Assembly: GCF_005144745.1 (NCBI RefSeq)
Contig: NZ_SWKK01000003.1
Location: forward strand, 310,001-374,000
Direction of reading: 5' to 3'
From: Flavobacterium sp. ASW18X
GTDB lineage: Bacteria > Bacteroidota > Bacteroidia > Flavobacteriales > Flavobacteriaceae
Length of the DNA stretch: 64,000 nt
Shown: positions 1 to 64,000 of the stretch, in pieces
Layout of the letters: every line of letters starts with the position of its first letter
Position numbering within the stretch: position 1 is the first letter of the stretch
Made by a program: the position numbers and the translations under genes
The notes under the pieces: model-generated
Database searches by the model: none
What the model was told of the DNA's origin: nothing
Seen by the model: the letters and a program-made list of their open reading frames with translations, nothing else

Positions 1-2
1 CA

Positions 3-338
3 AAAACGGAAAACACTCTTTTTAACCGAATGGAACAACCTACGGAAAAAGAAATTGTAGCGTGGTATACTCCAGAAATTCCTGTAAGTACAGGACCAGG
101 GAACTATTGGGGTTTACCAGGACTAATCCTAGAGGTACATGACGATAAAACCGTAATCCTTTGTTCTAAATTAGTGCTAAACCCAACGGAGAAATCTAAA
201 ATTGAGGCACCTAAAAAAGGCAAAGAAGTTACCCAGGCTGAGTATGATGAAATTGTTGTAGATAAGATGAAGGAAATGTCTGAACGATTTAGAGGGGGTA
301 ACAGAGGTAGACAAGGCGGATTTAGACCAAGAGGGTAA
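3..338 (+). CDS. GLPGLI family protein, C-terminal part (5' end outside window)
   Basis: The reading frame is open from the first bases of the window, so the true start lies upstream; an internal ATG at position 30 is not the start. The visible part contains the family signature: a W-Y-T-x-x-I-P-V-S-x-G-P stretch followed by YWGLPGLILEV. The tail is Gly/Arg rich. GLPGLI proteins are secreted or periplasmic Bacteroidota proteins of unknown biochemical role. The stop TAA overlaps the next start as TAATG, so it is probably translationally coupled to the large receptor downstream, a pairing common in this phylum. Confidence 0.9.
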   Translation, partial: KTENTLFNRMEQPTEKEIVAWYTPEIPVSTGPGNYWGLPGLILEVHDDKTVILCSKLVLNPTEKSKIEAPKKGKEVTQAEYDEIVVDKMKEMSERFRGGNRGRQGGFRPRG

Positions 339-3028
339 TGATGGGTACATATAAAATTGCGGTATGGGTAGGGAGTTTACTTTTTACCGTAGGAGCGTTA
401 GCACAAAACATTACGCTAAAAGGTATGGTCAAAGATAGTCTGCAAAACCCTTTAGATATGGCTAATGTTATGGCTGTAAACCAAGATGGGCAGGCGTTAG
501 ATGGTTTTGGAATCACCAGCCCTGAAGGTAAATTTCAATTTAATGTAAAGGCAAACGCTACATACATGATAAGGGTTAGTTTTTTAGGATTTACCACCAA
601 AGAAATTCCCTTGACCACAACAACACAAGATGTTAATTTAGATGTCGTTCTATACGAATCGGCAGAAAGTTTAGATGAGGTAGAGGTAGTCTATGAGATT
701 CCAGTTTCTATAAAAGGTGACACCATTATTTACAATACGGATTCTTTTGTAACGGGTACAGAAAAAAAATTAGAAGATGTTTTAAGCCGTTTACCTGGGG
801 TAGAAGTCAATGATGACGGCGAAATAGAGGTAGAAGGTAAAACAGTAACTAAGGTAATGGTAGAAGGCGAAGATTTTTTTGATGGTGATTCTAAATTGGC
901 GACGAAAAATATTCCTGCAAATGCTTTGGATAAGATAGAAGTGCTACGTAATTATAGTGAAGTTTCACAATTAAAAGGGGTTACCAATAACCAAGATAAT
1001 ATAGCCATTAATTTAAGATTAAAAGAAGGGAAAAAGAAATTTTGGTTTGGAGAGATTACCGGTGGTGCAGGTCCAGATGGCAGGTATACTGCCAACCCCA
1101 AGTTGTTTTACTATAGCCCGGATTTTAGCTTAAACCTGCTAACGAACCTTAACAATGTGGGCGAAGTAGCTTTTTCTAGAAGAGATTATTGGAATTTTAC
1201 GGGAGGTTTTAGAGGGGCTACTCGTAGCAATACAGGAACTAGTTTTAATACGGGTTCTAGTGGCTTAGGGATTAGTACGGCACAAAACGATAGAGCAAAA
1301 GAAATAGATACCAAATTTGGTGCTTTAAACTTTACCTTAAAACCAACGGATGTTTGGACATTAAATGGTTTTGGAATATACTCCTATACTAATACGCTTA
1401 TGGAAACAGAAGCAAGCAGGATTTTTATTGCAAGTAACCAAACGGAACAAACCACGGCTAGTACAGACCAAGTTTCTAAACTGGGGCTTATAAAGTTGGG
1501 GTCTAACTACAAGCCTAACGATACTTTTCAATGGAATTATGATGTTTTGGTAAGGCTATCAGACGAGGAAGAAGTTACAAACACCTTGTCTTTGACAACA
1601 ACCGCAGATACTATTAACGAGCAAAATAGCCAACGACCAACAACCATTACACAAAATAGCAATATATATTACACGGCTAATGAAAGCAATATTTTTGCTT
1701 TAGAAGCAAGTTATGAGTATGCAGATGAAAATCCGTTTTATAATGCTATTAGGGAGCAGCAACCGTTTTTAGGCACCATTCCTTTTAACGAAGAGCAATC
1801 TGTATATAATGTAAATCAGGACCAATACACCCAAACGCATCGATTAGATGCTAAACTGGACTATTTTTGGGTAACCTCTCCTAAAAGTCATGTAAACTTT
1901 ACCCTGGGCACTACGGTAAGTGAGCAACGTTTTAATTCTAAAATATTTCAAATTTTAGATAACGGCACATCGGAAGATTTTAATGAGAGTGCGTTAAACA
2001 ATGATGTTGACTTTTCTTTTTCTGATGCTTTCTTGGGTATGCACTACAAACTAGTTGCAGGTAAGTTTACGTTAAATCCTGGTTTTCATGTGCATGCGTA
2101 TAAAGCCACGAACACTCAATTAGGAACTTCTGTAAGTGATGATTTAGTGAACATAGTGCCAGATATGTTTATTCAATACCAATTTAAAGATTCGGAGAGC
2201 TTACGCTTTAATTATAACATTACGCGGAGTTTTTCAGATATTAACAGCTTTGCTTCGGGTTATATCTTTAACAATTACAACTCGCTCTATCAGGGTAATC
2301 GGGATTTAGAAAGTGCATTGTATCATAATGTCAGCTTAAACTTTTTCAGTTTTAAAATGTTTAATCAGCAAAATATCTTTGCGAATGCCTCTTACAGCAA
2401 GCGCATAGATGCATTTAAGACCAATACCAGTATTACGGGTATAAATCAGGTTAACTCACCAATAAATTCCAATTTGGAAGATGAGACCCTTTCTACCAAT
2501 GGCAATTACCAAAGAACTTTTGGTAAGGTAAAAGTTAGTGCCCAAACCGGACTTTCTTATGGTAATACTAATAATATTGTTAACGGTGAAGCTCAAAATT
2601 CGCAATCGTTTACCCAAAATTATACGGCTTCTGTGGGTAGTAGTTTTGTAAATGCACCCAATTTAGAGATAGGTTACCGCTACACGGTAAACGATTACAA
2701 TACAGGTGCCACCAACGCTACGTTTTATACCGATAGGCCATTTGCTAAGTTTGATGCCGCTTTCTTAAACGGCTTTGTGTTCTTGGCAGATTACGATTAC
2801 TATTTTTATAGGGATAAGGCAGAAACGGTAGAGAATAAATACGGTTTCTTAAATGCCAGTTTATCCTATCAAAAACCTAAAAGTAAGTGGGAATATAGTA
2901 TTGAGGCTACCAATTTGACCAATAATGAGGTGCTGAATAGGGATACGTATAACGACAATTTTATAAGTACTTCTGCCTATTTTGTGCAGCCAAGGTATCT
3001 GATATTCAAAATTAAGTACGATTTATAA
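338..3028 (+). CDS. TonB-dependent-receptor-like outer membrane beta-barrel protein
   Basis: The 896-residue product has a signal peptide (about residues 1-22, ending ALAQ), a carboxypeptidase-regulatory-like beta-sandwich (about 24-105), a plug-like region (about 115-230, with KLEDVLSRLPGVEV and DKIEVLRNYSEV) and a long aromatic-rich beta-barrel ending in the outer-membrane style tail IFKIKYDL. Proteins of this type are usually annotated as outer membrane beta-barrel or TonB-dependent receptors. No TonB box is obvious and the substrate cannot be read from the sequence. The partner GLPGLI gene overlaps its start by one base. Two tandem ATG codons are present; the first is used here. Confidence 0.88.
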   Translation: MMGTYKIAVWVGSLLFTVGALAQNITLKGMVKDSLQNPLDMANVMAVNQDGQALDGFGITSPEGKFQFNVKANATYMIRVSFLGFTTKEIPLTTTTQDVNLDVVLYESAESLDEVEVVYEIPVSIKGDTIIYNTDSFVTGTEKKLEDVLSRLPGVEVNDDGEIEVEGKTVTKVMVEGEDFFDGDSKLATKNIPANALDKIEVLRNYSEVSQLKGVTNNQDNIAINLRLKEGKKKFWFGEITGGAGPDGRYTANPKLFYYSPDFSLNLLTNLNNVGEVAFSRRDYWNFTGGFRGATRSNTGTSFNTGSSGLGISTAQNDRAKEIDTKFGALNFTLKPTDVWTLNGFGIYSYTNTLMETEASRIFIASNQTEQTTASTDQVSKLGLIKLGSNYKPNDTFQWNYDVLVRLSDEEEVTNTLSLTTTADTINEQNSQRPTTITQNSNIYYTANESNIFALEASYEYADENPFYNAIREQQPFLGTIPFNEEQSVYNVNQDQYTQTHRLDAKLDYFWVTSPKSHVNFTLGTTVSEQRFNSKIFQILDNGTSEDFNESALNNDVDFSFSDAFLGMHYKLVAGKFTLNPGFHVHAYKATNTQLGTSVSDDLVNIVPDMFIQYQFKDSESLRFNYNITRSFSDINSFASGYIFNNYNSLYQGNRDLESALYHNVSLNFFSFKMFNQQNIFANASYSKRIDAFKTNTSITGINQVNSPINSNLEDETLSTNGNYQRTFGKVKVSAQTGLSYGNTNNIVNGEAQNSQSFTQNYTASVGSSFVNAPNLEIGYRYTVNDYNTGATNATFYTDRPFAKFDAAFLNGFVFLADYDYYFYRDKAETVENKYGFLNASLSYQKPKSKWEYSIEATNLTNNEVLNRDTYNDNFISTSAYFVQPRYLIFKIKYDL

Positions 3029-3037
3029 TTTTCAATT

Positions 3038-3067
3038 TTGTCAAAAGCATTTGGCTTCCTACTTTTG
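3038..3067 (+). promoter_or_regulatory. Bacteroidota-type promoter of metK leader
   Basis: TTG at 3038-3040 is followed after 19 bases by TACTTTTG at 3060-3067, a perfect match to the TAnnTTTG -7 element known in Bacteroidota. Transcription would start near 3073, giving a leader of about 135 bases before metK. Confidence 0.75.
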
Positions 3068-3070
3068 TCC

Positions 3071-3190
3071 TCCATTAATGAGGAAGGATTTGACTGATTG
3101 CAACCTCAGAAGTTGAAACTGGTTTTCGGCGGAAATAAAAAAATGCTAAAAAGTGGTGTTAACTTCTTTGGGGTGTTTCGTCAAATCTAT
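3071..3190 (+). ncRNA. Structured metK leader RNA, candidate riboswitch (not SAM-I)
   Basis: Complementary segments seen directly: GATTTGAC (3087-3094) with GTCAAATC (3180-3187), an 8-bp closing stem; ACCTCAGAAGTT (3103-3114) with AACTTCT (3161-3167) plus GGGGT (3170-3174), a 12-bp stem with a 2-base bulge; and an inner TTTC/GAAA hairpin. A competing 6-bp helix pairs 3089-3094 with 3112-3117. The loop contains TGATTGCAACC and an A-rich stretch followed by GCTAAAAAG, which partly recall SAM-II-class elements, but the order of elements differs. It lacks S-box motifs. A small TCCTC/GAGGA hairpin lies at the 5' end. A SAM-sensing role is inferred from the metK context only. Confidence 0.5.
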
Positions 3191-3207
3191 CCATAAAATT
3201 GAAATGA

Positions 3208-4461
3208 ATGCCCTATTTATTTACTTCGGAGTCCGTAAGTGAAGGACACCCAGATAAAATAGCAGACCAGATTAGCGATGCCTTGTTAGACAACTTTTTG
3301 GCGTTTGACCCAGAAAGTAAGGTTGCATGTGAGACCTTGGTAACTACAGGCCAAGTGGTATTGGCCGGAGAAGTAAAGAGCGATACTTATTTAGATGTGC
3401 AAACCATAGCTAGAGAGGTAATTAACAAAATAGGTTACACCAAAGGGGAATACCAGTTTAGTGGCGATTCTTGCGGCGTAATTTCTTTAATACATGAGCA
3501 AAGCCAAGATATTAACCAAGGTGTAGACCGTGCTACTAAAGAAGAACAGGGTGCAGGAGACCAAGGAATGATGTTTGGTTACGCCACTAAGGAGACCGAA
3601 AATTACATGCCTTTGGCTTTGGATATTTCTCATAAAATTTTGCAGGTATTGGCAGATTTAAGGAGAGAAGGCAAAGAAATATCCTATCTGCGCCCAGATG
3701 CAAAGGCACAGGTTACCATAGAGTATTCTGATGAAAACGTACCGCAGCGTATAGATACAATTGTGGTTTCTACCCAGCACGATGCTTTTGACGAGGACGA
3801 TGCTATGTTGGCTAAAATCAAAAAGGACATTATTGAAATCTTGATTCCACGGGTTAAGGAACAATTGCCAGCCTATGTGCAAGCATTGTTTACTAATGGT
3901 ATAACGTATCATATAAACCCTACTGGCAAGTTTGTAATAGGAGGTCCGCACGGAGACGCTGGTCTTACAGGTCGTAAAATTATAGTAGATACCTATGGGG
4001 GTAAAGGAGCGCATGGTGGTGGTGCCTTTAGTGGTAAAGACCCGAGTAAGGTAGACCGTAGTGCCGCTTACGCGGCAAGGCATGCTGCCAAAAATTTAGT
4101 GGCTGCAGGGGTTGCAGATGAGATTTTGGTGCAGGTGAGTTATGCTATTGGTGTAGTAGAGCCTACCTCTATTTTTGTAGATACTTATGGTACGGCAAAA
4201 GTTGATTTATCTGATGGTGCAATAGCTAAAAAAGTGGCAGAATTGTTTGATATGCGTCCGTTTGCTATTGAAGAACGCCTTAAACTACGTAACCCTATCT
4301 ATTTAGAGACCGCCGCTTACGGGCATATGGGTAAAACCCCACAAACCGTAACCAAGGTTTATGAGTCTCCTTACAACGGTAGAATAGAAAAAGAGGTAGA
4401 GTTGTTTACTTGGGAAAAATTAGATCAGGTAGATGCGGTAAAAGCCGCTTTTGATATCTAA
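3208..4461 (+). CDS. metK: S-adenosylmethionine synthetase
   Basis: MetK joins methionine and ATP to form S-adenosylmethionine in the cytoplasm. The 417-residue protein starts with the family N-terminus [14 protein letters not shown] and contains the conserved [12 protein letters not shown] and the glycine-rich [22 protein letters not shown] motifs that bind ATP, Mg and phosphate. Length matches the family. It is transcribed alone, between the structured leader and a strong terminator, and lies just upstream of the methionine locus that it feeds on. An earlier ATG at 3204 is in another frame. Confidence 0.98.
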
Positions 4462-4490
4462 AAGAATCGTATAGATTTAACTTTTAATTG

Positions 4491-4519
4491 AAAAACCGCT
4501 AAGTATTTAGCGGTTTTTT
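4491..4519 (+). terminator. Rho-independent terminator after metK
   Basis: AACCGCTAA and TTAGCGGTT form a 9-bp stem with a very short loop, followed by a run of T. Confidence 0.9.
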
Positions 4520-4544
4520 TATACGTAATTTCTTAGTTTGTATT

Positions 4545-5231
4545 TTGGAATACAAAAAGAATTCGTTGCAACATCAGAAGAAAAGAAAGCAGCCTTGGCC
4601 CACCAAGGACGCCATGCAACAAATCTATGAACTAGGTTTTTGGGGCTCAGGAAACAATCCATATTATTCTGGTCATGGTTCTCACCATCCAAAATATGTA
4701 ATACCCTATATTTCTGCGGTATCTCAGTTTTTAAGCAGTTTTACAAACCCGATCAAGGTATGCGATTTAGGCTGTAGAGATTTCAATATAGGCAAGAAGC
4801 TGATTCCCTTTGTTTCAGAATATATTGGTGTAGATATTGTACCGGCACTTATTCAATTCAACCAAGAAAAGCATAGCACGGATAGTGTGTGTTTTAATTG
4901 TTTAAATTTGGCAGAAGAGGAACTGCCAAAGGCAGATTGTGCTATTGTTAGACAGGTGCTGCAACATTTATCCAATACAGAGATTGAAAGTATAGTACCC
5001 AAGTTGTATCAGTATAACTACCTAATACTAACAGAACACCTTCCAGAAGGTAAATTTCAGCCTAATTTAGACATTATTTCGGGTAGAAACATTCGCTTAA
5101 AAAGAAATAGCGGTGTAATTCTAGAAGCAGCACCGTTTAACTTTAAGCCGATAGCAAAAAAGCAGTTGCTAGCCATCCAAGATGCTACAAATGGGGGCGT
5201 TATAATCACTACCTTATATCAATGTAATTAA
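4545..5231 (+). CDS. Class I SAM-dependent methyltransferase-like protein
   Basis: The 228-residue product has a Rossmann methyltransferase core: KVCDLGCRDFNIGK (motif I, about residues 72-86), YIGVDIVPALI (motif II) and a later ADCAIVRQVLQHL acidic/aromatic strand. The substrate is unknown. No ATG precedes the conserved segment PWPTKDAMQQIYELGFWG, so translation probably begins at TTG 4545 or TTG 4566; ATG 4613 would remove a conserved part. It lies alone between the metK terminator and a DinB-like gene. The proximity to metK is suggestive but not evidence of function. Confidence 0.75.
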   Translation: MEYKKNSLQHQKKRKQPWPTKDAMQQIYELGFWGSGNNPYYSGHGSHHPKYVIPYISAVSQFLSSFTNPIKVCDLGCRDFNIGKKLIPFVSEYIGVDIVPALIQFNQEKHSTDSVCFNCLNLAEEELPKADCAIVRQVLQHLSNTEIESIVPKLYQYNYLILTEHLPEGKFQPNLDIISGRNIRLKRNSGVILEAAPFNFKPIAKKQLLAIQDATNGGVIITTLYQCN

Positions 5232-5312
5232 AATAACCAAATTGAGATTTACATGCTTCCAAGAATTCTGTTTACGGCTATAATTGTTTATGTTTAAGGG
5301 AAATATGAGGAT

Positions 5313-5852
5313 ATGAAAACTCCGTACTACGTGTTTGTGTTTTTTGTGTTATTAATTTTAAATCCAATTAACGCACAGGAATCTGTGTTTGTATCTGACT
5401 TTATAGAGCGATTAGAAAATTCGCAAAAGTACGTGGAGCAAGTGGCGGAGCTCATGCCAGCGGAAAAGTTCCAGTATAGGGCTTCAGAAGAATCCTTGAG
5501 TTTTGCACAAAATCTATTGCATATCGGCTTCGCCTTAAACTGGCATTCCAAAACTTTGATTGGAGGCATAAAAACCCCAACTTGGCAAGAAGATACAGTA
5601 TATAAAGAAGCGGGTAAGTCAAAGAAAGAAATGATTGCAATAGTAAATGCTACATTTAAAGAGGCAATTGCATTGTTAAAACAGATAGATGTTGATGAAT
5701 TGGAAAATCGACAGGATTATTTTGGTTTGGATAGGACCAAAAGGCAAATCTGTTTGCTTTTGGCAGACCATATTACGCATCACCGAGCTCAAATGATAGT
5801 CTATTTAAGATTAAACGGAATTACACCGCCACGGTATGTGTTGTATCAATAA
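5313..5852 (+). CDS. DinB-family (DfsB-like) four-helix protein with signal peptide
   Basis: The 179-residue product has an N-terminal hydrophobic signal (about 1-21, ending NAQ) and a DinB/YfiT-like four-helix domain. Putative metal-ligand histidines are seen in LLHIGFALNWHS and in DHITHHRAQM, the usual triad positions of the superfamily. Members include thiol transferases and nuclease-like stress proteins; the export signal suggests a periplasmic role, but no substrate can be named. Confidence 0.8.
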   Translation: MKTPYYVFVFFVLLILNPINAQESVFVSDFIERLENSQKYVEQVAELMPAEKFQYRASEESLSFAQNLLHIGFALNWHSKTLIGGIKTPTWQEDTVYKEAGKSKKEMIAIVNATFKEAIALLKQIDVDELENRQDYFGLDRTKRQICLLLADHITHHRAQMIVYLRLNGITPPRYVLYQ

Positions 5853-5940
5853 TTCACAGAAAAACGGGTGGTTAGCGTTTATTAAAACAACTGTTACAAA
5901 TTCAATAGAAAAGTAGTAATCCTTTAAAAAAAGGTAAAAC

Positions 5941-5955
5941 ATTAGGAATTCTAAT
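5941..5955 (+). promoter_or_regulatory. Perfect palindrome upstream of the metY promoter
   Basis: ATTAG and CTAAT flank a 5-base spacer (ATTAGGAATTCTAAT). It lies 11 bases before the -7 element, where a repressor or activator could bind. The binding protein is unknown; arm sequence differs from the palindromes at 12602 and 21096. Confidence 0.35.
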
Positions 5956-5966
5956 ATTTCTGCCTT

Positions 5967-5974
5967 TATATTTG
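5967..5974 (+). promoter_or_regulatory. Promoter -7 element of the metY riboswitch transcript
   Basis: TATATTTG matches TAnnTTTG and sits about 30 bases before the riboswitch P1 stem. No clear TTG is seen at the -33 position. Confidence 0.65.
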
Positions 5975-6003
5975 CCCTATAAAGTTCACACACGTATTGA
6001 ATA

Positions 6004-6120
6004 GTTATCAAGAAAGGTGGAGGGAATAGACCCTTTGAAGCCTTAGCAACCCTTGAGCGTTACCAACAACTGTTGGTGCTTCAAGAAGGTGCTACATTCT
6101 ACCCTAGTGGGAAGGATAAC
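6004..6120 (+). ncRNA. SAM-I (S-box) riboswitch of the metY operon
   Basis: P1 is formed by GTTATC (6004-6009) and GATAAC (6115-6120). The core contains the S-box signatures AAGGTGGAGGGA, TGAAGCCTTAGCAACC and AAGGTGCTACATTC in the right order, with a short CCC/GGG P4. Downstream, an ACGACA/TGTCGT hairpin (6170-6185, tetraloop) followed by T-rich sequence precedes the metY start and may be part of the expression platform. SAM is expected to switch off the downstream homocysteine-forming genes. Confidence 0.95.
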
Positions 6121-6229
6121 ACAAAGAGAATTTCTCATCTATCTTCTTATAACTTTTTTATACCTGTTTACGACAAACATGTCGTTGGCTTTTAGTATTC
6201 AATTTTTAATAGTCGATAAAAACAGAAAC

Positions 6230-7507
6230 ATGAGTAATTCACAATTTGCAACCAACGTTTTACACGCAGGCCATGATACCACACAAACAGGCGGTACCAG
6301 AGCTGTTCCCATTTACCAATCTACCTCTTATGTATTTAACAATACGGACCATGCGGCCAATCTATTTTCTTTGGCAGAACTTGGATTTATCTATACCCGT
6401 TTAAATAACCCTACCAATCAAATTTTACAAGAGCGTTTAGCTGCTATTGAAGGTGGCGTAGGTGCTGTAGTTTTTGCATCGGGTACTGCTGCCATTTCTA
6501 CCGGTTTGCTAACTTTATTAAAAGCAGGAGACCATATTGTGGCTTCTAGTAGTCTATATGGTGGCACCTATAATTTGCTAAATGTAACCTTACCAAGATT
6601 AGGTATTACCACTACGTTTGTAGATGCCGCAGACCCAGACAATTTTGGCAAAGCAGTACAAGAAAATACCCGTGCGTTTTTTGTAGAATCCTTAGGAAAT
6701 CCAAAATTAGATGTGTTGGATTTAAAAGGGATTTCTAAACAGGCAAAGGCAGCGCAGGTTCCTTTTATTGTAGATAATACGGTAGCAACACCAGGCTTAC
6801 TAAATCCTATTGAACATGGTGCCAATTTGGTAATACACTCGTTGACCAAATATATTGGTGGTCAAGGTAATTCTCTAGGTGGTGCTATAATAGATGCAGG
6901 AACGTTTGATTGGAGCAATGGTAAATTCCCTGAATTTACAGAGCCTTCTGCAGGTTACCATGGTTTGGTATACCATGAGGCCTTGGGCGCCGCAGCATTT
7001 ACGTTTAAACTGATTTTAGAAGGACTTCGTGATTTTGGTGGGGCATTGAGTCCTTTTAACGCCTTCCAGATTATCCAAGGATTAGAAACCTTGCCGGTAC
7101 GTATAAAACAGCATAGTGAAAACGCCTTGGCATTGGCAGAATGGTTAGAAGGTAGAGAAGAAGTAGCTTGGGTAAATTATCCAGGTTTAAAGAGTAGTAA
7201 GTACAATAGCCTTGCACAAGAATATTTGCCTAAAGGGCAAAGTGGTATTGTTACTTTTGGGGTCAAAGGTGGTTTTGAAGCAGCAAAAAAATTAACAGAC
7301 GCAACCAAGGTCTTCTCTTTATTGGCCAATATTGGTGATACTAAATCTTTAATTATACACCCAGCGAGTACCACACACCAGCAATTGAGCGTAGAGCAGC
7401 AAGCAAGTGCCGGGGTTACACAAGATTTGATTCGTTTGTCTGTTGGTTTAGAAGATATAGCGGATTTAAAGTCCGATTTGGAACAGGCATTCGCGGCCGT
7501 AAAATAA
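6230..7507 (+). CDS. metY: O-acetylhomoserine aminocarboxypropyltransferase (sulfhydrylase)
   Basis: MetY is a PLP enzyme that joins O-acetylhomoserine with sulfide to give homocysteine. The 425-residue length is typical. The N-terminus SNSQFATNVLHAGHD and the PLP-lysine region VIHSLTKYIGGQGNSLGG are characteristic. An upstream in-frame ATG at 6053 lies inside the riboswitch and would add 59 non-homologous residues, so ATG 6230 is chosen. It is the first gene of the S-box operon, followed by the MetX-aspartokinase-homoserine dehydrogenase fusion that makes its substrate. Confidence 0.96.
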   Translation: MSNSQFATNVLHAGHDTTQTGGTRAVPIYQSTSYVFNNTDHAANLFSLAELGFIYTRLNNPTNQILQERLAAIEGGVGAVVFASGTAAISTGLLTLLKAGDHIVASSSLYGGTYNLLNVTLPRLGITTTFVDAADPDNFGKAVQENTRAFFVESLGNPKLDVLDLKGISKQAKAAQVPFIVDNTVATPGLLNPIEHGANLVIHSLTKYIGGQGNSLGGAIIDAGTFDWSNGKFPEFTEPSAGYHGLVYHEALGAAAFTFKLILEGLRDFGGALSPFNAFQIIQGLETLPVRIKQHSENALALAEWLEGREEVAWVNYPGLKSSKYNSLAQEYLPKGQSGIVTFGVKGGFEAAKKLTDATKVFSLLANIGDTKSLIIHPASTTHQQLSVEQQASAGVTQDLIRLSVGLEDIADLKSDLEQAFAAVK

Positions 7508-7549
7508 TACAGTTAAAGAGGGTTTGCCCTAAGTAATTTAATCGCATAC

Positions 7550-10500
7550 ATGTTACATCAATTTAAGATAGAAAATTTCAATACCCTGAGTGGTGCTACG
7601 CAAGACATTCAATTGTCTTATCAGCTTTTTGGTAAAGAATTGCACACGGCCCCAATTGTGATGGTGAATCATGCATTGACGGGTAACTCAAATGTTACCG
7701 GAGACGACGGCTGGTGGTCAGAAATTATTGGAGAAGGAAAATGTATAGATATCCAAATTTATACCGTGCTGGCATTTAACATTCCGGGTAATGGGTTTGA
7801 TGGCTTTGTCATAGAAAATTATAAAGATTTTGTGGCTGGCGATATGGCACGTATTTTTCTAAAAGGATTAGAATTACTTAAGGTAAACCACTTACATGCT
7901 TTGGTAGGTGGTTCTTTGGGTGGCGGCATTGCATGGGAAATGATTGCGTTAAAACCTGATATTGCCGATAATTTAATACCGGTGGCATCCGATTGGAAAT
8001 CTACGGATTGGTTAATTGCCAACTGCCAAATTCAGGAACAGTTTTTGGTTAATTCCAAGAATCCAGTGCATGACGCTCGTATGCATGCCATGTTGTGTTA
8101 CCGTACACCAGAGTCTTTTAAAGAACGCTTTAAAAGAAGTACCAATGAGGAGCTCAATGTGTTCAATGTAGAAAGTTGGTTAATGCACCACGGTAAAAAG
8201 TTGCAAGAACGCTTTCAACTATCAGCATATAAGCTGATGAACCAACTACTCAAGACTATTGATATAACTCGCAATGGTGAAGCCATTTTTACCAAGATTG
8301 AAGAAAGCAACATACGCATACACATCATTGGGGTAAATTCTGATTTGTTTTTTACCGCTGAAGAAAACAAGGAAACGTACAAAAGATTGGCTCAAAGTAG
8401 TAGCAATGTTACCTACGGTGAGGTACAATCGTTGCACGGGCATGATGCATTTTTAATAGAATTTAAACAATTAGAAAATTTAATACGCCCGGTATTTGAG
8501 CAGCAACGTGTTCAATCTGGATTAAAGGTTTTAAAATTTGGTGGTCGTTCTTTGGCCAATGGTAAAGGTTTAAATGCGGTTCTGGACATACTAGCCCAAA
8601 GGGTTGCGGCTGGCGAACGTTTGGCGGTTGTACTTTCTGCTAGAGAAAAAGCTACGGACACCTTGGAGCGCATGTTAGAAAAAGCCGCTTCCGGAGGGGA
8701 TTATAGCGTAGATCTACAAAGCTTTGCCCTTTACCAACAGGCAGGTTTGGCCCAAGTAGATATGAGTCAAGAACTTTCGGTATTGGAAAGCAAATTAAAT
8801 GGTGTTGCCCTTTTGGGCGATTATAGTGCTAAAACCAAAGATGAGGTATTGTCTTTTGGCGAGCTTATTTCAGGGCAATTGGTGAGCCGATTGTTAAAGG
8901 AAAAGGGTATTAACGCGGTATTTATAGATTCGCGCCAGCTCATAAAAACAGATAATGCTTTTGGAGAAGCAAAGGTAGACGAAGGTTTGTCCAAGATCAA
9001 AGTGGTTGAAAAATTTGCCCAATTAGAACCAGATGCAGTGCCAATTATTACGGGCTTTATTGCCTCTAATGAAAAAGGGGAAACTACTACTTTAGGTAGA
9101 AATGGTAGTAACTACACGGCATCTCTATTCGCCAATTTTTTAGATGCAGAGGAATTACTGAATTATACACATGTAGACGGAATTTTTACCGCAAACCCAG
9201 ATGTGGTTACAGATGCCAAAATCATAGATTCACTTTCATTTGCAGAGGCAAATGAGCTAGCCAATTTTGGGGCTAATATTCTACATGCAAAGACCATAAT
9301 TCCGCTTTTAGAAAAGAATATTCCCTTACGTATTTTAAATACGTTCAATCCAAAATCTAACGGTACATTGATTAGTGCTGATGGTGGCAAACAAGGTATT
9401 ACCTCTTTGAGTGTAATGGAAAATATGGCATTGATTAACCTAGAAGGTCGTGGTTTGCTAGGTAAAGCGGGTGTAGATGCGCGTATTTTTAATGCCTTGG
9501 GCCGCAGAAATATAAGTGTAGGTATCATATCTCAAGGTTCCTCAGAAAGAGGTATTGGTTTGGTGGTAAATGCCAAGCGCGCTTTGGATGCCAAAAAAGC
9601 GCTTGAAGATGAATTTGCAAATGATTTTGGTTCTAAAGACGTTAACAGTATTTCGGTAAATAAAGAAGTAGTGGTAATTTCTGTGGTGGGGCAAGATTTG
9701 AGCTCTTTTCACGAACCGTTTAATGCGCTGATAAAGAATAAGGTCGTACCTATTTTATTCAACAATACGGTATCTGGTAAAAACATCAGTTTGGTGTTCC
9801 ATAAACAAGATTTACACAAAGCCGCCAACGTTATGCATGGGCAAATTTTTGGTATCGCAAAGCGAATTAACCTTGCCATTTTTGGAGTAGGTACGGTAGG
9901 TGGCACGCTTATAGACCAAATTTTGGCTTCTAAAGAAAGCATTGTAGATAGAAAAGGGATAGAGGTAAATATTTTCGCTGTTGCTAATTCTAAAAAAGTG
10001 TTGTTAAATAGAAAAGGTGTTGGTGCCCAATGGAAGCAGAATCTCCTAGGGCAAGGAGGAACCTATAATTTAGACACGCTTATAAAGTTTGCACAAGAAA
10101 ATCACTTAGAAAACTTAATCGCAGTGGATAACACGGCGAATGCGGAATTTGTGAAACACTACAGTAAACTTATTAAGGGCGGGTTCGATTTGGTATCGTC
10201 TAATAAAATAGCCAATACGCTTGATTATCAGTTTTATAAGGATGTTAGAAAGGAGTTGAATGCCAACCGCAAACAGTATTTGTACGAGACAAACGTGGGG
10301 GCAGGCTTACCTTTGATAGACACCATTAAATTGTTGCATTTATCAGGAGAGAATATTACCCGCATAAAAGGGGTGTTCTCAGGTTCTTTAAGTTACATAT
10401 TTAATACGTTTTCTGTAGCCGATGTGCCTTTTTCTAAAGTTGTATTAGAAGCAAAAGAAAAAGGATACACGGAGCCAGACCCTAGAGAGGATTTATCTGG

Positions 10501-10936
10501 GAACGATGTAGGTAGAAAGTTGTTGATATTGGCTCGCGAGCTAGAGTTAGAGAATGAGTTTTCTGATATAAAAATCAAGAATTTAATTCCAGAGCAATTG
10601 AGGAATGTAGACCAGGATACCTTTTTGGAACGTGTTACGGAATTGGATGCCGAATTTAAAGTGGTAAAAGAAAATCAAGATGCAGACCATGTTTTACGTT
10701 ATGTGGGCGATTTACATGGCGATTTGCAACAAGATAAAGGAGTGTTAGAAGTAAAATTAATTTCTGTGCCAAAGTCAAGTGCTTTAGGACAAATAAGTGG
10801 TTCGGATTCCATTATTGAAATTTATACGGAATCCTATGGTGAGAACCCAATTACCATACAAGGTGCCGGCGCGGGTGCTGCGGTAACCGCACGTGGCGTA
10901 TTTGGAGATATTTTGCGCATAGCAGAGAAAGGCTAG
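7550..10936 (+). CDS. thrA: Trifunctional homoserine O-acetyltransferase-like / aspartate kinase / homoserine dehydrogenase
   Basis: The 1128-residue protein has three parts. Residues 1-320 are a MetX-type alpha/beta hydrolase: NHALTG, DDGWW and the nucleophile elbow GGSLGG with Ser122, with likely Asp265 and His298. Residues 326-770 are an aspartate kinase starting KFGGRS, where the usual Thr after KFGG is Arg, followed by two ACT-type segments such as NISVGIISQGSSERGIG. Residues 772-1128 are a homoserine dehydrogenase with the nucleotide motif FGVGTVGG, TNVGAGLPLIDTI and the EPDPREDLSGND region. Aspartate-semialdehyde dehydrogenase must be encoded elsewhere. Genes on both sides use its O-acetylhomoserine product. 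No stop or frameshift separates the parts. Confidence 0.93.
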   Translation: MLHQFKIENFNTLSGATQDIQLSYQLFGKELHTAPIVMVNHALTGNSNVTGDDGWWSEIIGEGKCIDIQIYTVLAFNIPGNGFDGFVIENYKDFVAGDMARIFLKGLELLKVNHLHALVGGSLGGGIAWEMIALKPDIADNLIPVASDWKSTDWLIANCQIQEQFLVNSKNPVHDARMHAMLCYRTPESFKERFKRSTNEELNVFNVESWLMHHGKKLQERFQLSAYKLMNQLLKTIDITRNGEAIFTKIEESNIRIHIIGVNSDLFFTAEENKETYKRLAQSSSNVTYGEVQSLHGHDAFLIEFKQLENLIRPVFEQQRVQSGLKVLKFGGRSLANGKGLNAVLDILAQRVAAGERLAVVLSAREKATDTLERMLEKAASGGDYSVDLQSFALYQQAGLAQVDMSQELSVLESKLNGVALLGDYSAKTKDEVLSFGELISGQLVSRLLKEKGINAVFIDSRQLIKTDNAFGEAKVDEGLSKIKVVEKFAQLEPDAVPIITGFIASNEKGETTTLGRNGSNYTASLFANFLDAEELLNYTHVDGIFTANPDVVTDAKIIDSLSFAEANELANFGANILHAKTIIPLLEKNIPLRILNTFNPKSNGTLISADGGKQGITSLSVMENMALINLEGRGLLGKAGVDARIFNALGRRNISVGIISQGSSERGIGLVVNAKRALDAKKALEDEFANDFGSKDVNSISVNKEVVVISVVGQDLSSFHEPFNALIKNKVVPILFNNTVSGKNISLVFHKQDLHKAANVMHGQIFGIAKRINLAIFGVGTVGGTLIDQILASKESIVDRKGIEVNIFAVANSKKVLLNRKGVGAQWKQNLLGQGGTYNLDTLIKFAQENHLENLIAVDNTANAEFVKHYSKLIKGGFDLVSSNKIANTLDYQFYKDVRKELNANRKQYLYETNVGAGLPLIDTIKLLHLSGENITRIKGVFSGSLSYIFNTFSVADVPFSKVVLEAKEKGYTEPDPREDLSGNDVGRKLLILARELELENEFSDIKIKNLIPEQLRNVDQDTFLERVTELDAEFKVVKENQDADHVLRYVGDLHGDLQQDKGVLEVKLISVPKSSALGQISGSDSIIEIYTESYGENPITIQGAGAGAAVTARGVFGDILRIAEKG

Positions 10937-10956
10937 TTTTTTTAAAGAAAAGGAGA

Positions 10957-12120
10957 ATGGAGAATAAGTTTGAAACCAATGCAATAAGAAATCAACTGGA
11001 ACGGTCGCAATACCTAGAGCATTCCGTGCCCATGTATGTTACCTCTAGTTTTGTTTTTGATGATGCTGAAGATATGCGTGCTTCTTTTGCCGAAGAAAAG
11101 GATAGAAACATTTATTCGCGCTACAGCAATCCTAATAACAATGAATTTGTGGCAAAGATTTGTGAGATGGAAGGTGCTGAGGCTGGTTTTGCATTTGCCT
11201 CTGGTATGGCTGCGGTTTTTTCCACGTTTGCGGCTTTGTTAGAAAGCGGAGACCACATTGTTGCCTCCAAAAGTATTTTTGGTTCTACACTTAATTTATT
11301 CAATTCGTTCTTACCCAAGTGGAACATAGAAACCAGTTATTTTGGTGTTAATGAGGTAGACCAAATTGAAAGTCTTATCACAGAAAAAACCAAAATATTG
11401 TATGCCGAATCACCTACCAATCCTGGGGTGGATATTGTGGATTTGGAAGTGCTTGGAACAATAGCTAAAAAACATAATCTAATATTGATTATAGACAACT
11501 GTTTTGCTTCGCCCTATTTACAGCAGCCCATGAAATTTGGGGCCGATTTGGTCATTCATTCGGCTACTAAATTAATAGATGGTCAAGGAAGGGTTTTGGG
11601 CGGAATTACCGTAGGTAAGGCAGATTTAGTCGATAAGGTGTATCGTTTTTCTAGAATTACGGGGCCGGCACTTTCGCCCTTTAATGCTTGGGTGCTTTCC
11701 AAAAGTTTAGAAACCTTGGCGGTACGTGTAGATAGGCATTGTGATAATGCCCTAAAGCTTGCAGAATATTTAGAAACACACTCCAAGATTAATTGGGTCA
11801 AATATCCTTTTTTAAAATCGCATCCAAAGTATGAAGTAGCCCTTAAGCAAATGAAAGCTGGTGGTTGTGTGGTAGCTTTTGAAGTCAAGGGCGGATTGGA
11901 AGCAGGCAGAAAATTCTTTGATTCCATTAAATTATTGTCGTTATCTGCCAATTTAGGCGATGCCCGTAGTATTGTAACACATCCAGCTTCTACAACGCAT
12001 AGTAAATTAACGCCAGAGCAGCGGTTAGAAGCAGGTATAACAGAAGGTACGGTAAGGGTGTCGGTAGGGTTGGAACATATAGATGATATTATTACTGATA
12101 TAAGCCAAGCATTGGGATAA
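10957..12120 (+). CDS. Trans-sulfuration PLP enzyme, O-succinyl/acetylhomoserine sulfhydrylase-like
   Basis: The 387-residue product belongs to the Cys/Met metabolism PLP family, with the PLP-phosphate loop ASGMAAVFSTF and the lysine region VIHSATKLIDGQGRVLGG. It resembles MetZ/MetB more than MetY in length and motifs; whether it uses sulfide or cysteine is not decidable from sequence. A clear AAGGAG lies just upstream of ATG 10957, one of the few Shine-Dalgarno sequences in the window. It closes the S-box operon, 20 bases after the fusion gene. Confidence 0.88.
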   Translation: MENKFETNAIRNQLERSQYLEHSVPMYVTSSFVFDDAEDMRASFAEEKDRNIYSRYSNPNNNEFVAKICEMEGAEAGFAFASGMAAVFSTFAALLESGDHIVASKSIFGSTLNLFNSFLPKWNIETSYFGVNEVDQIESLITEKTKILYAESPTNPGVDIVDLEVLGTIAKKHNLILIIDNCFASPYLQQPMKFGADLVIHSATKLIDGQGRVLGGITVGKADLVDKVYRFSRITGPALSPFNAWVLSKSLETLAVRVDRHCDNALKLAEYLETHSKINWVKYPFLKSHPKYEVALKQMKAGGCVVAFEVKGGLEAGRKFFDSIKLLSLSANLGDARSIVTHPASTTHSKLTPEQRLEAGITEGTVRVSVGLEHIDDIITDISQALG

Positions 12121-12130
12121 GCATTTTCAC

Positions 12131-12138
12131 TATATTCG
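12131..12138 (+). promoter_or_regulatory. Weak -7 element before the Rrf2 gene
   Basis: TATATTCG differs from TAnnTTTG by one base and ends 4 bases before the ATG, so a transcript from here would be nearly leaderless. Confidence 0.3.
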
Positions 12139-12142
12139 TGTT

Positions 12143-12550
12143 ATGCTGTCCAAGAAAACCAAATACGGATTAAAGGCGTTGGCCTATCTGGCACAACAAG
12201 AGGGTAAAACCCCGGTGCAAATTGCAGAAATTGCTAAAGAAGAGAATATTTCCCAAAAGTTTTTAGAAAGTATTCTATTGTCTTTAAGGCGTAATGGATT
12301 TTTGGGTTCTAAAAAAGGAAAAGGCGGGGGCTATTATCTCATAAAAGAGCCCAAAGACATACCTATGACCACCGTTATGCGGGTCTTGGAAGGACCTATT
12401 GCCATGGTGCCCTGTGTAAGCTTAAATTTTTATGAATCTTGTGATGATTGCCCAGATGAAGCTACATGTTCCGTACATAAATTAATGCTTCAAGTTAGGG
12501 ATAGTGCTTTGGATGTTTACAGAAATAACACCTTGGCAGACTTGCTATAA
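12143..12550 (+). CDS. Rrf2 family transcriptional regulator
   Basis: The 135-residue protein has the Rrf2 winged helix at its N-terminus (SKKTKYGLKALAYLA, then a recognition helix near ISQKFLESILLSLRRNGFL and the wing GSKKGKGGGYYL). Four cysteines in the C-terminal third (PCVS, SCDDC, TCSV) could hold an Fe-S cluster as in IscR/NsrR, but the spacing is different. It lies between the methionine operon and the sulfate-assimilation operon, and palindromes near both the cys and metH promoters make it the best candidate regulator of this locus. That role is inferred. Confidence 0.9.
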   Translation: MLSKKTKYGLKALAYLAQQEGKTPVQIAEIAKEENISQKFLESILLSLRRNGFLGSKKGKGGGYYLIKEPKDIPMTTVMRVLEGPIAMVPCVSLNFYESCDDCPDEATCSVHKLMLQVRDSALDVYRNNTLADLL

Positions 12551-12601
12551 GGTAGATTTCGCCTTAAATTTTCTTAAAAATAGCACCAAAATTTTAATAA
12601 T

Positions 12602-12616
12602 CTACTAAAATAGTAG
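12602..12616 (+). promoter_or_regulatory. Palindromic operator candidate CTACTAAAATAGTAG
   Basis: Perfect 6-bp arms (CTACTA/TAGTAG) flank AAA. A 13-of-15 match lies in front of metH at 21096-21110. It is about 50 bases upstream of the cys operon -7 element, just after the Rrf2 gene. Confidence 0.5.
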
Positions 12617-12669
12617 GGTAAACGTGAAATTTAACCCTATTCTGCATTTTGGTTTAAAAAATTACCCTA
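12614..12669 (+). promoter_or_regulatory. Three TTA(A)CCCTA boxes in the cys promoter region
   Basis: TAGGGTAA (12614-12621, inverted), TTAACCCTA (12631-12639) and TTACCCTA (12662-12669) repeat one word. The two direct ACCCTAT copies are 30 bases apart, about three helical turns, and the last overlaps the -7 element. This is an operator-like layout; the protein is unknown. Confidence 0.4.
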
Positions 12670-12675
12670 TGTTTG
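12649..12675 (+). promoter_or_regulatory. Promoter of the sulfate-assimilation operon
   Basis: TTG at 12649-12651 and TATGTTTG at 12668-12675 (perfect TAnnTTTG), spacing 16 bases. The first gene downstream starts at 12709. Confidence 0.65.
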
Positions 12676-12708
12676 TATTCTCTAGTAAATAGATAGGATA
12701 ATAAGATT

Positions 12709-12975
12709 ATGATTGCAGATCAACTTGTTGTGGATTCCAAAAAAGAGAAAAGTACCTATGCTAAGGACAAAAATGCGGAGAGTCCAAAGCGCAGTATCGC
12801 TAAAAGTATAAGCTGGCGTATTGTAGGTACAATAGATACGGTAATTATTTCTTGGATAGTTACCGGTACGTTAACCTTAGCCTTTTCTATTGGTTTAATA
12901 GAGTTGGTAACCAAAATGGTACTATACTTTTTTCACGAACGTATTTGGAACAGCATAAGTTGGGGTAAAAAATAG
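12709..12975 (+). CDS. DUF2061 small membrane protein
   Basis: The 88-residue protein matches the DUF2061 pattern: a basic segment PKRSIAKSISWRIVGTIDT followed by two hydrophobic helices (about 42-58 and 60-75) and FHERIWNSISWG at the end. Such proteins recur as first gene of sulfate-assimilation operons in Flavobacteriia, which fits its position 6 bases before cysH. A transport or membrane-accessory role is possible but unproved. Confidence 0.88.
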   Translation: MIADQLVVDSKKEKSTYAKDKNAESPKRSIAKSISWRIVGTIDTVIISWIVTGTLTLAFSIGLIELVTKMVLYFFHERIWNSISWGKK

Positions 12976-12981
12976 TAAGCT

Positions 12982-13599
12982 ATGTCAGAAGATCAATTAC
13001 CAAAATGGAATGCGCAATTAAAAGGTATTCCGCCACAAGAAATCATAGCGTGGGCATTGCAGCACGGAGACAAACCTGTATTAACCACCAATTTTAGACC
13101 ATATGAGGTAGCCATATTACACGCTGTAACAGACGTGGCTCCTAATATTCCTGTAATTTGGTGCGACACAGGTTATAACACACCTAACACATACAAGCAC
13201 GCAGAAGAGTTAATTGAGCGTTTAAAACTAAACGTAAAATTATATGTGCCAAAACAAACCGTAGCACATAGAGATGCCGTTATGGGTATTCCGCAAATAG
13301 ATGACCCAAAACATAAATTATTTACGGAGCAAGTAAAACTAGAACCTTTTCAAAGGGCGATGGCAGAGCATAAACCAGACGTGTGGTTTACCAACTTAAG
13401 AAAGGGGCAAACCGCACTTAGAGACTCTTTGGATATTTTAAGTTTGAGCAAAGATGGGGTTCTAAAAGTGAGTCCTTTTTATAACTATAGCGATGCTCAA
13501 TTAGATGCTTATTTAAAACAACACAATTTACCGAACGAACATAAGTATTTTGATCCTACAAAGGTGTTAGAAAACCGTGAGTGTGGATTGCATACCTAA
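12982..13599 (+). CDS. cysH: Phosphoadenosine (or adenosine) phosphosulfate reductase
   Basis: CysH reduces activated sulfate to sulfite using thioredoxin or a similar donor. The 205-residue protein has the PP-loop-derived nucleotide fold, the IWCDTGYNTPNTY segment and ends in the catalytic ECGLHT. The CC and CxxC pairs that hold the [4Fe-4S] cluster of APS reductases are absent, which is the pattern of cluster-free PAPS reductases. The neighbours make APS (cysD, cysN), yet no APS kinase is seen in the window. Substrate choice therefore remains open. Confidence 0.9.
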   Translation: MSEDQLPKWNAQLKGIPPQEIIAWALQHGDKPVLTTNFRPYEVAILHAVTDVAPNIPVIWCDTGYNTPNTYKHAEELIERLKLNVKLYVPKQTVAHRDAVMGIPQIDDPKHKLFTEQVKLEPFQRAMAEHKPDVWFTNLRKGQTALRDSLDILSLSKDGVLKVSPFYNYSDAQLDAYLKQHNLPNEHKYFDPTKVLENRECGLHT

Positions 13600-13643
13600 T
13601 AAATGAACAGAAAGAACGCCAACTAGGTTGGTTAAATAAAAAT

Positions 13644-14600
13644 ATGACCTTGGATACAGTAACAAAAGAAATTTCGGCAACGGATTCGCAAGTATTGGGC
13701 GCAACAGGAGATGTGGCGAATGCATTGGAAAACGAAGCTATCTATATTATAAGGGAAGTGGCAGCACAGTTTGAGAAACCAGTGCTGTTATTTTCTGGAG
13801 GTAAAGACTCTATAACTCTAGTGCGCTTGGCGCAAAAGGCGTTTTGGCCTGCAAAAATTCCGTTCCCATTAATGCACATAGATACGGGGCATAACTTTCC
13901 GGAAACCATTGAATTTAGAGATAGGTTGGTAGAAGAATTGGGCTTGGAATTGATAGTGCGTAACGTACAAGATTCCATAGACCAAGGAAAGGTAAAGGAA
14001 GAAACGGGTAAATATGCTAGTAGAAACATGCTGCAGACCACTACTTTATTAGATGCTATAGAAGAGTTTAAGTTTGATGCGTGTATTGGTGGTGCTCGTA
14101 GGGACGAAGAAAAAGCACGAGCTAAAGAGCGTATTTTTTCTGTGCGAGATGATTTTGGGCAATGGGATGAAAAGAACCAACGTCCAGAATTGTTTGATAT
14201 GTTGAATGGCCAAATAGAATTGGGGCAGAACGTACGTGTGTTTCCAATAAGTAACTGGACAGAGCTAGACGTATGGAGCTATATTGAAAGGGAGCAAATA
14301 GAAATACCTTCTATCTATTTTGCACACCAACGTAAAATTTTCTTGAGAGATGGTCTAATCTGGTCCGCAGAAGATGATGTTGTGTTTAGGGCAGAAGATG
14401 AGGTGGTAGAAGAACGTACCGTACGCTTTAGAACGGTAGGAGATATGTCTTGTACCGCCGCCGTAGAATCCAATGCAGATACTATAGCAAAAGTAGTGGC
14501 AGAAATTAGAGAATCATCTATTTCTGAACGTGGTGCCCGTATAGATGATAAGCGTTCTGAGGCCGCCATGGAGAAACGTAAACAACAAGGATATTTTTAA
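13644..14600 (+). CDS. cysD: Sulfate adenylyltransferase subunit 2
   Basis: CysD is the catalytic ATP sulfurylase subunit that forms APS from sulfate and ATP. The 318-residue product has the PP-loop LLFSGGKDSITLVRLA, the GGARRDEEKARAKERIFSVRD segment and the ERTVRFRTVGDMSCT motif of the family. A GTG at 13581 inside cysH is in frame, but it would add 21 unrelated residues; ATG 13644 gives the usual length. CysN follows after 82 bases. Confidence 0.95.
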   Translation: MTLDTVTKEISATDSQVLGATGDVANALENEAIYIIREVAAQFEKPVLLFSGGKDSITLVRLAQKAFWPAKIPFPLMHIDTGHNFPETIEFRDRLVEELGLELIVRNVQDSIDQGKVKEETGKYASRNMLQTTTLLDAIEEFKFDACIGGARRDEEKARAKERIFSVRDDFGQWDEKNQRPELFDMLNGQIELGQNVRVFPISNWTELDVWSYIEREQIEIPSIYFAHQRKIFLRDGLIWSAEDDVVFRAEDEVVEERTVRFRTVGDMSCTAAVESNADTIAKVVAEIRESSISERGARIDDKRSEAAMEKRKQQGYF

Positions 14601-14611
14601 TCTAGTTGATG

Positions 14612-14680
14612 GCCGTTGGTTGTTCGTCGCTACATTTTTACGAATACCACCAACAACTATGAACTAACAACGATAAACGA
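14612..14680 (+). repeat. Short repeat-like spacer between cysD and cysN
   Basis: The spacer holds GTTGGTTGTTCGT (14615-14627) facing ACGAATACCACCAAC, plus AACAACGATAAACGA near its end. The words resemble the inverted repeats that flank the four-helix-bundle gene at 22.1-22.5 kb. It could be a decayed or interior-deleted relative; similarity is low-complexity and weak. Confidence 0.3.
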
Positions 14681-14682
14681 AA

Positions 14683-15930
14683 TTGAAAGTTTTAAAATTA
14701 GCAACAGCAGGGAGTGTGGACGATGGTAAAAGTACCTTGATAGGACGTTTGCTATATGACACAAAATCTTTGACTACAGATAAATTAGAAGCCATAGAAA
14801 AAACCAGCAAACAACGTGGTTATGACTATTTGGATTTTTCTTTGGCAACGGACGGTCTGGTGGCAGAGCGTGAGCAAGGTATAACTATAGATGTTGCCCA
14901 TATTTATTTTTCTACACCAACCAAGAGTTACATTATAGCAGATACTCCAGGGCACGTAGAATATACTCGGAACATGGTTACCGGTGCTTCTACCTCGCAG
15001 GCGGCAATTATTTTGATTGATGCACGTAAAGGGGTTATTGAGCAAACCTACAGACACTTTTTCATCAATAACATGCTTCGTATTAAGGATGTCATCGTAG
15101 CTATCAATAAAATGGATTTGGTAGATTATGCAGAGGATACCTTTAACGCAATCAAAGCAGATTTTGAGGAATTAATGGCGAAGCGCGATTACCAAGACCA
15201 GAACATCACTTTTATTCCAGTAAGTGCATTAAAAGGAGATAACGTGGTTAACAAATCTGATGCAATGCCTTGGTACCAAGGGCAAACATTGCTACAGCAT
15301 TTAGAAGAATTAGATTTAAAAGATATCTACAATACGGGTACGCCTCGTTTTCCAGTACAATATGTAATTCGTCCTAAAACAGACGATTATCATGATTTTC
15401 GTGGTTTTGCCGGTAAAGTGTACGGTGGCGAATTAAGTGTAGGGGACGAGGTGGTTGCCTTACCGTCACAAACACGTTCTAAAATCAAGGAAATTTATTT
15501 TCACGATAAAAAGTTCCAAACGGCATCTAGAAGGTCTTCGGTAACCATTACGCTAGAAGATGAGATTAATGTGAGTAGAGGAGATATGTTGGTTAAGGCA
15601 GATGATTTGCCTCAGATAGAAAAGCAATTTACCGCAACGGTATCTTGGATGGATTCTGACCAACTTACTCCAGGTAAAAAATATGTGGTACAGCATGGGG
15701 TTAATAAGGTGTTGGCTAAAGTAGATGCTATTCATCATAAAATTAAACCAGACTATACGGGCATAGATGAGGAAGCAACTAGTTTGGGTATGAATGATAT
15801 TGCAAAAGTGAGCTTTAAATTGAACAAGCCTATCTTTTACGATGCATTTAAAGACCATAGAACCAACGGTTCTTTTATATTGATAGATGCACAGTCTAAC
15901 GCCACAGCTGGTGTTGGCTTTATAGAATAA
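14683..15930 (+). CDS. cysN: Sulfate adenylyltransferase subunit 1 (GTPase)
   Basis: CysN couples GTP hydrolysis to APS synthesis by CysD. GTPase motifs are intact: GSVDDGKS (G1), the switch region with REQGITIDVAH, DTPGH (G3), NKMD (G4) and SAL (G5), followed by EF-Tu-like beta-barrel domains. At 415 residues it lacks the C-terminal CysC kinase domain found in fused CysNC proteins. The start is TTG 14683, because the nearest in-frame ATG (14659) is followed at once by a stop and the homologous N-terminus begins here. Confidence 0.94.
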   Translation: MKVLKLATAGSVDDGKSTLIGRLLYDTKSLTTDKLEAIEKTSKQRGYDYLDFSLATDGLVAEREQGITIDVAHIYFSTPTKSYIIADTPGHVEYTRNMVTGASTSQAAIILIDARKGVIEQTYRHFFINNMLRIKDVIVAINKMDLVDYAEDTFNAIKADFEELMAKRDYQDQNITFIPVSALKGDNVVNKSDAMPWYQGQTLLQHLEELDLKDIYNTGTPRFPVQYVIRPKTDDYHDFRGFAGKVYGGELSVGDEVVALPSQTRSKIKEIYFHDKKFQTASRRSSVTITLEDEINVSRGDMLVKADDLPQIEKQFTATVSWMDSDQLTPGKKYVVQHGVNKVLAKVDAIHHKIKPDYTGIDEEATSLGMNDIAKVSFKLNKPIFYDAFKDHRTNGSFILIDAQSNATAGVGFIE

Positions 15931-15937
15931 AATGAAG

Positions 15938-15966
15938 TTCTGGAGCGTAAGGTTCCAGAATTTTTT
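15938..15966 (+). terminator. Terminator between cysN and cysI
   Basis: TTCTGGA and TCCAGAA form a 7-bp stem followed by six T. The remaining spacer to 16130 is A/T rich and ends in a GC-rich repeat; it may leave cysI partly uncoupled from cysN. Confidence 0.75.
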
Positions 15967-16097
15967 AGACCAATAACCTATAAAATCTATAGGAAATATA
16001 AATTATTTAAAATACCACTTCCTCAACTGAGTTTTCCGCTCTTTAGAGAGAGGTTTAAAGAGGATAGTAAAAGTTTAATTTAAAATTACCGTAAAGT

Positions 16098-16129
16098 GCT
16101 CCTTCCCTTGGGGGAGGTCGGGGTGTGGC
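16098..16129 (+). repeat. Solo GC-rich repeat directly before cysI
   Basis: GCTCC-TTCCC-TT-GGGGG-AGGTC-GGGG-TGTGG has the same layout as the right terminal repeat of the DUF559 cassette in metH (CTCCCCC, 3-base loop, GGGGG, spacer, G run). It ends 1 base before the cysI ATG, so it covers the ribosome-binding region. Confidence 0.6.
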
Positions 16130-16130
16130 A

Positions 16131-18221
16131 ATGCAAAGTTTTAGAACCGAAATAGAAAATCCAGTAGTAGAAAAGGATATTATTGAATTGGAGAAGAAGA
16201 TTCGCCAATTTAAAGAAGGTAAGGTAGACGAGGAGCGCTTCCGTAGTCTTAGATTGGCCCGTGGGGTATATGGTCAAAGACAGCCGGGCGTGCAGATGAT
16301 TCGTATAAAACTACCTTACGGCAAGGTTACTGCTAACCAATTGCTACGTATCTGTGATGTTTCGGACGAATTTTCTACAGGCCGTTTACATATCACCACA
16401 AGACAAGACATTCAAATTCATTATGTGGATTTGGAGCGTACTCCAGAATTGTGGGCGCAGCTAGAAAAAGACGATGTTACCCTTAGAGAAGCTTGTGGTA
16501 ATACGGTACGTAACGTAACTGCTAGCGAAACTGCTGGGATAGATTTAGAAGAACCTTTTGATGTTTCGCCATATGCACATGCTGTTTTTCAGTATTTTCT
16601 TAGAAACCCTATTGGGCAAGAAATGGGGCGTAAGTTCAAAGTTTCTTTTTCCGCTTCGGAGGCAGATACGGGCTTGTCTTACATGCACGATTTAGGTTTC
16701 ATAGCCAAAATAGAGAATGGTGTAAAAGGTTTCAAGGTAATGTTGGCCGGCGGTTTGGGTTCCCAACCAAGGCATGCAGACGAATTGTATAGCTTTTTGA
16801 CATCAGACCAAATAATTCCTTTAATGGAACAGGTTATTCGCGTCTTTGATAGATACGGGGAGCGTAAAAGTAGGGCCAAGGCAAGAATGAAGTTTTTGCT
16901 GAAAGACATCGGTTTAGATGCTTTTAAAGAATTACTAGAGCAAGAAAAAACAGCGGTACCACACCAAACCTACCCCATTGATGCTGAGTCGTATCCAAAG
17001 GTAAACATCGCGCAGCCAAAAATTCCGACGGTAGAAATTAAAGAAACTTTAGCCTACGAGTTGTGGAAAAGCACTAACGTAATTCCACAAAAGCAAGAAG
17101 GCTATGTTGCTATTGGTATTAAGGTTTTGTTGGGCGATTTCTATACGGACAAAGCAAGACAATTAGCGCATCTCGTAAAAGAATATGCAGCGGGTGAGTT
17201 ACGCTTATCGCTACGTCAAAATATCTTAATTCCTTATGTTAAGGAGGAGCTGGTTCCTTACTTCTATCAAGAGTTAGAAAAACTTGGTTTTGTAGAAGCA
17301 GGATATAACAAAGCTTTGGACATTACGGCTTGCCCAGGTACGGATACGTGTAATTTGGGTATTGCCAGTAGTACCGGGATAGCAGTAGAACTAGAACGTG
17401 TAATTAAAGCAGAATACCCATCGTACATCAATAATCCAGATGTGGTAATTAAAATTAGTGGATGTATGAATGCCTGTGGGCAACACAATATGGCGCACAT
17501 CGGCTTTCAGGGGATGAGTGTACGTACCAAGGATAAATTAGTGGCACCGGCATTACAGGTATTGCTAGGTGGTGGCAACCACGGTAATGGTAACGGAACG
17601 TTTGCAGATAAAGTGGTTAAAGTACCGTCTAAAAGAGGGCCGCAGGCATTGCGCTTAATCTTAGATGATTATGAAGCTAACGGACAAGGTAAATCTTTTG
17701 ATGCCTATTATGCGGAAAAAGGTCAGCTGTACTTCTACGACTTTCTTAAAGAGTTAACAGATGTAGATAACCTTACCGCAGAAGATTTTATAGACTGGGG
17801 AAATACAGAAAAATATAAAAAAGAGATTGGTGTAGGGGAATGTGCAGGGGTTATCGTGGATTTGGTAGCTACGCTATTCTTTGAAAGCCAAGAAAAAATT
17901 GATAATGCTGCAGAAGCACTAGAGCAAGGTAAGTGGGCGGCAAGTATTTATTATAGCTATCAGTCTATGGTAAATTCTGCAAAGGCCTTATTGACATCAG
18001 AAAAGACAAAGGTGAATACCCACAACAGTATCATTAAAGATTTTGATGCCTTGTTTGTTGCAACTAATAGAATAGATTTTGAAGGTGGTTTTAGTGATTT
18101 GGTGTTACAATTAAACCAAAACGAACCTACTGAAACATTTGCCAAAAGTTATTTAGAAGATGCCAAGAAAGTATTGGCCAAACTAGAAGCATTTAGAAAT
18201 CTAGAATTACAAGAAGCCTAA
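16131..18221 (+). CDS. cysI: Ferredoxin-type sulfite reductase with C-terminal HEPN-like extension
   Basis: The 696-residue protein reduces sulfite to sulfide with six electrons. Two nitrite/sulfite reductase repeats are visible, and the siroheme-[4Fe-4S] ligands appear as ACPGTDTCNLG and SGCMNACGQH. The last roughly 130 residues (from GECAGVIVDLVATLFFESQEKIDNA) form a helical extension resembling a HEPN domain, absent from E. coli CysI. GTG 16125 is in frame but lies in the repeat; ATG 16131 is preferred. No CysJ flavoprotein is present; the downstream ferredoxin-NADP reductase and a ferredoxin probably supply electrons. Confidence 0.92.
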   Translation: MQSFRTEIENPVVEKDIIELEKKIRQFKEGKVDEERFRSLRLARGVYGQRQPGVQMIRIKLPYGKVTANQLLRICDVSDEFSTGRLHITTRQDIQIHYVDLERTPELWAQLEKDDVTLREACGNTVRNVTASETAGIDLEEPFDVSPYAHAVFQYFLRNPIGQEMGRKFKVSFSASEADTGLSYMHDLGFIAKIENGVKGFKVMLAGGLGSQPRHADELYSFLTSDQIIPLMEQVIRVFDRYGERKSRAKARMKFLLKDIGLDAFKELLEQEKTAVPHQTYPIDAESYPKVNIAQPKIPTVEIKETLAYELWKSTNVIPQKQEGYVAIGIKVLLGDFYTDKARQLAHLVKEYAAGELRLSLRQNILIPYVKEELVPYFYQELEKLGFVEAGYNKALDITACPGTDTCNLGIASSTGIAVELERVIKAEYPSYINNPDVVIKISGCMNACGQHNMAHIGFQGMSVRTKDKLVAPALQVLLGGGNHGNGNGTFADKVVKVPSKRGPQALRLILDDYEANGQGKSFDAYYAEKGQLYFYDFLKELTDVDNLTAEDFIDWGNTEKYKKEIGVGECAGVIVDLVATLFFESQEKIDNAAEALEQGKWAASIYYSYQSMVNSAKALLTSEKTKVNTHNSIIKDFDALFVATNRIDFEGGFSDLVLQLNQNEPTETFAKSYLEDAKKVLAKLEAFRNLELQEA

Positions 18222-18224
18222 AAA

Positions 18225-19034
18225 ATGAATCATAGTAACAATCATACAGCAAACACTACTCCATTTTCAGGGCCATTTGGGACCGCTGGTAAGCTTACTG
18301 TGGTAGGGGCCGGACCAGGAGACGCAGACCTCTTTACACTTAAAGGTATAAAAGCCTTAAAAAGTGCGGACGTAGTTCTGTTTGATGCCCTAGTGAACCC
18401 TGATTTATTGGAGTACGCCCCGCAAGCAGAACAAATTTTTGTAGGGAAACGCAAAGGTTGTTACAGCTATCAGCAAGAACAAATAAATGAGCTCATTGTT
18501 CAACGTGGCCAAGAAGGAAAGCACGTAGTACGTCTTAAAGGTGGCGACCCATTTGTATTTGGTCGTGGAGCCGAAGAGATGGAATATGCGGCTGGCTTTG
18601 GTTTAGAGGTGGCTATGGTACCCGGTATTTCTTCCTCGGTATCCGTTCCCGCCTATCAAAATATTCCAGTAACTAAAAGAGGCGCGGCAGAAAGTTTTTG
18701 GGTAATTACGGGTACAACCAAGGAGCATAAATTGTCTAAAGATGTAGCACTAGCGGCAAAATCATCTGCAACAGTGGTAATTTTAATGGGCATGAGCAAA
18801 TTGGGCGAAATCATGGCGTTATTTCAACAAGAAGGTAAATCAGAAACTCCAGTTGCCATTATCCAAAATGGTACTAGAAAAGATGAAAAAATAGGTATTG
18901 GCACTGTTGCTTCCATAGAGTCCAAGGCAAAGGAGCAGCAGCTGTCCAATCCTGCAATTATTATTATAGGTGATGTGGTGGCGCATAGAGAGCGTATCTT
19001 AGCAGTACAACAAGAACAAAACGTACAAGCCTAA
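18225..19034 (+). CDS. cobA: Uroporphyrinogen-III C-methyltransferase
   Basis: This SUMT enzyme uses SAM to methylate uroporphyrinogen III to precorrin-2, the first step of siroheme synthesis. The 269-residue protein shows VGAGPGDADLFTLKG, VRLKGGDPFVFGRGAEE and VPGISSSVSVPAY, the family hallmarks. It follows cysI by 3 bases and overlaps the next gene by one (TAATG), so the three genes are one unit that equips sulfite reductase with its cofactor. Confidence 0.96.
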   Translation: MNHSNNHTANTTPFSGPFGTAGKLTVVGAGPGDADLFTLKGIKALKSADVVLFDALVNPDLLEYAPQAEQIFVGKRKGCYSYQQEQINELIVQRGQEGKHVVRLKGGDPFVFGRGAEEMEYAAGFGLEVAMVPGISSSVSVPAYQNIPVTKRGAAESFWVITGTTKEHKLSKDVALAAKSSATVVILMGMSKLGEIMALFQQEGKSETPVAIIQNGTRKDEKIGIGTVASIESKAKEQQLSNPAIIIIGDVVAHRERILAVQQEQNVQA

Positions 19035-19612
19035 TGGAACGCAATAACCTTTATCCCATTTTTCTAAAAACCTCTCAGTTAGAAGTGCTTATCATTGGTG
19101 GTGGATTTGTAGCCGAAGAAAAGTTGCATTTTTTAACCAAGTCTAGTCCAGATGCAAAAGTAACTATGGTGTCTCCAATGTTTAGAGAAGCCACTACTGA
19201 ATTGGCCAATGCATTTAATGTGACCATGATAACCGATGTTTATCATCCTAAATATTTGGAAGGTAAACATATGGTGGTGGCAACTACAGATGTACCTGAA
19301 GTGAATATACAGGTTTATAACGATTGCAGGGCGCAGAGTAAATTGGTGAATGTAGCGGACAACCCACCATTGTGTGATTTCTACATGGGCGGTATTGTTA
19401 CCAAAGGGAACGTAAAAGTTGCTATTTCTACCAATGGAAAGTCGCCTACCACCGCAAAACGTTTACGTCAGTTTTTTGAGGAGGTAATTCCAGAAGACAT
19501 AGACCAAATGGTAAAGAACCTAAATGAGTATAGAAAAACCATTAAGGGTGATTTTGAGGAGAAAGTAGACCAGATGAATCAGATTACGGAGAAGCTGGTC
19601 AATAAAAAATAA
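19034..19612 (+). CDS. Precorrin-2 dehydrogenase / sirohydrochlorin ferrochelatase (Met8/CysG N-terminal type)
   Basis: The 192-residue protein oxidises precorrin-2 and inserts iron, completing siroheme. It has an NAD-binding start VLIIGGGFVAEEK and the signature VNVADNPPLCDFYMGGIVTKGNVKVAISTNGKSP. It corresponds to the N-terminal half of CysG; the methyltransferase half is the separate upstream gene. Confidence 0.94.
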   Translation: MERNNLYPIFLKTSQLEVLIIGGGFVAEEKLHFLTKSSPDAKVTMVSPMFREATTELANAFNVTMITDVYHPKYLEGKHMVVATTDVPEVNIQVYNDCRAQSKLVNVADNPPLCDFYMGGIVTKGNVKVAISTNGKSPTTAKRLRQFFEEVIPEDIDQMVKNLNEYRKTIKGDFEEKVDQMNQITEKLVNKK

Positions 19613-19710
19613 AAGGCCGTGCGTAATGGCGGTAAAATAAAAAGAATTAGAAAAAGAAAATTAAAATAGATTGAAATTCCCGCGCTAGCGGAAATACAAA
19701 AGTAGATAAC

Positions 19711-20772
19711 ATGATAAAGACGGATATACTTATTATTGGTGCAGGACCAACAGGATTGTTCACTGTTTTTGAAGCAGGATTGTTAAAGCTTAAATGCCAT
19801 ATTATAGATGCATTGCCACAACCGGGTGGGCAATGTTCGGAGATTTATCCTAAAAAACCTATTTATGATATTCCTGCTTATCCAGAAATTTTAGCGGGTG
19901 ATTTGGTAGATCGCTTAATGGAGCAAATAAAACCTTTTGAGCCAGGATTTACCTTAGGGGAACGTGCGGAGACTTTAGACAAGCAAGAAGACGGTTCTTT
20001 TATTGTTACTACTAACTTAGGAACGCAACACCATGCACCAGTGGTGGTAATTGCCGGTGGTTTGGGTTCTTTTGAGCCAAGAAAACCGCAAATTCCAAAT
20101 TTGGATATCTATGAAACCAAAGGTGTGGAATACATGATAAAAGACCCAGAAGTGTACCGCGATAAAAAAGTGGTAATTGCTGGTGGTGGAGATTCTGCCC
20201 TAGATTGGTCTATTTTCTTGGCAGATGTAGCCTCAGAGGTACATTTGGTACACCGTAGAAACGAATTCCGTGGCGCTTTAGACTCCGTTGAGAAAGCAAG
20301 AGAATTAGCGCAGGTTGGTAAAATTAAGTTACACACCAAGGCAGAGGTAAAAGAACTGCATGGTGCAGATACTATAGAAGCGGTAGTTATTAAATCTACA
20401 GAAGAAGGAGTAGAGCCTAAGTATGTAGAAACCGATTATTTTATTCCGTTGTTTGGTCTGTCTCCTAAATTAGGGCCTATAGGTAGCTGGGGCTTAGAGA
20501 TAGAAAAGAACGCTATTAAAGTGAACAATGCCAAAGATTACCAAACCAATATACCGGGTGTGTTTGCCATTGGTGATGTAAATACGTACGAAGGTAAACT
20601 AAAACTAATCTTATCGGGCTTTCATGAAGCAGCGGTAATGTGTCAATATGCCTATCAAATTATAAATCCGGATAAACGATTTGTAATGAAGTATACCACG
20701 GTTGGCGGGGTAGAAGGATTTGATGGATCCAAGAAAGAAGCCAAAAAAGAGGTGGTGCAAAGTATCGTCTAA
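19711..20772 (+). CDS. Ferredoxin-NADP(+) reductase, thioredoxin-reductase-like
   Basis: The 353-residue flavoprotein has an FAD motif (LIIGAGPTGLFTVFEAG, residues about 5-21), an NADP motif (VVIAGGGDSALDWSIFLA) and the GVFAIGDVNTYEGK FAD-contacting end. It lacks the redox CxxC of thioredoxin reductases, as expected for TrxR-like FNR. Its position at the end of the sulfite reductase cluster suggests that it reduces the ferredoxin that feeds CysI. A 98-base spacer separates it from the siroheme gene, with a small inverted repeat TTCC/GGAA around CGCGCTAGCG. Confidence 0.9.
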   Translation: MIKTDILIIGAGPTGLFTVFEAGLLKLKCHIIDALPQPGGQCSEIYPKKPIYDIPAYPEILAGDLVDRLMEQIKPFEPGFTLGERAETLDKQEDGSFIVTTNLGTQHHAPVVVIAGGLGSFEPRKPQIPNLDIYETKGVEYMIKDPEVYRDKKVVIAGGGDSALDWSIFLADVASEVHLVHRRNEFRGALDSVEKARELAQVGKIKLHTKAEVKELHGADTIEAVVIKSTEEGVEPKYVETDYFIPLFGLSPKLGPIGSWGLEIEKNAIKVNNAKDYQTNIPGVFAIGDVNTYEGKLKLILSGFHEAAVMCQYAYQIINPDKRFVMKYTTVGGVEGFDGSKKEAKKEVVQSIV

Positions 20773-20797
20773 AATCTTAGATGAGTTTGAGTTAGCG

Positions 20798-20824
20798 AGC
20801 CTCCTTACCAAGGGAGGCTTTTTT
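20798..20824 (+). terminator. Terminator after the ferredoxin-NADP reductase gene
   Basis: AGCCTCC and GGAGGCT form a 7-bp stem with an 8-base loop and a T tract. Confidence 0.88.
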
Positions 20825-20845
20825 GTGATAAAAGAAACGGTTTTT

Positions 20846-20876
20846 TTGTATTTAATCCGTAAGGGCCTTTTCTTTG
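20846..20876 (+). promoter_or_regulatory. Promoter of the metH riboswitch transcript
   Basis: TTG (20846-20848, end of a T run) is followed after 20 bases by TTTCTTTG (20869-20876), one mismatch from TAnnTTTG. The riboswitch starts 27 bases later. Confidence 0.45.
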
Positions 20877-20902
20877 CACGCAGTTCATTAAAAATAATGT
20901 AG

Positions 20903-21054
20903 GTTATCAAGAAAGGTGGAGGGAATAGACCCGTTGAAACCTTAGCAACCCTTGCTTTAACTAGTATAAGCAATGAAGGTGCTACATTCTACTTCATATT
21001 TAGATAGATTCAACTCTGTTGAAAATCGTTAAAGCCTTTATGAAGAAGGATAAC
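20903..21054 (+). ncRNA. SAM-I (S-box) riboswitch of the metH operon, enlarged P4
   Basis: P1 pairs GTTATC (20903-20908) with GATAAC (21049-21054). The core AAGGTGGAGGGA, TTGAAACCTTAGCAACC and AAGGTGCTACATTC matches the metY riboswitch. The P4 arm is much longer: CTTCATA (20992-20998) pairs with TATGAAG (21039-21045) and encloses 40 bases that contain a TTCAAC/GTTGAA hairpin. SAM should limit metH and metF expression. Confidence 0.93.
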
Positions 21055-21082
21055 AAAAACAACAGTCTTTTGTGTACCCTTG

Positions 21083-21090
21083 TAACTTTG
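21083..21090 (+). promoter_or_regulatory. Possible internal promoter after the metH riboswitch
   Basis: TAACTTTG is a perfect TAnnTTTG match 28 bases after the riboswitch P1, without a well-placed TTG. Transcripts from here would skip the riboswitch. Confidence 0.4.
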
Positions 21091-21095
21091 CTAAC

Positions 21096-21110
21096 CTACT
21101 AAAATAATAC
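21096..21110 (+). promoter_or_regulatory. Operator candidate before metH, shared with the cys operon
   Basis: CTACTAAAATAATAC matches the palindrome at 12602-12616 at 13 of 15 positions and lies over the expected start of transcription from the internal -7 element. It is followed by a GTCGCCA/TGGTGAC hairpin (21111-21128). Confidence 0.45.
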
Positions 21111-21138
21111 GTCGCCAATATTGGTGACCTTTGTAGTT

Positions 21139-22137
21139 ATGAAGATTGAAGAAGTTTTAAAGGAGCGCATATTAGTTTTGGATGGTGCTATGGGTACCAT
21201 GTTACAACGCTATAAGTTTACCGAAGAGGATTTTAGGGGAGAGCGTTTTAAAGACTGGCCAAGTCCTTTACAAGGAAATAACGATTTATTATCCATAACC
21301 CAACCCGAAGCTATTGCCACGGTGCATGCCAAGTATTTTGCAGCTGGTGCGGATATAGTAGAAACCAATACTTTTTCTGGCACTACCATTGCTATGGAAG
21401 ATTATGGCATGCAAGATTTGGTGTACGAACTTAATTACGAGTCGGCCAAAATAGCCAAGCGTGTTGCGGAAGAATTTACTGCCAAAGAGCCACAAAAGCC
21501 AAGGTTTGTGGCTGGTAGTATTGGCCCAACCAACAAAACGGCCAGTATGAGCCCAGATGTTAACGACCCTGGATTTAGAGCTATTTCTTTTGATGAGTTG
21601 CGCGTGGCATACAAACAACAAGTAGAGGCATTGTTAGATGGTGGTGCCGATTTACTTTTGGTAGAAACCATTTTTGATACCCTAAATGCAAAAGCAGCGC
21701 TTTTTGCCATAGAAGAGGTAAAAGAAGAGCGCAACATAGAAGTGCCCATCATGGTCAGCGGTACTATTACAGATGCTTCTGGTAGAACCTTATCTGGACA
21801 AACCGCGGAAGCATTTTTGATTTCAATTTCGCATTTACCCATACTTAGTGTTGGTTTCAACTGTGCTTTGGGTGCCAAGCAGTTAACGCCCCATTTAGAG
21901 GTAATTTCCGCAAAGTCAGAATTTTTTACCTCTGCACACCCTAATGCTGGTCTACCAAATGCTTTTGGAGAGTATGATGAGACGCCAGAAGAAATGGCCG
22001 CACAGATAAAAGAATATTTAGATAAAAACTTAGTGAATATTGTGGGTGGGTGCTGTGGAACTACGCCAGAACATATTAGCGCGATAGCAAAATTGGCAGC
22101 TGGCTATGCGCCTCGCCCGTTGTTCGTTAATCGTTAA
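21139..22137 (+). CDS. metH: Methionine synthase, homocysteine-binding domain as a separate protein
   Basis: The 332-residue protein is the first module of cobalamin-dependent methionine synthase. It begins with [15 protein letters not shown] and carries the zinc ligands Cys in VGFNCALG and the pair in [11 protein letters not shown], so it should activate homocysteine. It must act with the protein encoded from 22500. The ATG at 21139 is preferred to the upstream TTG. The last residues and the stop codon fall within the left repeat of the inserted four-helix-bundle cassette. Confidence 0.95.
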
Positions 22138-22147
22138 TCGTAGCTCG
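22118..22147 (+). repeat. Left inverted repeat of the four-helix-bundle cassette
   Basis: This 30-base stretch matches the reverse complement of 22514-22543 at 22 of 30 positions. It encodes the end of the first metH gene, including its stop. Confidence 0.5.
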
Positions 22148-22152
22148 AAAGG

Positions 22153-22503
22153 ATGGATTACAAAGAATTGGATGTTTGGGTGCAAGCTAGAGAATTAGTT
22201 AAGAAAATATACTTGCTTTCTAAGGATTTTCCTGATGATGAAAGTTATGGGCTTACTTCTCAAATTAGTAGATGTGCCGTTTCGGTTTCCTCAAATATAG
22301 CCGAGGGTTGTGTAAGACAGACTGCAAAGGACACGATTAATTTCTTGAGTATCGCCAGAGGTTCTTTGTTTGAGTTAGAAACTCAAACAATTTTAGCATC
22401 AGATTTAGAATATCTTTCGCACGATGAAAGTGAAATCTTAGGTGAAATTGAACGAGTAAAAAAATTACTCAATGGATTTATTAATTACCATAGAAAGTTA
22501 TGA
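22153..22503 (+). CDS. Four-helix-bundle protein (23S rRNA intervening-sequence protein family)
   Basis: The 116-residue protein has the family pattern: [20 protein letters not shown], then [21 protein letters not shown] and an [15 protein letters not shown] helix. Relatives are encoded in intervening sequences of 23S rRNA and form pentameric basic bundles that probably bind nucleic acid. Its stop overlaps the start of the second metH gene (ATGA). It has no known role in methionine synthesis and is best explained as a passenger of a small mobile cassette. Confidence 0.9.
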
Positions 22504-25500
22504 GTTTGCCAAACGAACAACATAAAACGAATAACGACCAACGCTTTCTTAGGTTATCAGGCCTAGAACCTTTGGTCATAACCCCAGAAAGTAATTTTAT
22601 AAATGTAGGGGAGCGCACCAATGTGGCTGGTTCTAAGCGTTTTTTGCGTTTAATAAAAGAAGAAAAGTTCGAAGAAGCTTTGGATGTTGCCAGGCATCAG
22701 GTAGAAGGAGGCGCACAGATAATAGATATTAACATGGATGACGGTCTTATTGATGGTAAGGCTGCCATGGTAAAGTACCTGAATTTAATAATCGCCGAGC
22801 CAGATATTGCCCGTGTGCCTATAATGATAGATAGTTCTAAATGGGAAATTATAGAGGCCGGTTTGCAAGTGGTGCAAGGTAAATGTGTCGTCAATTCCAT
22901 TAGCTTAAAAGAAGGGGAGGCAGAGTTTATACACCACGCCAAATTGATTAAGAGATACGGTGCGGCCGTGATTGTCATGGCATTTGATGAGGTTGGGCAG
23001 GCAGATACGTATGAAAGACGAATAGAAATAGCAGAACGTTCGTACCGAATTTTGGTAGATAAAGTAAAATTTGCTCCAGAAGACATCATTTTCGATTTAA
23101 ATATTTTTCCTGTAGCCACGGGAATGGAAGAACACCGAAAAAACGCAATCGATTTTATCGAGGCTACACGTTGGGTGCGCCAAAACTTGCCGTATTGTAG
23201 TGTAAGCGGTGGGGTAAGCAACGTTTCCTTCTCGTTTAGGGGTAATAATCCCGTTAGGGAAGCCATGCATTCTGTGTTTTTATACCATGCTATCAAGGCA
23301 GGGATGAATATAGGTATTGTAAACCCAACTATGTTAGAGGTTTATGATGATATCCCTAAAGATCTTTTAAAACACGTTGAGGATGTGATTTTAGATAGAA
23401 GGGACGATGCTACAGAGCGGTTATTGGAGTTTGCAGAAACCTTTCAAGGAAAAACCAAAGAAAGCACGGTAGATTTATCGTGGCGAGAAGAGCCATTGCA
23501 AGACCGTATTACCAGAGCCTTGGTAAAAGGTATTGACCAATATATAATTGAAGATGTAGAAGAGGCCAGACAACAGGCAGCAAAACCATTGCACGTTATT
23601 GAAGGCAATTTAATGACCGGTATGAATGTGGTGGGCGACTTGTTCGGAAGCGGTAAAATGTTCTTGCCGCAGGTAGTAAAATCTGCTCGGGTAATGAAAA
23701 AAGCGGTTGCCTATTTAGAGCCTTATATAGAAGAATCAAAAAAAGCCCCCCAAACCCCAAAGGGGGAGTCGCACTGGAAAACTGCAAATCCTGTTTTGTA
23801 TGGTGCTTTAAAAGAATACGCTAAGAAAATGCGTAATCAACCAACTAAAGCAGAGGCCTTGCTGTGGAATGCGTTGAGTAATAAGAATTTGGATGGTTTT
23901 AAATTTAGGCGACAACATATTATTGGTGAATTTATAGCAGATTTTATCTGCCTAAAACGCAATTTGATTGTTGAAGTAGATGGATTTCATCATCAATTAC
24001 CAGAGAATAAAAAAACAGATTTAGAGAGAACAAATTGGTTAGAAGAGCAGGGCTATAAAGTAATACGATTTACTAATGATGAAGTGTTATCGGGAATTGA
24101 TAATGTATTAGATAAAATTTTAACCGAGTTAAAAGCTCCCCCACAGGGGGCGGGGGGGGCTCCGGCTGGTAAGATTTTAATGGCCACGGTAAAAGGCGAT
24201 GTGCACGATATTGGTAAAAATATCGTATCAGTGGTATTGGCTTGTAACAATTATGAGATTGTAGATTTAGGAGTGATGGTACCGCCAGAGGTAATTATCA
24301 ATCGTGCTATAGAAGAACAGGTAGATGTTATTGGTCTTAGCGGATTAATTACGCCTTCTTTGGATGAGATGGTTTTCTTGGCTAAAGAAATGGAGCGCCA
24401 AAACTTTAATGTACCCTTATTGATAGGTGGGGCAACTACCAGTAAAGCACATACCGCAGTTAAAATAGACCCGGTGTATAAACATGCCGTTGTGCACGTA
24501 AATGATGCATCTAGAGCGGTAACCGTGGTGGGCGATTTACTTCAAAAAGAATCTTCAGATACCTATAAAAAATCGGTAAAGCTAGATTACGAGAGCTTTA
24601 GGGAAAAGTTTTTGAATCGTTCCAAGCATAAAGAATTTCTGACTTTGGAACAGGCTAGAGCTAATAAACTAAAAATCGATTTTAAGCCAGAAGACATTGT
24701 AGAACCAAAGGTTCTAGGAACTACGGTTTTAGAAGATTTTGATTTGCGAGAGCTAGTAGACTTTATAGACTGGACACCGTTTTTTAGAAGTTGGGATTTA
24801 CATGGTAAATATCCAGACATTTTAGAAGATAAGGTGGTTGGTGCACAAGCAACGGAATTGTTTTCAGATGCGCAGAAAATGCTCGTAGAAATAGTAGAAC
24901 AAGAATTGCTAAAGGGAAAAGCCACTTTTGGATTGTTTCCTGCCAATCAGATAAACGATGATGACATTGAATTGGGCGTACCAGGTAATGAAACCACTGT
25001 TTTTAGAACGCTAAGGCAGCAAACCAAAAAACGAGATGGAGTGCCAAATATCGCGTTAGCAGATTTTATTGCACCAAAGGAAAGTGGATTACAAGATTAT
25101 ATTGGCTGTTTCTGTGTTTCGGCAGGGTTTGGAACCAAAGAATTAGCAGAAAAGTATGAGGTTGCACATGACGACTATTCGAGTATAATGGTCAAGGCAT
25201 TGGCAGACCGTTTGGCAGAGGCATTTGCAGAATATTTGCACAAAGAGGTGCGTACCAAGTATTGGGGTTACGCTAATGCAGAGAATTTAGACAATACGGA
25301 ACTAATCAAAGAAAGTTATCGTGGTATACGCCCTGCACCGGGTTACCCTGCCTGTCCAGATCATTTAGAGAAGCTAACCATATGGGAATTGATGCAGGTA
25401 AAAGAAACTATTGGTGTGGAATTAACAGATAGTTTGGCCATGTGGCCTGCGGCCAGTGTAAGTGGCTATTATTTTGCGCATCCAGAAGCAAAATACTTTG

Positions 25501-25607
25501 GTTTAGGAAAGATAAAAGAAGACCAAGTGCACGATTTTGCCAATCGAAAAGGTATAGAAAAGGACATTGCAGAAAGATGGTTGGCCCCTAATATCGCTGA
25601 AAGCTAA
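22500..25607 (+). CDS. metH: Methionine synthase, folate/cobalamin/activation modules, with internal DUF559 insertion
   Basis: The 1035-residue protein carries the remaining modules: pterin-binding domain (about 25-300, [17 protein letters not shown]), four-helix cap (about 340-412, ending [17 protein letters not shown]), cobalamin domain (from 557, GDVHDIG with the cobalt ligand His569) and the SAM-binding activation domain (about 710-1030, with [12 protein letters not shown]). Between cap and cobalamin domain, residues 415-555 are a DUF559 nuclease-like domain not present in normal MetH. The frame stays open throughout, so a full-length chimera can be made. Without the insert the length equals the E. 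coli equivalent. Confidence 0.94.
22514..22543 (+). repeat. Right inverted repeat of the four-helix-bundle cassette
   Basis: It is the imperfect reverse complement of 22118-22147 and encodes residues about 6-14 of the second metH protein, a segment rich in Asn, Gln and His that precedes the conserved domain. Confidence 0.5.
23744..23768 (+). repeat. Left terminal inverted repeat of the DUF559 cassette
   Basis: AG-CCCCCC-AAA-CCCC-AAA-GGGGG-AG. Its reverse complement equals the right repeat except for the two 3-base spacers and one extra G. It is translated as part of KAPQTPKGE. Confidence 0.75.
24136..24161 (+). repeat. Right terminal inverted repeat of the DUF559 cassette
   Basis: CT-CCCCC-ACA-GGGGG-CGG-GGGGGG-CT, inverted relative to the left copy, translated as [10 protein letters not shown] just before [16 protein letters not shown] of the cobalamin domain. 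Confidence 0.75.
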
Positions 25608-25849
25608 TGGAAAAGTTTATTGAATTGTCTTTAGGTAGTTTTGTTATTAGTCATGGATTTGATAAAAATAACAAAGAGATTGAAGAACACATAGTGGTAG
25701 AAGGATTTTCGAAGAAAACAGTTTCCGTTGCAAGAATTAAATCTTTGAGTGAAAAATACATCCTTACTGATTATTTAGATGGTAGGTGGATTTATTGGGA
25801 ATATGAAGAGGACTATGAAATCATAAAAAATAAGTTGAAATCCTTATGA
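25607..25849 (+). CDS. Small uncharacterised protein between metH and metF
   Basis: I do not recognise this 80-residue protein. It is acidic, has no membrane segment, and is predicted to be mostly beta strand with a C-terminal helix. It overlaps metH by one base (TAATG) and metF by four (ATGA), so it appears translationally coupled to both. Its A/T content is higher than that of the neighbours. It could be a recent insertion that supplied its own start and stop signals, or a real accessory protein. Confidence 0.6.
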   Translation: MEKFIELSLGSFVISHGFDKNNKEIEEHIVVEGFSKKTVSVARIKSLSEKYILTDYLDGRWIYWEYEEDYEIIKNKLKSL

Positions 25850-26799
25850 AGGTAACCGAACACATAGCAAACGCCAAGGGAGAAACGTTATTCAGTTTTG
25901 AAATTGTACCTCCGGTAAAAGGGAAAAACATACAAGATTTGTATGATAATATAGACCCGTTAATGGAGTTTAAACCTCCATTTATAGACGTTACTACCTC
26001 TAGGGAAGAGTACGTTTACATAGAAAAAAATGGCCTCTTGGAGAAAAAGGTTACACGTATGCGTCCGGGTACCGTTGGTATTTGTGCGTCTTTACAATAC
26101 AAATACAATGTAGATACCGTGCCCCATGTATTATGTGGCGGTTTTACAAAAGAGGAGACGGAATATATGTTGGTAGATTGCCAATATTTGGGGATAGACA
26201 ATGTTATGGCGCTACGTGGGGATGCCATGAAAGGAGAGCAATATTTTAGTCCTTGTGAAGGTGGGCATAGCTATGCTAAAGGTTTGGTAGAACAAATTGC
26301 AGCTCTAAACCAAGGTAAGTATTTAATTGATGAATTAAAGATGGAGCATACACCAAATTTCTGTATTGGTGTGGCGGGTTATCCAGAAAAACATTTGGAG
26401 GCTCCAAGTCTTCAAAATGATTTAAAACGATTAAAAGAAAAGGTAGATGCAGGGGCAGACTATGTGGTAACCCAAATGTTTTTTGATAATAAAAAGTATT
26501 TTGAATTTGTAGATGCCGCAAGGGCTATGGGTATTACCATTCCCATAATACCAGGTATAAAGCCATTGGCCGTTCAAAAGCATTTACGTTTGTTGCCACA
26601 AGTGTTCTGGGTAAATTTACCAGAAGATTTAATAGATGCGGTAGAGGCTTGCCCAGATAACAAAGCGGTAAGGCAAGTGGGTATAGAATGGGCCATACAG
26701 CAATCTAAAGAATTAAAAGATGCTGGCGTTCCTGTATTGCATTATTACTCTATGGGTAAATCTAGCAATATTAAAGCTATTGCGGCCGCCTTGTTTTAA
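25846..26799 (+). CDS. metF: 5,10-methylenetetrahydrofolate reductase
   Basis: MetF reduces 5,10-methylene-THF to 5-methyl-THF, the methyl donor for MetH. The 317-residue protein has FSFEIVPPVKG at the N-terminus, GIDNVMALRGDA and the ADYVVTQMFFDNKKYFEFVD strand that bind FAD and folate. It is the last gene of the metH operon. Confidence 0.96.
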   Translation: MKVTEHIANAKGETLFSFEIVPPVKGKNIQDLYDNIDPLMEFKPPFIDVTTSREEYVYIEKNGLLEKKVTRMRPGTVGICASLQYKYNVDTVPHVLCGGFTKEETEYMLVDCQYLGIDNVMALRGDAMKGEQYFSPCEGGHSYAKGLVEQIAALNQGKYLIDELKMEHTPNFCIGVAGYPEKHLEAPSLQNDLKRLKEKVDAGADYVVTQMFFDNKKYFEFVDAARAMGITIPIIPGIKPLAVQKHLRLLPQVFWVNLPEDLIDAVEACPDNKAVRQVGIEWAIQQSKELKDAGVPVLHYYSMGKSSNIKAIAAALF

Positions 26800-26822
26800 T
26801 TAACATAACCCTTGTGCATATC

Positions 26823-26855
26823 TTTGGTAGATTGCCCTAGTATTAAATACCTTTG
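26823..26855 (+). promoter_or_regulatory. Promoter of the PagL-like gene
   Basis: TTTG at 26823-26826 and TACCTTTG at 26848-26855, spacing 21. The -7 element ends only 7 bases before ATG 26863, so the transcript would be leaderless or nearly so. Confidence 0.7.
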
Positions 26856-26862
26856 GGGGCTT

Positions 26863-27963
26863 ATGAAAAAAGCTTGGATACTTTTTTTCTTGGTTTTGCC
26901 GTTATGCGCTAGGGCACAGCAAAAACAAGATGCTCCACATTTTGTACTAGAGGCCAATCAGTTTTATGGTTCTGTACTATTACATAATACAGATATTTCG
27001 CACTTAATTACCAACCATCCGGGCGGTGTTATTTTAGGATTCAATAGAAAACGCTTTGGCAAACAAAAGTGGGAAGCAGATTTTGGTTATCCAGATACAG
27101 GTTTCACCTTTGTGTATCAAGATATGAACAGTGCTACTCTAGGAGAGCATTTTGGGCTCTATGCGCATTACAATTTCTATTTTCTTAAACGCAATTTACA
27201 GTTTAGAGTAGCACAGGGCATTAGCTACAATACCAATCCGTACGATAAAGCCAATAACTTTAGGAACAATGCCTACGGTTCTCATTTATTGAGTTCTACA
27301 ATGGTAATGCTTAATTACAACAAAGAGCGACTTATTGACCGTTTTGGTGTTAAGGCGGGTTTGTCTTTGATCCATTATTCCAATGCTAATTTCAAGGCAC
27401 CCAACACCTCTACCAATACTTTTGCGTTCAATGTGGGTGTTACGTACGATTTAAATGCAGAAGATAGACCAGATTTTATTACGTATGATAAGGAACCAAA
27501 ATATACGGAACCAATTAAGTGGAATTTGGTTTTGCGTGGCGGCGTTAATGAGAGCGATGTGGTAAATAGTGGCCAGTATGGTTTTATAATTGCATCGGCA
27601 TATGCAGACAAACGTCTGGGAAGAAAAAGCGCTATTCAATTTGGGGCAGATGCTTTCTTTTCTAATTTTTTAAAGGAACTTATTGCGTTTCAAGCAACTT
27701 CTTTTCCAGAAATGGATGTTCAGGTAGATGATGATTACAAACGTGTAGGATTATATCTGGGGCATGAGCTGTTTGTAAACAAACTAAGTGTGGTTACCCA
27801 ATTAGGCTATTATGTGTACTATCCTTTTGATTTTGAAGGTAAAGTCTACAATAGAGTAGGTTTAAAACGTTACTTTGGCAATAAGGTTTTTGGTGCAGTT
27901 ACCTTAAAATCTCATGGTGCGGCCGCAGAGGCGTTGGAATTTGGTGTTGGAGTACGATTATAA
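26863..27963 (+). CDS. PagL-like lipid A deacylase / acyloxyacyl hydrolase-type outer membrane protein
   Basis: The 366-residue protein has a signal peptide (MKKAWILFFLVLPLCARAQ) and a beta-barrel pattern. LIHYSNA followed by APNTSTN resembles the HxSN active site of lipid A 3-O-deacylase PagL. An in-frame ATG at 26812 precedes the promoter -7 element, so ATG 26863 is the start. It is longer than PagL itself, with an extra C-terminal half of barrel strands; enzymatic activity is inferred. Confidence 0.72.
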   Translation: MKKAWILFFLVLPLCARAQQKQDAPHFVLEANQFYGSVLLHNTDISHLITNHPGGVILGFNRKRFGKQKWEADFGYPDTGFTFVYQDMNSATLGEHFGLYAHYNFYFLKRNLQFRVAQGISYNTNPYDKANNFRNNAYGSHLLSSTMVMLNYNKERLIDRFGVKAGLSLIHYSNANFKAPNTSTNTFAFNVGVTYDLNAEDRPDFITYDKEPKYTEPIKWNLVLRGGVNESDVVNSGQYGFIIASAYADKRLGRKSAIQFGADAFFSNFLKELIAFQATSFPEMDVQVDDDYKRVGLYLGHELFVNKLSVVTQLGYYVYYPFDFEGKVYNRVGLKRYFGNKVFGAVTLKSHGAAAEALEFGVGVRL

Positions 27964-27969
27964 TTTAGG

Positions 27970-28740
27970 ATGATGAAGACAAGAACATTAATAGTGGTTT
28001 TTTATAGTGCGATGGTGCTTATCTTTCTAGGTTGTAATTCACAAGATGCTGCGGATTGTTTTCAAAATGCAGGCGATTTGCAACAGGTTGAAGTTGCTTT
28101 GCCCAACTTTACCAAGATAACTGTATTTGAGCAACTGAACTTAGTACTTAAACAAGGGCCAGAACAGAAAGTTGTCATAGAATCAGGGGAATATCTTTTA
28201 AATGAAATTTCTGCGGAAGTTGAAGAGGGGCGTTTAATTGTACAGAATGAAAATGGCTGTAACCTGCTTCGGGATTATGGATTGTCTACGGTATATGTTA
28301 CAGCACCCAATATAGAGGAAATACGAAGCAGCACCGGGCTTACCATTTCTAGTGATGGCGTGTTAAGTTATCCTACGCTACGCTTGGTCTCGGAAAGTTT
28401 TAATAATCCAGATACAGAAACTACCGATGGTTCTTTTGAACTCGATTTAAATACCACAACCGTGTCTATAGTGGTAAACGGAATTGCTTACTTCAATCTA
28501 AAAGGCAATTCTACCAACCTTGATATCACTGTGGCGGCTGGAGATACGCGTATTGAAGCGCAAGAACTTATAACTACCAATGTAAATCTAAACCATAGGG
28601 GTTCCAATGACATTTTGGTAAATCCCCAAGAACGCCTAATTGGGGTTATTAGAGGCTATGGAGATGTACTAAGTTTTAATAGGCCAGAAACGGTTAGGAT
28701 AACAGAAGAATTTAGAGGTAAACTTATTTTTAAAGACTAG
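27970..28740 (+). CDS. Head-GIN domain (DUF2807) lipoprotein
   Basis: The 256-residue protein has a lipobox ending FLGC at about residue 22 and a DUF2807 right-handed beta-helix-like domain (FTKITVFEQLNLVLKQGPEQKVVIESGEYL). It probably sits on the periplasmic side of a membrane. It starts 6 bases after the PagL-like gene and ends 1 base before the serine hydrolase gene, forming a three-gene unit. A second DUF2807 protein is at 39623. Confidence 0.85.
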   Translation: MMKTRTLIVVFYSAMVLIFLGCNSQDAADCFQNAGDLQQVEVALPNFTKITVFEQLNLVLKQGPEQKVVIESGEYLLNEISAEVEEGRLIVQNENGCNLLRDYGLSTVYVTAPNIEEIRSSTGLTISSDGVLSYPTLRLVSESFNNPDTETTDGSFELDLNTTTVSIVVNGIAYFNLKGNSTNLDITVAAGDTRIEAQELITTNVNLNHRGSNDILVNPQERLIGVIRGYGDVLSFNRPETVRITEEFRGKLIFKD

Positions 28741-28741
28741 T

Positions 28742-29785
28742 ATGGCTTGGTGGAATACCCTTTTTGGCATTTTTAGCCGTAAAAAACCAGTATCACTGGC
28801 TAACTTGGAAGGAAAATCCTATGTAAATTCTGCTTTAGGCAATTTGGTTTTGGAAAATAAAGTGCCAGGTATTTCTGTTACCATACTCAAAGGAGGAAAA
28901 GTTTATTTACAGAAAGGCTATACCAATAACAACCTGCAGCAAGAAGCCATTGAGCCCGAGCGTTCGATGTTTAGAATTGCTAGTATTTCTAAATGTATAA
29001 CGGGATTAGCATTTGGTAAAATGGTAGAGCAAGGCTTGGTTTCTTGGGACGATTCTTTTTACAAGCATGTGCCTGATTATCCTAAAAAAAAATATGACTT
29101 TACGCTTAGGCAATTGGCAAGTCACACCGCGGGAATACGTAGTTACAAGGGTAAGGAATATGCTTGGAACAAGCCATGGGAGATAGCAGAGAGTATTACT
29201 TTTTTTAAAGACGACCCCTTGGTTTTTGAACCCGGAAAAGGGTATTTGTACAACAGTTTAGATTTTGTTTTACTCGCTATTGCCCTACAAAATGCTGCAA
29301 AAATGCCTTTTGAAGAATATGTAAGTAAAGAAATTCTAACTCCGTTAGAAATGCATCAAACTAAATCTCCAAGAAAGGTGGTAGATACTGTGCCGTTTTT
29401 TACCCGTTGTGGCATGGGTTTTAGAGCGGCAAGTGAGGTGGATAATTATTACAAACTTGCAGGTGGTGGTTATTTGTCTACGAGTGCGGATATTGCCAAA
29501 TTGGGACAAGAACTACTGCAGCAAACCATACTGAAACCAGAAACGTATAAAGAATTGCTCACCGCCCAAGTGGTAAATGGAAAAAGCACGTATTACGGAT
29601 TAGGTTTTCAGGTAAGTCAAGATGTTTTGGGTAGAAATTATGTTGGCCATATTGGCAACAGTGTTGGCGCTTATTCCAATTTATTCGTTTACCCAGAACA
29701 GCAACTGGTCGCGGTTTTACTAACCAATTGTACAGACCCCAAGGTGCAACCGTTTTGGGATGATATTTTGACCAAAATAGCCTAA
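28742..29785 (+). CDS. Serine hydrolase, class C beta-lactamase-like
   Basis: The 347-residue protein has the catalytic SxxK (ASISKCITG), YxN (YLYNSLDF) and HxG (HIGNSVGAY) motifs of the beta-lactamase/DD-peptidase family. No typical signal peptide is seen, although the first 12 residues are hydrophobic. The substrate is unknown; peptidase or esterase activity is possible. Confidence 0.88.
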   Translation: MAWWNTLFGIFSRKKPVSLANLEGKSYVNSALGNLVLENKVPGISVTILKGGKVYLQKGYTNNNLQQEAIEPERSMFRIASISKCITGLAFGKMVEQGLVSWDDSFYKHVPDYPKKKYDFTLRQLASHTAGIRSYKGKEYAWNKPWEIAESITFFKDDPLVFEPGKGYLYNSLDFVLLAIALQNAAKMPFEEYVSKEILTPLEMHQTKSPRKVVDTVPFFTRCGMGFRAASEVDNYYKLAGGGYLSTSADIAKLGQELLQQTILKPETYKELLTAQVVNGKSTYYGLGFQVSQDVLGRNYVGHIGNSVGAYSNLFVYPEQQLVAVLLTNCTDPKVQPFWDDILTKIA

Positions 29786-29786
29786 T

Positions 29787-31220
29787 TTATGTATCGGCTT
29801 CTGCCGCAAAAGCTTCGCAAAGGTCTAGCGTCTCTTGTACGTCTGCTAGGGTGGTACGTGGATTAATTAAACACATGCGCAACACAATTTGATTGTTTAA
29901 AATGGTGGTTACCAATAATGCCTTTTGTGAGCTAACTACCTTCTCAGATATATATTGGTTAAGCTTGTCTAACTTTTTAGCAGAATAATTCTTGCCGATG
30001 GGGTTGTACCTAAAATTGATAATAGCTAAGGTTGCCGGGTGTACTATTTCCCACAGACTACTTTTTCGCATCTGTTCTTCTAGCTGTTCTGCCAAGTCCA
30101 TATTGTACGCAATAGCATCACGAAAGGATTGCAAACCGTAGGTTTTGATAGACATATAGAATTTTAAAGCGCGGAAACGTCTGGTAAGCTGTATGCCTAA
30201 ATCATAAAAATTAATCTCAGAGGTATTTCCCTCTACATCTCGCAGGTATTCTGGTTTTTCTGTGAAGGTGTGGCTTAAATGTTTGTGATTTCTAACCAAT
30301 AAACATCCCATTTCATAAGGTTGGTACAACCATTTATGTGGGTCAATGGTAACAGAATCTGCTTTTTCTATGCCTTTTAGCGCCGTTTTACCTTTAGGTG
30401 CTAAAATAGCCGCACCGCCATAGGCACCATCAATATGAAACCATATATCTTCTTTCTTGCAAATGGTAGCCAATTCTGTTAATGGGTCTACTGTTCCTGT
30501 ATTAGTGGTGCCGGCGGTGCCAATTAGGCAAAACGGTTGTAAACCTGCTAAACGGTCTTTGGCAATGGCATTTTTTAGTTTGTTAATTGGGAAGTTAAAT
30601 TCACTATCCGTAGGTATAATCCGTACTTGTTCTTCGCTAAAACCAATTACGCGAATGGCCTTTATATTAGAACTGTGGGCCTGGTCTGATAAATAAATTA
30701 CGGCTTTAGAAAAGTCCTTTCCACATTTTATATTACGGGCGGTGGTTAAAGCGGTTAAATTGGCCATAGAACCACCAGAGGTAAAAATTCCACCGCCTTT
30801 CTTTTTAGGGAAGCCAAAAATCTTTAACAGCCATTGTATGGTAATAATCTCTAGCTCTGCGGCTGCAGGGGATGCTGACCATCCGCCAGAGAAAACATTA
30901 AAACCGGTTGCCAATGCATCTGCCATAACGCTCACATAGTTACTTGGCCCAGGTACAAAAGAATAGGCTTTAGGGTGTGAAAGCAAGGTGCTATTGGCCA
31001 TAACATTCTTTAAAACAAATTCTAACACCTTTTGTGCGTCCATTCCTTTTTCTGGGGCTTCTTCCAAAAAAATAGAATCCATTTCTGCACGTGTACCTAC
31101 AGCTACCGGTAGCTTTTTATCTTGGGTCAAATGATGGTCCACAATGGCGTCAACAATTTCATACCCTAAAGATTTCATCTCTTCTTTAGACAGTTCCAAA
31201 CGTGGATTAGACGTGCTCAT
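29787..31220 (-). CDS. PLP-dependent decarboxylase (aromatic-L-amino-acid decarboxylase type)
   Basis: The 477-residue group II decarboxylase has FTSGGSMANLTALTTAR, HIDGAYGGAAIL and the PLP lysine in TIDPHKWLYQP. Substrate cannot be assigned. An upstream ATG at 31253 would add 11 residues, but a promoter -7 element (31241-31248) lies inside that stretch, so the second ATG (31220) is preferred. It converges with the serine hydrolase gene with a single base between them. Confidence 0.88.
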   Translation of the reverse strand: MSTSNPRLELSKEEMKSLGYEIVDAIVDHHLTQDKKLPVAVGTRAEMDSIFLEEAPEKGMDAQKVLEFVLKNVMANSTLLSHPKAYSFVPGPSNYVSVMADALATGFNVFSGGWSASPAAAELEIITIQWLLKIFGFPKKKGGGIFTSGGSMANLTALTTARNIKCGKDFSKAVIYLSDQAHSSNIKAIRVIGFSEEQVRIIPTDSEFNFPINKLKNAIAKDRLAGLQPFCLIGTAGTTNTGTVDPLTELATICKKEDIWFHIDGAYGGAAILAPKGKTALKGIEKADSVTIDPHKWLYQPYEMGCLLVRNHKHLSHTFTEKPEYLRDVEGNTSEINFYDLGIQLTRRFRALKFYMSIKTYGLQSFRDAIAYNMDLAEQLEEQMRKSSLWEIVHPATLAIINFRYNPIGKNYSAKKLDKLNQYISEKVVSSQKALLVTTILNNQIVLRMCLINPRTTLADVQETLDLCEAFAAEADT

Positions 31221-31240
31221 GTAATAGAATTTATTTTTTG

Positions 31241-31248
31241 CAAAGATA
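31241..31248 (-). promoter_or_regulatory. Promoter -7 element of the decarboxylase gene
   Basis: On the minus strand the bases read TATCTTTG (TAnnTTTG), 20 bases upstream of ATG 31220. Confidence 0.6.
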
Positions 31249-31384
31249 CCCATCGCCCTAGCCTAATAAAACTTTACTGCAGTATTCTTTTAAAAGAACA
31301 TAGAAAGATGAGGTTAGCTGATATATATCATATTTTACCTAAGCAAACCCAGATACTTTTACAGCATAATTAAAATAATCAGGT

Positions 31385-31666
31385 ATGACAACGTATAACG
31401 AATTTTTAGGGGAGTATAGAAAAAACGAAAGAGGATATGCTAGCATCTTTATTATAGCACAAAGCTGTTTGGGTTCTGTTGCTGCAATGGCAGTTTTAAT
31501 GCAAGGCATTGGTATTTACCAGATGGTACAATTGTTTTTAGTAGTGATGGGGTGCATGTCTTTTAATGCAGCGGTTTTGGCACAGTTACCATCTAAAATC
31601 ACTTTTAATATTTTTATTTTGAGCCTTTTAGTAAGTAGCCTAGTTTTGGGGGCTAATTTAATATAA
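31385..31666 (+). CDS. Small membrane protein of unknown function
   Basis: The 93-residue protein has three hydrophobic segments (about 20-38, 44-62, 74-92) and an N-terminal hydrophilic stretch. I do not recognise the family. Its stop is one base before the GTG of the truncated haemoglobin gene, so the two are probably co-expressed. Confidence 0.75.
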   Translation: MTTYNEFLGEYRKNERGYASIFIIAQSCLGSVAAMAVLMQGIGIYQMVQLFLVVMGCMSFNAAVLAQLPSKITFNIFILSLLVSSLVLGANLI

Positions 31667-31667
31667 G

Positions 31668-32063
31668 GTGAAAACAGACATAAATTCTAGGGAAGATGTT
31701 GCTCTTCTAGTGCATCGCTTTTACGATAGGGTGCGTGAAGATAAAGAGATAGGTCATTTTTTTAATGAGACCATAAAAGATTGGCCTGCTCATTTAGATA
31801 AGCTCACGGACTTTTGGGAGAGCAACCTCTTTTACCAACAAAAATATTTGGGAAACCCGCTGTTGGTGCACGCAGAAGTAGATGCAAAGTTTAAGGGAGC
31901 CATTGACAATTATCATTTTGGAATTTGGCTGCGCCATTGGATTGCTACCCTAGATAGTCATTTTGAAGGCACAGTTACAGAAAAAGCCAAACAACGCGCA
32001 AGAAATATGAGTGTGCGTATGTTTTTTGAGATTTATGAACACCGTAAACTTAGGCAGATGTAA
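31668..32063 (+). CDS. Group III truncated haemoglobin
   Basis: The 131-residue protein matches group III truncated globins: LVHRFYDRVREDKEIGHFFN, DFWESNLFYQQKYLGNP with haem-pocket residues, and the FGIWLRHWIATLD helix. Likely roles are oxygen or nitric-oxide chemistry. Translation starts at GTG 31668. Its 3' end overlaps the convergent gldA gene by 14 bases. Confidence 0.92.
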   Translation: MKTDINSREDVALLVHRFYDRVREDKEIGHFFNETIKDWPAHLDKLTDFWESNLFYQQKYLGNPLLVHAEVDAKFKGAIDNYHFGIWLRHWIATLDSHFEGTVTEKAKQRARNMSVRMFFEIYEHRKLRQM

Positions 32064-32946
32064 GCTCGGTAAATAGGCTTTCTAAATTTTTGTTTTTACG
32101 ACTTAATTGTAAAGTTTTAAGCTGATTGTCATGCGCAAAATCGAATACAGCAGGGCGCATGTCTTTTTGAGTGTCAAAAGTAATTTCGTAGACAAAACCA
32201 CCGGTATTATTAACATGCACGGCATTCGGAAGCTTCTGTAATAGCACATCTTCCACACGGTAATCAAACTCAACTTCTATAATTTGTTGTTCCGTTTGTC
32301 TTAAATCTTCTAGTGATTTATCTGCCACTAATTTTCCTTTGTTTATAATGATAACTCGGTCGCAAACGGCTTCTACCTCTTTCATAATATGGGTAGAAAG
32401 CATCACGGTTTTATTTTTACCAATTTCCTGTATTAGTTTTCTTATTTCAATAAGCTGATTAGGGTCTAGGCCAGTTGTAGGTTCATCTAGAATTAATACC
32501 TCAGGGTCGTGCAACAAAGCAGCGGCAAGACCAACGCGTTGGCGATACCCTTTAGAAAGTTGGCCAATTTTTTTGTGGGCCTCTGGTGTTAATCCCGTTT
32601 GTGTTATAACTTCTGCAATACGCTCTTTTTTTACCTTATGTATCTGTGCATTAAACATAAGGTATTCTTTAACGTACATGTCTAGGTATAAAGGATTATG
32701 TTCCGGTAAAAAGCCAATACTGGCTTGTACGTCTTTGGCGTGTGTAGTAACATCAAAACCATTTACAGTGGCGCTACCTGTATCTGCAGCGTGAAAAGTG
32801 GTTAATACACGCATCATAGTAGACTTGCCAGCACCATTTGGACCTAGAAAGCCAACAATTTCTCCTTTATCAATAGAAAAGGAGATTTGGTCTAGGGCTA
32901 TTTGTTCACCGTAAGTTTTTACAATATCTTTTACAACTATGGACAT
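32050..32946 (-). CDS. gldA: Gliding motility ABC transporter ATP-binding protein
   Basis: GldA is the ATPase of the GldA-GldF-GldG transporter linked to flavobacterial gliding. The 298-residue protein has Walker A GPNGAGKST, signature LSKGYRQRVG and Walker B VLILDEP, and a C-terminal domain typical of GldA. gldF and gldG are not adjacent, as in other flavobacteria. Confidence 0.93.
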   Translation of the reverse strand: MSIVVKDIVKTYGEQIALDQISFSIDKGEIVGFLGPNGAGKSTMMRVLTTFHAADTGSATVNGFDVTTHAKDVQASIGFLPEHNPLYLDMYVKEYLMFNAQIHKVKKERIAEVITQTGLTPEAHKKIGQLSKGYRQRVGLAAALLHDPEVLILDEPTTGLDPNQLIEIRKLIQEIGKNKTVMLSTHIMKEVEAVCDRVIIINKGKLVADKSLEDLRQTEQQIIEVEFDYRVEDVLLQKLPNAVHVNNTGGFVYEITFDTQKDMRPAVFDFAHDNQLKTLQLSRKNKNLESLFTELTSA

Positions 32947-32963
32947 ATACAGGTATTTACTGT

Positions 32964-32971
32964 CAAAAGTA
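32964..32971 (-). promoter_or_regulatory. Promoter -7 element of gldA
   Basis: The minus strand reads TACTTTTG 18 bases before the gldA ATG. No good TTG is present upstream. Confidence 0.6.
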
Positions 32972-33149
32972 CGTTTTACTTATTTTTTTAAGAAGTGAAT
33001 TTTAGGATAATTGAAAATAGGTGGTTTTGTAAGATATACTTTGTGGAAAGTGTCTGTTGCTATGCGATTTTAATAATAAATCGGCATTTTTGTGTAATAA
33101 AAATCAGCAATAATGTAGTTTTTGTTAAAAATTCTAAAAATTAAAAAAT
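32972..33149. other. Intergenic region between gldA and the phe attenuator
   Basis: A/T-rich spacer between divergent genes. I see no ORF, repeat or structured element in it apart from a TTTTTG at 33119-33124 that may be the -33 element of the attenuator promoter. Confidence 0.6.
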
Positions 33150-33157
33150 TAACTTTG
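33150..33157 (+). promoter_or_regulatory. Promoter -7 element of the aromatic operon
   Basis: TAACTTTG matches TAnnTTTG. TTTTTG at 33119-33124 is 25 bases upstream, longer than usual. Transcription would begin about 40 bases before the leader peptide. Confidence 0.6.
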
Positions 33158-33202
33158 TCATTCATAAAGAAAGGGTAATCTTAGCCAAACATTTACAACA
33201 AG

Positions 33203-33274
33203 ATGAGCAAATTATATTTCTGGAACCGTTTTTATTTTTACTTCTTTTTCCAAAGAGGTACGGGACTGTTCTAG
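33203..33274 (+). CDS. Phe/Tyr-rich leader peptide of the aromatic operon
   Basis: A 24-codon ORF (stop included) starts at ATG 33203 and ends at TAG 33272-33274. Eleven of its 23 residues are aromatic: seven Phe, three Tyr and one Trp, with a block of eight aromatic-rich codons (residues 10-16 read FYFYFFF). The last codons contain CGGGAC (33261-33266), the antiterminator arm. It lies directly before the attenuator terminator and pheA. Ribosome stalling at Phe or Tyr codons when charged tRNA is scarce would favour antitermination. Confidence 0.85.
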   Translation: MSKLYFWNRFYFYFFFQRGTGLF

Positions 33275-33332
33275 CTATATGTAACTAAATAAAACAATAA
33301 GGTCCCGATGTTAAATTCGGGACTTTTTTTTT
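33261..33332 (+). promoter_or_regulatory. Transcription attenuator of the pheA operon
   Basis: Three segments compete: CGGGAC at 33261-33266 (inside the leader ORF), GTCCCGA at 33302-33308 and TCGGGAC at 33317-33323. The first with the second forms an antiterminator; the second with the third forms a 7-bp terminator with a 9-base T run (33324-33332) that ends 3 bases before the pheA ATG. The layout is that of classical amino-acid attenuation. Confidence 0.85.
33301..33332 (+). terminator. Attenuator terminator hairpin
   Basis: GTCCCGA/TCGGGAC stem, 8-base loop, nine T. It stands before, not after, the operon. Confidence 0.88.
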
Positions 33333-33335
33333 GCA

Positions 33336-34166
33336 ATGGATTTAAAAATAGCCATACAGGGAATAAAAGGGAGTAACCATCACAAGGTAGCTAAAGATTA
33401 CTTTGGAGATGCCATTAGTTTGGTAGAGTGCATGTCTTTTGATAAGTTGGTGGCCAGCGTTCTAGATGGTACTGCAGACAAAGCGGTAATGGCCATAGAA
33501 AACTCTATTGCGGGGAGCATAATTCCCAATTACAATTTAGTTTACCATAATAATTTGCACATTATAGGGGAGCAATATCTAAACATTAACCATAATTTAA
33601 TGGTGTTAAAAGGGCAAGATATTTCTAAAATTACAGAAGTGCGATCCCACCCTATGGCTTTGTTACAGTGCATGGATTTTTTAAAGCAGTACGACCATAT
33701 TAAATTGGTAGAAGATGTGGATACGGCAGAAACAGCAAAACAAATCCAAGAAAATCAATTAGCGCATGTAGCCGCAATTGCCCCAGATGTAGCTGCCGAG
33801 TTGTATAATTTAGAAATTATAGCGCCGGCCATACAAACCATAAAAAATAACGCTACGCGTTTTATTATCCTGAAAAAGGAGAACAAAGAATGGCCTAAGG
33901 AAGCAATTAACAAAGCGTCTCTTAGGTTTATTACAGACCATAAAAGAGGTAGTTTGGCAACCGTACTTAATGTGATGAGCGATTGCCATTTAAACCTAAC
34001 TAAAATACAATCCCTACCCGTAATTGAAACCCCTTGGAAGTACGCTTTTTTTGTAGATGTAACTTTTGATGCGTATCAAAATTTTGCTAAAGCGAAAAGT
34101 TTACTAGAAATAATGGCAGAAGATTTTAGGGTATTGGGAGAATATAAAAATGCATTGATAAAATGA
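33336..34166 (+). CDS. pheA: Prephenate dehydratase
   Basis: PheA converts prephenate to phenylpyruvate. The 276-residue protein has the bi-lobed periplasmic-binding-like fold (AIQGIKGSNHHKVAKDYF, AVMAIENSIAGSI), the catalytic region NNATRFIIL and a C-terminal ACT domain (RGSLATVLNVMSDCHLNLTKIQS) that normally binds phenylalanine for feedback. There is no fused chorismate mutase; that activity is on the DAHP synthase gene of the same operon. Confidence 0.95.
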   Translation: MDLKIAIQGIKGSNHHKVAKDYFGDAISLVECMSFDKLVASVLDGTADKAVMAIENSIAGSIIPNYNLVYHNNLHIIGEQYLNINHNLMVLKGQDISKITEVRSHPMALLQCMDFLKQYDHIKLVEDVDTAETAKQIQENQLAHVAAIAPDVAAELYNLEIIAPAIQTIKNNATRFIILKKENKEWPKEAINKASLRFITDHKRGSLATVLNVMSDCHLNLTKIQSLPVIETPWKYAFFVDVTFDAYQNFAKAKSLLEIMAEDFRVLGEYKNALIK

Positions 34167-35305
34167 CAACGGCAGACAGATTAAACTCGGTACAAGAGTA
34201 CTACTTCTCTAGAAAATTAAGAGAGGTGCGTGGTCTTATGGCAGATGGGAAGCCCATAATCAATATGGGCATAGGTAGTCCAGATTTGGCACCTTCGCCT
34301 AAGGTGTTACAAACACTAAGTGCAGCTATTTTAGATGCAGGGGCGCACCAGTATCAGAGTTATCAGGGCTTACCAGAATTACGATTGGCAATTGCCAAAT
34401 TTTATCAAGATAAATTTAATGTATCGGTAGATGCCAATACAGAGGTATTGCCTTTAATGGGGTCTAAAGAAGGGATTATGCACATTAGCATGGCCTTTTT
34501 AAATGTGGGAGATGAGGTGCTTTTGCCCAACCCAGGATATCCCACCTATGGATCGGTTACCAAATTGGTAGAAGCAGTACCAAAAACGTACGATTTAACT
34601 GCGGAGAATGGATGGTTTCCAGATTTGGAAGCGCTGGAGAAAGAAGATTTAAGCAAGGTTAAATTAATGTGGGTGAGTTATCCGCATATGCCAACAGGAG
34701 CAACCGCAACCACCGAGCAAATGCAAGAACTATTGGCATTTGCCAAGCGCAACTCTATTTTATTGGTGAATGACAATCCGTATAGTTTTGTTTTGGCCAA
34801 TAACCCAACAAGTATGTTATCCCTGCCAGGGGCAAAAGAAGTGGCCTTGGAATTAAATTCATTGAGCAAAACTTTTAATATGGCAGGTTGGCGTGTAGGA
34901 ATGCTATTGGGGAATGCTGATTACATTAATGCAGTACTTAAGGTAAAGAGCAATATGGATTCCGGAATGTTCTATGGTATTCAAAAAGGAGCTGTAGCTG
35001 CTTTAGAAAGCGGTAAGGAATGGTTTGAAGCTTTAGACGAGATCTACCAAAAAAGAAGAGCTTTAATCTATCAATTAGCAGATAAATTGGGGTGTACCTA
35101 TGATACCAATGCTGTTGGTATGTTTGTTTGGTGCAAACTACCGGCAGGTGTCAAAGACGCAGAAAGTTTTGTTGATGAGGTGTTGTACGATAGGAATATT
35201 TTTATTGCGCCAGGTACCATTTTTGGAACAAACGGTGAGGGATATATTCGTTTTTCGCTTTGCGTAAAAGAAGAGAAAATACAAGAAGCCATAGAAAGAT
35301 TCTAA
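34163..35305 (+). CDS. Class I/II PLP aminotransferase of the aromatic operon
   Basis: The 380-residue aminotransferase has GIGSPDLAPSPKV, NPGYPTYG, NDNPYSF and the PLP lysine in ELNSLSKTFNMAGWRVG. It overlaps pheA by four bases (ATGA) and precedes tyrA, so it most likely transaminates phenylpyruvate and 4-hydroxyphenylpyruvate. Specificity is inferred from context. Confidence 0.9.
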   Translation: MTTADRLNSVQEYYFSRKLREVRGLMADGKPIINMGIGSPDLAPSPKVLQTLSAAILDAGAHQYQSYQGLPELRLAIAKFYQDKFNVSVDANTEVLPLMGSKEGIMHISMAFLNVGDEVLLPNPGYPTYGSVTKLVEAVPKTYDLTAENGWFPDLEALEKEDLSKVKLMWVSYPHMPTGATATTEQMQELLAFAKRNSILLVNDNPYSFVLANNPTSMLSLPGAKEVALELNSLSKTFNMAGWRVGMLLGNADYINAVLKVKSNMDSGMFYGIQKGAVAALESGKEWFEALDEIYQKRRALIYQLADKLGCTYDTNAVGMFVWCKLPAGVKDAESFVDEVLYDRNIFIAPGTIFGTNGEGYIRFSLCVKEEKIQEAIERF

Positions 35306-35307
35306 AC

Positions 35308-36168
35308 ATGAAAGTAGTTGTAGTTGGCATTGGTTTAATTGGAGGCTCTTTCGCAAAAGACATTCGGGAAACGCATCCAGAAGTACGCATAGAGGGTATA
35401 GAAGCAAATACTTCGCATATAGAAGAAGCTATCAATTTGGGTTTAATAGATGCGGCTACCACCTATAAGGGTTTAGCAGATGCAGATGTGGTAATTGTAG
35501 CTATTCCAGTAACAGTTTTGGCTAAAGAGTTACCCATCATCCTAGACTATGTTGGGGAAGAAACAGTGGTGATTGATGCTGGTTCTACCAAAGCACAAAT
35601 TTGTAAGGTTGTAGCGGAACATCCAAAACGTAGAAATTATTTGGCTTGCCATCCTATAGCAGGTACCGAGTATTCTGGGCCATCTGCAGCAATCAGTGGA
35701 TTATACAATGGCAAAACCAATATTATCTGTGAGGTAGAGCAGACCGCATTTAAGTTACAAGAAAAGGCTTTGGCCTTATTTGAAAAATTAGGCATGAGAA
35801 TACGGTACATGAATCCGGATAATCATGATAAACATATAGCTTATGTATCTCATCTGTCACACATTAGTTCCTTTATGTTAGGAAAGACGGTTATTGAGAA
35901 AGAAAAAAATGAGCGTGATATTTTTGACATGGCTGGGAGTGGATTTGAGAGTACGGTGCGGTTAGCCAAAAGTTCCCCTGCAATGTGGGCACCAATTTTT
36001 GAGCAAAACAAAGCAAATGTGTTAGAAACATTAACCGAGTACATTAATAACTTGGAATCCTTTAAAAAAATGATGGAGGATGATGATTTTGATGGACTTT
36101 ATAAAGAAATGAACAATACCAATAGAATAAAACAAATATTAAACGGAATACCACTTACTAAAAAATAG
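35308..36168 (+). CDS. tyrA: Prephenate dehydrogenase
   Basis: TyrA oxidatively decarboxylates prephenate to 4-hydroxyphenylpyruvate. The 286-residue protein has the NAD motif VVVGIGLIGGSFAKD, CHPIAGTEYSGP and the HDKHIAYVSHLSHI active-site helix. ATG 35308 is 2 bases after the preceding stop; the in-frame codons upstream are inside the aminotransferase gene. No ACT domain is seen. Confidence 0.95.
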   Translation: MKVVVVGIGLIGGSFAKDIRETHPEVRIEGIEANTSHIEEAINLGLIDAATTYKGLADADVVIVAIPVTVLAKELPIILDYVGEETVVIDAGSTKAQICKVVAEHPKRRNYLACHPIAGTEYSGPSAAISGLYNGKTNIICEVEQTAFKLQEKALALFEKLGMRIRYMNPDNHDKHIAYVSHLSHISSFMLGKTVIEKEKNERDIFDMAGSGFESTVRLAKSSPAMWAPIFEQNKANVLETLTEYINNLESFKKMMEDDDFDGLYKEMNNTNRIKQILNGIPLTKK

Positions 36169-36179
36169 AGATTAGGATT

Positions 36180-37262
36180 ATGGAAAATTCAAAAGAGATG
36201 AGGAAATGGTTGGATGATATGGCGTTGCCACATCCCTTAGTAGTTGCAGGACCATGTAGCGCAGAAACCGAAGAGCAGGTGCTTAAAATTGCACACCAGC
36301 TTAAAGATACGGATGTAAATTATTACCGTGCCGGTATATGGAAACCAAGAACAAGACCAGGAAATTTTGAAGGAGTAGGCGCTATTGGACTAAAGTGGTT
36401 GCAAAAAGTAAAAGAAGAGACAGGTTTAAAAACCGCTACGGAGGTTGCCAATAAAGCACACGTAGATTTGGCTTTGGAGCATGATGTAGATATGCTGTGG
36501 ATTGGTGCACGTTCTACGGTGAGTCCTTTTATAATGCAAGAGTTGGCAGATGCCTTAAAAGGAACAGATAAAATAGTCTTGGTAAAGAATCCTGTGAACC
36601 CAGATTTAGCCTTGTGGTTAGGTGGTATAGAGCGTTTGCATACGGCAGGGATTAAAAAATTAGGAGCCATCCATAGAGGGTTCTCTACCTATGAGAAGAC
36701 CAAGTATAGAAATATACCAGAATGGCAAATGGCTATTGAATTCCAGAATAGATTTCCAGATTTACCTTTAATCAATGATCCATCGCATATTACAGGTAAG
36801 AGAGATATGATTTTTGATGTTTCTCAGACGGCTTTAGATTTAAATTTTGATGGTTTGATGATTGAAACACACCATGATCCAGATAATGCATGGAGTGATG
36901 CCGCTCAACAAGTTACTCCAGAAAAATTGGTTCAAATTATGAGGGATTTAAAGATCAGAAAAGAGAGTGATTCAGAGGCGGAATATAATGCGCAATTGAG
37001 TAACCTTAGAGCACAGATTGATGTGATAGACAACCAGTTGATTGAGACTTTAGGTAAAAGAATGAAGGTTTCTGATAGTATCGGTGAGCTTAAAAAACAG
37101 AAGAATGTTGCTGTTCTTCAATCGAACAGATGGAATCAAATTTTAGGTGCAATGATTTTAGAAGGGGAAAGCAAAGGCTTAAGTGAAGAGTTTGTGCTTC
37201 GTATGTTCAAAGCTATCCACCAAGAATCTATCAATCACCAAGAAAAGATAGTAAACGGTTAA
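36180..37262 (+). CDS. Bifunctional 3-deoxy-7-phosphoheptulonate synthase / chorismate mutase (type II)
   Basis: The 360-residue protein joins the first enzyme of the shikimate pathway with chorismate mutase. Residues about 15-260 are a KdsA-like DAHP synthase (VVAGPCSAETEEQ, RAGIWKPRTRPGNFEG, INDPSHITGKRD); residues about 275-360 are an AroQ helical mutase (LRAQIDVIDNQLIETLGKRMKVSDSIGELKKQ). The mutase supplies prephenate to the pheA and tyrA products of the same operon. Confidence 0.95.
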   Translation: MENSKEMRKWLDDMALPHPLVVAGPCSAETEEQVLKIAHQLKDTDVNYYRAGIWKPRTRPGNFEGVGAIGLKWLQKVKEETGLKTATEVANKAHVDLALEHDVDMLWIGARSTVSPFIMQELADALKGTDKIVLVKNPVNPDLALWLGGIERLHTAGIKKLGAIHRGFSTYEKTKYRNIPEWQMAIEFQNRFPDLPLINDPSHITGKRDMIFDVSQTALDLNFDGLMIETHHDPDNAWSDAAQQVTPEKLVQIMRDLKIRKESDSEAEYNAQLSNLRAQIDVIDNQLIETLGKRMKVSDSIGELKKQKNVAVLQSNRWNQILGAMILEGESKGLSEEFVLRMFKAIHQESINHQEKIVNG

Positions 37263-37287
37263 GAGTAACATAACTTTATAAATACAA

Positions 37288-37315
37288 AACATCCGTAATA
37301 TGCGGATGTTTTTTT
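37288..37315 (+). terminator. Terminator of the aromatic operon
   Basis: AACATCCG and CGGATGTT form an 8-bp stem with a 7-base loop and a T tract. Confidence 0.9.
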
Positions 37316-37416
37316 ATGTTTGACCTTTAAAAATGTAAGAAAAAAGTTACATTCCTATAAAATTCTAAATAATAGCCAGTTAGAGGTATAATCAACCATT
37401 TTAATCTATCAAAAAT

Positions 37417-39507
37417 ATGAAGAAACTAGTATCGCTTACCTTCTTGTTAATAGTATCAATTGCCATGAGGGCTCAGTCTTATATTGGCTATTTAACAGAC
37501 AATTACAGTGGGGTAAACAGTGTAATTTCTAACCCTGCAAACATAGCAGATTCACGATTTAAAACAGATATCAATTTAATAGGCGCTAGCGGTTTTTTGG
37601 CTAATGATTATGTGGGAGTAGGGTTTTCAGATTTGGTTTCCAGCGATTTTGATTATGATACAGATGCGTTATTGACGCTTTCTGATAACAATAACTTTTC
37701 TGGTAATGCAGATGTATTAGGTCCGTCATTTATGTTCAATGTTGGTAAAAAATCTTCTATCGCCATATTTACCAGAGCAAGAAGTTTTGTGACGGGTAAT
37801 GAATTTAATGGGGAAAGTATTGACGACTTGGATGATAGTATTGATGAAAGTCAAGATTTTTTGGTAAACGAAGGTGATTTTTTTGCCGCTGGTCATGGTT
37901 GGGCAGAAGTTGGCATTACATATGCCCAAGAGTTGATGAATAAAGAAGAACATTTTTTAAAAGGTGGTCTATCAATAAAATATTTAAAAGGATTTGGAAA
38001 CGCATATGTAACTGGTAGAAATGTTACCATTGATTATGATGCGGATGGCGCTACATTACCAGATAATTCTACTATCGGAACTTTAGAATCTACAGGAGAT
38101 TTGATTTATGGGCGTGCTGACCAGTACGATGTTGAAGATTACGATTATGAGGTGCCAGATGCCAATGGATTAGGGTTTGACCTTGGTTTTGTTTATGAGT
38201 GGAGACCAGATTATCAAGATTACGTGGTGACAGATGCTGACGGAGAAAAAACCGTCATGAAAGATAAAAATAAGTACAAACTAAAATTTGGTTTGTCACT
38301 TACAGATGTTGGTGCTGTAAACTATAAGGGTAGCTTGGTAGATTCTTACAATATAAATAATACCATTACCCAAGATGATTATGATAATATTGAGGATTCT
38401 GATGATTTACAAAACTTATACACGTTTACACAAACTACAGAAGATTTAAAAGCAGGTTTGCCAACAGCCTTACATTTTAATGCAGATTGGAATATTAAAA
38501 ATCATTTTTATCTAAACTTCAATACTGATATTTCCATGCGTTCTGCAGGGGAAAATAATTTGCGAACTGCAAACGTATTTTCATTGACTCCACGTTTTGA
38601 GAGCAAGTGGTTTAGTTTTTATTTGCCAGTAAGCAATTATCAATACAGTGGTTTACAGGTTGGTGCAGGCTTGCGTGCCGGTCCCCTTTATCTTGGGTCG
38701 GGTTCTTTGATTTCTACCTTTACAAAGAATGAAATACAAGGAGCAGATGTGTATGCTGGATTAAAAATTCCAGTGTATTATGGTCAACCCAAAGATTCAG
38801 ATGGTGATGGTATTCCAAATAAAGAAGATGGTTGTCCAAAAAAGGCAGGTCCAGTAGAAAATAACGGTTGTCCATGGGGAGATACCGATGGTGATTCTGT
38901 TTTAGATAATGAGGATCAATGCCCTGAGCAGGCAGGTCCTGTAGAAAATAAGGGCTGTCCTTGGGTAGATACCGATGGTGATACGTTGTTAGATAATGAA
39001 GATCAATGTATAGATATAGCCGGACCGGTAGAGAATAATGGTTGTCCTTGGCCAGATAGTGACGGAGATTCAGTTTTTGATAAAGACGATAAATGTCTTG
39101 ATGAAATGGGTACGGTAGCCAATAACGGTTGTCCAGAACCGGTGGTTACGGCTGAGGTTCAAAAGTCTTTGAACGAGTATGCAAAAACTATCTTGTTTAA
39201 TACAGGTAAATCAACATTAAAAGATGAGTCAACACCTTTATTGGTAGATATCATAGGTATTTTAAATGAATACCCTAATGCAAATTTCACCATTGAGGGG
39301 CACACGGATAGCATAGGTTCAGAGGCTACCAATCAAAAATTATCTGAGAAGAGAGCGCAAGCTGTGTTACAATTTTTAATAGATGGTGGTATTTCTCCAG
39401 CAAGGTTAACTGCTATTGGCTATGGGGAGAGTAAGCCAATTGCCACCAATATGTATAAGGATGGTAGAAAGAAAAATAGACGTGTGGAGATTAACTTGGC
39501 CCAATAG
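37417..39507 (+). CDS. OmpA family protein with DUF5723-like barrel and thrombospondin-type-3 repeats
   Basis: The 696-residue protein has a signal peptide (about 1-19), a long beta-barrel region resembling DUF5723 (YIGYLTDNYSGVNSVISNPANIADSRFKTDINL), four calcium-binding TSP3-type repeats (DSDGDGIPNKEDGCP and variants, about 470-590) and a C-terminal OmpA peptidoglycan-binding domain (TIEGHTDSIGSEATNQKLSEKRA, RRVEINLAQ). It probably anchors the outer membrane to the cell wall. It is flanked by terminators and transcribed alone. Confidence 0.9.
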   Translation: MKKLVSLTFLLIVSIAMRAQSYIGYLTDNYSGVNSVISNPANIADSRFKTDINLIGASGFLANDYVGVGFSDLVSSDFDYDTDALLTLSDNNNFSGNADVLGPSFMFNVGKKSSIAIFTRARSFVTGNEFNGESIDDLDDSIDESQDFLVNEGDFFAAGHGWAEVGITYAQELMNKEEHFLKGGLSIKYLKGFGNAYVTGRNVTIDYDADGATLPDNSTIGTLESTGDLIYGRADQYDVEDYDYEVPDANGLGFDLGFVYEWRPDYQDYVVTDADGEKTVMKDKNKYKLKFGLSLTDVGAVNYKGSLVDSYNINNTITQDDYDNIEDSDDLQNLYTFTQTTEDLKAGLPTALHFNADWNIKNHFYLNFNTDISMRSAGENNLRTANVFSLTPRFESKWFSFYLPVSNYQYSGLQVGAGLRAGPLYLGSGSLISTFTKNEIQGADVYAGLKIPVYYGQPKDSDGDGIPNKEDGCPKKAGPVENNGCPWGDTDGDSVLDNEDQCPEQAGPVENKGCPWVDTDGDTLLDNEDQCIDIAGPVENNGCPWPDSDGDSVFDKDDKCLDEMGTVANNGCPEPVVTAEVQKSLNEYAKTILFNTGKSTLKDESTPLLVDIIGILNEYPNANFTIEGHTDSIGSEATNQKLSEKRAQAVLQFLIDGGISPARLTAIGYGESKPIATNMYKDGRKKNRRVEINLAQ

Positions 39508-39523
39508 TCAAAGTATTTAAAAT

Positions 39524-39553
39524 AAAAAGCCCGGTAAATCCCGGGCTTTTTTT
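39524..39553 (+). terminator. Terminator after the OmpA-family gene
   Basis: AAAGCCCGG and CCGGGCTTT form the stem, loop TAAATC, followed by T. Confidence 0.92.
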
Positions 39554-39622
39554 ATATACAACTGTAACAATGACAAAAGTTTAGCATCTTTAAGGATAAA
39601 TAGGGAAAAAATCCAATCAATC

Positions 39623-40297
39623 ATGAGAAAAATAATTACACTAGTTTGCATTGCGCTAAGTTTTACAGGTCTTGCCCAACGTATGATAGAAAGTGAGGTG
39701 GGGGAGTTTGACGAAATCAAAGTATTTGATTTGATAGAAGTAAACTTGATACAATCTGATGAGGATAAGATTATTATTAAAGGTAAAAACGTAGAAGATA
39801 TTACCTGGACCAATAGAAATGGAGTGCTAAAGCTTCGCATGCAATTGGACAAAAAGTTTAGGGGAGAAGACACTTTTATAGAGGTGTACTACAAAGATAT
39901 AGATGTTATAGATGGTAATGAAGGTGCTAGAATAGTTTGTAATGAACTGGTGAGTCAAAACAAATTAGAGGTGCGTGTGCAAGAAGGCGCTAAAATTACC
40001 ATTGGTATGGAAGTCAATTATGTAGAAATGCGCGCGGTTACTGGCGGTATTATTGAGGCCTCTGGCTTAGCAGAAAGTCAGTCCATTGTCCTAAATACAG
40101 GTGGTATTTTTGAAGGGAGAGAGCTGCGCACAGCAGATACAGACATAAAAATTTCTGCAGGTGGAGAAGCAGAGTTGTTTGCATCAGAAAGTGTTGCTAT
40201 AAATGTGCGTGCTGGCGGGGATGTAGATGTGTACGGTAATCCTAAAAAAGTTAATAAAAAAACACTTGTAGGTGGTAGAATCCGTTTTGTGGACTAA
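39623..40297 (+). CDS. Head-GIN domain (DUF2807) protein
   Basis: The 224-residue protein has a signal peptide (MRKIITLVCIALSFTGLAQ) and a DUF2807 domain (FDEIKVFDLIEVNLIQSDEDKIIIKGKN) that continues as short beta repeats rich in Gly and Val. It has no lipobox, unlike the paralogue at 27970. Function is unknown; it is likely periplasmic or outer-membrane associated. Confidence 0.85.
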   Translation: MRKIITLVCIALSFTGLAQRMIESEVGEFDEIKVFDLIEVNLIQSDEDKIIIKGKNVEDITWTNRNGVLKLRMQLDKKFRGEDTFIEVYYKDIDVIDGNEGARIVCNELVSQNKLEVRVQEGAKITIGMEVNYVEMRAVTGGIIEASGLAESQSIVLNTGGIFEGRELRTADTDIKISAGGEAELFASESVAINVRAGGDVDVYGNPKKVNKKTLVGGRIRFVD

Positions 40298-40314
40298 CAC
40301 AAATAGGTACGAAT

Positions 40315-40352
40315 AAAAAAGACTCCCCAAGGTTGCCTTGGGGAGTCTTTTT
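40315..40352. terminator. Bidirectional terminator between convergent genes
   Basis: GACTCCCCAAGG and CCTTGGGGAGTC form a perfect 12-bp stem with a 3-base loop, with A and T runs on both sides, serving the genes at 39623 (+) and 40371 (-). Confidence 0.95.
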
Positions 40353-40370
40353 CAATATCAGGTTTTAGGA

Positions 40371-40814
40371 TTAACCTTTTTTAAAGATGTAACGGGTAAT
40401 AAAAATACCTTGACCATCACCTTTACCACCTTCACTTTCAACGGCACTTATCACATGTTCTAAGGTCCATCCTTCCGCAATCATATCATTAATCATAGAA
40501 GTGATTAGAGCATCGTTCGCTGCAATGTTTTGAAAACGAATACCACCAATATTATAGAAGTTTAATAGCTTGGTTTCTGCAAAATTCTTAACACGAATTT
40601 CATCTCTTTTAGATTTGTTCCTGGTATTGTCCTCTTCTGTTTGTATAGAAGTAAATTCTTTGTAATCCTTGTCTTCTAGGGCGTTAATTATTCTGGATCT
40701 ACCCAAACCGTTGGGTACAATAGATTCTACACTGGTAACTACTTTGTACTGTTGTGCAAAAGCGCTTAATGTGCTTACTAATGCAAATGCGATAAAAAAT
40801 ACTAGTTTTTTCAT
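40371..40814 (-). CDS. Secreted protein of unknown function
   Basis: The 147-residue product has a clear signal peptide (MKKLVFFIAFALVSTLSAFAQ). The mature part is short, mixed alpha/beta and contains SIVPNGLGRSRI and GWTLEHVISAVESEGG. I do not recognise the family. Confidence 0.8.
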   Translation of the reverse strand: MKKLVFFIAFALVSTLSAFAQQYKVVTSVESIVPNGLGRSRIINALEDKDYKEFTSIQTEEDNTRNKSKRDEIRVKNFAETKLLNFYNIGGIRFQNIAANDALITSMINDMIAEGWTLEHVISAVESEGGKGDGQGIFITRYIFKKG

Positions 40815-40915
40815 GTTGATATGTTTTGATGATTAATATTGATGCTTATTGCAACGGGTAATCCTCAATAAAATTGTTTCTTTGTTCTTTAATAAAAAGT
40901 TACGATTACAATTGT

Positions 40916-41869
40916 ATGGAGGGCATCGTTTATAAATCTACCGGAAGTTGGTATACCGTAAAAACCGCAGAGGGTATTTTTTATGAATGTAGGATTAAGG
41001 GTAAGTTTCGTATCAAAGGGATTAAAAGTACCAATCCTATTGCCGTTGGGGACCGCGTCCATTTCAAACTAGAAAATAAGGGGGACGAAACCGTTGGGGT
41101 AATTCATAAAATTGAAGAGCGTCAGAATTATATCATTAGAAAATCTGTAAATCTATCTAAACAAGTACACATTATTGCGGCCAATTTAGATCAGGTTTTT
41201 TTAATGGTGACTTTGAATAATCCTACTACGTTCTCTAGTTTTATAGACCGATTTTTAGTGACCGCTGAGGCATATGATATTCCAGCAGTGTTGCTCTTTA
41301 ATAAAGCAGATACCTACGCTATAGAAGAGCGGGCAGAGATAGCATACCTAATGGAACTATACAAAAACATAGGTTACAAGGTTTTAGAAATTTCTGCTAA
41401 GGAAGGCAAGAATGTAGATTTGGTAAAAGCTATGATGGTAGATAAAGTAAGCATGTTCTCTGGGCATTCTGGAGTTGGTAAATCTACACTAGTAAATGCC
41501 TTAGAACCAGGTATGCAATTAAAAACAGCAGAAATATCTGAACAGCATTTACAAGGCCAACACACCACCACTTTTGCAGAGATGTACGACTTATCTTTTG
41601 GGGCAAGCATTATAGATACGCCAGGAATAAGAGGGTTTGGTATTGTAGAAATGGAAAAGGATGAAATAGGAGACTATTTTCCCGAATTTTTTGCTTTAAA
41701 ATCCGAATGTAAGTTTAATAATTGTTTGCACTTAGATGAGCCTAAATGTGCCGTGAAAGAAGCTTTGGATAAGGATGAAGTTTCTTGGAGCAGGTATCGT
41801 AGTTATGTACAAATGCTTACTGAAGATTTAGACGAAAACTATCGGGTAGATATTTATAAAGATAAATAA
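40916..41869 (+). CDS. rsgA: Ribosome small subunit-dependent GTPase A
   Basis: RsgA assists late 30S maturation. The 317-residue protein has an OB-fold start (GIVYKSTGSWYTV), a circularly permuted GTPase with NKAD (G4) before GHSGVGKSTL (G1) and DTPGIRGFG (G3), and a C-terminal zinc-binding ECKFNNCLHLDEPKCAV. The upstream codons from 40874 are not conserved; ATG 40916 is chosen. A near-consensus -7 element TACAATTG (40907-40914) ends just before it. Confidence 0.96.
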   Translation: MEGIVYKSTGSWYTVKTAEGIFYECRIKGKFRIKGIKSTNPIAVGDRVHFKLENKGDETVGVIHKIEERQNYIIRKSVNLSKQVHIIAANLDQVFLMVTLNNPTTFSSFIDRFLVTAEAYDIPAVLLFNKADTYAIEERAEIAYLMELYKNIGYKVLEISAKEGKNVDLVKAMMVDKVSMFSGHSGVGKSTLVNALEPGMQLKTAEISEQHLQGQHTTTFAEMYDLSFGASIIDTPGIRGFGIVEMEKDEIGDYFPEFFALKSECKFNNCLHLDEPKCAVKEALDKDEVSWSRYRSYVQMLTEDLDENYRVDIYKDK

Positions 41870-42321
41870 TGAAAACTGTTGTACAGCGTGTTTCTAAAGC
41901 TTCAGTAACAGTAGAAGAACAAGTTATTTCTAAAATTGGGCATGGGGTGCTGGTTTTGGTGGGTATTACGGAAGATGATACCCAAGAAGATATAGCCTGG
42001 CTATGCAGAAAAATAGTAAATCTTCGCATTTTTAATGACGCTGACGGTGTCATGAATGTGTCTTTGAAGGATAGCAAAGGGGATGCCATTGTAGTTAGTC
42101 AGTTTACCTTGCAAGCCAGTACTAAAAAAGGAAATAGGCCCACTTATATAAAAGCTGCAAAGCCAGATATTGCGGTTCCTTTGTACGAGGCTTTTGTACA
42201 CCAATTTGAGCAAGAATTAGAAAAAAAAGTAGGTACAGGTATCTTTGGTGCAGATATGAAAGTGGAATTGCTTAATGACGGGCCCGTAACTATAATTATT
42301 GATTCTAAAAATAGGGAGTAA
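41869..42321 (+). CDS. dtd: D-aminoacyl-tRNA deacylase
   Basis: DTD removes D-amino acids from mischarged tRNA. The 150-residue protein has the active-site motifs SQFTL and NDGPVT (usual form NxGPVT). It overlaps rsgA by one base (TAATG) and is followed by the MazG-like gene. Confidence 0.96.
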   Translation: MKTVVQRVSKASVTVEEQVISKIGHGVLVLVGITEDDTQEDIAWLCRKIVNLRIFNDADGVMNVSLKDSKGDAIVVSQFTLQASTKKGNRPTYIKAAKPDIAVPLYEAFVHQFEQELEKKVGTGIFGADMKVELLNDGPVTIIIDSKNRE

Positions 42322-42338
42322 GTAAACTTAGACAAACT

Positions 42339-42665
42339 ATGAACATACAAGACGCACAACAAGCCGTAGACGAGTGGATAAAAAACCATGGAGTCCGTTA
42401 TTTTAATGAACTAACCAACATGGCGCAACTTACAGAAGAAGTTGGAGAGGTAGCTCGTATTATTGCGCGCAGGTATGGAGAACAGAGCGAAAAAGAATCG
42501 GACAAAAACAAAGATTTAGGAGAAGAGCTTGCAGATGTAGTCTTTGTAGTTTTGTGTTTGGCGAACCAAACAGGAGTGAATTTACAACAAGCTTTTGAAA
42601 AAAAGTTGGATTTGAAAACCCAGCGGGATCATGACCGCCATCACAACAATGAAAAGCTTAAATAA
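42339..42665 (+). CDS. MazG-like nucleotide pyrophosphohydrolase
   Basis: The 108-residue protein carries the metal-binding EEVGEVARI and DLGEELADVVFVVLCLA motifs of the all-alpha NTP pyrophosphatases. It probably cleaves a non-canonical or excess nucleoside triphosphate. It is the third gene of the rsgA-dtd unit. Confidence 0.9.
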   Translation: MNIQDAQQAVDEWIKNHGVRYFNELTNMAQLTEEVGEVARIIARRYGEQSEKESDKNKDLGEELADVVFVVLCLANQTGVNLQQAFEKKLDLKTQRDHDRHHNNEKLK

Positions 42666-42668
42666 GAC

Positions 42669-42676
42669 TATCTTTG
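42669..42676 (+). promoter_or_regulatory. Promoter -7 element of aroA
   Basis: TATCTTTG, a perfect TAnnTTTG, lies 33 bases before the aroA start. It allows aroA to be expressed apart from the rsgA unit. Confidence 0.55.
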
Positions 42677-42709
42677 TTTCTTAGCTCTTGTGAATAAAAA
42701 TCAATAAGA

Positions 42710-43939
42710 TTGAAACTACATTTAACTGCTCCAGAGAATAAACTGCTGGATAAAGAAATACAGATTACAGGTTCTAAAAGTGAGACTAACAGGTTGTTAC
42801 TTTTACAGGCCTTGTTTCCTAATCTAAAAATAGAAAACATCTCCAATTCAGATGATGCTCAAGTAATGCAAAAAGGCTTGGAAAAGCACTCTGGGGTGGT
42901 AGATATTCATCATGCAGGAACCGCAATGCGTTTCCTTACCTCTTATTTTGCTACGCAAGAGGGGAAAGGAGTTACCTTAACAGGCTCAAAGCGTATGCAA
43001 GAACGCCCTATTAAAATTTTAGTAGATGCACTTAAAAGTTTGGGTGCAGATATTACTTACGTGGCTAATGAGGGTTATCCGCCATTAAAAATAAAAGGGA
43101 AAAGGATAGCTAAGAACAGGGTAAGTTTGCCAGCTAATATTAGTAGTCAATATATTTCGTCTTTAATTCTGGTAGCGCCAAGTTTGCCAGACGGATTAGA
43201 AATTGAATTGGTAGGTAAAATTACTTCCGTGCCTTACATTAAAATGACTTTGGGCTTGTTAGATGAAATTGGTATTGTATCTACATTTAAAGATAATGTC
43301 ATAGAGGTGATGCCAAAGGAAGAAGTTACGGGTAAAACCTTAACTGTGGAGTCTGACTGGAGCGCGGCTAGTTATTTTTACAGTATTGTGGCCTTATCAC
43401 CAATCAATAGTCAAATTCAACTCAGTGCTTATAAAGAACACTCCCTGCAAGGAGATAGTGTTTTAGCTAGTATCTATAAAGAATTTGGTGTAGAAACTAC
43501 TTATGGTGAGCATACTATCAACCTAAAAAAAATAACAGAAGAACTGCCTGCAAAAATAGATTTAGATTTAGCGAACGCGCCAGATATAGCACAGACCATC
43601 GCCGTAACCTGCTATGGACTCGGAATGGAATGTTACTTAACCGGTCTGCATACATTACCCATCAAAGAAACGGATCGTTTAGCTGCAATGAAGACCGAGC
43701 TAGAAAAATTTGGAGCTCAAGTAAGCATAACCGATGCTAGTTTAACATTAGAGGCAACCACAACCATGAAATCAGATGTTGCTATAGATACCTACAATGA
43801 TCATAGAATGGCGATGGCCTTTGCTCCGTTGGCATTAAAAACGTCATTTTTTGTGAACGATGCAGGGGTAGTTTCCAAATCGTACCCCGATTTTTGGCAA
43901 GATATGGAGCGTGTAGGCTTTAAAGTATCAGAAGTTTAA
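42710..43939 (+). CDS. aroA: 3-phosphoshikimate 1-carboxyvinyltransferase (EPSP synthase)
   Basis: AroA makes EPSP from shikimate-3-phosphate and PEP. The 409-residue protein has GSKSETNRLLLLQAL, HAGTAMRFLTSYFA, RMQERPI, and the late KETDRLAAMKTEL motif. Relative to the usual AGTAMRPL, the Pro is replaced by Phe75, a divergent form. An in-frame stop at 42704 rules out earlier starts; translation begins at TTG 42710. It belongs to the pathway fed by the DAHP synthase at 36180. Confidence 0.94.
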   Translation: MKLHLTAPENKLLDKEIQITGSKSETNRLLLLQALFPNLKIENISNSDDAQVMQKGLEKHSGVVDIHHAGTAMRFLTSYFATQEGKGVTLTGSKRMQERPIKILVDALKSLGADITYVANEGYPPLKIKGKRIAKNRVSLPANISSQYISSLILVAPSLPDGLEIELVGKITSVPYIKMTLGLLDEIGIVSTFKDNVIEVMPKEEVTGKTLTVESDWSAASYFYSIVALSPINSQIQLSAYKEHSLQGDSVLASIYKEFGVETTYGEHTINLKKITEELPAKIDLDLANAPDIAQTIAVTCYGLGMECYLTGLHTLPIKETDRLAAMKTELEKFGAQVSITDASLTLEATTTMKSDVAIDTYNDHRMAMAFAPLALKTSFFVNDAGVVSKSYPDFWQDMERVGFKVSEV

Positions 43940-43959
43940 GGATTTAAATTGCTATTTAC

Positions 43960-43991
43960 TTGACAACCCCTAGCTGCAGATTGTATATTTG
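43960..43991 (+). promoter_or_regulatory. Promoter of queA
   Basis: TTG at 43960-43962 and TATATTTG at 43984-43991, spacing 21 bases, with queA starting at 44021. Confidence 0.75.
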
Positions 43992-44020
43992 CCATCCTTA
44001 AAAAAAATCTTAAGACCCAG

Positions 44021-45070
44021 ATGAAATTATCTAACTTCAATTTTGATCTTCCAAAAGAGTTACTAGCAGAGTACCCTGCAGAGAACAGAGATGAGTCCAA
44101 ATTAATGGTCATCCACAGGGAAACCGGTAAAATTGAACATCGCATGTTCAAGGATATGATAGACTATTTTGATGAAGGAGATGTTATGGTATTGAACAAT
44201 ACCAAGGTATTCCCTGCAAGACTTTTTGGTAACAAAGAAAAAACAGGAGCTAGAATTGAAGTTTTCTTATTGAGAGAATTGAATGAAGAGCAACGTCTTT
44301 GGGATGTGTTGGTAGACCCTGCACGTAAAATTCGTATTGGTAATAAATTATACTTTGGTGATGACGAAAGTTTGGTGGCCGAGGTTATAGATAACACTAC
44401 ATCAAGGGGTAGAACCTTACGTTTCTTGTATGATGGTTCTTATACCGATTTTAGAAGAAAACTTAGAGAACTAGGAGAAACTCCGTTACCTAAGTATATC
44501 AAAAGAGAGGTTACTCCAGAAGACGAAGACCGTTACCAAACCATTTATGCCAAGCACGAAGGTGCAGTAGCTGCGCCAACAGCTGGTTTGCACTTTAGCA
44601 AACACTTATTAAAGCGTTTAGAAATTAAAGGGGTAGATTTTGCAGAGGTAACCTTACACGTTGGTTTGGGTACCTTTAACCCCGTAGAGGTAGAAGACCT
44701 ATCTAAGCACAAAATGGATAGCGAAGAATTGGTGATAGATGAAAGAGCTACAGAAATCGTAAATAATGCTAAAGCCAATAAAAAACGTGTTTGTGCAGTA
44801 GGGACTACGGTAATGAGAGGTTTAGAAAGTGCAGTTTCTTCAGAAAGAACATTAAATACGTTTGAAGGTTGGACCAATAAATTCATCTTTCCTCCTTATG
44901 ATTTTAGCATTGCAGATTGCATGATAACTAATTTCCATTTGCCAAAATCTACTTTATTAATGATGATTTCTGCTTTTATGGGGCACGATTTAATGAAGAA
45001 ATCATACAAGCAAGCTATATTAGAGAGCTATCGCTTTTACTCTTATGGTGATGCTATGTTGATTATCTAA
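44021..45070 (+). CDS. queA: S-adenosylmethionine:tRNA ribosyltransferase-isomerase
   Basis: QueA transfers ribose from SAM to preQ1 in tRNA during queuosine synthesis. The 349-residue protein has [36 protein letters not shown] and the C-terminal [19 protein letters not shown], all family hallmarks. It has its own promoter and terminator. Confidence 0.97.
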
Positions 45071-45097
45071 GTTTAAAACATACTTATTATAATAAAT

Positions 45098-45136
45098 AAT
45101 TCCTGTCTGGATGCATGTCTGGGCAGGAATTTTACT
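45098..45136 (+). terminator. Terminator after queA
   Basis: AATTCCTGTC (45098-45107) pairs with GGCAGGAATT (45122-45131), followed by a T-rich stretch that leads into the rlmN promoter. Confidence 0.8.
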
Positions 45137-45140
45137 TTCT

Positions 45141-45148
45141 TACCTTTG
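45141..45148 (+). promoter_or_regulatory. Promoter -7 element of rlmN
   Basis: TACCTTTG ends 5 bases before the rlmN ATG, so the transcript is probably leaderless. Confidence 0.6.
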
Positions 45149-45153
45149 CACGG

Positions 45154-46191
45154 ATGGCAGATAAAAAGGACATAAGGGCATTAACAAAAGAGCAATTGCG
45201 TAATTTTTTTGTAGCTCAAGGGGATAAAGCTTTTAGAGGTAACCAGGTATATGAGTGGCTTTGGAAAAAATCTGCACATTCTTTTGAAGGTATGACCAAT
45301 ATCTCTAAAGAAACTAGAGATATGCTGGAAGCCAATTTTACCATCAACAACATCCGTGTAGACCAAATGCAAAGGAGTACGGATGGTACCATTAAAAATG
45401 CAGTAAAGTTGCATGACGATTTGGTGGTGGAGTCCGTTTTAATCCCTACAGAAACCAGAACTACAGCTTGTGTTTCTAGTCAGGTTGGGTGCAGTTTAGA
45501 CTGTCGGTTTTGTGCCACGGCACGGCTTAAACGTATGCGCAACTTAAATCCAGATGAGATTTATGATCAAGTAGTGGCTATAGATAATCAAAGTAGATTG
45601 TACCATGATAGGCCTTTGAGTAATATTGTTTTTATGGGGATGGGAGAACCCTTAATGAACTATAATAATGTGCTTAAGGCTATTGATATGATTACCTCAG
45701 AGGAAGGTTTGGGTATGTCTCCAAAGCGTATTACCGTTTCAACCTCCGGAGTGCCCAAGATGATTAAAAAAATGGCAGATGAAGAAGTGCGTTTTAAACT
45801 TGCGGTTTCCCTGCACTCTGCAATAGATGAGGTTAGAACCGCTATTATGCCATTTAACAGTACCTTTCCACTAAAAGATTTACGAGAAGCGTTGGAGTAT
45901 TGGTATGCCAAAACCAAGAATAGAATAACCTATGAGTACGTGGTGTGGCGGGGCATTAACGACACGCAGAAAGACGTAGACGCCTTAGTTAAGTTCTGCA
46001 AATTTGCACCTTCCAAAGTAAATTTAATAGAATATAACCCCATAGATGATGGTGAATTTCAACAAGCTTCTGATGATGCTTTAAATAGATATATTACCAC
46101 TTTAGAGAAAAACGGCATCACGGTTACGGTTAGGCGTTCTCGCGGAAAAGATATTGATGCGGCATGTGGGCAGTTGGCAAATAAAAGTTAA
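45154..46191 (+). CDS. rlmN: 23S rRNA (adenine2503-C2)-methyltransferase
   Basis: RlmN is a radical-SAM enzyme that methylates A2503 of 23S rRNA and A37 of some tRNAs. The 345-residue protein has the cluster motif CRFCATARLKRMRNL preceded by SSQVGCSLD, the GMGEPLMNYNNV motif and a C-terminal AACGQL with the conserved Cys. An in-frame upstream codon at 45115 lies before the promoter element, so ATG 45154 is the start. Confidence 0.96.
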   Translation: MADKKDIRALTKEQLRNFFVAQGDKAFRGNQVYEWLWKKSAHSFEGMTNISKETRDMLEANFTINNIRVDQMQRSTDGTIKNAVKLHDDLVVESVLIPTETRTTACVSSQVGCSLDCRFCATARLKRMRNLNPDEIYDQVVAIDNQSRLYHDRPLSNIVFMGMGEPLMNYNNVLKAIDMITSEEGLGMSPKRITVSTSGVPKMIKKMADEEVRFKLAVSLHSAIDEVRTAIMPFNSTFPLKDLREALEYWYAKTKNRITYEYVVWRGINDTQKDVDALVKFCKFAPSKVNLIEYNPIDDGEFQQASDDALNRYITTLEKNGITVTVRRSRGKDIDAACGQLANKS

Positions 46192-46269
46192 TTCTTAACG
46201 TTCATCTAAAGAAATGCAACAGCGGTCTTAATTCTGGCAAATGAGTGTGTCTGCTTTAGCCATTTTCCC

Positions 46270-46277
46270 TACATTTG
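46270..46277 (+). promoter_or_regulatory. Promoter -7 element of the polyprenyl synthase gene
   Basis: TACATTTG lies 36 bases before TTG 46314 and overlaps the earliest possible in-frame start (TTG 46275), which excludes that start. Confidence 0.6.
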
Positions 46278-46313
46278 ACACCCAGAATCAAACATACAAT
46301 TTTTTTAAATTCA

Positions 46314-47291
46314 TTGAAGGTAGCAGCGCAAATACGTGAACCCATAGAACAAGAAATGGTACTTTTTGAAAAAAAGTTCCATGAATCCATGTCTTCTAAA
46401 GTAGCGCTACTCAACAGAATAACCTACTACATTGTAAATAGAAAAGGTAAGCAAATGCGACCTATGTTCGTGTTTTTAACCGCAAAGATGCTAAACAAAG
46501 GCGAGGTGGTAGAACGCACCTATACAGGCGCCTCCATCATTGAACTTATCCACACGGCCAGTTTGGTACATGACGATGTGGTGGACGATAGCAACAAACG
46601 CCGTGGCTTCTTTTCTATAAACGCCTTATGGAAAAATAAGATTGCTGTTTTAGTGGGCGATTATCTATTTTCTAAAGGGTTATTGGTTTCTTTGGAACGT
46701 GGCGATTATGATTTACTTCAGATAATTTCAGAATCTGTACGTTCTATGAGTGAGGGTGAGTTGTTACAGATAGAAAAGGCCCGTAAACTGGATATTACCG
46801 AGGAAGTTTATTACGAGATTATTCGTCAAAAAACGGCAACATTAATTGCTGCCTGTTGTAGTATGGGTGCGGCTTCGGTAAGGCCAGAATCTAAAGAGGT
46901 TGCTATATTTAAACGGTTTGGTGAGTTGTGCGGAATGGCGTTTCAAATTAAAGACGATTTGTTTGATTACGGTGAGGAACGCATCGGTAAACCAACAGGT
47001 ATCGATATAAAAGAGCAAAAAATGACCTTGCCTTTGATTTATGCACTCAACCAAAGTTCAAAAGAAAAAAAGCGCTGGTTAATCAATTCCATCAAAAATC
47101 ATAATAAAAACAAGAAGCGCGTAAAAGAAGTCATTGCCTACGTAAAAGAGGCCGGCGGTCTGGAATATGCTATTGTCAAGATGATGGAATTTAAAGATGA
47201 AGCGCTTGGCCTACTAAAAGACTACCCGGATTCTCCCTATAAAGATGCACTAACTCTAATGGTTAATTACGTAGTGGAGCGAAAAAAATAA
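46314..47291 (+). CDS. Polyprenyl synthetase family protein
   Basis: The 325-residue trans-isoprenyl diphosphate synthase has the two aspartate-rich motifs (LVHDDVVDDSNKRRG and KDDLFDYGEERIGKPTG) and GKQMRPMFVFL. It probably makes the octaprenyl-type side chain for menaquinone. The start TTG 46314 gives the conserved N-terminus KVAAQIREPIEQEM; no ATG is available. Confidence 0.93.
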   Translation: MKVAAQIREPIEQEMVLFEKKFHESMSSKVALLNRITYYIVNRKGKQMRPMFVFLTAKMLNKGEVVERTYTGASIIELIHTASLVHDDVVDDSNKRRGFFSINALWKNKIAVLVGDYLFSKGLLVSLERGDYDLLQIISESVRSMSEGELLQIEKARKLDITEEVYYEIIRQKTATLIAACCSMGAASVRPESKEVAIFKRFGELCGMAFQIKDDLFDYGEERIGKPTGIDIKEQKMTLPLIYALNQSSKEKKRWLINSIKNHNKNKKRVKEVIAYVKEAGGLEYAIVKMMEFKDEALGLLKDYPDSPYKDALTLMVNYVVERKK

Positions 47292-47406
47292 CTGCTTACC
47301 ACTTTCTTTTTCAGATAGTTGCTAAAAATAGTTTTCTAAAATATAATTTTAGGCAACCCTTTTAAATGTTTCTACGTCTATAGTTATAGAAGACAATCTA
47401 AACACA

Positions 47407-47973
47407 TTGAAGATTATACCTTTTTATACTAACGAAAAGTTGCTCATAAAAAAGGCACAAAAAGGAAATAGAGATGCCCAGCAGGCCATTTATGACCAAT
47501 TTGCGCCTAAAATGTTGAGTGTGTGTAGACAATACATTAAAGATGCGCATTTTGCAGAAGATGTTATGGTAACTGCGTTTGTAAAGGTTTTTAAAGGTTT
47601 GCAATCTTTTGAGTTTAAAGGAAGTTTTGAGGGTTGGGTTCGTAGAATTATGGTTAGGGAGAGCATTACCTATTTACGCAAAAAACAATTTGTAGTGTAT
47701 GACGATGAGGTTTTTGAACAACAACGACCTTCTTACTATTCCAACACGGAACTAGATGTGGAATATGTACAACAACTGATTGATGCTTTGCCAGAGGGGT
47801 ACAAGATGGTTTTTGTTTTGTATGCGGTAGAGGGGTACAAACATCAGGAGATTGCAGAATTACTAGATATTACCGTTGGTACTTCTAAATCGCAATTATC
47901 TAAAGCTCGTAAAAAATTACAAGAAAATCTTAAGCTGCAAAAAGAATTTGATAACAGAACCATGCAGCAGTAA
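47407..47973 (+). CDS. ECF-type RNA polymerase sigma factor
   Basis: The 188-residue protein has sigma region 2 (QAIYDQFAPKMLSVCRQYIKDAHFAEDVMVTAFVKVFKGL) and region 4 (LPEGYKMVFVLYAVEGYKHQEIAELLDITVGTSKSQLSKARKKL). The start is TTG 47407. A membrane protein 11 bases downstream is the probable anti-sigma factor. The target promoters are unknown. Confidence 0.92.
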   Translation: MKIIPFYTNEKLLIKKAQKGNRDAQQAIYDQFAPKMLSVCRQYIKDAHFAEDVMVTAFVKVFKGLQSFEFKGSFEGWVRRIMVRESITYLRKKQFVVYDDEVFEQQRPSYYSNTELDVEYVQQLIDALPEGYKMVFVLYAVEGYKHQEIAELLDITVGTSKSQLSKARKKLQENLKLQKEFDNRTMQQ

Positions 47974-47984
47974 AAGAATTAGAA

Positions 47985-48719
47985 ATGAATAAGTTAGAAA
48001 AACATATTAAAAATACCTTGGAGCAACGAAAGCTGCAGCCCGCAGCTAACAGTTGGGATAAAATCGCATCACAATTAGATGCTCCTGCAAATAATAAACC
48101 ATTGGCTATTAGGTGGGCTGTAGCAGCAACTGTTATGGTGGCGTTGGGCCTCTTTACGTATTTTAAGGTATCAAATGTGGAATTTGATAGTCCTACCCAA
48201 CTTGTGGAAGTGGAGAAAAATTCCAACACGAATCAAAAAGGAGAGAAACAAGTTAAAATTTCAACTACTAAAACCGTTGGAGAGAGTACTGTTGTTGCGC
48301 AAGAAACTAAAATACAAGTCAAGGGAGAAAAAGAAATAGTGATAAAGAAACAACAGTCTAATGTTGAACAAGTTATGCCGCCTAAAAAAGAAGAGTTGGC
48401 ACAAGCAATACCGGTAAAAGACCAGCAGCTAGATAGTTTGGTTAACGGTAAGTTGGCACAAGTATTGGCAAAGGTAACGGCTTTGGAAGCATCTCAGAAC
48501 GCTAGTTTATTGGATTCTGAAATAGACTCATTACTGTTAAATGCCCAAAAAGAAATCTTACAAGAAAAAATACTGCGTCCAAATGGTAAGGTAGATGCCG
48601 TTGCTTTGTTGGCAGAAGTAGAAACGGAGCTGGACCAAAGCTTTAGGGATAAAGTTTTTGATAAATTAAAAGACGGCTTTTTTAAGGTACGTACGGCCGT
48701 TGCAGAACGCAATCAGTAA
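47985..48719 (+). CDS. Putative membrane anti-sigma factor
   Basis: The 244-residue protein begins with an N-terminal helix pattern (MNKLEKHIKNTLEQRKLQPAANSWDKIASQL) common in Bacteroidota proteins encoded after ECF sigma factors, has one transmembrane segment (about residues 43-60) and a long Lys/Glu/Gln-rich periplasmic tail. Anti-sigma function is inferred from position and topology. Confidence 0.75.
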   Translation: MNKLEKHIKNTLEQRKLQPAANSWDKIASQLDAPANNKPLAIRWAVAATVMVALGLFTYFKVSNVEFDSPTQLVEVEKNSNTNQKGEKQVKISTTKTVGESTVVAQETKIQVKGEKEIVIKKQQSNVEQVMPPKKEELAQAIPVKDQQLDSLVNGKLAQVLAKVTALEASQNASLLDSEIDSLLLNAQKEILQEKILRPNGKVDAVALLAEVETELDQSFRDKVFDKLKDGFFKVRTAVAERNQ

Positions 48720-48731
48720 TTATTCATCAAT

Positions 48732-48782
48732 CAATCATTGGTATTAGCTGCCCTCTTTAATTCAGAGGGTGGCCAAATACTG
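48732..48782 (+). other. Hairpin in the leader of the outer-membrane protein gene
   Basis: CCCTCT/AGAGGG with a 7-base loop is extended by GC/GC and GTATT/AATAC, giving an interrupted stem. No T tract follows, so it is more likely an mRNA leader or processing element than a terminator. Confidence 0.4.
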
Positions 48783-48802
48783 GTCTAAATCAACAAAAAA
48801 TC

Positions 48803-49882
48803 ATGAAAAACAAAGTTGTTATTAGCATGTTTTTAGTTCTACTAGGAACATTGTTCATCCATGCGCAAGAGGAACAAATACAAAAGGAAATTGAAAAATT
48901 AAAAACCTTAAAGACAGAAATAACTCAACAAGAAAAGCAGGCACTAAAGGAAGAGGTAGAAGCTATAAATGCTAAACTGGAAGCGAAGCTTATTACCAAA
49001 AAAGAAGCAGACGAGCTTAAAGGGGAAGCAGCTAAAAAAAGAGCGCTGAATATTGAAAATAGGATTGCAATTATAGAAAATAAAATAGCGCTAATTGAGC
49101 GTAATAAGGGTAATGTTTTAGAAGTAGATAGCCTTAACTATAAAACTCAAGTGCAAATAGGTTTTGGTAATGAAGATGGGGATAATGGTAATTTATTTGG
49201 CATAAGAATTAATAATAATCCTCGCAGGTCAAAAATAAAATATGACCGCCGTACCTATTCAGATTTTGTGATGGCTATTGGATTTAATAATGCCATCATA
49301 GAAGGAGAGTCTTTTGCAGATACGCCTTATAAGATTGCGGGAAGTCGATTTTTTGAAATGGGTTGGCAATGGCGAACCAGGGTGTTTAAAAATAGTAATT
49401 GGTTGCGTTTTAATTACGGATTCTCTTTTCAGTTTAACGGCTTAAAACCAGAAAACAATCAATATTTTGTAATGAACGGGAACCAGACCGAGTTACAAGA
49501 ATTTGATGTTGAGCTAGATAAATCAAAATTAAGAATGGATAATTTGGTTTTTCCAATCCATTTTGAGGTTGGGCCTTCTAAAACCTATAAAACTGAGGAA
49601 AAAATTAGATACAGCCTACAAGATCAATTTAGGTTAGGATTTGGTGGCTACGGAGGTTTTAATATTGGTACGCGCCAAAAGTTAAAATATCAAATGGATG
49701 GGGATAAAATAAAGGATAAGCTAAAGCGAGATTACAATACAAGCAATCTAATATATGGTTTAAGTGCTTATGCGGGCGTAGATGGTATGTTGTTGTATGT
49801 TAAGTACGATTTAAACCCAATTTTTAAAGATGCCGCTGTGGAGCAGAGAAATATATCCGTTGGCCTTCGGTTCGATTTGTAG
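48803..49882 (+). CDS. Outer-membrane beta-barrel protein with N-terminal coiled coil
   Basis: The 359-residue protein has a signal peptide (about 1-21, ending HAQ), a Lys/Glu-rich coiled coil (about 22-100), and a beta-barrel that ends NISVGLRFDL, typical of outer-membrane insertion signals. I do not recognise a specific family. It follows the sigma/anti-sigma pair and could be its sensor or main target. Confidence 0.75.
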   Translation: MKNKVVISMFLVLLGTLFIHAQEEQIQKEIEKLKTLKTEITQQEKQALKEEVEAINAKLEAKLITKKEADELKGEAAKKRALNIENRIAIIENKIALIERNKGNVLEVDSLNYKTQVQIGFGNEDGDNGNLFGIRINNNPRRSKIKYDRRTYSDFVMAIGFNNAIIEGESFADTPYKIAGSRFFEMGWQWRTRVFKNSNWLRFNYGFSFQFNGLKPENNQYFVMNGNQTELQEFDVELDKSKLRMDNLVFPIHFEVGPSKTYKTEEKIRYSLQDQFRLGFGGYGGFNIGTRQKLKYQMDGDKIKDKLKRDYNTSNLIYGLSAYAGVDGMLLYVKYDLNPIFKDAAVEQRNISVGLRFDL

Positions 49883-49884
49883 TG

Positions 49885-50130
49885 CTATTTCTTATTTATG
49901 GCTTTAAGCATATCCGCTGAAAAGTCGTTCTTATAGTACACACGTTTACAATGGGAACATTCCGCATAGTGGTTTGTTCCTATTTTTGTTATGGGCAACC
50001 AAAATACATGTGCTAAGGTTTCTTGAGAATAAAGCGTTACCGTACCTTTTTGCCCACAATGCCCGCAAACCACGCTGGGCATTTTGTTGCTATTTTCTTT
50101 TCCTTTTTTGGTGCCGAAGAATAGAATCAT
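49885..50130 (-). CDS. Small zinc-ribbon protein
   Basis: The 81-residue protein has two CxxC pairs (VCGHCGQKG and ECSHCKRVYY) 40 residues apart, consistent with one zinc ribbon. It starts divergently from dnaG. Function is unknown. Confidence 0.82.
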   Translation of the reverse strand: MILFFGTKKGKENSNKMPSVVCGHCGQKGTVTLYSQETLAHVFWLPITKIGTNHYAECSHCKRVYYKNDFSADMLKAINKK

Positions 50131-50199
50131 TGACGATTAATTATCTTTGAATACTGCTACAAAGGTAGCAATCTAACACGCTAAATTTTTTCCTTTTAA

Positions 50200-52176
50200 A
50201 TGATATCAAAATCTACCATAGACCAAGTATATGAAACCGCAAGGGTAGAAGAGGTAATAGGCGATTTTGTTCAGCTTAAAAAATCAGGCACAAACTTTAA
50301 AGGTCTTAGTCCTTTTTCTGACGAGCGGACCCCGAGTTTTATGGTAAGCCCTGTCAAACAAATATGGAAGGACTTTAGTAGTGGTAAAGGTGGTAATGTA
50401 GTGGCTTTTTTAATGGAGCACGAACATTTTAGTTATCCAGAAGCAATAAGGTACTTAGCAAAAAAGTACAATATAGAAATAGAAGAAACAGAGCAGACCG
50501 ATGCGCAAAAGCAGCAAGCCAATGAAAAGGAAAGCATGTATTTGGTCTCTGAGTATGCACAAAAATATTTTGAGAAAACGTTATGGCATTCAGAGCCAGG
50601 AAAAGCTATTGGGTTAAGCTATTTTAAGGAGCGTGGTTTTACAGATAACACCATTAAAAAATTTGGTTTGGGTTATAATCCAGACCAGTGGGAAGCTTTT
50701 ACCAAAGAAGCCTTAGGAGAAGGGTACAAGCTAGACTATTTAGAGAAAACCGGATTAACCATAGTTAAAGAGCAACAAGGTCAAGAACGCAAAACCTTTG
50801 ATCGTTTTAAGGGTAGGGTAATGTTTCCAATTCATTCTATGAGTGGTAGGGTTTTGGGTTTTGGAGGTCGAATTTTAACCAATGACAAAAAGGCGGCCAA
50901 ATACCTAAATTCTCCAGAAAGTGATATTTACCACAAAAGCAAAGTTTTGTATGGGATTTATTTTGCCAAACAAGCGATTGCCAAGGAAGACAATTGTTTT
51001 TTGGTAGAAGGCTACACGGATGTAATACAGATGAACCAGGCAGGGATAGAAAATGTGGTAGCCTCTAGCGGTACTGCCCTTACCCCCGAACAAATACGTT
51101 TGATTAATAGGCTTACCAATAACATTACCGTGTTGTTTGATGGAGACGCTGCCGGTTTACGCGCATCCTTGCGTGGGGTAGATTTAATTTTGGAGCAGGG
51201 TATGAATGTTAAGGTTTGTACTTTTCCAGAAGGGGAAGATCCAGATAGTTTTGCTAAAAACAATGCTTATGATGACCTAGTTACTTATCTTAAGGATAAT
51301 GCTAAGGATTTTATACAGTTTAAAACATCAATATTAACTAAGGAGGCAGCTAACGACCCTATAAAGAAAGCAGATACCGTACGGGATATAGTTAATAGTA
51401 TAGCCAAAATACCGGATCAGATAAAGCGAGAAATTTACATTCAGGAATGTGCAAAAATGATGGCCATTTCAGAATCGGTGCTTTATAACACCTTAGCGCA
51501 AATCTCTAAGAAAGAACAAAAAGAGGCGAGTAAAAGACAAATACCTCAAGAACAAAAAGCGTTTGAAGTTGTTAAAAACGATACACAAGCAGAAAAGGTA
51601 GATGTTCAATTTATATTAGAGAAAAAGATTATTGAAATTTTATTAGTATATGGCGATAAGGTAGAGGAGTTCGAAGATTTGGTGCTTAAAGAAAATGAAA
51701 AAGGAAATTTAGAACTAAAACCAGAGCAGTACGAAGCAAAAGTATATGAAAAGATATTTTTGGACCTACAGGAAGACGAAGTAGAAATGACTAACGACTC
51801 CTTCAAAACTATTTATAACAAACTGATAGGTTTTTTGAATGAAACTGAAGGATTTAATTTGAATGGTTTTATGGCACTTTTGGAGCAAGATGCCATACAG
51901 GAGGTTTCTTCTATCCTAATGGACGAAGAAAAATATGTTCTGCACAACTGGGAGCGTAAAGATATATACCCTAAAAATAAAGATGTAGGCGTTGCCCAAT
52001 TGGTAAGTGAAACAATTCTTTCTTTACGATGTAATCTTATACGGAACAGAATTACCCATTTACAGCAAACCACAGAAAACGCTGTGGAAACCCATGCAGA
52101 AGTCTTAGAAGAAATTATCAACTATATTCAGTTGAATAAACTTCTTAGCTCAAAACTAAACAGAGTTTTATCTTAA
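50200..52176 (+). CDS. dnaG: DNA primase without zinc ligands
   Basis: DnaG makes RNA primers at the replication fork. The 658-residue protein keeps the N-terminal fold but the CHC2 zinc ligands are replaced: Ser37, Ser40, Asp58 and Ser61 stand where Cys, His, Cys and Cys normally are (LSPFSDERTPSF, QIWKDFSSGKGG). The RNA-polymerase domain and TOPRIM motifs are intact (VEGYTDV, FDGDAAG). The C-terminus is a divergent DnaB-interacting helical domain. I know of the same loss in other flavobacteria, so it is probably lineage-wide. Confidence 0.95.
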   Translation: MISKSTIDQVYETARVEEVIGDFVQLKKSGTNFKGLSPFSDERTPSFMVSPVKQIWKDFSSGKGGNVVAFLMEHEHFSYPEAIRYLAKKYNIEIEETEQTDAQKQQANEKESMYLVSEYAQKYFEKTLWHSEPGKAIGLSYFKERGFTDNTIKKFGLGYNPDQWEAFTKEALGEGYKLDYLEKTGLTIVKEQQGQERKTFDRFKGRVMFPIHSMSGRVLGFGGRILTNDKKAAKYLNSPESDIYHKSKVLYGIYFAKQAIAKEDNCFLVEGYTDVIQMNQAGIENVVASSGTALTPEQIRLINRLTNNITVLFDGDAAGLRASLRGVDLILEQGMNVKVCTFPEGEDPDSFAKNNAYDDLVTYLKDNAKDFIQFKTSILTKEAANDPIKKADTVRDIVNSIAKIPDQIKREIYIQECAKMMAISESVLYNTLAQISKKEQKEASKRQIPQEQKAFEVVKNDTQAEKVDVQFILEKKIIEILLVYGDKVEEFEDLVLKENEKGNLELKPEQYEAKVYEKIFLDLQEDEVEMTNDSFKTIYNKLIGFLNETEGFNLNGFMALLEQDAIQEVSSILMDEEKYVLHNWERKDIYPKNKDVGVAQLVSETILSLRCNLIRNRITHLQQTTENAVETHAEVLEEIINYIQLNKLLSSKLNRVLS

Positions 52177-52181
52177 AAAAT

Positions 52182-52207
52182 AAAAACCCCAGTTTAACTG
52201 GGGTTTT
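52182..52207. terminator. Bidirectional terminator after dnaG
   Basis: AAAACCCCAG and CTGGGGTTTT form the stem between dnaG (+) and the response regulator gene (-). Confidence 0.92.
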
Positions 52208-52234
52208 AAATATGATGCCTAAATCTTAAAATAT

Positions 52235-52864
52235 TTAGTATAATTCTAATGCTTTGGCCTGTTGTAATAAATCTACCAAATTATCCACATTTAACTTTCG
52301 CATTAAACGAGCTTTGTATGTACTTACTGTTTTTTCATTTAAGTTCAAGCCTTCGGCAACCTCTTTATTACGTTTGCCACTAGCTAACAATTTAAGTACT
52401 TCTATCTCTCTGGTAGAAAGTTTTCTAAAGAATCTCCTTGGTTTTTGTGTACCCTCATCAAAAGCGAGTCTTTGTGCTAGCTCATTGGTGATGAACATGT
52501 TGCCCTCGGCTACTTTTTTAACCGCAGACCTTATATATTCTACATCAGCAGTCTTAGAAAGATAACCAAAAGCACCAGCTCTTATAGTACTCAAAGCGTA
52601 AACATCCTCTGACTGTCCGCTGTACATTAAAACTTTTGTATTGGGGAAATCTTGCTTTAATTTTCTCAAAGTTGCAATGCCATTAATTTCTGGAATATCC
52701 ATCTCTAGCATAACAACGTCTGGGGAAACCTTGCCAAGAGTTTCAAACAACTCCGTTGTGGAAGATACATCGGCAATTACTTCAAAACCAGATGCATGGT
52801 CTAAAACTTGTCTAATTCCCAAACGAACAATTGGGTGACTGTCCGCGATAAGAACATTAATCAT
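52235..52864 (-). CDS. LuxR-family response regulator with degenerate receiver
   Basis: The 209-residue protein has a receiver domain (1-120) and a GerE/LuxR helix-turn-helix (LSTREIEVLKLLASGKRNKEVAEGLNLNEKTVSTYKARLMRKL). The phosphoacceptor position is Glu54 instead of Asp (VMLEMDIPEING), and the second acidic residue is Ser9 (IADSHP). Ser82 and Lys104 are kept. It may act without phosphorylation, as an acid residue can mimic the phosphorylated state. No adjacent kinase gene. Confidence 0.9.
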   Translation of the reverse strand: MINVLIADSHPIVRLGIRQVLDHASGFEVIADVSSTTELFETLGKVSPDVVMLEMDIPEINGIATLRKLKQDFPNTKVLMYSGQSEDVYALSTIRAGAFGYLSKTADVEYIRSAVKKVAEGNMFITNELAQRLAFDEGTQKPRRFFRKLSTREIEVLKLLASGKRNKEVAEGLNLNEKTVSTYKARLMRKLNVDNLVDLLQQAKALELY

Positions 52865-53027
52865 TGTGGTAGTATTTCTATTATGTTAGGCCTAAAATTG
52901 TATTTAATAAATAAATGCTTACAAATACTGAAGGCAATTTAACCAATATGGGCGACAAATTTTAATTTTTTTCAGAAAAAACATAGTATTCCTAAGGTTT
53001 TTTTCGTCTTAAATGGCTTTTTAAAGG

Positions 53028-53825
53028 TTAATCTGCATTTTTTAACACTGCAGGAATTTCACAAACAGGGATGGGAATCATCTTATGTTTGTTTGCGGTA
53101 TTAAATCTTTTATAGATAGTAAACACCTCTTTTTGTCTTCCTGTAAAGTCATCTGCTGTTTTGCCTTCATCATCCATTTGCATAGCCCATTCTAATTCTG
53201 GATAACTTGCGCCAATCTGGTCTTCATCTGTTCTGTCATCGCCCCATAGGCCGTCTGTTGGTGCTGCTTCTATAATATCTTGGTTTACGCCTAAAAATTT
53301 GCCAATCTCGTATACCTCAGTCTTGACTAAATCTGCAATGGGGCTCAAATCCACGCCACCATCCCCATACTTTGTATAGAAACCAACGCCAAAATCTTCT
53401 ACTTTATTGCCTGTGCCTGCTACTAAATAGCCTTTTAATGCTGCAAAGTAATACAAGGTGGTCATTCGTAATCTTGCTCTAGTATTCGCTAAAGACATAA
53501 AACGTTCTTCTTCATTCTCTACAGCTGGTAGGGCAGCGACTAGGCTGTCAAATACAGGGGTTAAATTTACAGGTTGTCTATTAACGTTGCTGTAGTTTTT
53601 CATTAGCCAAGCTATATGGCGGTCTGCACGGGTAACTTGACTTTCCGCTTGGTGAATTGGCATCTCTATGCATAAAAGGTCTAAACCGGTCCTAGCACAA
53701 AGGGTAGAAGTCACCGCAGAATCAATTCCGCCAGAAATACCTATTACAAATCCTTTAATGTTTGCCTTAGTGGCATAATCTTTTAACCACCCTACAATAT
53801 GGTCTACTACCTTTTCTGTTTGCAT
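53028..53825 (-). CDS. nadE: NAD(+) synthase
   Basis: NadE amidates deaminated NAD. The 265-residue protein has the PP-loop VIGISGGIDSAVTSTLCA, the TGNKVEDFGVGFYTKYGDGGVDLSP motif and ends with CEIPAVLKNAD. There is no glutaminase domain, so it should use ammonia. The longer in-frame reading (to 54038) overlaps the divergent gldB gene; ATG 53825 gives the conserved start. Confidence 0.95.
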   Translation of the reverse strand: MQTEKVVDHIVGWLKDYATKANIKGFVIGISGGIDSAVTSTLCARTGLDLLCIEMPIHQAESQVTRADRHIAWLMKNYSNVNRQPVNLTPVFDSLVAALPAVENEEERFMSLANTRARLRMTTLYYFAALKGYLVAGTGNKVEDFGVGFYTKYGDGGVDLSPIADLVKTEVYEIGKFLGVNQDIIEAAPTDGLWGDDRTDEDQIGASYPELEWAMQMDDEGKTADDFTGRQKEVFTIYKRFNTANKHKMIPIPVCEIPAVLKNAD

Positions 53826-53851
53826 AATCTTTTTATTTACGGTCAATAATT

Positions 53852-53859
53852 TACCTTTG
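53852..53859 (+). promoter_or_regulatory. Promoter -7 element of gldB
   Basis: TACCTTTG lies 33 bases before the gldB ATG (53893) and overlaps an earlier potential start at 53857, which is therefore rejected. Confidence 0.6.
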
Positions 53860-53892
53860 CACCTTGTAAATTTAAACGCTGTAGCTTTAAAA

Positions 53893-54861
53893 ATGAAGAG
53901 GTATCTGCAATTCTTTGTAATTCTAGGAATTTTTATAGTTTTCTCCTGCCAAGAAAAAGATAAGACTGAGGTTGCTATAAATGCTATACCAGTTAATTTG
54001 GAAGTAGTGCGATTTGATGATGAATTTGCGAATGCCAAGCCCGAAGCTATACCAATCTTAAAAAATAGTTTTCCTTATTTATTTCCAGAACAGGTGCCAG
54101 ACAGTGTTTGGATCATGAAACTTACAGATACGCTGCAATTGGAGTTGAAAGCAGAAATTGATAAGGCATTTCCAAATTTTAAAACACAGGAGAAAGAGTT
54201 AATCACCCTTTTTAAGCATATTAAGTATTATGTTCCTAATTATGAGGTGCCAAAAGTGGTAACCTTAGTTTCTGAAGTTCAGTACGATGCTAGGGTGGTT
54301 TTAACGGATAGTTTGTTACTTATAGGTCTTGATAACTATTTAGGTCCAGAACATAAGTTTTATGCGGGTATGTCTAATTACATAGCAAAGGCTTTAAATA
54401 AAGATTATATGATGGCAGATGTGGCTGGGGCATTTGCTAAAACCATCAATAAGTTTCCTAGAAACAGAACATTTTTGTCTAGAATGGTCTACTATGGCAA
54501 AGAATTGTGGATTAAAGATAAATTGCTGCCAAAAGCAACTGATGCAGAAAAGATAGGTTTTACTCCAGAAGAAATGGCTTGGGCAAAAGCCAATGAAGAG
54601 CAAATGTGGCGGTACTTTATAGAACAAGAATTGCTATACAGTACGGCATCAGAATTAGATAGGCGATTTTTAGACCCAGCTCCTTTTTCTAAATTTAGAT
54701 TAGAGTTAGATAACGAAACGCCTGGCAGGTTAGGTAGGTATATGGGGTGGCAAATTGTAAGAGCATATGCTAAGAACAATCCAGAAGTTAGTTTAATGGA
54801 ATTGTTAGATATGCCATCGGATGAATTATTTAAAAAATCAAATTATAAACCAAAGAAATAA
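53893..54861 (+). CDS. gldB: Gliding motility lipoprotein GldB
   Basis: The 322-residue protein has a short signal and lipobox (VFSCQEKD) and the GldB domain. GldB is a lipoprotein required for gliding in Flavobacterium. gldC follows with a one-base overlap, and nadE is divergent upstream, an arrangement seen in other flavobacteria. Confidence 0.94.
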   Translation: MKRYLQFFVILGIFIVFSCQEKDKTEVAINAIPVNLEVVRFDDEFANAKPEAIPILKNSFPYLFPEQVPDSVWIMKLTDTLQLELKAEIDKAFPNFKTQEKELITLFKHIKYYVPNYEVPKVVTLVSEVQYDARVVLTDSLLLIGLDNYLGPEHKFYAGMSNYIAKALNKDYMMADVAGAFAKTINKFPRNRTFLSRMVYYGKELWIKDKLLPKATDAEKIGFTPEEMAWAKANEEQMWRYFIEQELLYSTASELDRRFLDPAPFSKFRLELDNETPGRLGRYMGWQIVRAYAKNNPEVSLMELLDMPSDELFKKSNYKPKK

Positions 54862-55196
54862 TGGCGGTAGTACATACTTCTGAGATTAAGTTGAAAGTAG
54901 GATTAGATGAGAACAGGGTTCCAGAAGAATTAAGTTGGTCTGCTCAAGATGGCGGCATTGATAATGAAGAAGCCAAAGCTATGATGTTATCCGTTTGGGA
55001 TAGTAAAAGCCAAGAATCTCTTAAAATAGATTTATGGACTAAGGATATGCCCGTAGATGAAATGAAAGTGTTCTTTCATCAGACTTTGGTGACTATGAGT
55101 GATACGTTTATGAGGGCAACCCAAGACGAAAAGATGACCGCAACCATGAAAGATTTTTGCGACTATTTTGCGGAAAAATTGGAGCTAAAAAAATAG
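54861..55196 (+). CDS. gldC: Gliding motility protein GldC
   Basis: The 111-residue cytoplasmic protein matches GldC (SEIKLKVGLDENRVPEELSWSA, then DNEEAKAMMLSVWD). It supports gliding without being strictly required in F. johnsoniae. It is coupled to gldB (TAATG) and converges on the kinase-like gene at 55200. Confidence 0.94.
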   Translation: MAVVHTSEIKLKVGLDENRVPEELSWSAQDGGIDNEEAKAMMLSVWDSKSQESLKIDLWTKDMPVDEMKVFFHQTLVTMSDTFMRATQDEKMTATMKDFCDYFAEKLELKK

Positions 55197-55199
55197 CCC

Positions 55200-56390
55200 T
55201 TAAATAACGGGCAATTGTAATTTAAACGTTAAGCTGTTTTTAGCAACAGGTTCTATTATAGAAATAGAACCGTTCATGCGTTCTGCTAAACACTTGGCTG
55301 TAGCCAAACCAAAAGCACGTTGATTACAGGTTTCATTTTTCCTTGTATAGAACATTTGAAAGATTTGGTCAGGATAATGTTCCTTAATATTTGGTCCACA
55401 ATCACTATAAAATATCTGGTGATGTGTCTCTGTTTTTTGGTAACTTATTTTACAATATCTACCGTTTCTGGTATCTAAAACGCTGTTGCTGAATAGATTG
55501 GTAAACAAAAACTCTAGCCCTTTTTCAAACAGATATACTTCTTCCTCGGTCTCTTCAGACACTAAAGTCAAGTTGTTGTTTGGGTCTACTTTGCTTTTTG
55601 TTTTGGCAATTAAGTCTTTAAGGTTAAAATTGCGATAATCTATAGGTGTGGTGTTGTATAAGATATGGTCTAACATGCCACCTAAAGTATGGTTTAATGT
55701 GTTGGCATTCTTAGTTATGTCACGTACCCATGTATCTAAATAGGGGTCTAGATGGCCATTTTCTTTGCTGAAGGTGTCTATTGCTGTTTTTAAACGTAAG
55801 GTAGGTGCAATCAACTCTTGGGTAAAAGAATGTAGCTCTTGATGTAATCCTTTTAGTTTGGCTTCTTTCTTTTCGCAAATAGCAATGACGCTTTTTTTAG
55901 CTTTTTTAAGGGCAACCGCTTGCCAAATCTGGTCAACTAGTGCCTCGAAGCCCTCTTTTTGATTGGTAGTAAGGGTTAACGGTTTATCATGGTAAACACA
56001 TAGAACACCTAAATAATGCCCTACTTCAGATTTTAATGCAGTTCCAAAGTAGTACCTAAGATTGTCCTTAGCCACAAAATGCTTTTCAAAAACAAAATCT
56101 GGATGCGTATGTAAGTCTTCTACCTCTAGCTGTATTTTTCTTTTAGCTAGCAAATGTTTAGAGAGGGACAGCGCACCGTGATTGGCTTTTTGATTATATG
56201 GCGTTTTCGCCGTATACCAATCAAACTCCTCATCAAAAAGTTGAAATTCCACTTTATCCACACCACTGATTGCACTAGCCAATTTATAAATGCGCTGTAA
56301 TTCATCTTGCTTCATAGAGTTCAGTATAAATAACTCTTGAAGTCGTTCCTTTTGTTCAGCTTTGAAAATGATGCTTGTTTGCTGTTTCAT
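55200..56390 (-). CDS. GAF-domain histidine-kinase-like protein, degenerate
   Basis: The 396-residue protein has a GAF-like domain (about 20-160), a coiled dimerisation helix and a HATPase-like domain (about 255-396). Where HisKA has the phosphoacceptor His in HExxxP, this protein has Gln191 (TQELIAPT). The ATP-binding G1 box is altered (YSDCGPN) and G2 is only partly kept. It is probably a pseudokinase or sensor without autophosphorylation. No response regulator adjoins; the nearest, also degenerate, is at 52235. Confidence 0.8.
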   Translation of the reverse strand: MKQQTSIIFKAEQKERLQELFILNSMKQDELQRIYKLASAISGVDKVEFQLFDEEFDWYTAKTPYNQKANHGALSLSKHLLAKRKIQLEVEDLHTHPDFVFEKHFVAKDNLRYYFGTALKSEVGHYLGVLCVYHDKPLTLTTNQKEGFEALVDQIWQAVALKKAKKSVIAICEKKEAKLKGLHQELHSFTQELIAPTLRLKTAIDTFSKENGHLDPYLDTWVRDITKNANTLNHTLGGMLDHILYNTTPIDYRNFNLKDLIAKTKSKVDPNNNLTLVSEETEEEVYLFEKGLEFLFTNLFSNSVLDTRNGRYCKISYQKTETHHQIFYSDCGPNIKEHYPDQIFQMFYTRKNETCNQRAFGLATAKCLAERMNGSISIIEPVAKNSLTFKLQLPVI

Positions 56391-56593
56391 CCCCTCTAAT
56401 CTTTTGCTTCCGTTTTACAATTAATGGTTAGTGCTAATAAAACGTTAAAACAAATAAACGAGAGAAACTACTTACAATTTATACAAAAAGCTTTTCGATT
56501 TTATGCAAACGATTGCAGAAAAGGTTTTCGTTAATGGTGTAAGTGGTAACATTGAACAAAAGAATAGTTTAGAGGCCTTTTTTGTTCCTTTAA

Positions 56594-57052
56594 CTAAGGA
56601 TTCTTTAACATTAAATCTTTGCTTACTTTTTCTCTGGTTGGGCGTAGCCATAGCATGTAAAGAATTAAGGTGCCTGTTATTGTAATATAGATTGGGTAGC
56701 CTTCTAAGGTATATCCGGCAATATTAAGTAAAGCGGCACCTTCTAACAATGCATATCTAATAATACTTGCCGGCAAGTAGGCGCTGCATTTTTTTTGTAT
56801 GCTGGGAAGGTTTCTTGCTTTTTCTACCTTTTGCCTAAAAATGAAGTTGCCTAGGAAAATAGCAATAGCGGCAAGCGTAGGCAACACGTAAAGTAAGATG
56901 CTCTCTTGTTGTGGTACGGTTACTCCTTGGTTTTTAGAGGAAAGGTATAAAAATGTAGAAAATGCCAGGGTACCACCAATTAGGGCAATATGAATAATGG
57001 TTAAGGTCTGAACAAAATTTTTGAGCGTGGGAGTGTTGTTAGATGCTGTCAT
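56594..57052 (-). CDS. Membrane protein of unknown function
   Basis: The 152-residue protein has four hydrophobic segments (about 18-36, 50-66, 95-112, 120-137) and a basic C-terminus. I do not recognise the family. It starts 21 bases after the pirin gene on the same strand, so they may form one unit. Confidence 0.8.
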   Translation of the reverse strand: MTASNNTPTLKNFVQTLTIIHIALIGGTLAFSTFLYLSSKNQGVTVPQQESILLYVLPTLAAIAIFLGNFIFRQKVEKARNLPSIQKKCSAYLPASIIRYALLEGAALLNIAGYTLEGYPIYITITGTLILYMLWLRPTREKVSKDLMLKNP

Positions 57053-57073
57053 TAAGTTGGTATAAAATAGTAC

Positions 57074-57796
57074 TTAGATGCGTGGCAATTTCATGGGGAC
57101 TTCCATGACTAGAATTCTACTGTTAGGGCTAGCGGTTATTGTTATTTCTGTCGTATCCCATATGCCTAAGCCATCTCTTTTTTCTAGTTTTATCTGGTTT
57201 GTAGTGGCTTCGCCTTCCAATATAAATACGTAGATACCATTACCTTCTTTGTGGGTTTTGTATGTGGTAGTGGTTTCTTGTTTAAAATCGCCTAAAGAAA
57301 ACCAAGCGTCTTGATGTATCCATACACCTTGATCCTCTGAATTGGGTGAAAGGATTTGATAAAAATTGTTTATTGTGGCTATTTCTTTTAATGAAATTTG
57401 ATCATATCTAGGGGTTACTTGTCTTTCTTTTGGGAAAATCCATATTTGTAAAAATTGTACCTCCTTGTCATTATTTTTGTTGTACTCGCTATGAGATATG
57501 CCCGTCCCAGCACTCATTACTTGTATATCTCCTTCTCTAATAGTGGTGACGTTGCTCATGGAGTCCTTGTGCTCTAAATCTCCAGAAAGTGGTATGGAGA
57601 TGATTTCCATATTATCATGCGGATGTGTACCAAAACCCATGCCAGCAGCTACGCAATCATCATTTAATACGCGTAAAACTCCAAAATGATTGCGTTCTGG
57701 ATTTCTATAGGCGGCAAAGCTAAAAGTATGATAGCTTTTTAGCCAACCATGATTGGCAAAACCTCTAGTTTCTGCTTTATGTAGTACTGTTTTCAT
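57074..57796 (-). CDS. Pirin family protein (YhhW-like)
   Basis: The 240-residue bicupin has the pirin metal site THPHDNMEIISIPLSGDLEHKDSMSN and GISHSEYN. Bacterial members have been described as quercetin dioxygenases or redox sensors; activity here is not assigned. Confidence 0.92.
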   Translation of the reverse strand: MKTVLHKAETRGFANHGWLKSYHTFSFAAYRNPERNHFGVLRVLNDDCVAAGMGFGTHPHDNMEIISIPLSGDLEHKDSMSNVTTIREGDIQVMSAGTGISHSEYNKNNDKEVQFLQIWIFPKERQVTPRYDQISLKEIATINNFYQILSPNSEDQGVWIHQDAWFSLGDFKQETTTTYKTHKEGNGIYVFILEGEATTNQIKLEKRDGLGIWDTTEITITASPNSRILVMEVPMKLPRI

Positions 57797-57860
57797 TGCA
57801 ATTTAATCGAGCTTAAAGTTACAAAGAAACGATTGCAACAGAAAACAAGAATTATTCTGT

Positions 57861-58478
57861 TTATGCCATTGCTTCTGGCGAGAAATTAGCATTTATTTCA
57901 TCTATAAATGCGAGTAATTCTTCCTTGCCTGTGTAATTACTAGAAGAGGTTACAAAATGTGGCGGCGCTTCTTCCCAAGCTTGCTCTAAAAGGGAGTTTA
58001 AATAACGGGTAACATGGCTGTTAATAGCACCAGGTTTTAGCTTATCTGATTTAGTGAAGATGATTGCAAATGGAATGCCATTAATACCTAGCCATTCCAT
58101 AAATTCTAAATCTATGGTTTGTGGGTCATGCCTAATATCAACTAGAACAAAAGCGCAAACCAACTGCTTTCGTTTTAAAAAATATTCAGTAATGTATTTC
58201 TGAAAAGTTTTCTTTTCTTTTTTAGAAACACGGGCATAACCATACCCAGGTAAATCAACTAAAAACCAGTTTTTATTAATCTTAAAGTGATTAATTAATT
58301 GGGTTTTTCCTGGCCTGCCAGATGTTTTTGCTAGACTCTTACGTTCTACCAGCATATTTATTAAAGAAGATTTGCCAACGTTAGACCTACCAATAAAAGC
58401 GTATTCTGGGATAGGCTCTTTAGGGCATTTGGCAACGTCAGAATTACTCATGACAAATTCAGCTGAAGTAATTTTCAT
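57861..58478 (-). CDS. ysxC: Ribosome biogenesis GTP-binding protein
   Basis: YsxC/EngB is an essential 50S-assembly GTPase. The 205-residue protein has GRSNVGKSSLIN (G1), DLPGYGYAR (G3) and TKSDKL (G4). A longer reading from 58514 is excluded because the promoter -7 element (58502-58509) lies inside it. Confidence 0.95.
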   Translation of the reverse strand: MKITSAEFVMSNSDVAKCPKEPIPEYAFIGRSNVGKSSLINMLVERKSLAKTSGRPGKTQLINHFKINKNWFLVDLPGYGYARVSKKEKKTFQKYITEYFLKRKQLVCAFVLVDIRHDPQTIDLEFMEWLGINGIPFAIIFTKSDKLKPGAINSHVTRYLNSLLEQAWEEAPPHFVTSSSNYTGKEELLAFIDEINANFSPEAMA

Positions 58479-58501
58479 CTTTACTGTTTTTAAAAGGTAC
58501 A

Positions 58502-58509
58502 CAAAGATA
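58502..58509 (-). promoter_or_regulatory. Promoter -7 element of ysxC
   Basis: Minus-strand TATCTTTG, 23 bases before the chosen ATG. Confidence 0.65.
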
Positions 58510-58542
58510 ACCAAGTTGTTTAGGCTAGTAGACGAAGCTGTG

Positions 58543-59307
58543 CTATAACCCTTTTTGTGTTAACCAAGCGTCTAGTAGTTGATTAAATTTCTCTGGATGT
58601 TCCATCATGGGTGCATGCCCGCATTTATCTATCCAAAATAAATCAGAATTTGGTAAAAGCTGGTGAAATTCTGTGGCTACTTCTGGTGGTGTAACGTTGT
58701 CTTGTTTACCCCAAATAATACAGGTGGGTGTTTCCATTTTTGGTAAATCTTTCGCCATATTGTGTCTAATGGCACTTTTGGCAATAGCGAGCGTTTTTAC
58801 CAATTTCATACGGTCGTTAACGGTAGCAAAAACTTCGTCAACAATTTCTTTGGTGGCCACCTCGGGATCATAAAAAACGTCTTGGGCTTTTTTCTTAATG
58901 AATTCGTAATCCCCTCTTTTAGGGTATTCATTGCCCATAGCGTTTTCGTAAAGGCCAGAACTTCCTGTAATTACTAGTGCTTTTACTTTTTCTGGAAACA
59001 TTTTGGTGTGTAACAAACCAATATGTCCGCCAAGGGAGTTCCCTAACAGGATTACATCATCCAAACCTTTGTGTTCTATAAAGCCTTCTAAAAATTTAGC
59101 AAAGTTCTTAACCGTAGTCTTAATAACTGGCATGTCATAAATAGGGAGCTCTGGAACTAAAACTTTGTAGCCTTTGGGTGGAAAGTATTCGGTAACCCCA
59201 TGGAAGTTACTCAAACCGCCCATAAGTCCGTGTAAAATAATAATCGGTGTTCCTTCACCTAGCTCCAAATAACGGTACTTACCGTCCTGTACAATTGTCT
59301 CCTCCAT
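58543..59307 (-). CDS. Alpha/beta hydrolase
   Basis: The 254-residue hydrolase has the oxyanion HGLMGG, nucleophile elbow GNSLGG, acid GKQDNVTPP and catalytic His in CGHAPMMEHP. It is located next to ysxC and the mraZ cluster, as in other flavobacteria. Substrate unknown. Confidence 0.9.
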   Translation of the reverse strand: MEETIVQDGKYRYLELGEGTPIIILHGLMGGLSNFHGVTEYFPPKGYKVLVPELPIYDMPVIKTTVKNFAKFLEGFIEHKGLDDVILLGNSLGGHIGLLHTKMFPEKVKALVITGSSGLYENAMGNEYPKRGDYEFIKKKAQDVFYDPEVATKEIVDEVFATVNDRMKLVKTLAIAKSAIRHNMAKDLPKMETPTCIIWGKQDNVTPPEVATEFHQLLPNSDLFWIDKCGHAPMMEHPEKFNQLLDAWLTQKGL

Positions 59308-59329
59308 TTAAGTTGGTTCCGATGGAGCG

Positions 59330-59337
59330 CAAATATA
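59330..59337 (-). promoter_or_regulatory. Promoter -7 element of the alpha/beta hydrolase gene
   Basis: Minus-strand TATATTTG, 22 bases upstream of the ATG at 59307. Confidence 0.65.
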
Positions 59338-59463
59338 GGCAATTCAATATTATGTATGCATAATTGATTTTCGGCTAAAATTTTGGTAGGAGCACTTTTT
59401 GTAAAACGCTATAATCTCCTGCGGTGGTAAAATGAATCCAATTTTTGTCTTTAAGTGGCAAAT

Positions 59464-59472
59464 TGTGGATAA
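59464..59472 (-). promoter_or_regulatory. Perfect single DnaA box upstream of mraZ
   Basis: TGTGGATAA is the reverse complement of TTATCCACA. It lies about 60 bases before the mraZ promoter -7 element. No second box was seen nearby, so this is not an origin. Confidence 0.4.
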
Positions 59473-59532
59473 TTAGATTCGCATTTTATTAACAATGTGG
59501 GGTTTTGTGGTAAAATGTGGTAATAAATTTTA

Positions 59533-59540
59533 TATTTTTG
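59533..59540 (+). promoter_or_regulatory. Promoter -7 element of the division cluster
   Basis: TATTTTTG matches TAnnTTTG. TTTTG at 59503-59507 is 25 bases upstream. It opens the mraZ-murE cluster. Confidence 0.55.
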
Positions 59541-59566
59541 AGTTGTATTACGTAAACAAGCCGATT

Positions 59567-60040
59567 TTGGATATTTTTTTCTTTGGGGTTTTTAACTGTA
59601 AGGCCGATGCTAAGGGTAGGGTTATGCTGCCTGTAGCGTTGCGCAACCAGATGGCTCCTGTTCTAAAAGATGGCTTCTTTATTAAAAAGGCGTATTACAG
59701 CGAGTGTTTGGAGTTGTATCCTGCATATGAGTGGAATAGAGTAATGGGAGAGTTGAACCAAAAAAGTAGGTTCGATGAGGAGAATATAGACTTTATAAGA
59801 ATGTATACCGCGGGGTTAAGGCAGATAGAGGTAGATGCAACAGGGAGGTTATTGATTCCTAAAGATGTGATTAGTATGGTGGGGATAACTAAAGAAGTGG
59901 TTATTGCTCCCATTGGTAAGCACTTAGAGATTTGGGATAAGGATGCGTATGAAAATGTAATTCAGGCTTCCAAGGAAGAGAAAAAGGCGTTGGCTAAGCG
60001 AGTAATGAATTCTGATAAAGCTACAGACAATGTATCATGA
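59567..60040 (+). CDS. mraZ: Transcriptional regulator MraZ
   Basis: MraZ is the regulator at the head of the division and cell-wall cluster. Two AbrB/SpoVT-like halves are seen (CKADAKGRVMLPVALR and IEVDATGRLLIPKDV). An ATG at 59495 lies before the promoter element and adds a non-conserved hydrophobic stretch; TTG 59567 gives 157 residues, the usual size. The start remains uncertain. It overlaps rsmH by 11 bases. Confidence 0.88.
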   Translation: MDIFFFGVFNCKADAKGRVMLPVALRNQMAPVLKDGFFIKKAYYSECLELYPAYEWNRVMGELNQKSRFDEENIDFIRMYTAGLRQIEVDATGRLLIPKDVISMVGITKEVVIAPIGKHLEIWDKDAYENVIQASKEEKKALAKRVMNSDKATDNVS

Positions 60041-60923
60041 TCCAGTTTTGCTTGCGCCAACGGTAGATGGTCTTGCAATTAAAGAAGATGGGGTTTATGT
60101 GGATGTCACTTTTGGTGGTGGCGGTCATAGCAGGGAAATCTTAAAAAGATTGGGTCCAGAAGGTAAATTGTTCGCTTTTGATCAAGATGAAGATGCGCTG
60201 CAAAATACCATAGACGACTCAAGGTTTACCTTAATTAATGAAAATTTTAGGTTCTTAAAACAGTACTTGAAATTTTATGGGGTAAGTAAAGTAGACGGAA
60301 TTCTAGCTGATTTTGGTGTCTCTTCTCATCAGTTTGATGAAGCGGATAGAGGGTTTTCTATTCGTTTTGATGGGGATTTAGATATGCGTATGGATCAGCG
60401 TAAAACGGCTTCTGCATACGATGTGGTTAATCATTACGAAGTTAAAGACCTAGCGCAAGTGCTTAAAGAGTATGGTGAGTTGCGCAATGCGATGGCTATT
60501 GCCAGGGCAATAGAAGGTGCTAGGCTAGAGCAGCCTATAAAAACTACCGAGCAGCTAAAACAGGTTCTGAACAAGTTTTTGCCAAGGAATAAGGAGCATA
60601 AAATTCTTGCTCAAATTTATCAGGCAATTCGTATTGAAGTGAATGAAGAAATACAAGTGTTGAAGGATTTTCTAGAACAAGTGCCAGAGTTGCTGGTAAA
60701 AGGGGGTAGGCTAAGTCTTATTAGTTACCATTCTTTAGAGGATCGTCTGGTTAAGCGCTTTATTCGTGATGGTAAATTTCAAGGAGAAGCAGAGAAAGAT
60801 TTTTATGGCAATATTAATGTGCCATTAAAAAAGGTGGGGGGATTAATTGTTCCCAATGCTGCAGAGATAGCAAGAAACAATAGGGCTAGGAGCGCAAAAT
60901 TGAGAATAGCAGAAAAGTTGTAA
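60030..60923 (+). CDS. rsmH: 16S rRNA (cytosine1402-N4)-methyltransferase
   Basis: RsmH (MraW) methylates C1402 of 16S rRNA with SAM. The 297-residue protein has the SAM motif VDVTFGGGGHSREIL, ILADFGVSSHQFDEADRGFSIR, LDMRMDQ and the ISYHSLEDRLVKRF motif. It is the usual second gene of the cluster. Confidence 0.97.
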   Translation: MYHDPVLLAPTVDGLAIKEDGVYVDVTFGGGGHSREILKRLGPEGKLFAFDQDEDALQNTIDDSRFTLINENFRFLKQYLKFYGVSKVDGILADFGVSSHQFDEADRGFSIRFDGDLDMRMDQRKTASAYDVVNHYEVKDLAQVLKEYGELRNAMAIARAIEGARLEQPIKTTEQLKQVLNKFLPRNKEHKILAQIYQAIRIEVNEEIQVLKDFLEQVPELLVKGGRLSLISYHSLEDRLVKRFIRDGKFQGEAEKDFYGNINVPLKKVGGLIVPNAAEIARNNRARSAKLRIAEKL

Positions 60924-60925
60924 GG

Positions 60926-61243
60926 ATGAAAAAAGGGTTGTTAGATATTTTAAAGGGTAAATTTTTGGTGAGTGGTGATGCGCCAAAGAATTGGCTGTTT
61001 TTGCTATTTGCTTCCCTATTGGCTGCAATAATGATTTCTAGTAGTCACCAAGCAGATAAAAAAGTACACAAAATCTCGGTCTTGAATGAAGAGGTGAGGT
61101 CATTGCGCTCAGAATTTGTGGGCAACCGAAGAATGCTTCAAGAATTGAAGTTAGAATCTTTTTTAAGAGAAGAGGTTGCAGATAGAGGTTTAAAGCCTTC
61201 TTTAAATCCACCTAAAAAAATCGTAGTAAAAACTACCAAGTAA
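60926..61243 (+). CDS. FtsL-like cell division protein
   Basis: The 105-residue bitopic membrane protein has a short cytoplasmic start, one transmembrane helix (about 23-41) and a periplasmic coiled coil, as FtsL. Position between rsmH and the penicillin-binding protein gene supports the call; sequence alone is weak, as usual for FtsL. Confidence 0.85.
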   Translation: MKKGLLDILKGKFLVSGDAPKNWLFLLFASLLAAIMISSSHQADKKVHKISVLNEEVRSLRSEFVGNRRMLQELKLESFLREEVADRGLKPSLNPPKKIVVKTTK

Positions 61244-61244
61244 A

Positions 61245-63254
61245 ATGGCAACAACGGAAAAAACCATAATGCATAGACTGTACCTCATAGCTGGGGTGCT
61301 TTTTCTGTTTGGGGGAGCCGTGGTTTGGAAGCTGGTAGATATACAAATGGTTAAAGGTGATGAGTACAAAGAAATGGCTTTGGCTAAAACCGAAAAAATG
61401 TTCACCATACAGCCTAATCGAGGTAACATTTATGCAGATGACGGTAGCTTGTTAGCTGCATCTGTGGCCAAATATGAAATAAGGTTTGATACGAATACGG
61501 TAACAGCTAAAGATTGGGAGGCTAATATTGGTCCTTTATGCGATTCTTTAGGGGTTTTGTTTGATAAGCCTTCTTCTTATTATAGACAACTGCTCCGTAA
61601 AGCTAGGGCTAACAAAAACGGATACAAATTAATTGCTCGTAATGTTAGCTATTTAGATTATCAAAGATTGCGTTCTTTTCCGCTTTTTAAGTTAGGACCG
61701 CACCGTGGTGGTTTTATAGAATCTCACCGGGTTGTGCGTGAGTATCCTTTAGGTAAGATGGCGGCTAGGAGTATTGGTTATGAGCGTGTGGATGAGAATG
61801 GCTATTATACAAGGGTTGGTTTAGATGGTGCCTTTGGAGAAACATATTTAAGAGGTAGAGAAGGTAAACGTCTTAAACAAAAGAGTGCCGGTAGTCAATG
61901 GAAACCAGTGGGTTTTAATAATGTGGTGGAGCCTCAAGATGGTAGAGATATTGTAACCACTATCAACAGTAATATTCAAGATATAGCGCATCATGCCTTG
62001 TTAAAGCAACTAGAGCATTACAAAGCAGACCATGGTTGTGTGGTGGTAATGGAAACAGAAACAGGTGAGATAAAAGCGATATCAAACTTAGGAAGAACAG
62101 AAGAGGGAAAATATTATGAAAGGTTAAACTATGCGGTGGGCGAGTCTCATGAGCCGGGTTCTACCTTTAAGTTAATGTCCTTGATTGCTGCCATGGAAGA
62201 TAATATGGTAGATACAAGCACGGTTGTAGATACGGAGAAAGGTCGTTATCGTGTCTATGACCGTGTGGTTAAGGATTCTAAGTGGGGCGGTTACGGTAAA
62301 GTGTCTGTTGCAGATGCGTTTGCAGTATCTTCTAATACCGCTTTTGCTAAGATTATTCATGAAAACTATAAAGACAAGCCAGAGAAGTTTGTGAATAGGT
62401 TAATGAATATGGGATTACACAAAAACTTAGACTTACCCATTATTGGAGAAGGCAATCCAGTAATACGTTACCCTGGGGATAAAGGGTGGTCTGGTATTTC
62501 TTTAGCATGGATGTCTCATGGTTATGAGGTTTCTATGACGCCTTTGCAAACCCTAACCTTTTACAATGCCATTGCTAATGATGGCGAAATGTTAAAGCCA
62601 AGATTCATTAAAGAAGCTAGAGTAGGGAACAAGGTTCTAAAGGCATTTGATAAAGAAGTGTTGAATCCGTCTATCTGTTCCAAGGAAACGGTTAAGAAAG
62701 CACAGCAGATGCTTAAAAATGTGGTGGAAAAAAAATACGGTACGGGGAGAGGGTTGTATTCACCTAGTTTTAGTATGGCGGGGAAGACTGGTACGTGTCA
62801 AAAAAACTATGTGGCAAAAGATCCAGATAAATTGGCATATATCTCATCTTTTGTAGGGTATTTTCCTGCGGAAAATCCTAAATATTCTTGTATCGTGGTA
62901 ATTCATGAACCAGATAAAAGCGTTGGGTATTACGGAGCGGATGTGTCTGGACCAGTTTTTAAATCTTTAGCTCAAAAGATATTTATCAATTCTCCGGTAA
63001 TAGATAAGGTGAATCCAGAGCATCCAAAGGAAGAATTGGTAGAGGAGGATTTTGGTAAATTTTATCAAGTAGCGCAAAAAAAGCATAAAACCATTCCTGA
63101 TGTACAAGGAATGAGTGGTATGGATGCCATTTCATTGCTAGAAAATCTTGGGGTCAAAGTTCAAGTTAAAGGAAATGGTAAAGTAAAAAAACAGTCCGTA
63201 AAAGCGGGTACAGCATTGAATAAAGTAGAACAAGTAGTATTAGAGCTATCATGA
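61245..63254 (+). CDS. ftsI: Division-specific penicillin-binding protein with PASTA domain
   Basis: The 669-residue class B PBP cross-links septal peptidoglycan. It has an N-terminal membrane anchor (about 11-30), a dimerisation domain, and the transpeptidase motifs SxxK (STFKLMSL), SxN (SSNTAFA) and KTG (GKTGTCQ). A single PASTA domain lies at the C-terminus (from about 615, TIPDVQGMSGMDAISLLENLG), less common in Gram-negative FtsI. Confidence 0.95.
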   Translation: MATTEKTIMHRLYLIAGVLFLFGGAVVWKLVDIQMVKGDEYKEMALAKTEKMFTIQPNRGNIYADDGSLLAASVAKYEIRFDTNTVTAKDWEANIGPLCDSLGVLFDKPSSYYRQLLRKARANKNGYKLIARNVSYLDYQRLRSFPLFKLGPHRGGFIESHRVVREYPLGKMAARSIGYERVDENGYYTRVGLDGAFGETYLRGREGKRLKQKSAGSQWKPVGFNNVVEPQDGRDIVTTINSNIQDIAHHALLKQLEHYKADHGCVVVMETETGEIKAISNLGRTEEGKYYERLNYAVGESHEPGSTFKLMSLIAAMEDNMVDTSTVVDTEKGRYRVYDRVVKDSKWGGYGKVSVADAFAVSSNTAFAKIIHENYKDKPEKFVNRLMNMGLHKNLDLPIIGEGNPVIRYPGDKGWSGISLAWMSHGYEVSMTPLQTLTFYNAIANDGEMLKPRFIKEARVGNKVLKAFDKEVLNPSICSKETVKKAQQMLKNVVEKKYGTGRGLYSPSFSMAGKTGTCQKNYVAKDPDKLAYISSFVGYFPAENPKYSCIVVIHEPDKSVGYYGADVSGPVFKSLAQKIFINSPVIDKVNPEHPKEELVEEDFGKFYQVAQKKHKTIPDVQGMSGMDAISLLENLGVKVQVKGNGKVKKQSVKAGTALNKVEQVVLELS

Positions 63255-64000
63255 AGTTGTTGAAGGACATTTTATACGGTGCAGGTATAGCGGCAGTAAA
63301 TGGCGATACTAGCGTATTGGTGAATGATATCCAATTCGATTCTAGAGAAGTAGGCATGGACGATGTCTTTGTGGCTATTAATGGTTGGGTTGTAGATGGC
63401 CATAAGTTTATTACTAAAGCTGTAGATGCAGGAGCAAAGGCTGTTGTTTGTGAAGTGCTGCCAGAGGTATTGGTTAATGGTGTTAGCTATGTTCAGGTAA
63501 AAGATAGTCAGCTGGCATTGGCGCACATGGCTGCCAACTTTTATGATAACCCTTCTAAAAATTTAAAACTTGTTGGTGTAACGGGGACTAACGGTAAAAC
63601 GACTATCACTACCCTATTGTATAACCTATTTAAAAAAGCAGGTTATAAAGTAGGCTTAATTTCTACTATTAAAATTTTAGTCAATAATACAGAATACAAG
63701 ACTACCCATACAACACCAGACTCTCTTTCAATTAATAAATATTTAAGCTTAATGTCAGAAGAAGGGGTGGAGTTTTGTTTTATGGAGGTAAGTTCTCATG
63801 GAATTCATCAAAAAAGAGCAGAAGCCCTAAAGTTTGAGGGTGCTGTGTTCACCAACCTTTCTCATGACCATTTAGATTATCATCAAACTTTTGCAGCGTA
63901 TAGAGATACCAAAAAGTTGTTGTTTGATGGACTTCCGAAAACAGCCTTTGCTATTACGAATTTGGATGACAAGAATGGCATGGTGATGCTCCAAAATTCT
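63251..64000 (+). CDS. murE: UDP-MurNAc-tripeptide synthetase MurE, N-terminal part (cut by window end)
   Basis: The frame from ATG 63251 is open to the window end (250 codons). It overlaps ftsI as ATGA. N-terminal Mur ligase domain (IQFDSREVGMDDVFVAINGW) is followed by the ATP loop VGVTGTNGKTT and the TPDSLSINKYL, EVSSHGI and FTNLSHDHLDYH motifs, typical for MurE, which adds meso-diaminopimelate or lysine to the UDP-MurNAc-dipeptide. The residues that determine the amino acid are not in the window. Confidence 0.95.
   Translation, partial: MKLLKDILYGAGIAAVNGDTSVLVNDIQFDSREVGMDDVFVAINGWVVDGHKFITKAVDAGAKAVVCEVLPEVLVNGVSYVQVKDSQLALAHMAANFYDNPSKNLKLVGVTGTNGKTTITTLLYNLFKKAGYKVGLISTIKILVNNTEYKTTHTTPDSLSINKYLSLMSEEGVEFCFMEVSSHGIHQKRAEALKFEGAVFTNLSHDHLDYHQTFAAYRDTKKLLFDGLPKTAFAITNLDDKNGMVMLQNS

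Follow-up and report, generated by a model that had tools for sequence, protein, structure and literature searches.

Textbook pheA attenuators respond to phenylalanine only. The enterobacterial example, held in Rfam as RF01859 (Phe_leader), consists of an aromatic leader peptide, hairpins and a terminator before pheA. The trp attenuator of Escherichia coli is built of four regions with the regulatory codons in region I, and when its leader is not translated, the pairing of I with II and of III with IV gives rise to super attenuation (PMC1183508). Within Bacteroidota, the Bacteroid-trp leader (RF01692) is also a leader-peptide RNA, but it concerns Trp and another operon. A putative attenuator before pheA > hisHb > aroAIbeta-aroQ > tyrA of Bacteroides thetaiotaomicron was listed in 2005; the entry, in Table 7 of that paper, derives from a database of predicted attenuators, and the passages on it give no leader peptide, codons or conservation (PMC1173090). 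In 2021, a structured 5' element before pheA of Flavobacterium psychrophilum, kept in other Flavobacteriaceae genera and without an Rfam hit, was reported together with strong clues for leader-peptide attenuation before amino-acid operons; the peptide and arms of this element are not described in section 19 of the paper and may be in its supplements (PMC9723704). The initial annotation of the DNA discussed here held that amino-acid attenuation is little described in Bacteroidota, a statement that needs qualifying, since RF01692 and both of these studies precede it. The earlier B. thetaiotaomicron and flavobacterial predictions, taken with RF01692, mean that the kind of switch is already known. 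Lopatovskaya et al. (2010) reportedly made a comparative study of attenuation, which may cover Bacteroidota. Passages of PMC2864571, PMC7366714, PMC4833913 and PMC6414381 have no direct bearing here. No description of a mixed Phe/Tyr leader, of its four segments or of its spread was found in the literature searched, and one may exist elsewhere.

The 64,000-nt stretch of Flavobacterium sp. ASW18X DNA that was analysed, here called the window, carries what is very probably a ribosome-mediated transcription attenuator of the trp/pheA type, which would sense charged tRNA-Phe and tRNA-Tyr and control a pheA-aminotransferase-tyrA-DAHP synthase operon. RF01859 is the top-scoring Rfam match there (33213-33332, E 0.0016), at 33 bits against a gathering cut-off of 55. 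Three of 18 relatives score 30.9, 30.7 and 29.2 bits with the same model, and the other 15 have no match at E <= 0.5. RF01692 is not among the 20 Rfam matches at the pheA leader. In contrast to the enterobacterial pheA leader, which holds Phe codons alone, the leader in the window mixes Phe and Tyr codons, and its operon adds tyrA and a DAHP synthase. The gene set and the phylum are shared with the B. thetaiotaomicron operon, whose last two genes stand in the other order (PMC1173090). As in E. coli trp, there are four segments and a predicted default-off state without translation, to which the window adds a nested hairpin in the ORF and ten control codons for two (in relatives often three) amino acids (PMC1183508). 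The features, all on the plus strand, are as follows.

33177-33184, plus strand: probable -7 promoter element, AATCTTAG, lying 26 nt 5' of the leader start codon (motif TAnnTT(A/T/G)G)
33203-33274, plus strand: leader peptide ORF, 23 codons and TAG, MSKLYFWNRFYFYFFFQRGTGLF, with control codons 5-7 and 10-16 (translation)
33224-33229, plus strand: segment 1, codons 8-9, AACCGT, 5' arm of the 1:2 hairpin, pairing with 33265-33270
33239-33260, plus strand: nested hairpin within the ORF, formed by 33239-33247 (codons 13-15) and 33252-33260 (codons 17-20) (pairing in 93 rows)
33261-33267, plus strand: segment 2 or arm 1, CGGGACT, codons 20-22, 5' arm of the antiterminator (arm 1:arm 2 pairing)
33299-33308, plus strand: segment 3 or arm 2, AAGGTCCCGA, with GGTCCCG at 33301-33307 (terminator scan, pairing, covariation)
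33317-33326, plus strand: segment 4 or arm 3, TCGGGACTTT, 3' arm of the terminator, with CGGGACT at 33318-33324 (scan, alignment)
33324-33332, plus strand: T run of the terminator, nine T, the first of which also closes the stem (sequence)
33336-34166, plus strand: pheA, prephenate dehydratase, 276 aa (PF00800, E 9e-57)
34163-35305, plus strand: class I/II aminotransferase, 380 aa (PF00155, E 3.4e-61)
35308-36168, plus strand: tyrA, prephenate dehydrogenase (NF006307, 387 bits, cut-off 295)
36180-37262, plus strand: DAHP synthase - chorismate mutase fusion, 360 aa (PF00793 and PF01817)
37286-37312, plus strand: terminator-like hairpin after the operon (terminator scan)

Loci compared

The close set comprises the window, 80 loci and 29 further loci (110 rows), among which 10 regions are duplicates, leaving 100 distinct regions; codon tables cover only the 93 leaders of exactly 23 amino acids among these. 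The further loci and the far set (30 loci and 60 upstream stretches, respectively) were drawn from about 150 family matches listed; one of the 30 loci, L082, is the window's own copy and was excluded. For the distant sample, 80 upstream stretches were fetched from further PheA matches, in two sets of 40. An automatic criterion called for an aromatic ORF, a terminator and a complementary arm 1 upstream of pheA. Alignment A1 was made with MAFFT from 34 rows picked for variety from the 100 distinct close regions, and a covariance model, R1, was built from 34 rows including the window.

Operon and promoter

The pheA gene is the sole PF00800 match in the 3.6 Mb genome. In the list of open reading frames, tyrA runs from a TTG at 35260, but its start is more likely to be the ATG at 35308. 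The order pheA > aminotransferase > tyrA > DAHP synthase-chorismate mutase is found at 75 of the 80 loci, and the remaining five end within the operon. This gene order, with tyrA included, indicates an operon that serves Phe and Tyr alike.

The probable -7 element of the window deviates from the motif TAnnTT(A/T/G)G at its first base. The motif itself occurs at -40 to -15 of the leader ATG in 82 of the 100 distinct close regions (at exactly -26 in 53 of them, and 24-30 nt before the ATG in 81), in 78 of 2000 mononucleotide shuffles and, within -60 to +15, in 48 of 54 far rows. Only 38 of the 100 close regions carry a TTG another 14-26 nt upstream. The strict form TAnnTTTG, the Bacteroidota -7 consensus, was tried and set aside in favour of the fitting variant, as it precedes only six of the 93 leaders. 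With a promoter-like element 24-30 nt 5' of the ATG, the probable start of transcription is a few bases upstream of the leader.

The leader peptide and its aromatic codons

Translation of 33203-33274 yields MSKLYFWNRFYFYFFFQRGTGLF, whose 23 residues include seven Phe, three Tyr and one Trp; both the 23-residue ORF with 11 aromatics and its mixture of Phe, Tyr and a single Trp were therefore correctly annotated. This short ORF is rich in codons for the products of the operon that it precedes. The length of 23 residues is kept in 93 of the 100 distinct close regions, where the consensus reads M-T-K-x-Y-F-(W/Y/F)-N-G-F-Y-F-Y-F-F-F-K-R-G-T-G-L-(L/F). In the 93 leaders, aromatic codons fill 923 of the 930 cells at codons 5-7 and 10-16, compared with 39 of 1116 cells outside this control set and the start codon. 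Diversity increases over codon positions 1, 2 and 3 (0.012, 0.109 and 0.210). At codon 7, TGG (64 leaders), TAT (17), TTT (10) and TTC (2) replace one another with no intermediate non-aromatic codon, so that the translated residue is apparently under selection.

Trp is present in 64 of 93 close, 41 of 53 far and 11 of 31 distant leaders. It was considered as an essential signal and rejected because it is absent from the other 29, 12 and 20, respectively. By comparison, every leader counted holds at least two Tyr: 99 of 99 in the close set (L032 left out), all 53 of the far set and all 31 of the distant one. Phe is likewise carried by every leader counted. Tyr is also kept at codons 5 (89/93), 11 (79/93) and 13 (87/93), though one base change would turn each into Phe. 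The presence of Tyr in all of these leaders fits mixed sensing, and it is likely that the leader senses both amino acids. Were the charging of tRNA-Phe alone sensed, with the Tyr codons as neutral stand-ins, the leader would resemble the textbook pheA attenuators, and Phe is indeed commoner than Tyr (on average 5.6 against 3.9 in the far rows). The persistence of Tyr in all three sets, its retention at fixed codons and an operon that makes Tyr too nevertheless argue against Phe-only sensing, which we consider unlikely.

Terminator and antiterminator

Between the leader ORF and the first structural gene, the scan finds an intrinsic terminator as a sequence pattern (33299-33326, 10 pairs). The GTCCCG and CGGGAC arms and the nine T that had been proposed before pheA are confirmed in both the sequence and the scan, and the CGGGAC arm placed within the ORF is there as well, as CGGGACT at 33261-33267. 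Only GCA separates the T run from the pheA ATG at 33336; the remark that the last arm ends 3 bases before the pheA start applies to the end of the T run and not to that of the arm.

As first annotated, the arms are mutually exclusive on paper, and pairing and covariation in relatives bear this out: the 2:3 antiterminator and the 3:4 terminator cannot coexist. Over 98 close rows (L047, without a terminator by the criterion, is left out), arm 1 pairs with arm 2 at 7/7 positions in 79, at 6/7 in 18 and at 5/7 in one, whereas control windows from codons 1-18 reach seven pairs in 0 of 4704 cases and six in 8 of 4704. The pairing of arm 2 with arm 3 in 98 of 98 rows follows largely from the way the rows were chosen. 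The core of arm 2 is altered in 14 rows (GTTCCG, GTCTCG, GTCCTG, GTCCCA or TCCCCG); arm 3 pairs in all of them, and arm 1 pairs 7/7 in 11, with mismatches in L031, L054 and L095. A full matching change is seen in L071, matching changes together with a G-U in L016, L036 and L059, and G-U pairs in the rest.

The far rows carry the comparison further. In 29 of 53, here called Flavobacterium-like, NETLYV or a similar sequence closes the ORF and arm 2 is GTCTCG. Arm 1, as CGAGAC or a close variant, is there read in a different frame (NETL in place of GTGL), which argues that it is an RNA element. The mean score of arm 1 is 10.6 in the far and 12.3 in the distant rows, against 6.8 and 7.6 with a shuffled arm 2. 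A terminator stem-loop with a GAAA tetraloop and an extended stem, CGATGAAAATCG, recurs in 32 of the 60 far rows (e.g., L124, L130 and L137).

A hairpin so placed might also hide the pheA start region, instead of or besides ending transcription, and its end does lie no more than 10 nt from the pheA match in the window and in 36 of the 98 close rows. In 34 of the 98, however, it ends more than 60 nt upstream (at most 109), which is too distant to hide a start, and the stem is followed by six T that are invariant in the 34 aligned rows. Translational control is accordingly considered very improbable.

A fourth segment within the leader ORF

The three arms first described are present, but that description was incomplete: codons 8-9 constitute a fourth segment, which pairs with codons 21-23, and the bare three-arm model was retained and extended for this reason. 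The consensus AACGGT of codons 8-9 pairs with ACTGTT of codons 21-23 in 91.4% of cells over 93 rows, compared with 31-67% when the partner is slid. In the window copy, five of the six pairs form and the fourth is a C-T mismatch. For the nested hairpin, 92.5% of cells are paired over the 93 rows, against 56-71% in slid versions. The 1:2 helix overlaps arm 1 through its 33265-33270 side, so that it excludes the full antiterminator; a hairpin in the coding region thus competes for segment 2.

In A1, 94.5% of cells are paired in the 2:3 structure and 94.7% in the 1:2 plus 3:4 structure, against at most 61% in slid versions, and 0 of 500 shuffles attain either structure on any of five measures; kinship among rows inflates both kinds of figure, such that the counts are not independent events and the shuffles give no probability. 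The rows being related, changes on both sides of a pair are the better evidence, and these occur in 10 of 24 pairs, compared with at most two in slid versions. The terminator stem has 99% of its cells paired and both-side changes in six of nine pairs. Two pairs are weak: 38-57 of the nested hairpin does not form in 15 of 34 rows, nor does 27-63 of the 1:2 helix in nine of 34. Most ORFs are more stable than the mean of their own synonymous permutations (88/93 close, 49/53 far and 27/31 distant). Plain RNAalifold recovers only six pairs of the nested hairpin from the 93 ORFs, and only the inner part of the hairpin from 29 Flavobacterium-like rows. An equivalent hairpin with a different sequence appears in single-sequence folds, namely TATACATA with TATGTATA in several of 12 Flavobacterium-like rows and TACACATA with TATGTGTA in L143.

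The pairing also explains why Asn-Gly and Arg residues are conserved even though they do not serve as control codons. This bears on another interpretation, in which the leader is a nascent-chain arrest peptide of the TnaC kind that senses free Phe and Tyr in the ribosome tunnel rather than tRNA charging. The great stability of peptide length and sequence in the close set would suit an arrest peptide. Between families, on the other hand, the aromatic run is the only common part and the remaining peptide differs, and the conserved non-aromatic residues N8 G9, R18 and G21 L22 coincide with RNA pairing. We give arrest by the nascent chain very little credence relative to sensing of tRNA charging.

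Codon 14 (codons 14-16 are at 33242-33250 of the window) is TTC in all 93 leaders. In 33 of 34 rows, its C forms a nested-hairpin pair with the G of AGA (columns 42-53), and the longest T run in the 93 ORFs is 5-8, never 9. The nested pairing and the avoidance of T runs may each contribute to the fixed TTC.

Model folds and the proposed switch

The window was folded on the assumption that a ribosome covers 12 nt of mRNA ahead of its A site. The untranslated leader is then predicted to form the 1:2 hairpin together with the terminator, at -36.5 kcal/mol, and with a ribosome at the stop codon the terminator forms at -15.3 kcal/mol. With a ribosome anywhere at codons 5-16, arm 1 is paired before arm 3 exists; at codons 10-16 it is fully paired by then, at -11.0 to -12.7 kcal/mol. 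Once arm 3 is present, the minimum-energy structure has the terminator even with a stalled ribosome, and arm 1 is out of the antiterminator helix. Because the antiterminator is lost at that point, switching would have to be under kinetic control, the usual assumption for attenuators of this type.

The last aromatic codon is separated from arm 1 by 10 nt in all 93 leaders of the close set, by 9-11 nt in 48 of 53 far leaders and by a median of 9 nt (range 4-18) in 31 distant ones, whereas the stop codon lies at widely varying distances from arm 1. A kept spacing with a free stop position is what a stalled-ribosome switch requires. In the model folds and by this geometry, the control codons lie where a stalled ribosome would mask segment 1 and spare arm 1.

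The switch may then operate as follows. When Phe and Tyr are ample, the ribosome would reach the stop codon and cover codons 20-23, and with arm 1 covered, arm 2 would pair with arm 3 and RNA polymerase would halt in the T run before pheA. When Phe or Tyr is short, the ribosome would stall on the aromatic codons that make up most of codons 6-15, occupying segment 1 and staying short of arm 1; arm 1 would pair with arm 2 before arm 3 is synthesized, and the operon would be transcribed. Without translation, the ORF would fold into the 1:2 hairpin, arm 1 would be taken up and the terminator would form by default. The fourth segment would in this manner confer a default-off state.

Conservation and spread

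The criterion was passed by 108 of the 110 close rows, by 52 of the 60 far rows, which come from more remote members of the family, and by 23 of 40 rows mostly from outside the family, and hence by 183 of 210 real rows, against 0 of 420 dinucleotide shuffles (0 of 220 for the close set). Many Phe codons are to be expected by chance in AT-rich DNA, and an aromatic ORF might stand next to an unrelated terminator by accident; the shuffles, the deep conservation and the covariation make this coincidence negligibly probable in comparison with a functional leader. A lack of conserved aromatic codons or arms in relatives had been named at the outset as grounds for abandoning the idea, and the comparison found the opposite, with both conserved across the family and in many, though not all, of the other families of the class that were sampled.

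Eight of the 60 far rows and 17 of the 40 distant rows fail the criterion. One of the loci, L200, probably has its leader beyond the 300-330 nt used for these rates, and another ORF was picked there. Leader and hairpin are discernible by eye in the failing rows L186, L199, L238 and L240, and neither was seen by eye in, e.g., L183, L187-L192, L222, L223 and L242-L261. In the first distant sample, an ORF with a terminator occurs in 24 of 40 rows, 23 of which also have arm 1: four of six from the same family, five of 13 from other families of the order, 13 of 16 from the rest of the class and two of five from outside it. In the last sample of 40, it occurs in seven of 20 rows within the class and in none of 20 outside, so that 33 of the 40 lack it by the criterion. 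Outside the class, ORF and terminator are found in two of 25 rows and arm 1 by the criterion only in L208; for fused PheA frames there, the 900 nt were counted from the match and not from the start of the frame, and a leader farther away could escape. Judged from sequence, the arrangement is common but patchily distributed within the class, and beyond the class it is for the most part lacking.

The two rows from outside the class, L207 and L208, have an aromatic leader and a terminator before pheA, with a weak arm 1 in L207. The PheA of L207 is 44% identical to the query, as opposed to 31-36% for the other listed matches of its family, an excess that may point to transfer of operon and leader together.

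In the genome of the window, R1 gives the pheA leader 122.3 bits and the next best candidate 33.7 (150 of 4463 candidates scored). Some match at E <= 0.01 occurs in 86 of 100 family genomes; below about 40 bits, matches overlap the background level.

Other leaders in the same genome

Upstream of hisG (L212, reverse complement 1180-1234), a His-rich leader, MKRNHVHHHTFTIAQAR, ends in a stop codon and is followed by a terminator (AAACCCGTTTGA with TCAAACGGGTTT); it is a probable his attenuator. Upstream of trpE (L213, reverse complement 1288-1345), a Trp leader, MKMFIKNNWWWSNLRITS, also closed by a stop codon, is accompanied by a terminator, and the region matches RF01692 at 70.1 bits (cut-off 49). 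Together with the pheA leader, the probable amino-acid attenuators of this genome thus number at least three. By eye, no leaders were seen for ilvD and two amino-acid-kinase genes (L214, L216 and L217). At about 8525-9340 of the window (L215), a 1139-codon open frame with an amino-acid kinase domain was noted, which is probably a large aspartokinase-type fusion.

Significance

TyrR-like control is not known in the large bacterial group concerned, and the leader is a probable feedback switch for Phe and Tyr synthesis there. The alignment and covariance model would allow annotators to name the leader gene and the RNA element at loci that fall below the Rfam cut-offs. A mixed Phe/Tyr leader furthermore lends itself to testing how signals from two amino acids are combined by one attenuator. 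In its broadest form, we lean slightly towards the view that a shortage of charged tRNA-Phe or tRNA-Tyr (in many species also tRNA-Trp) would open the whole branch, and that the switch may be ancestral to much of the class, its letters having been free to change while the aromatic run, the spacing of about 9-11 nt and the four-segment fold were kept.
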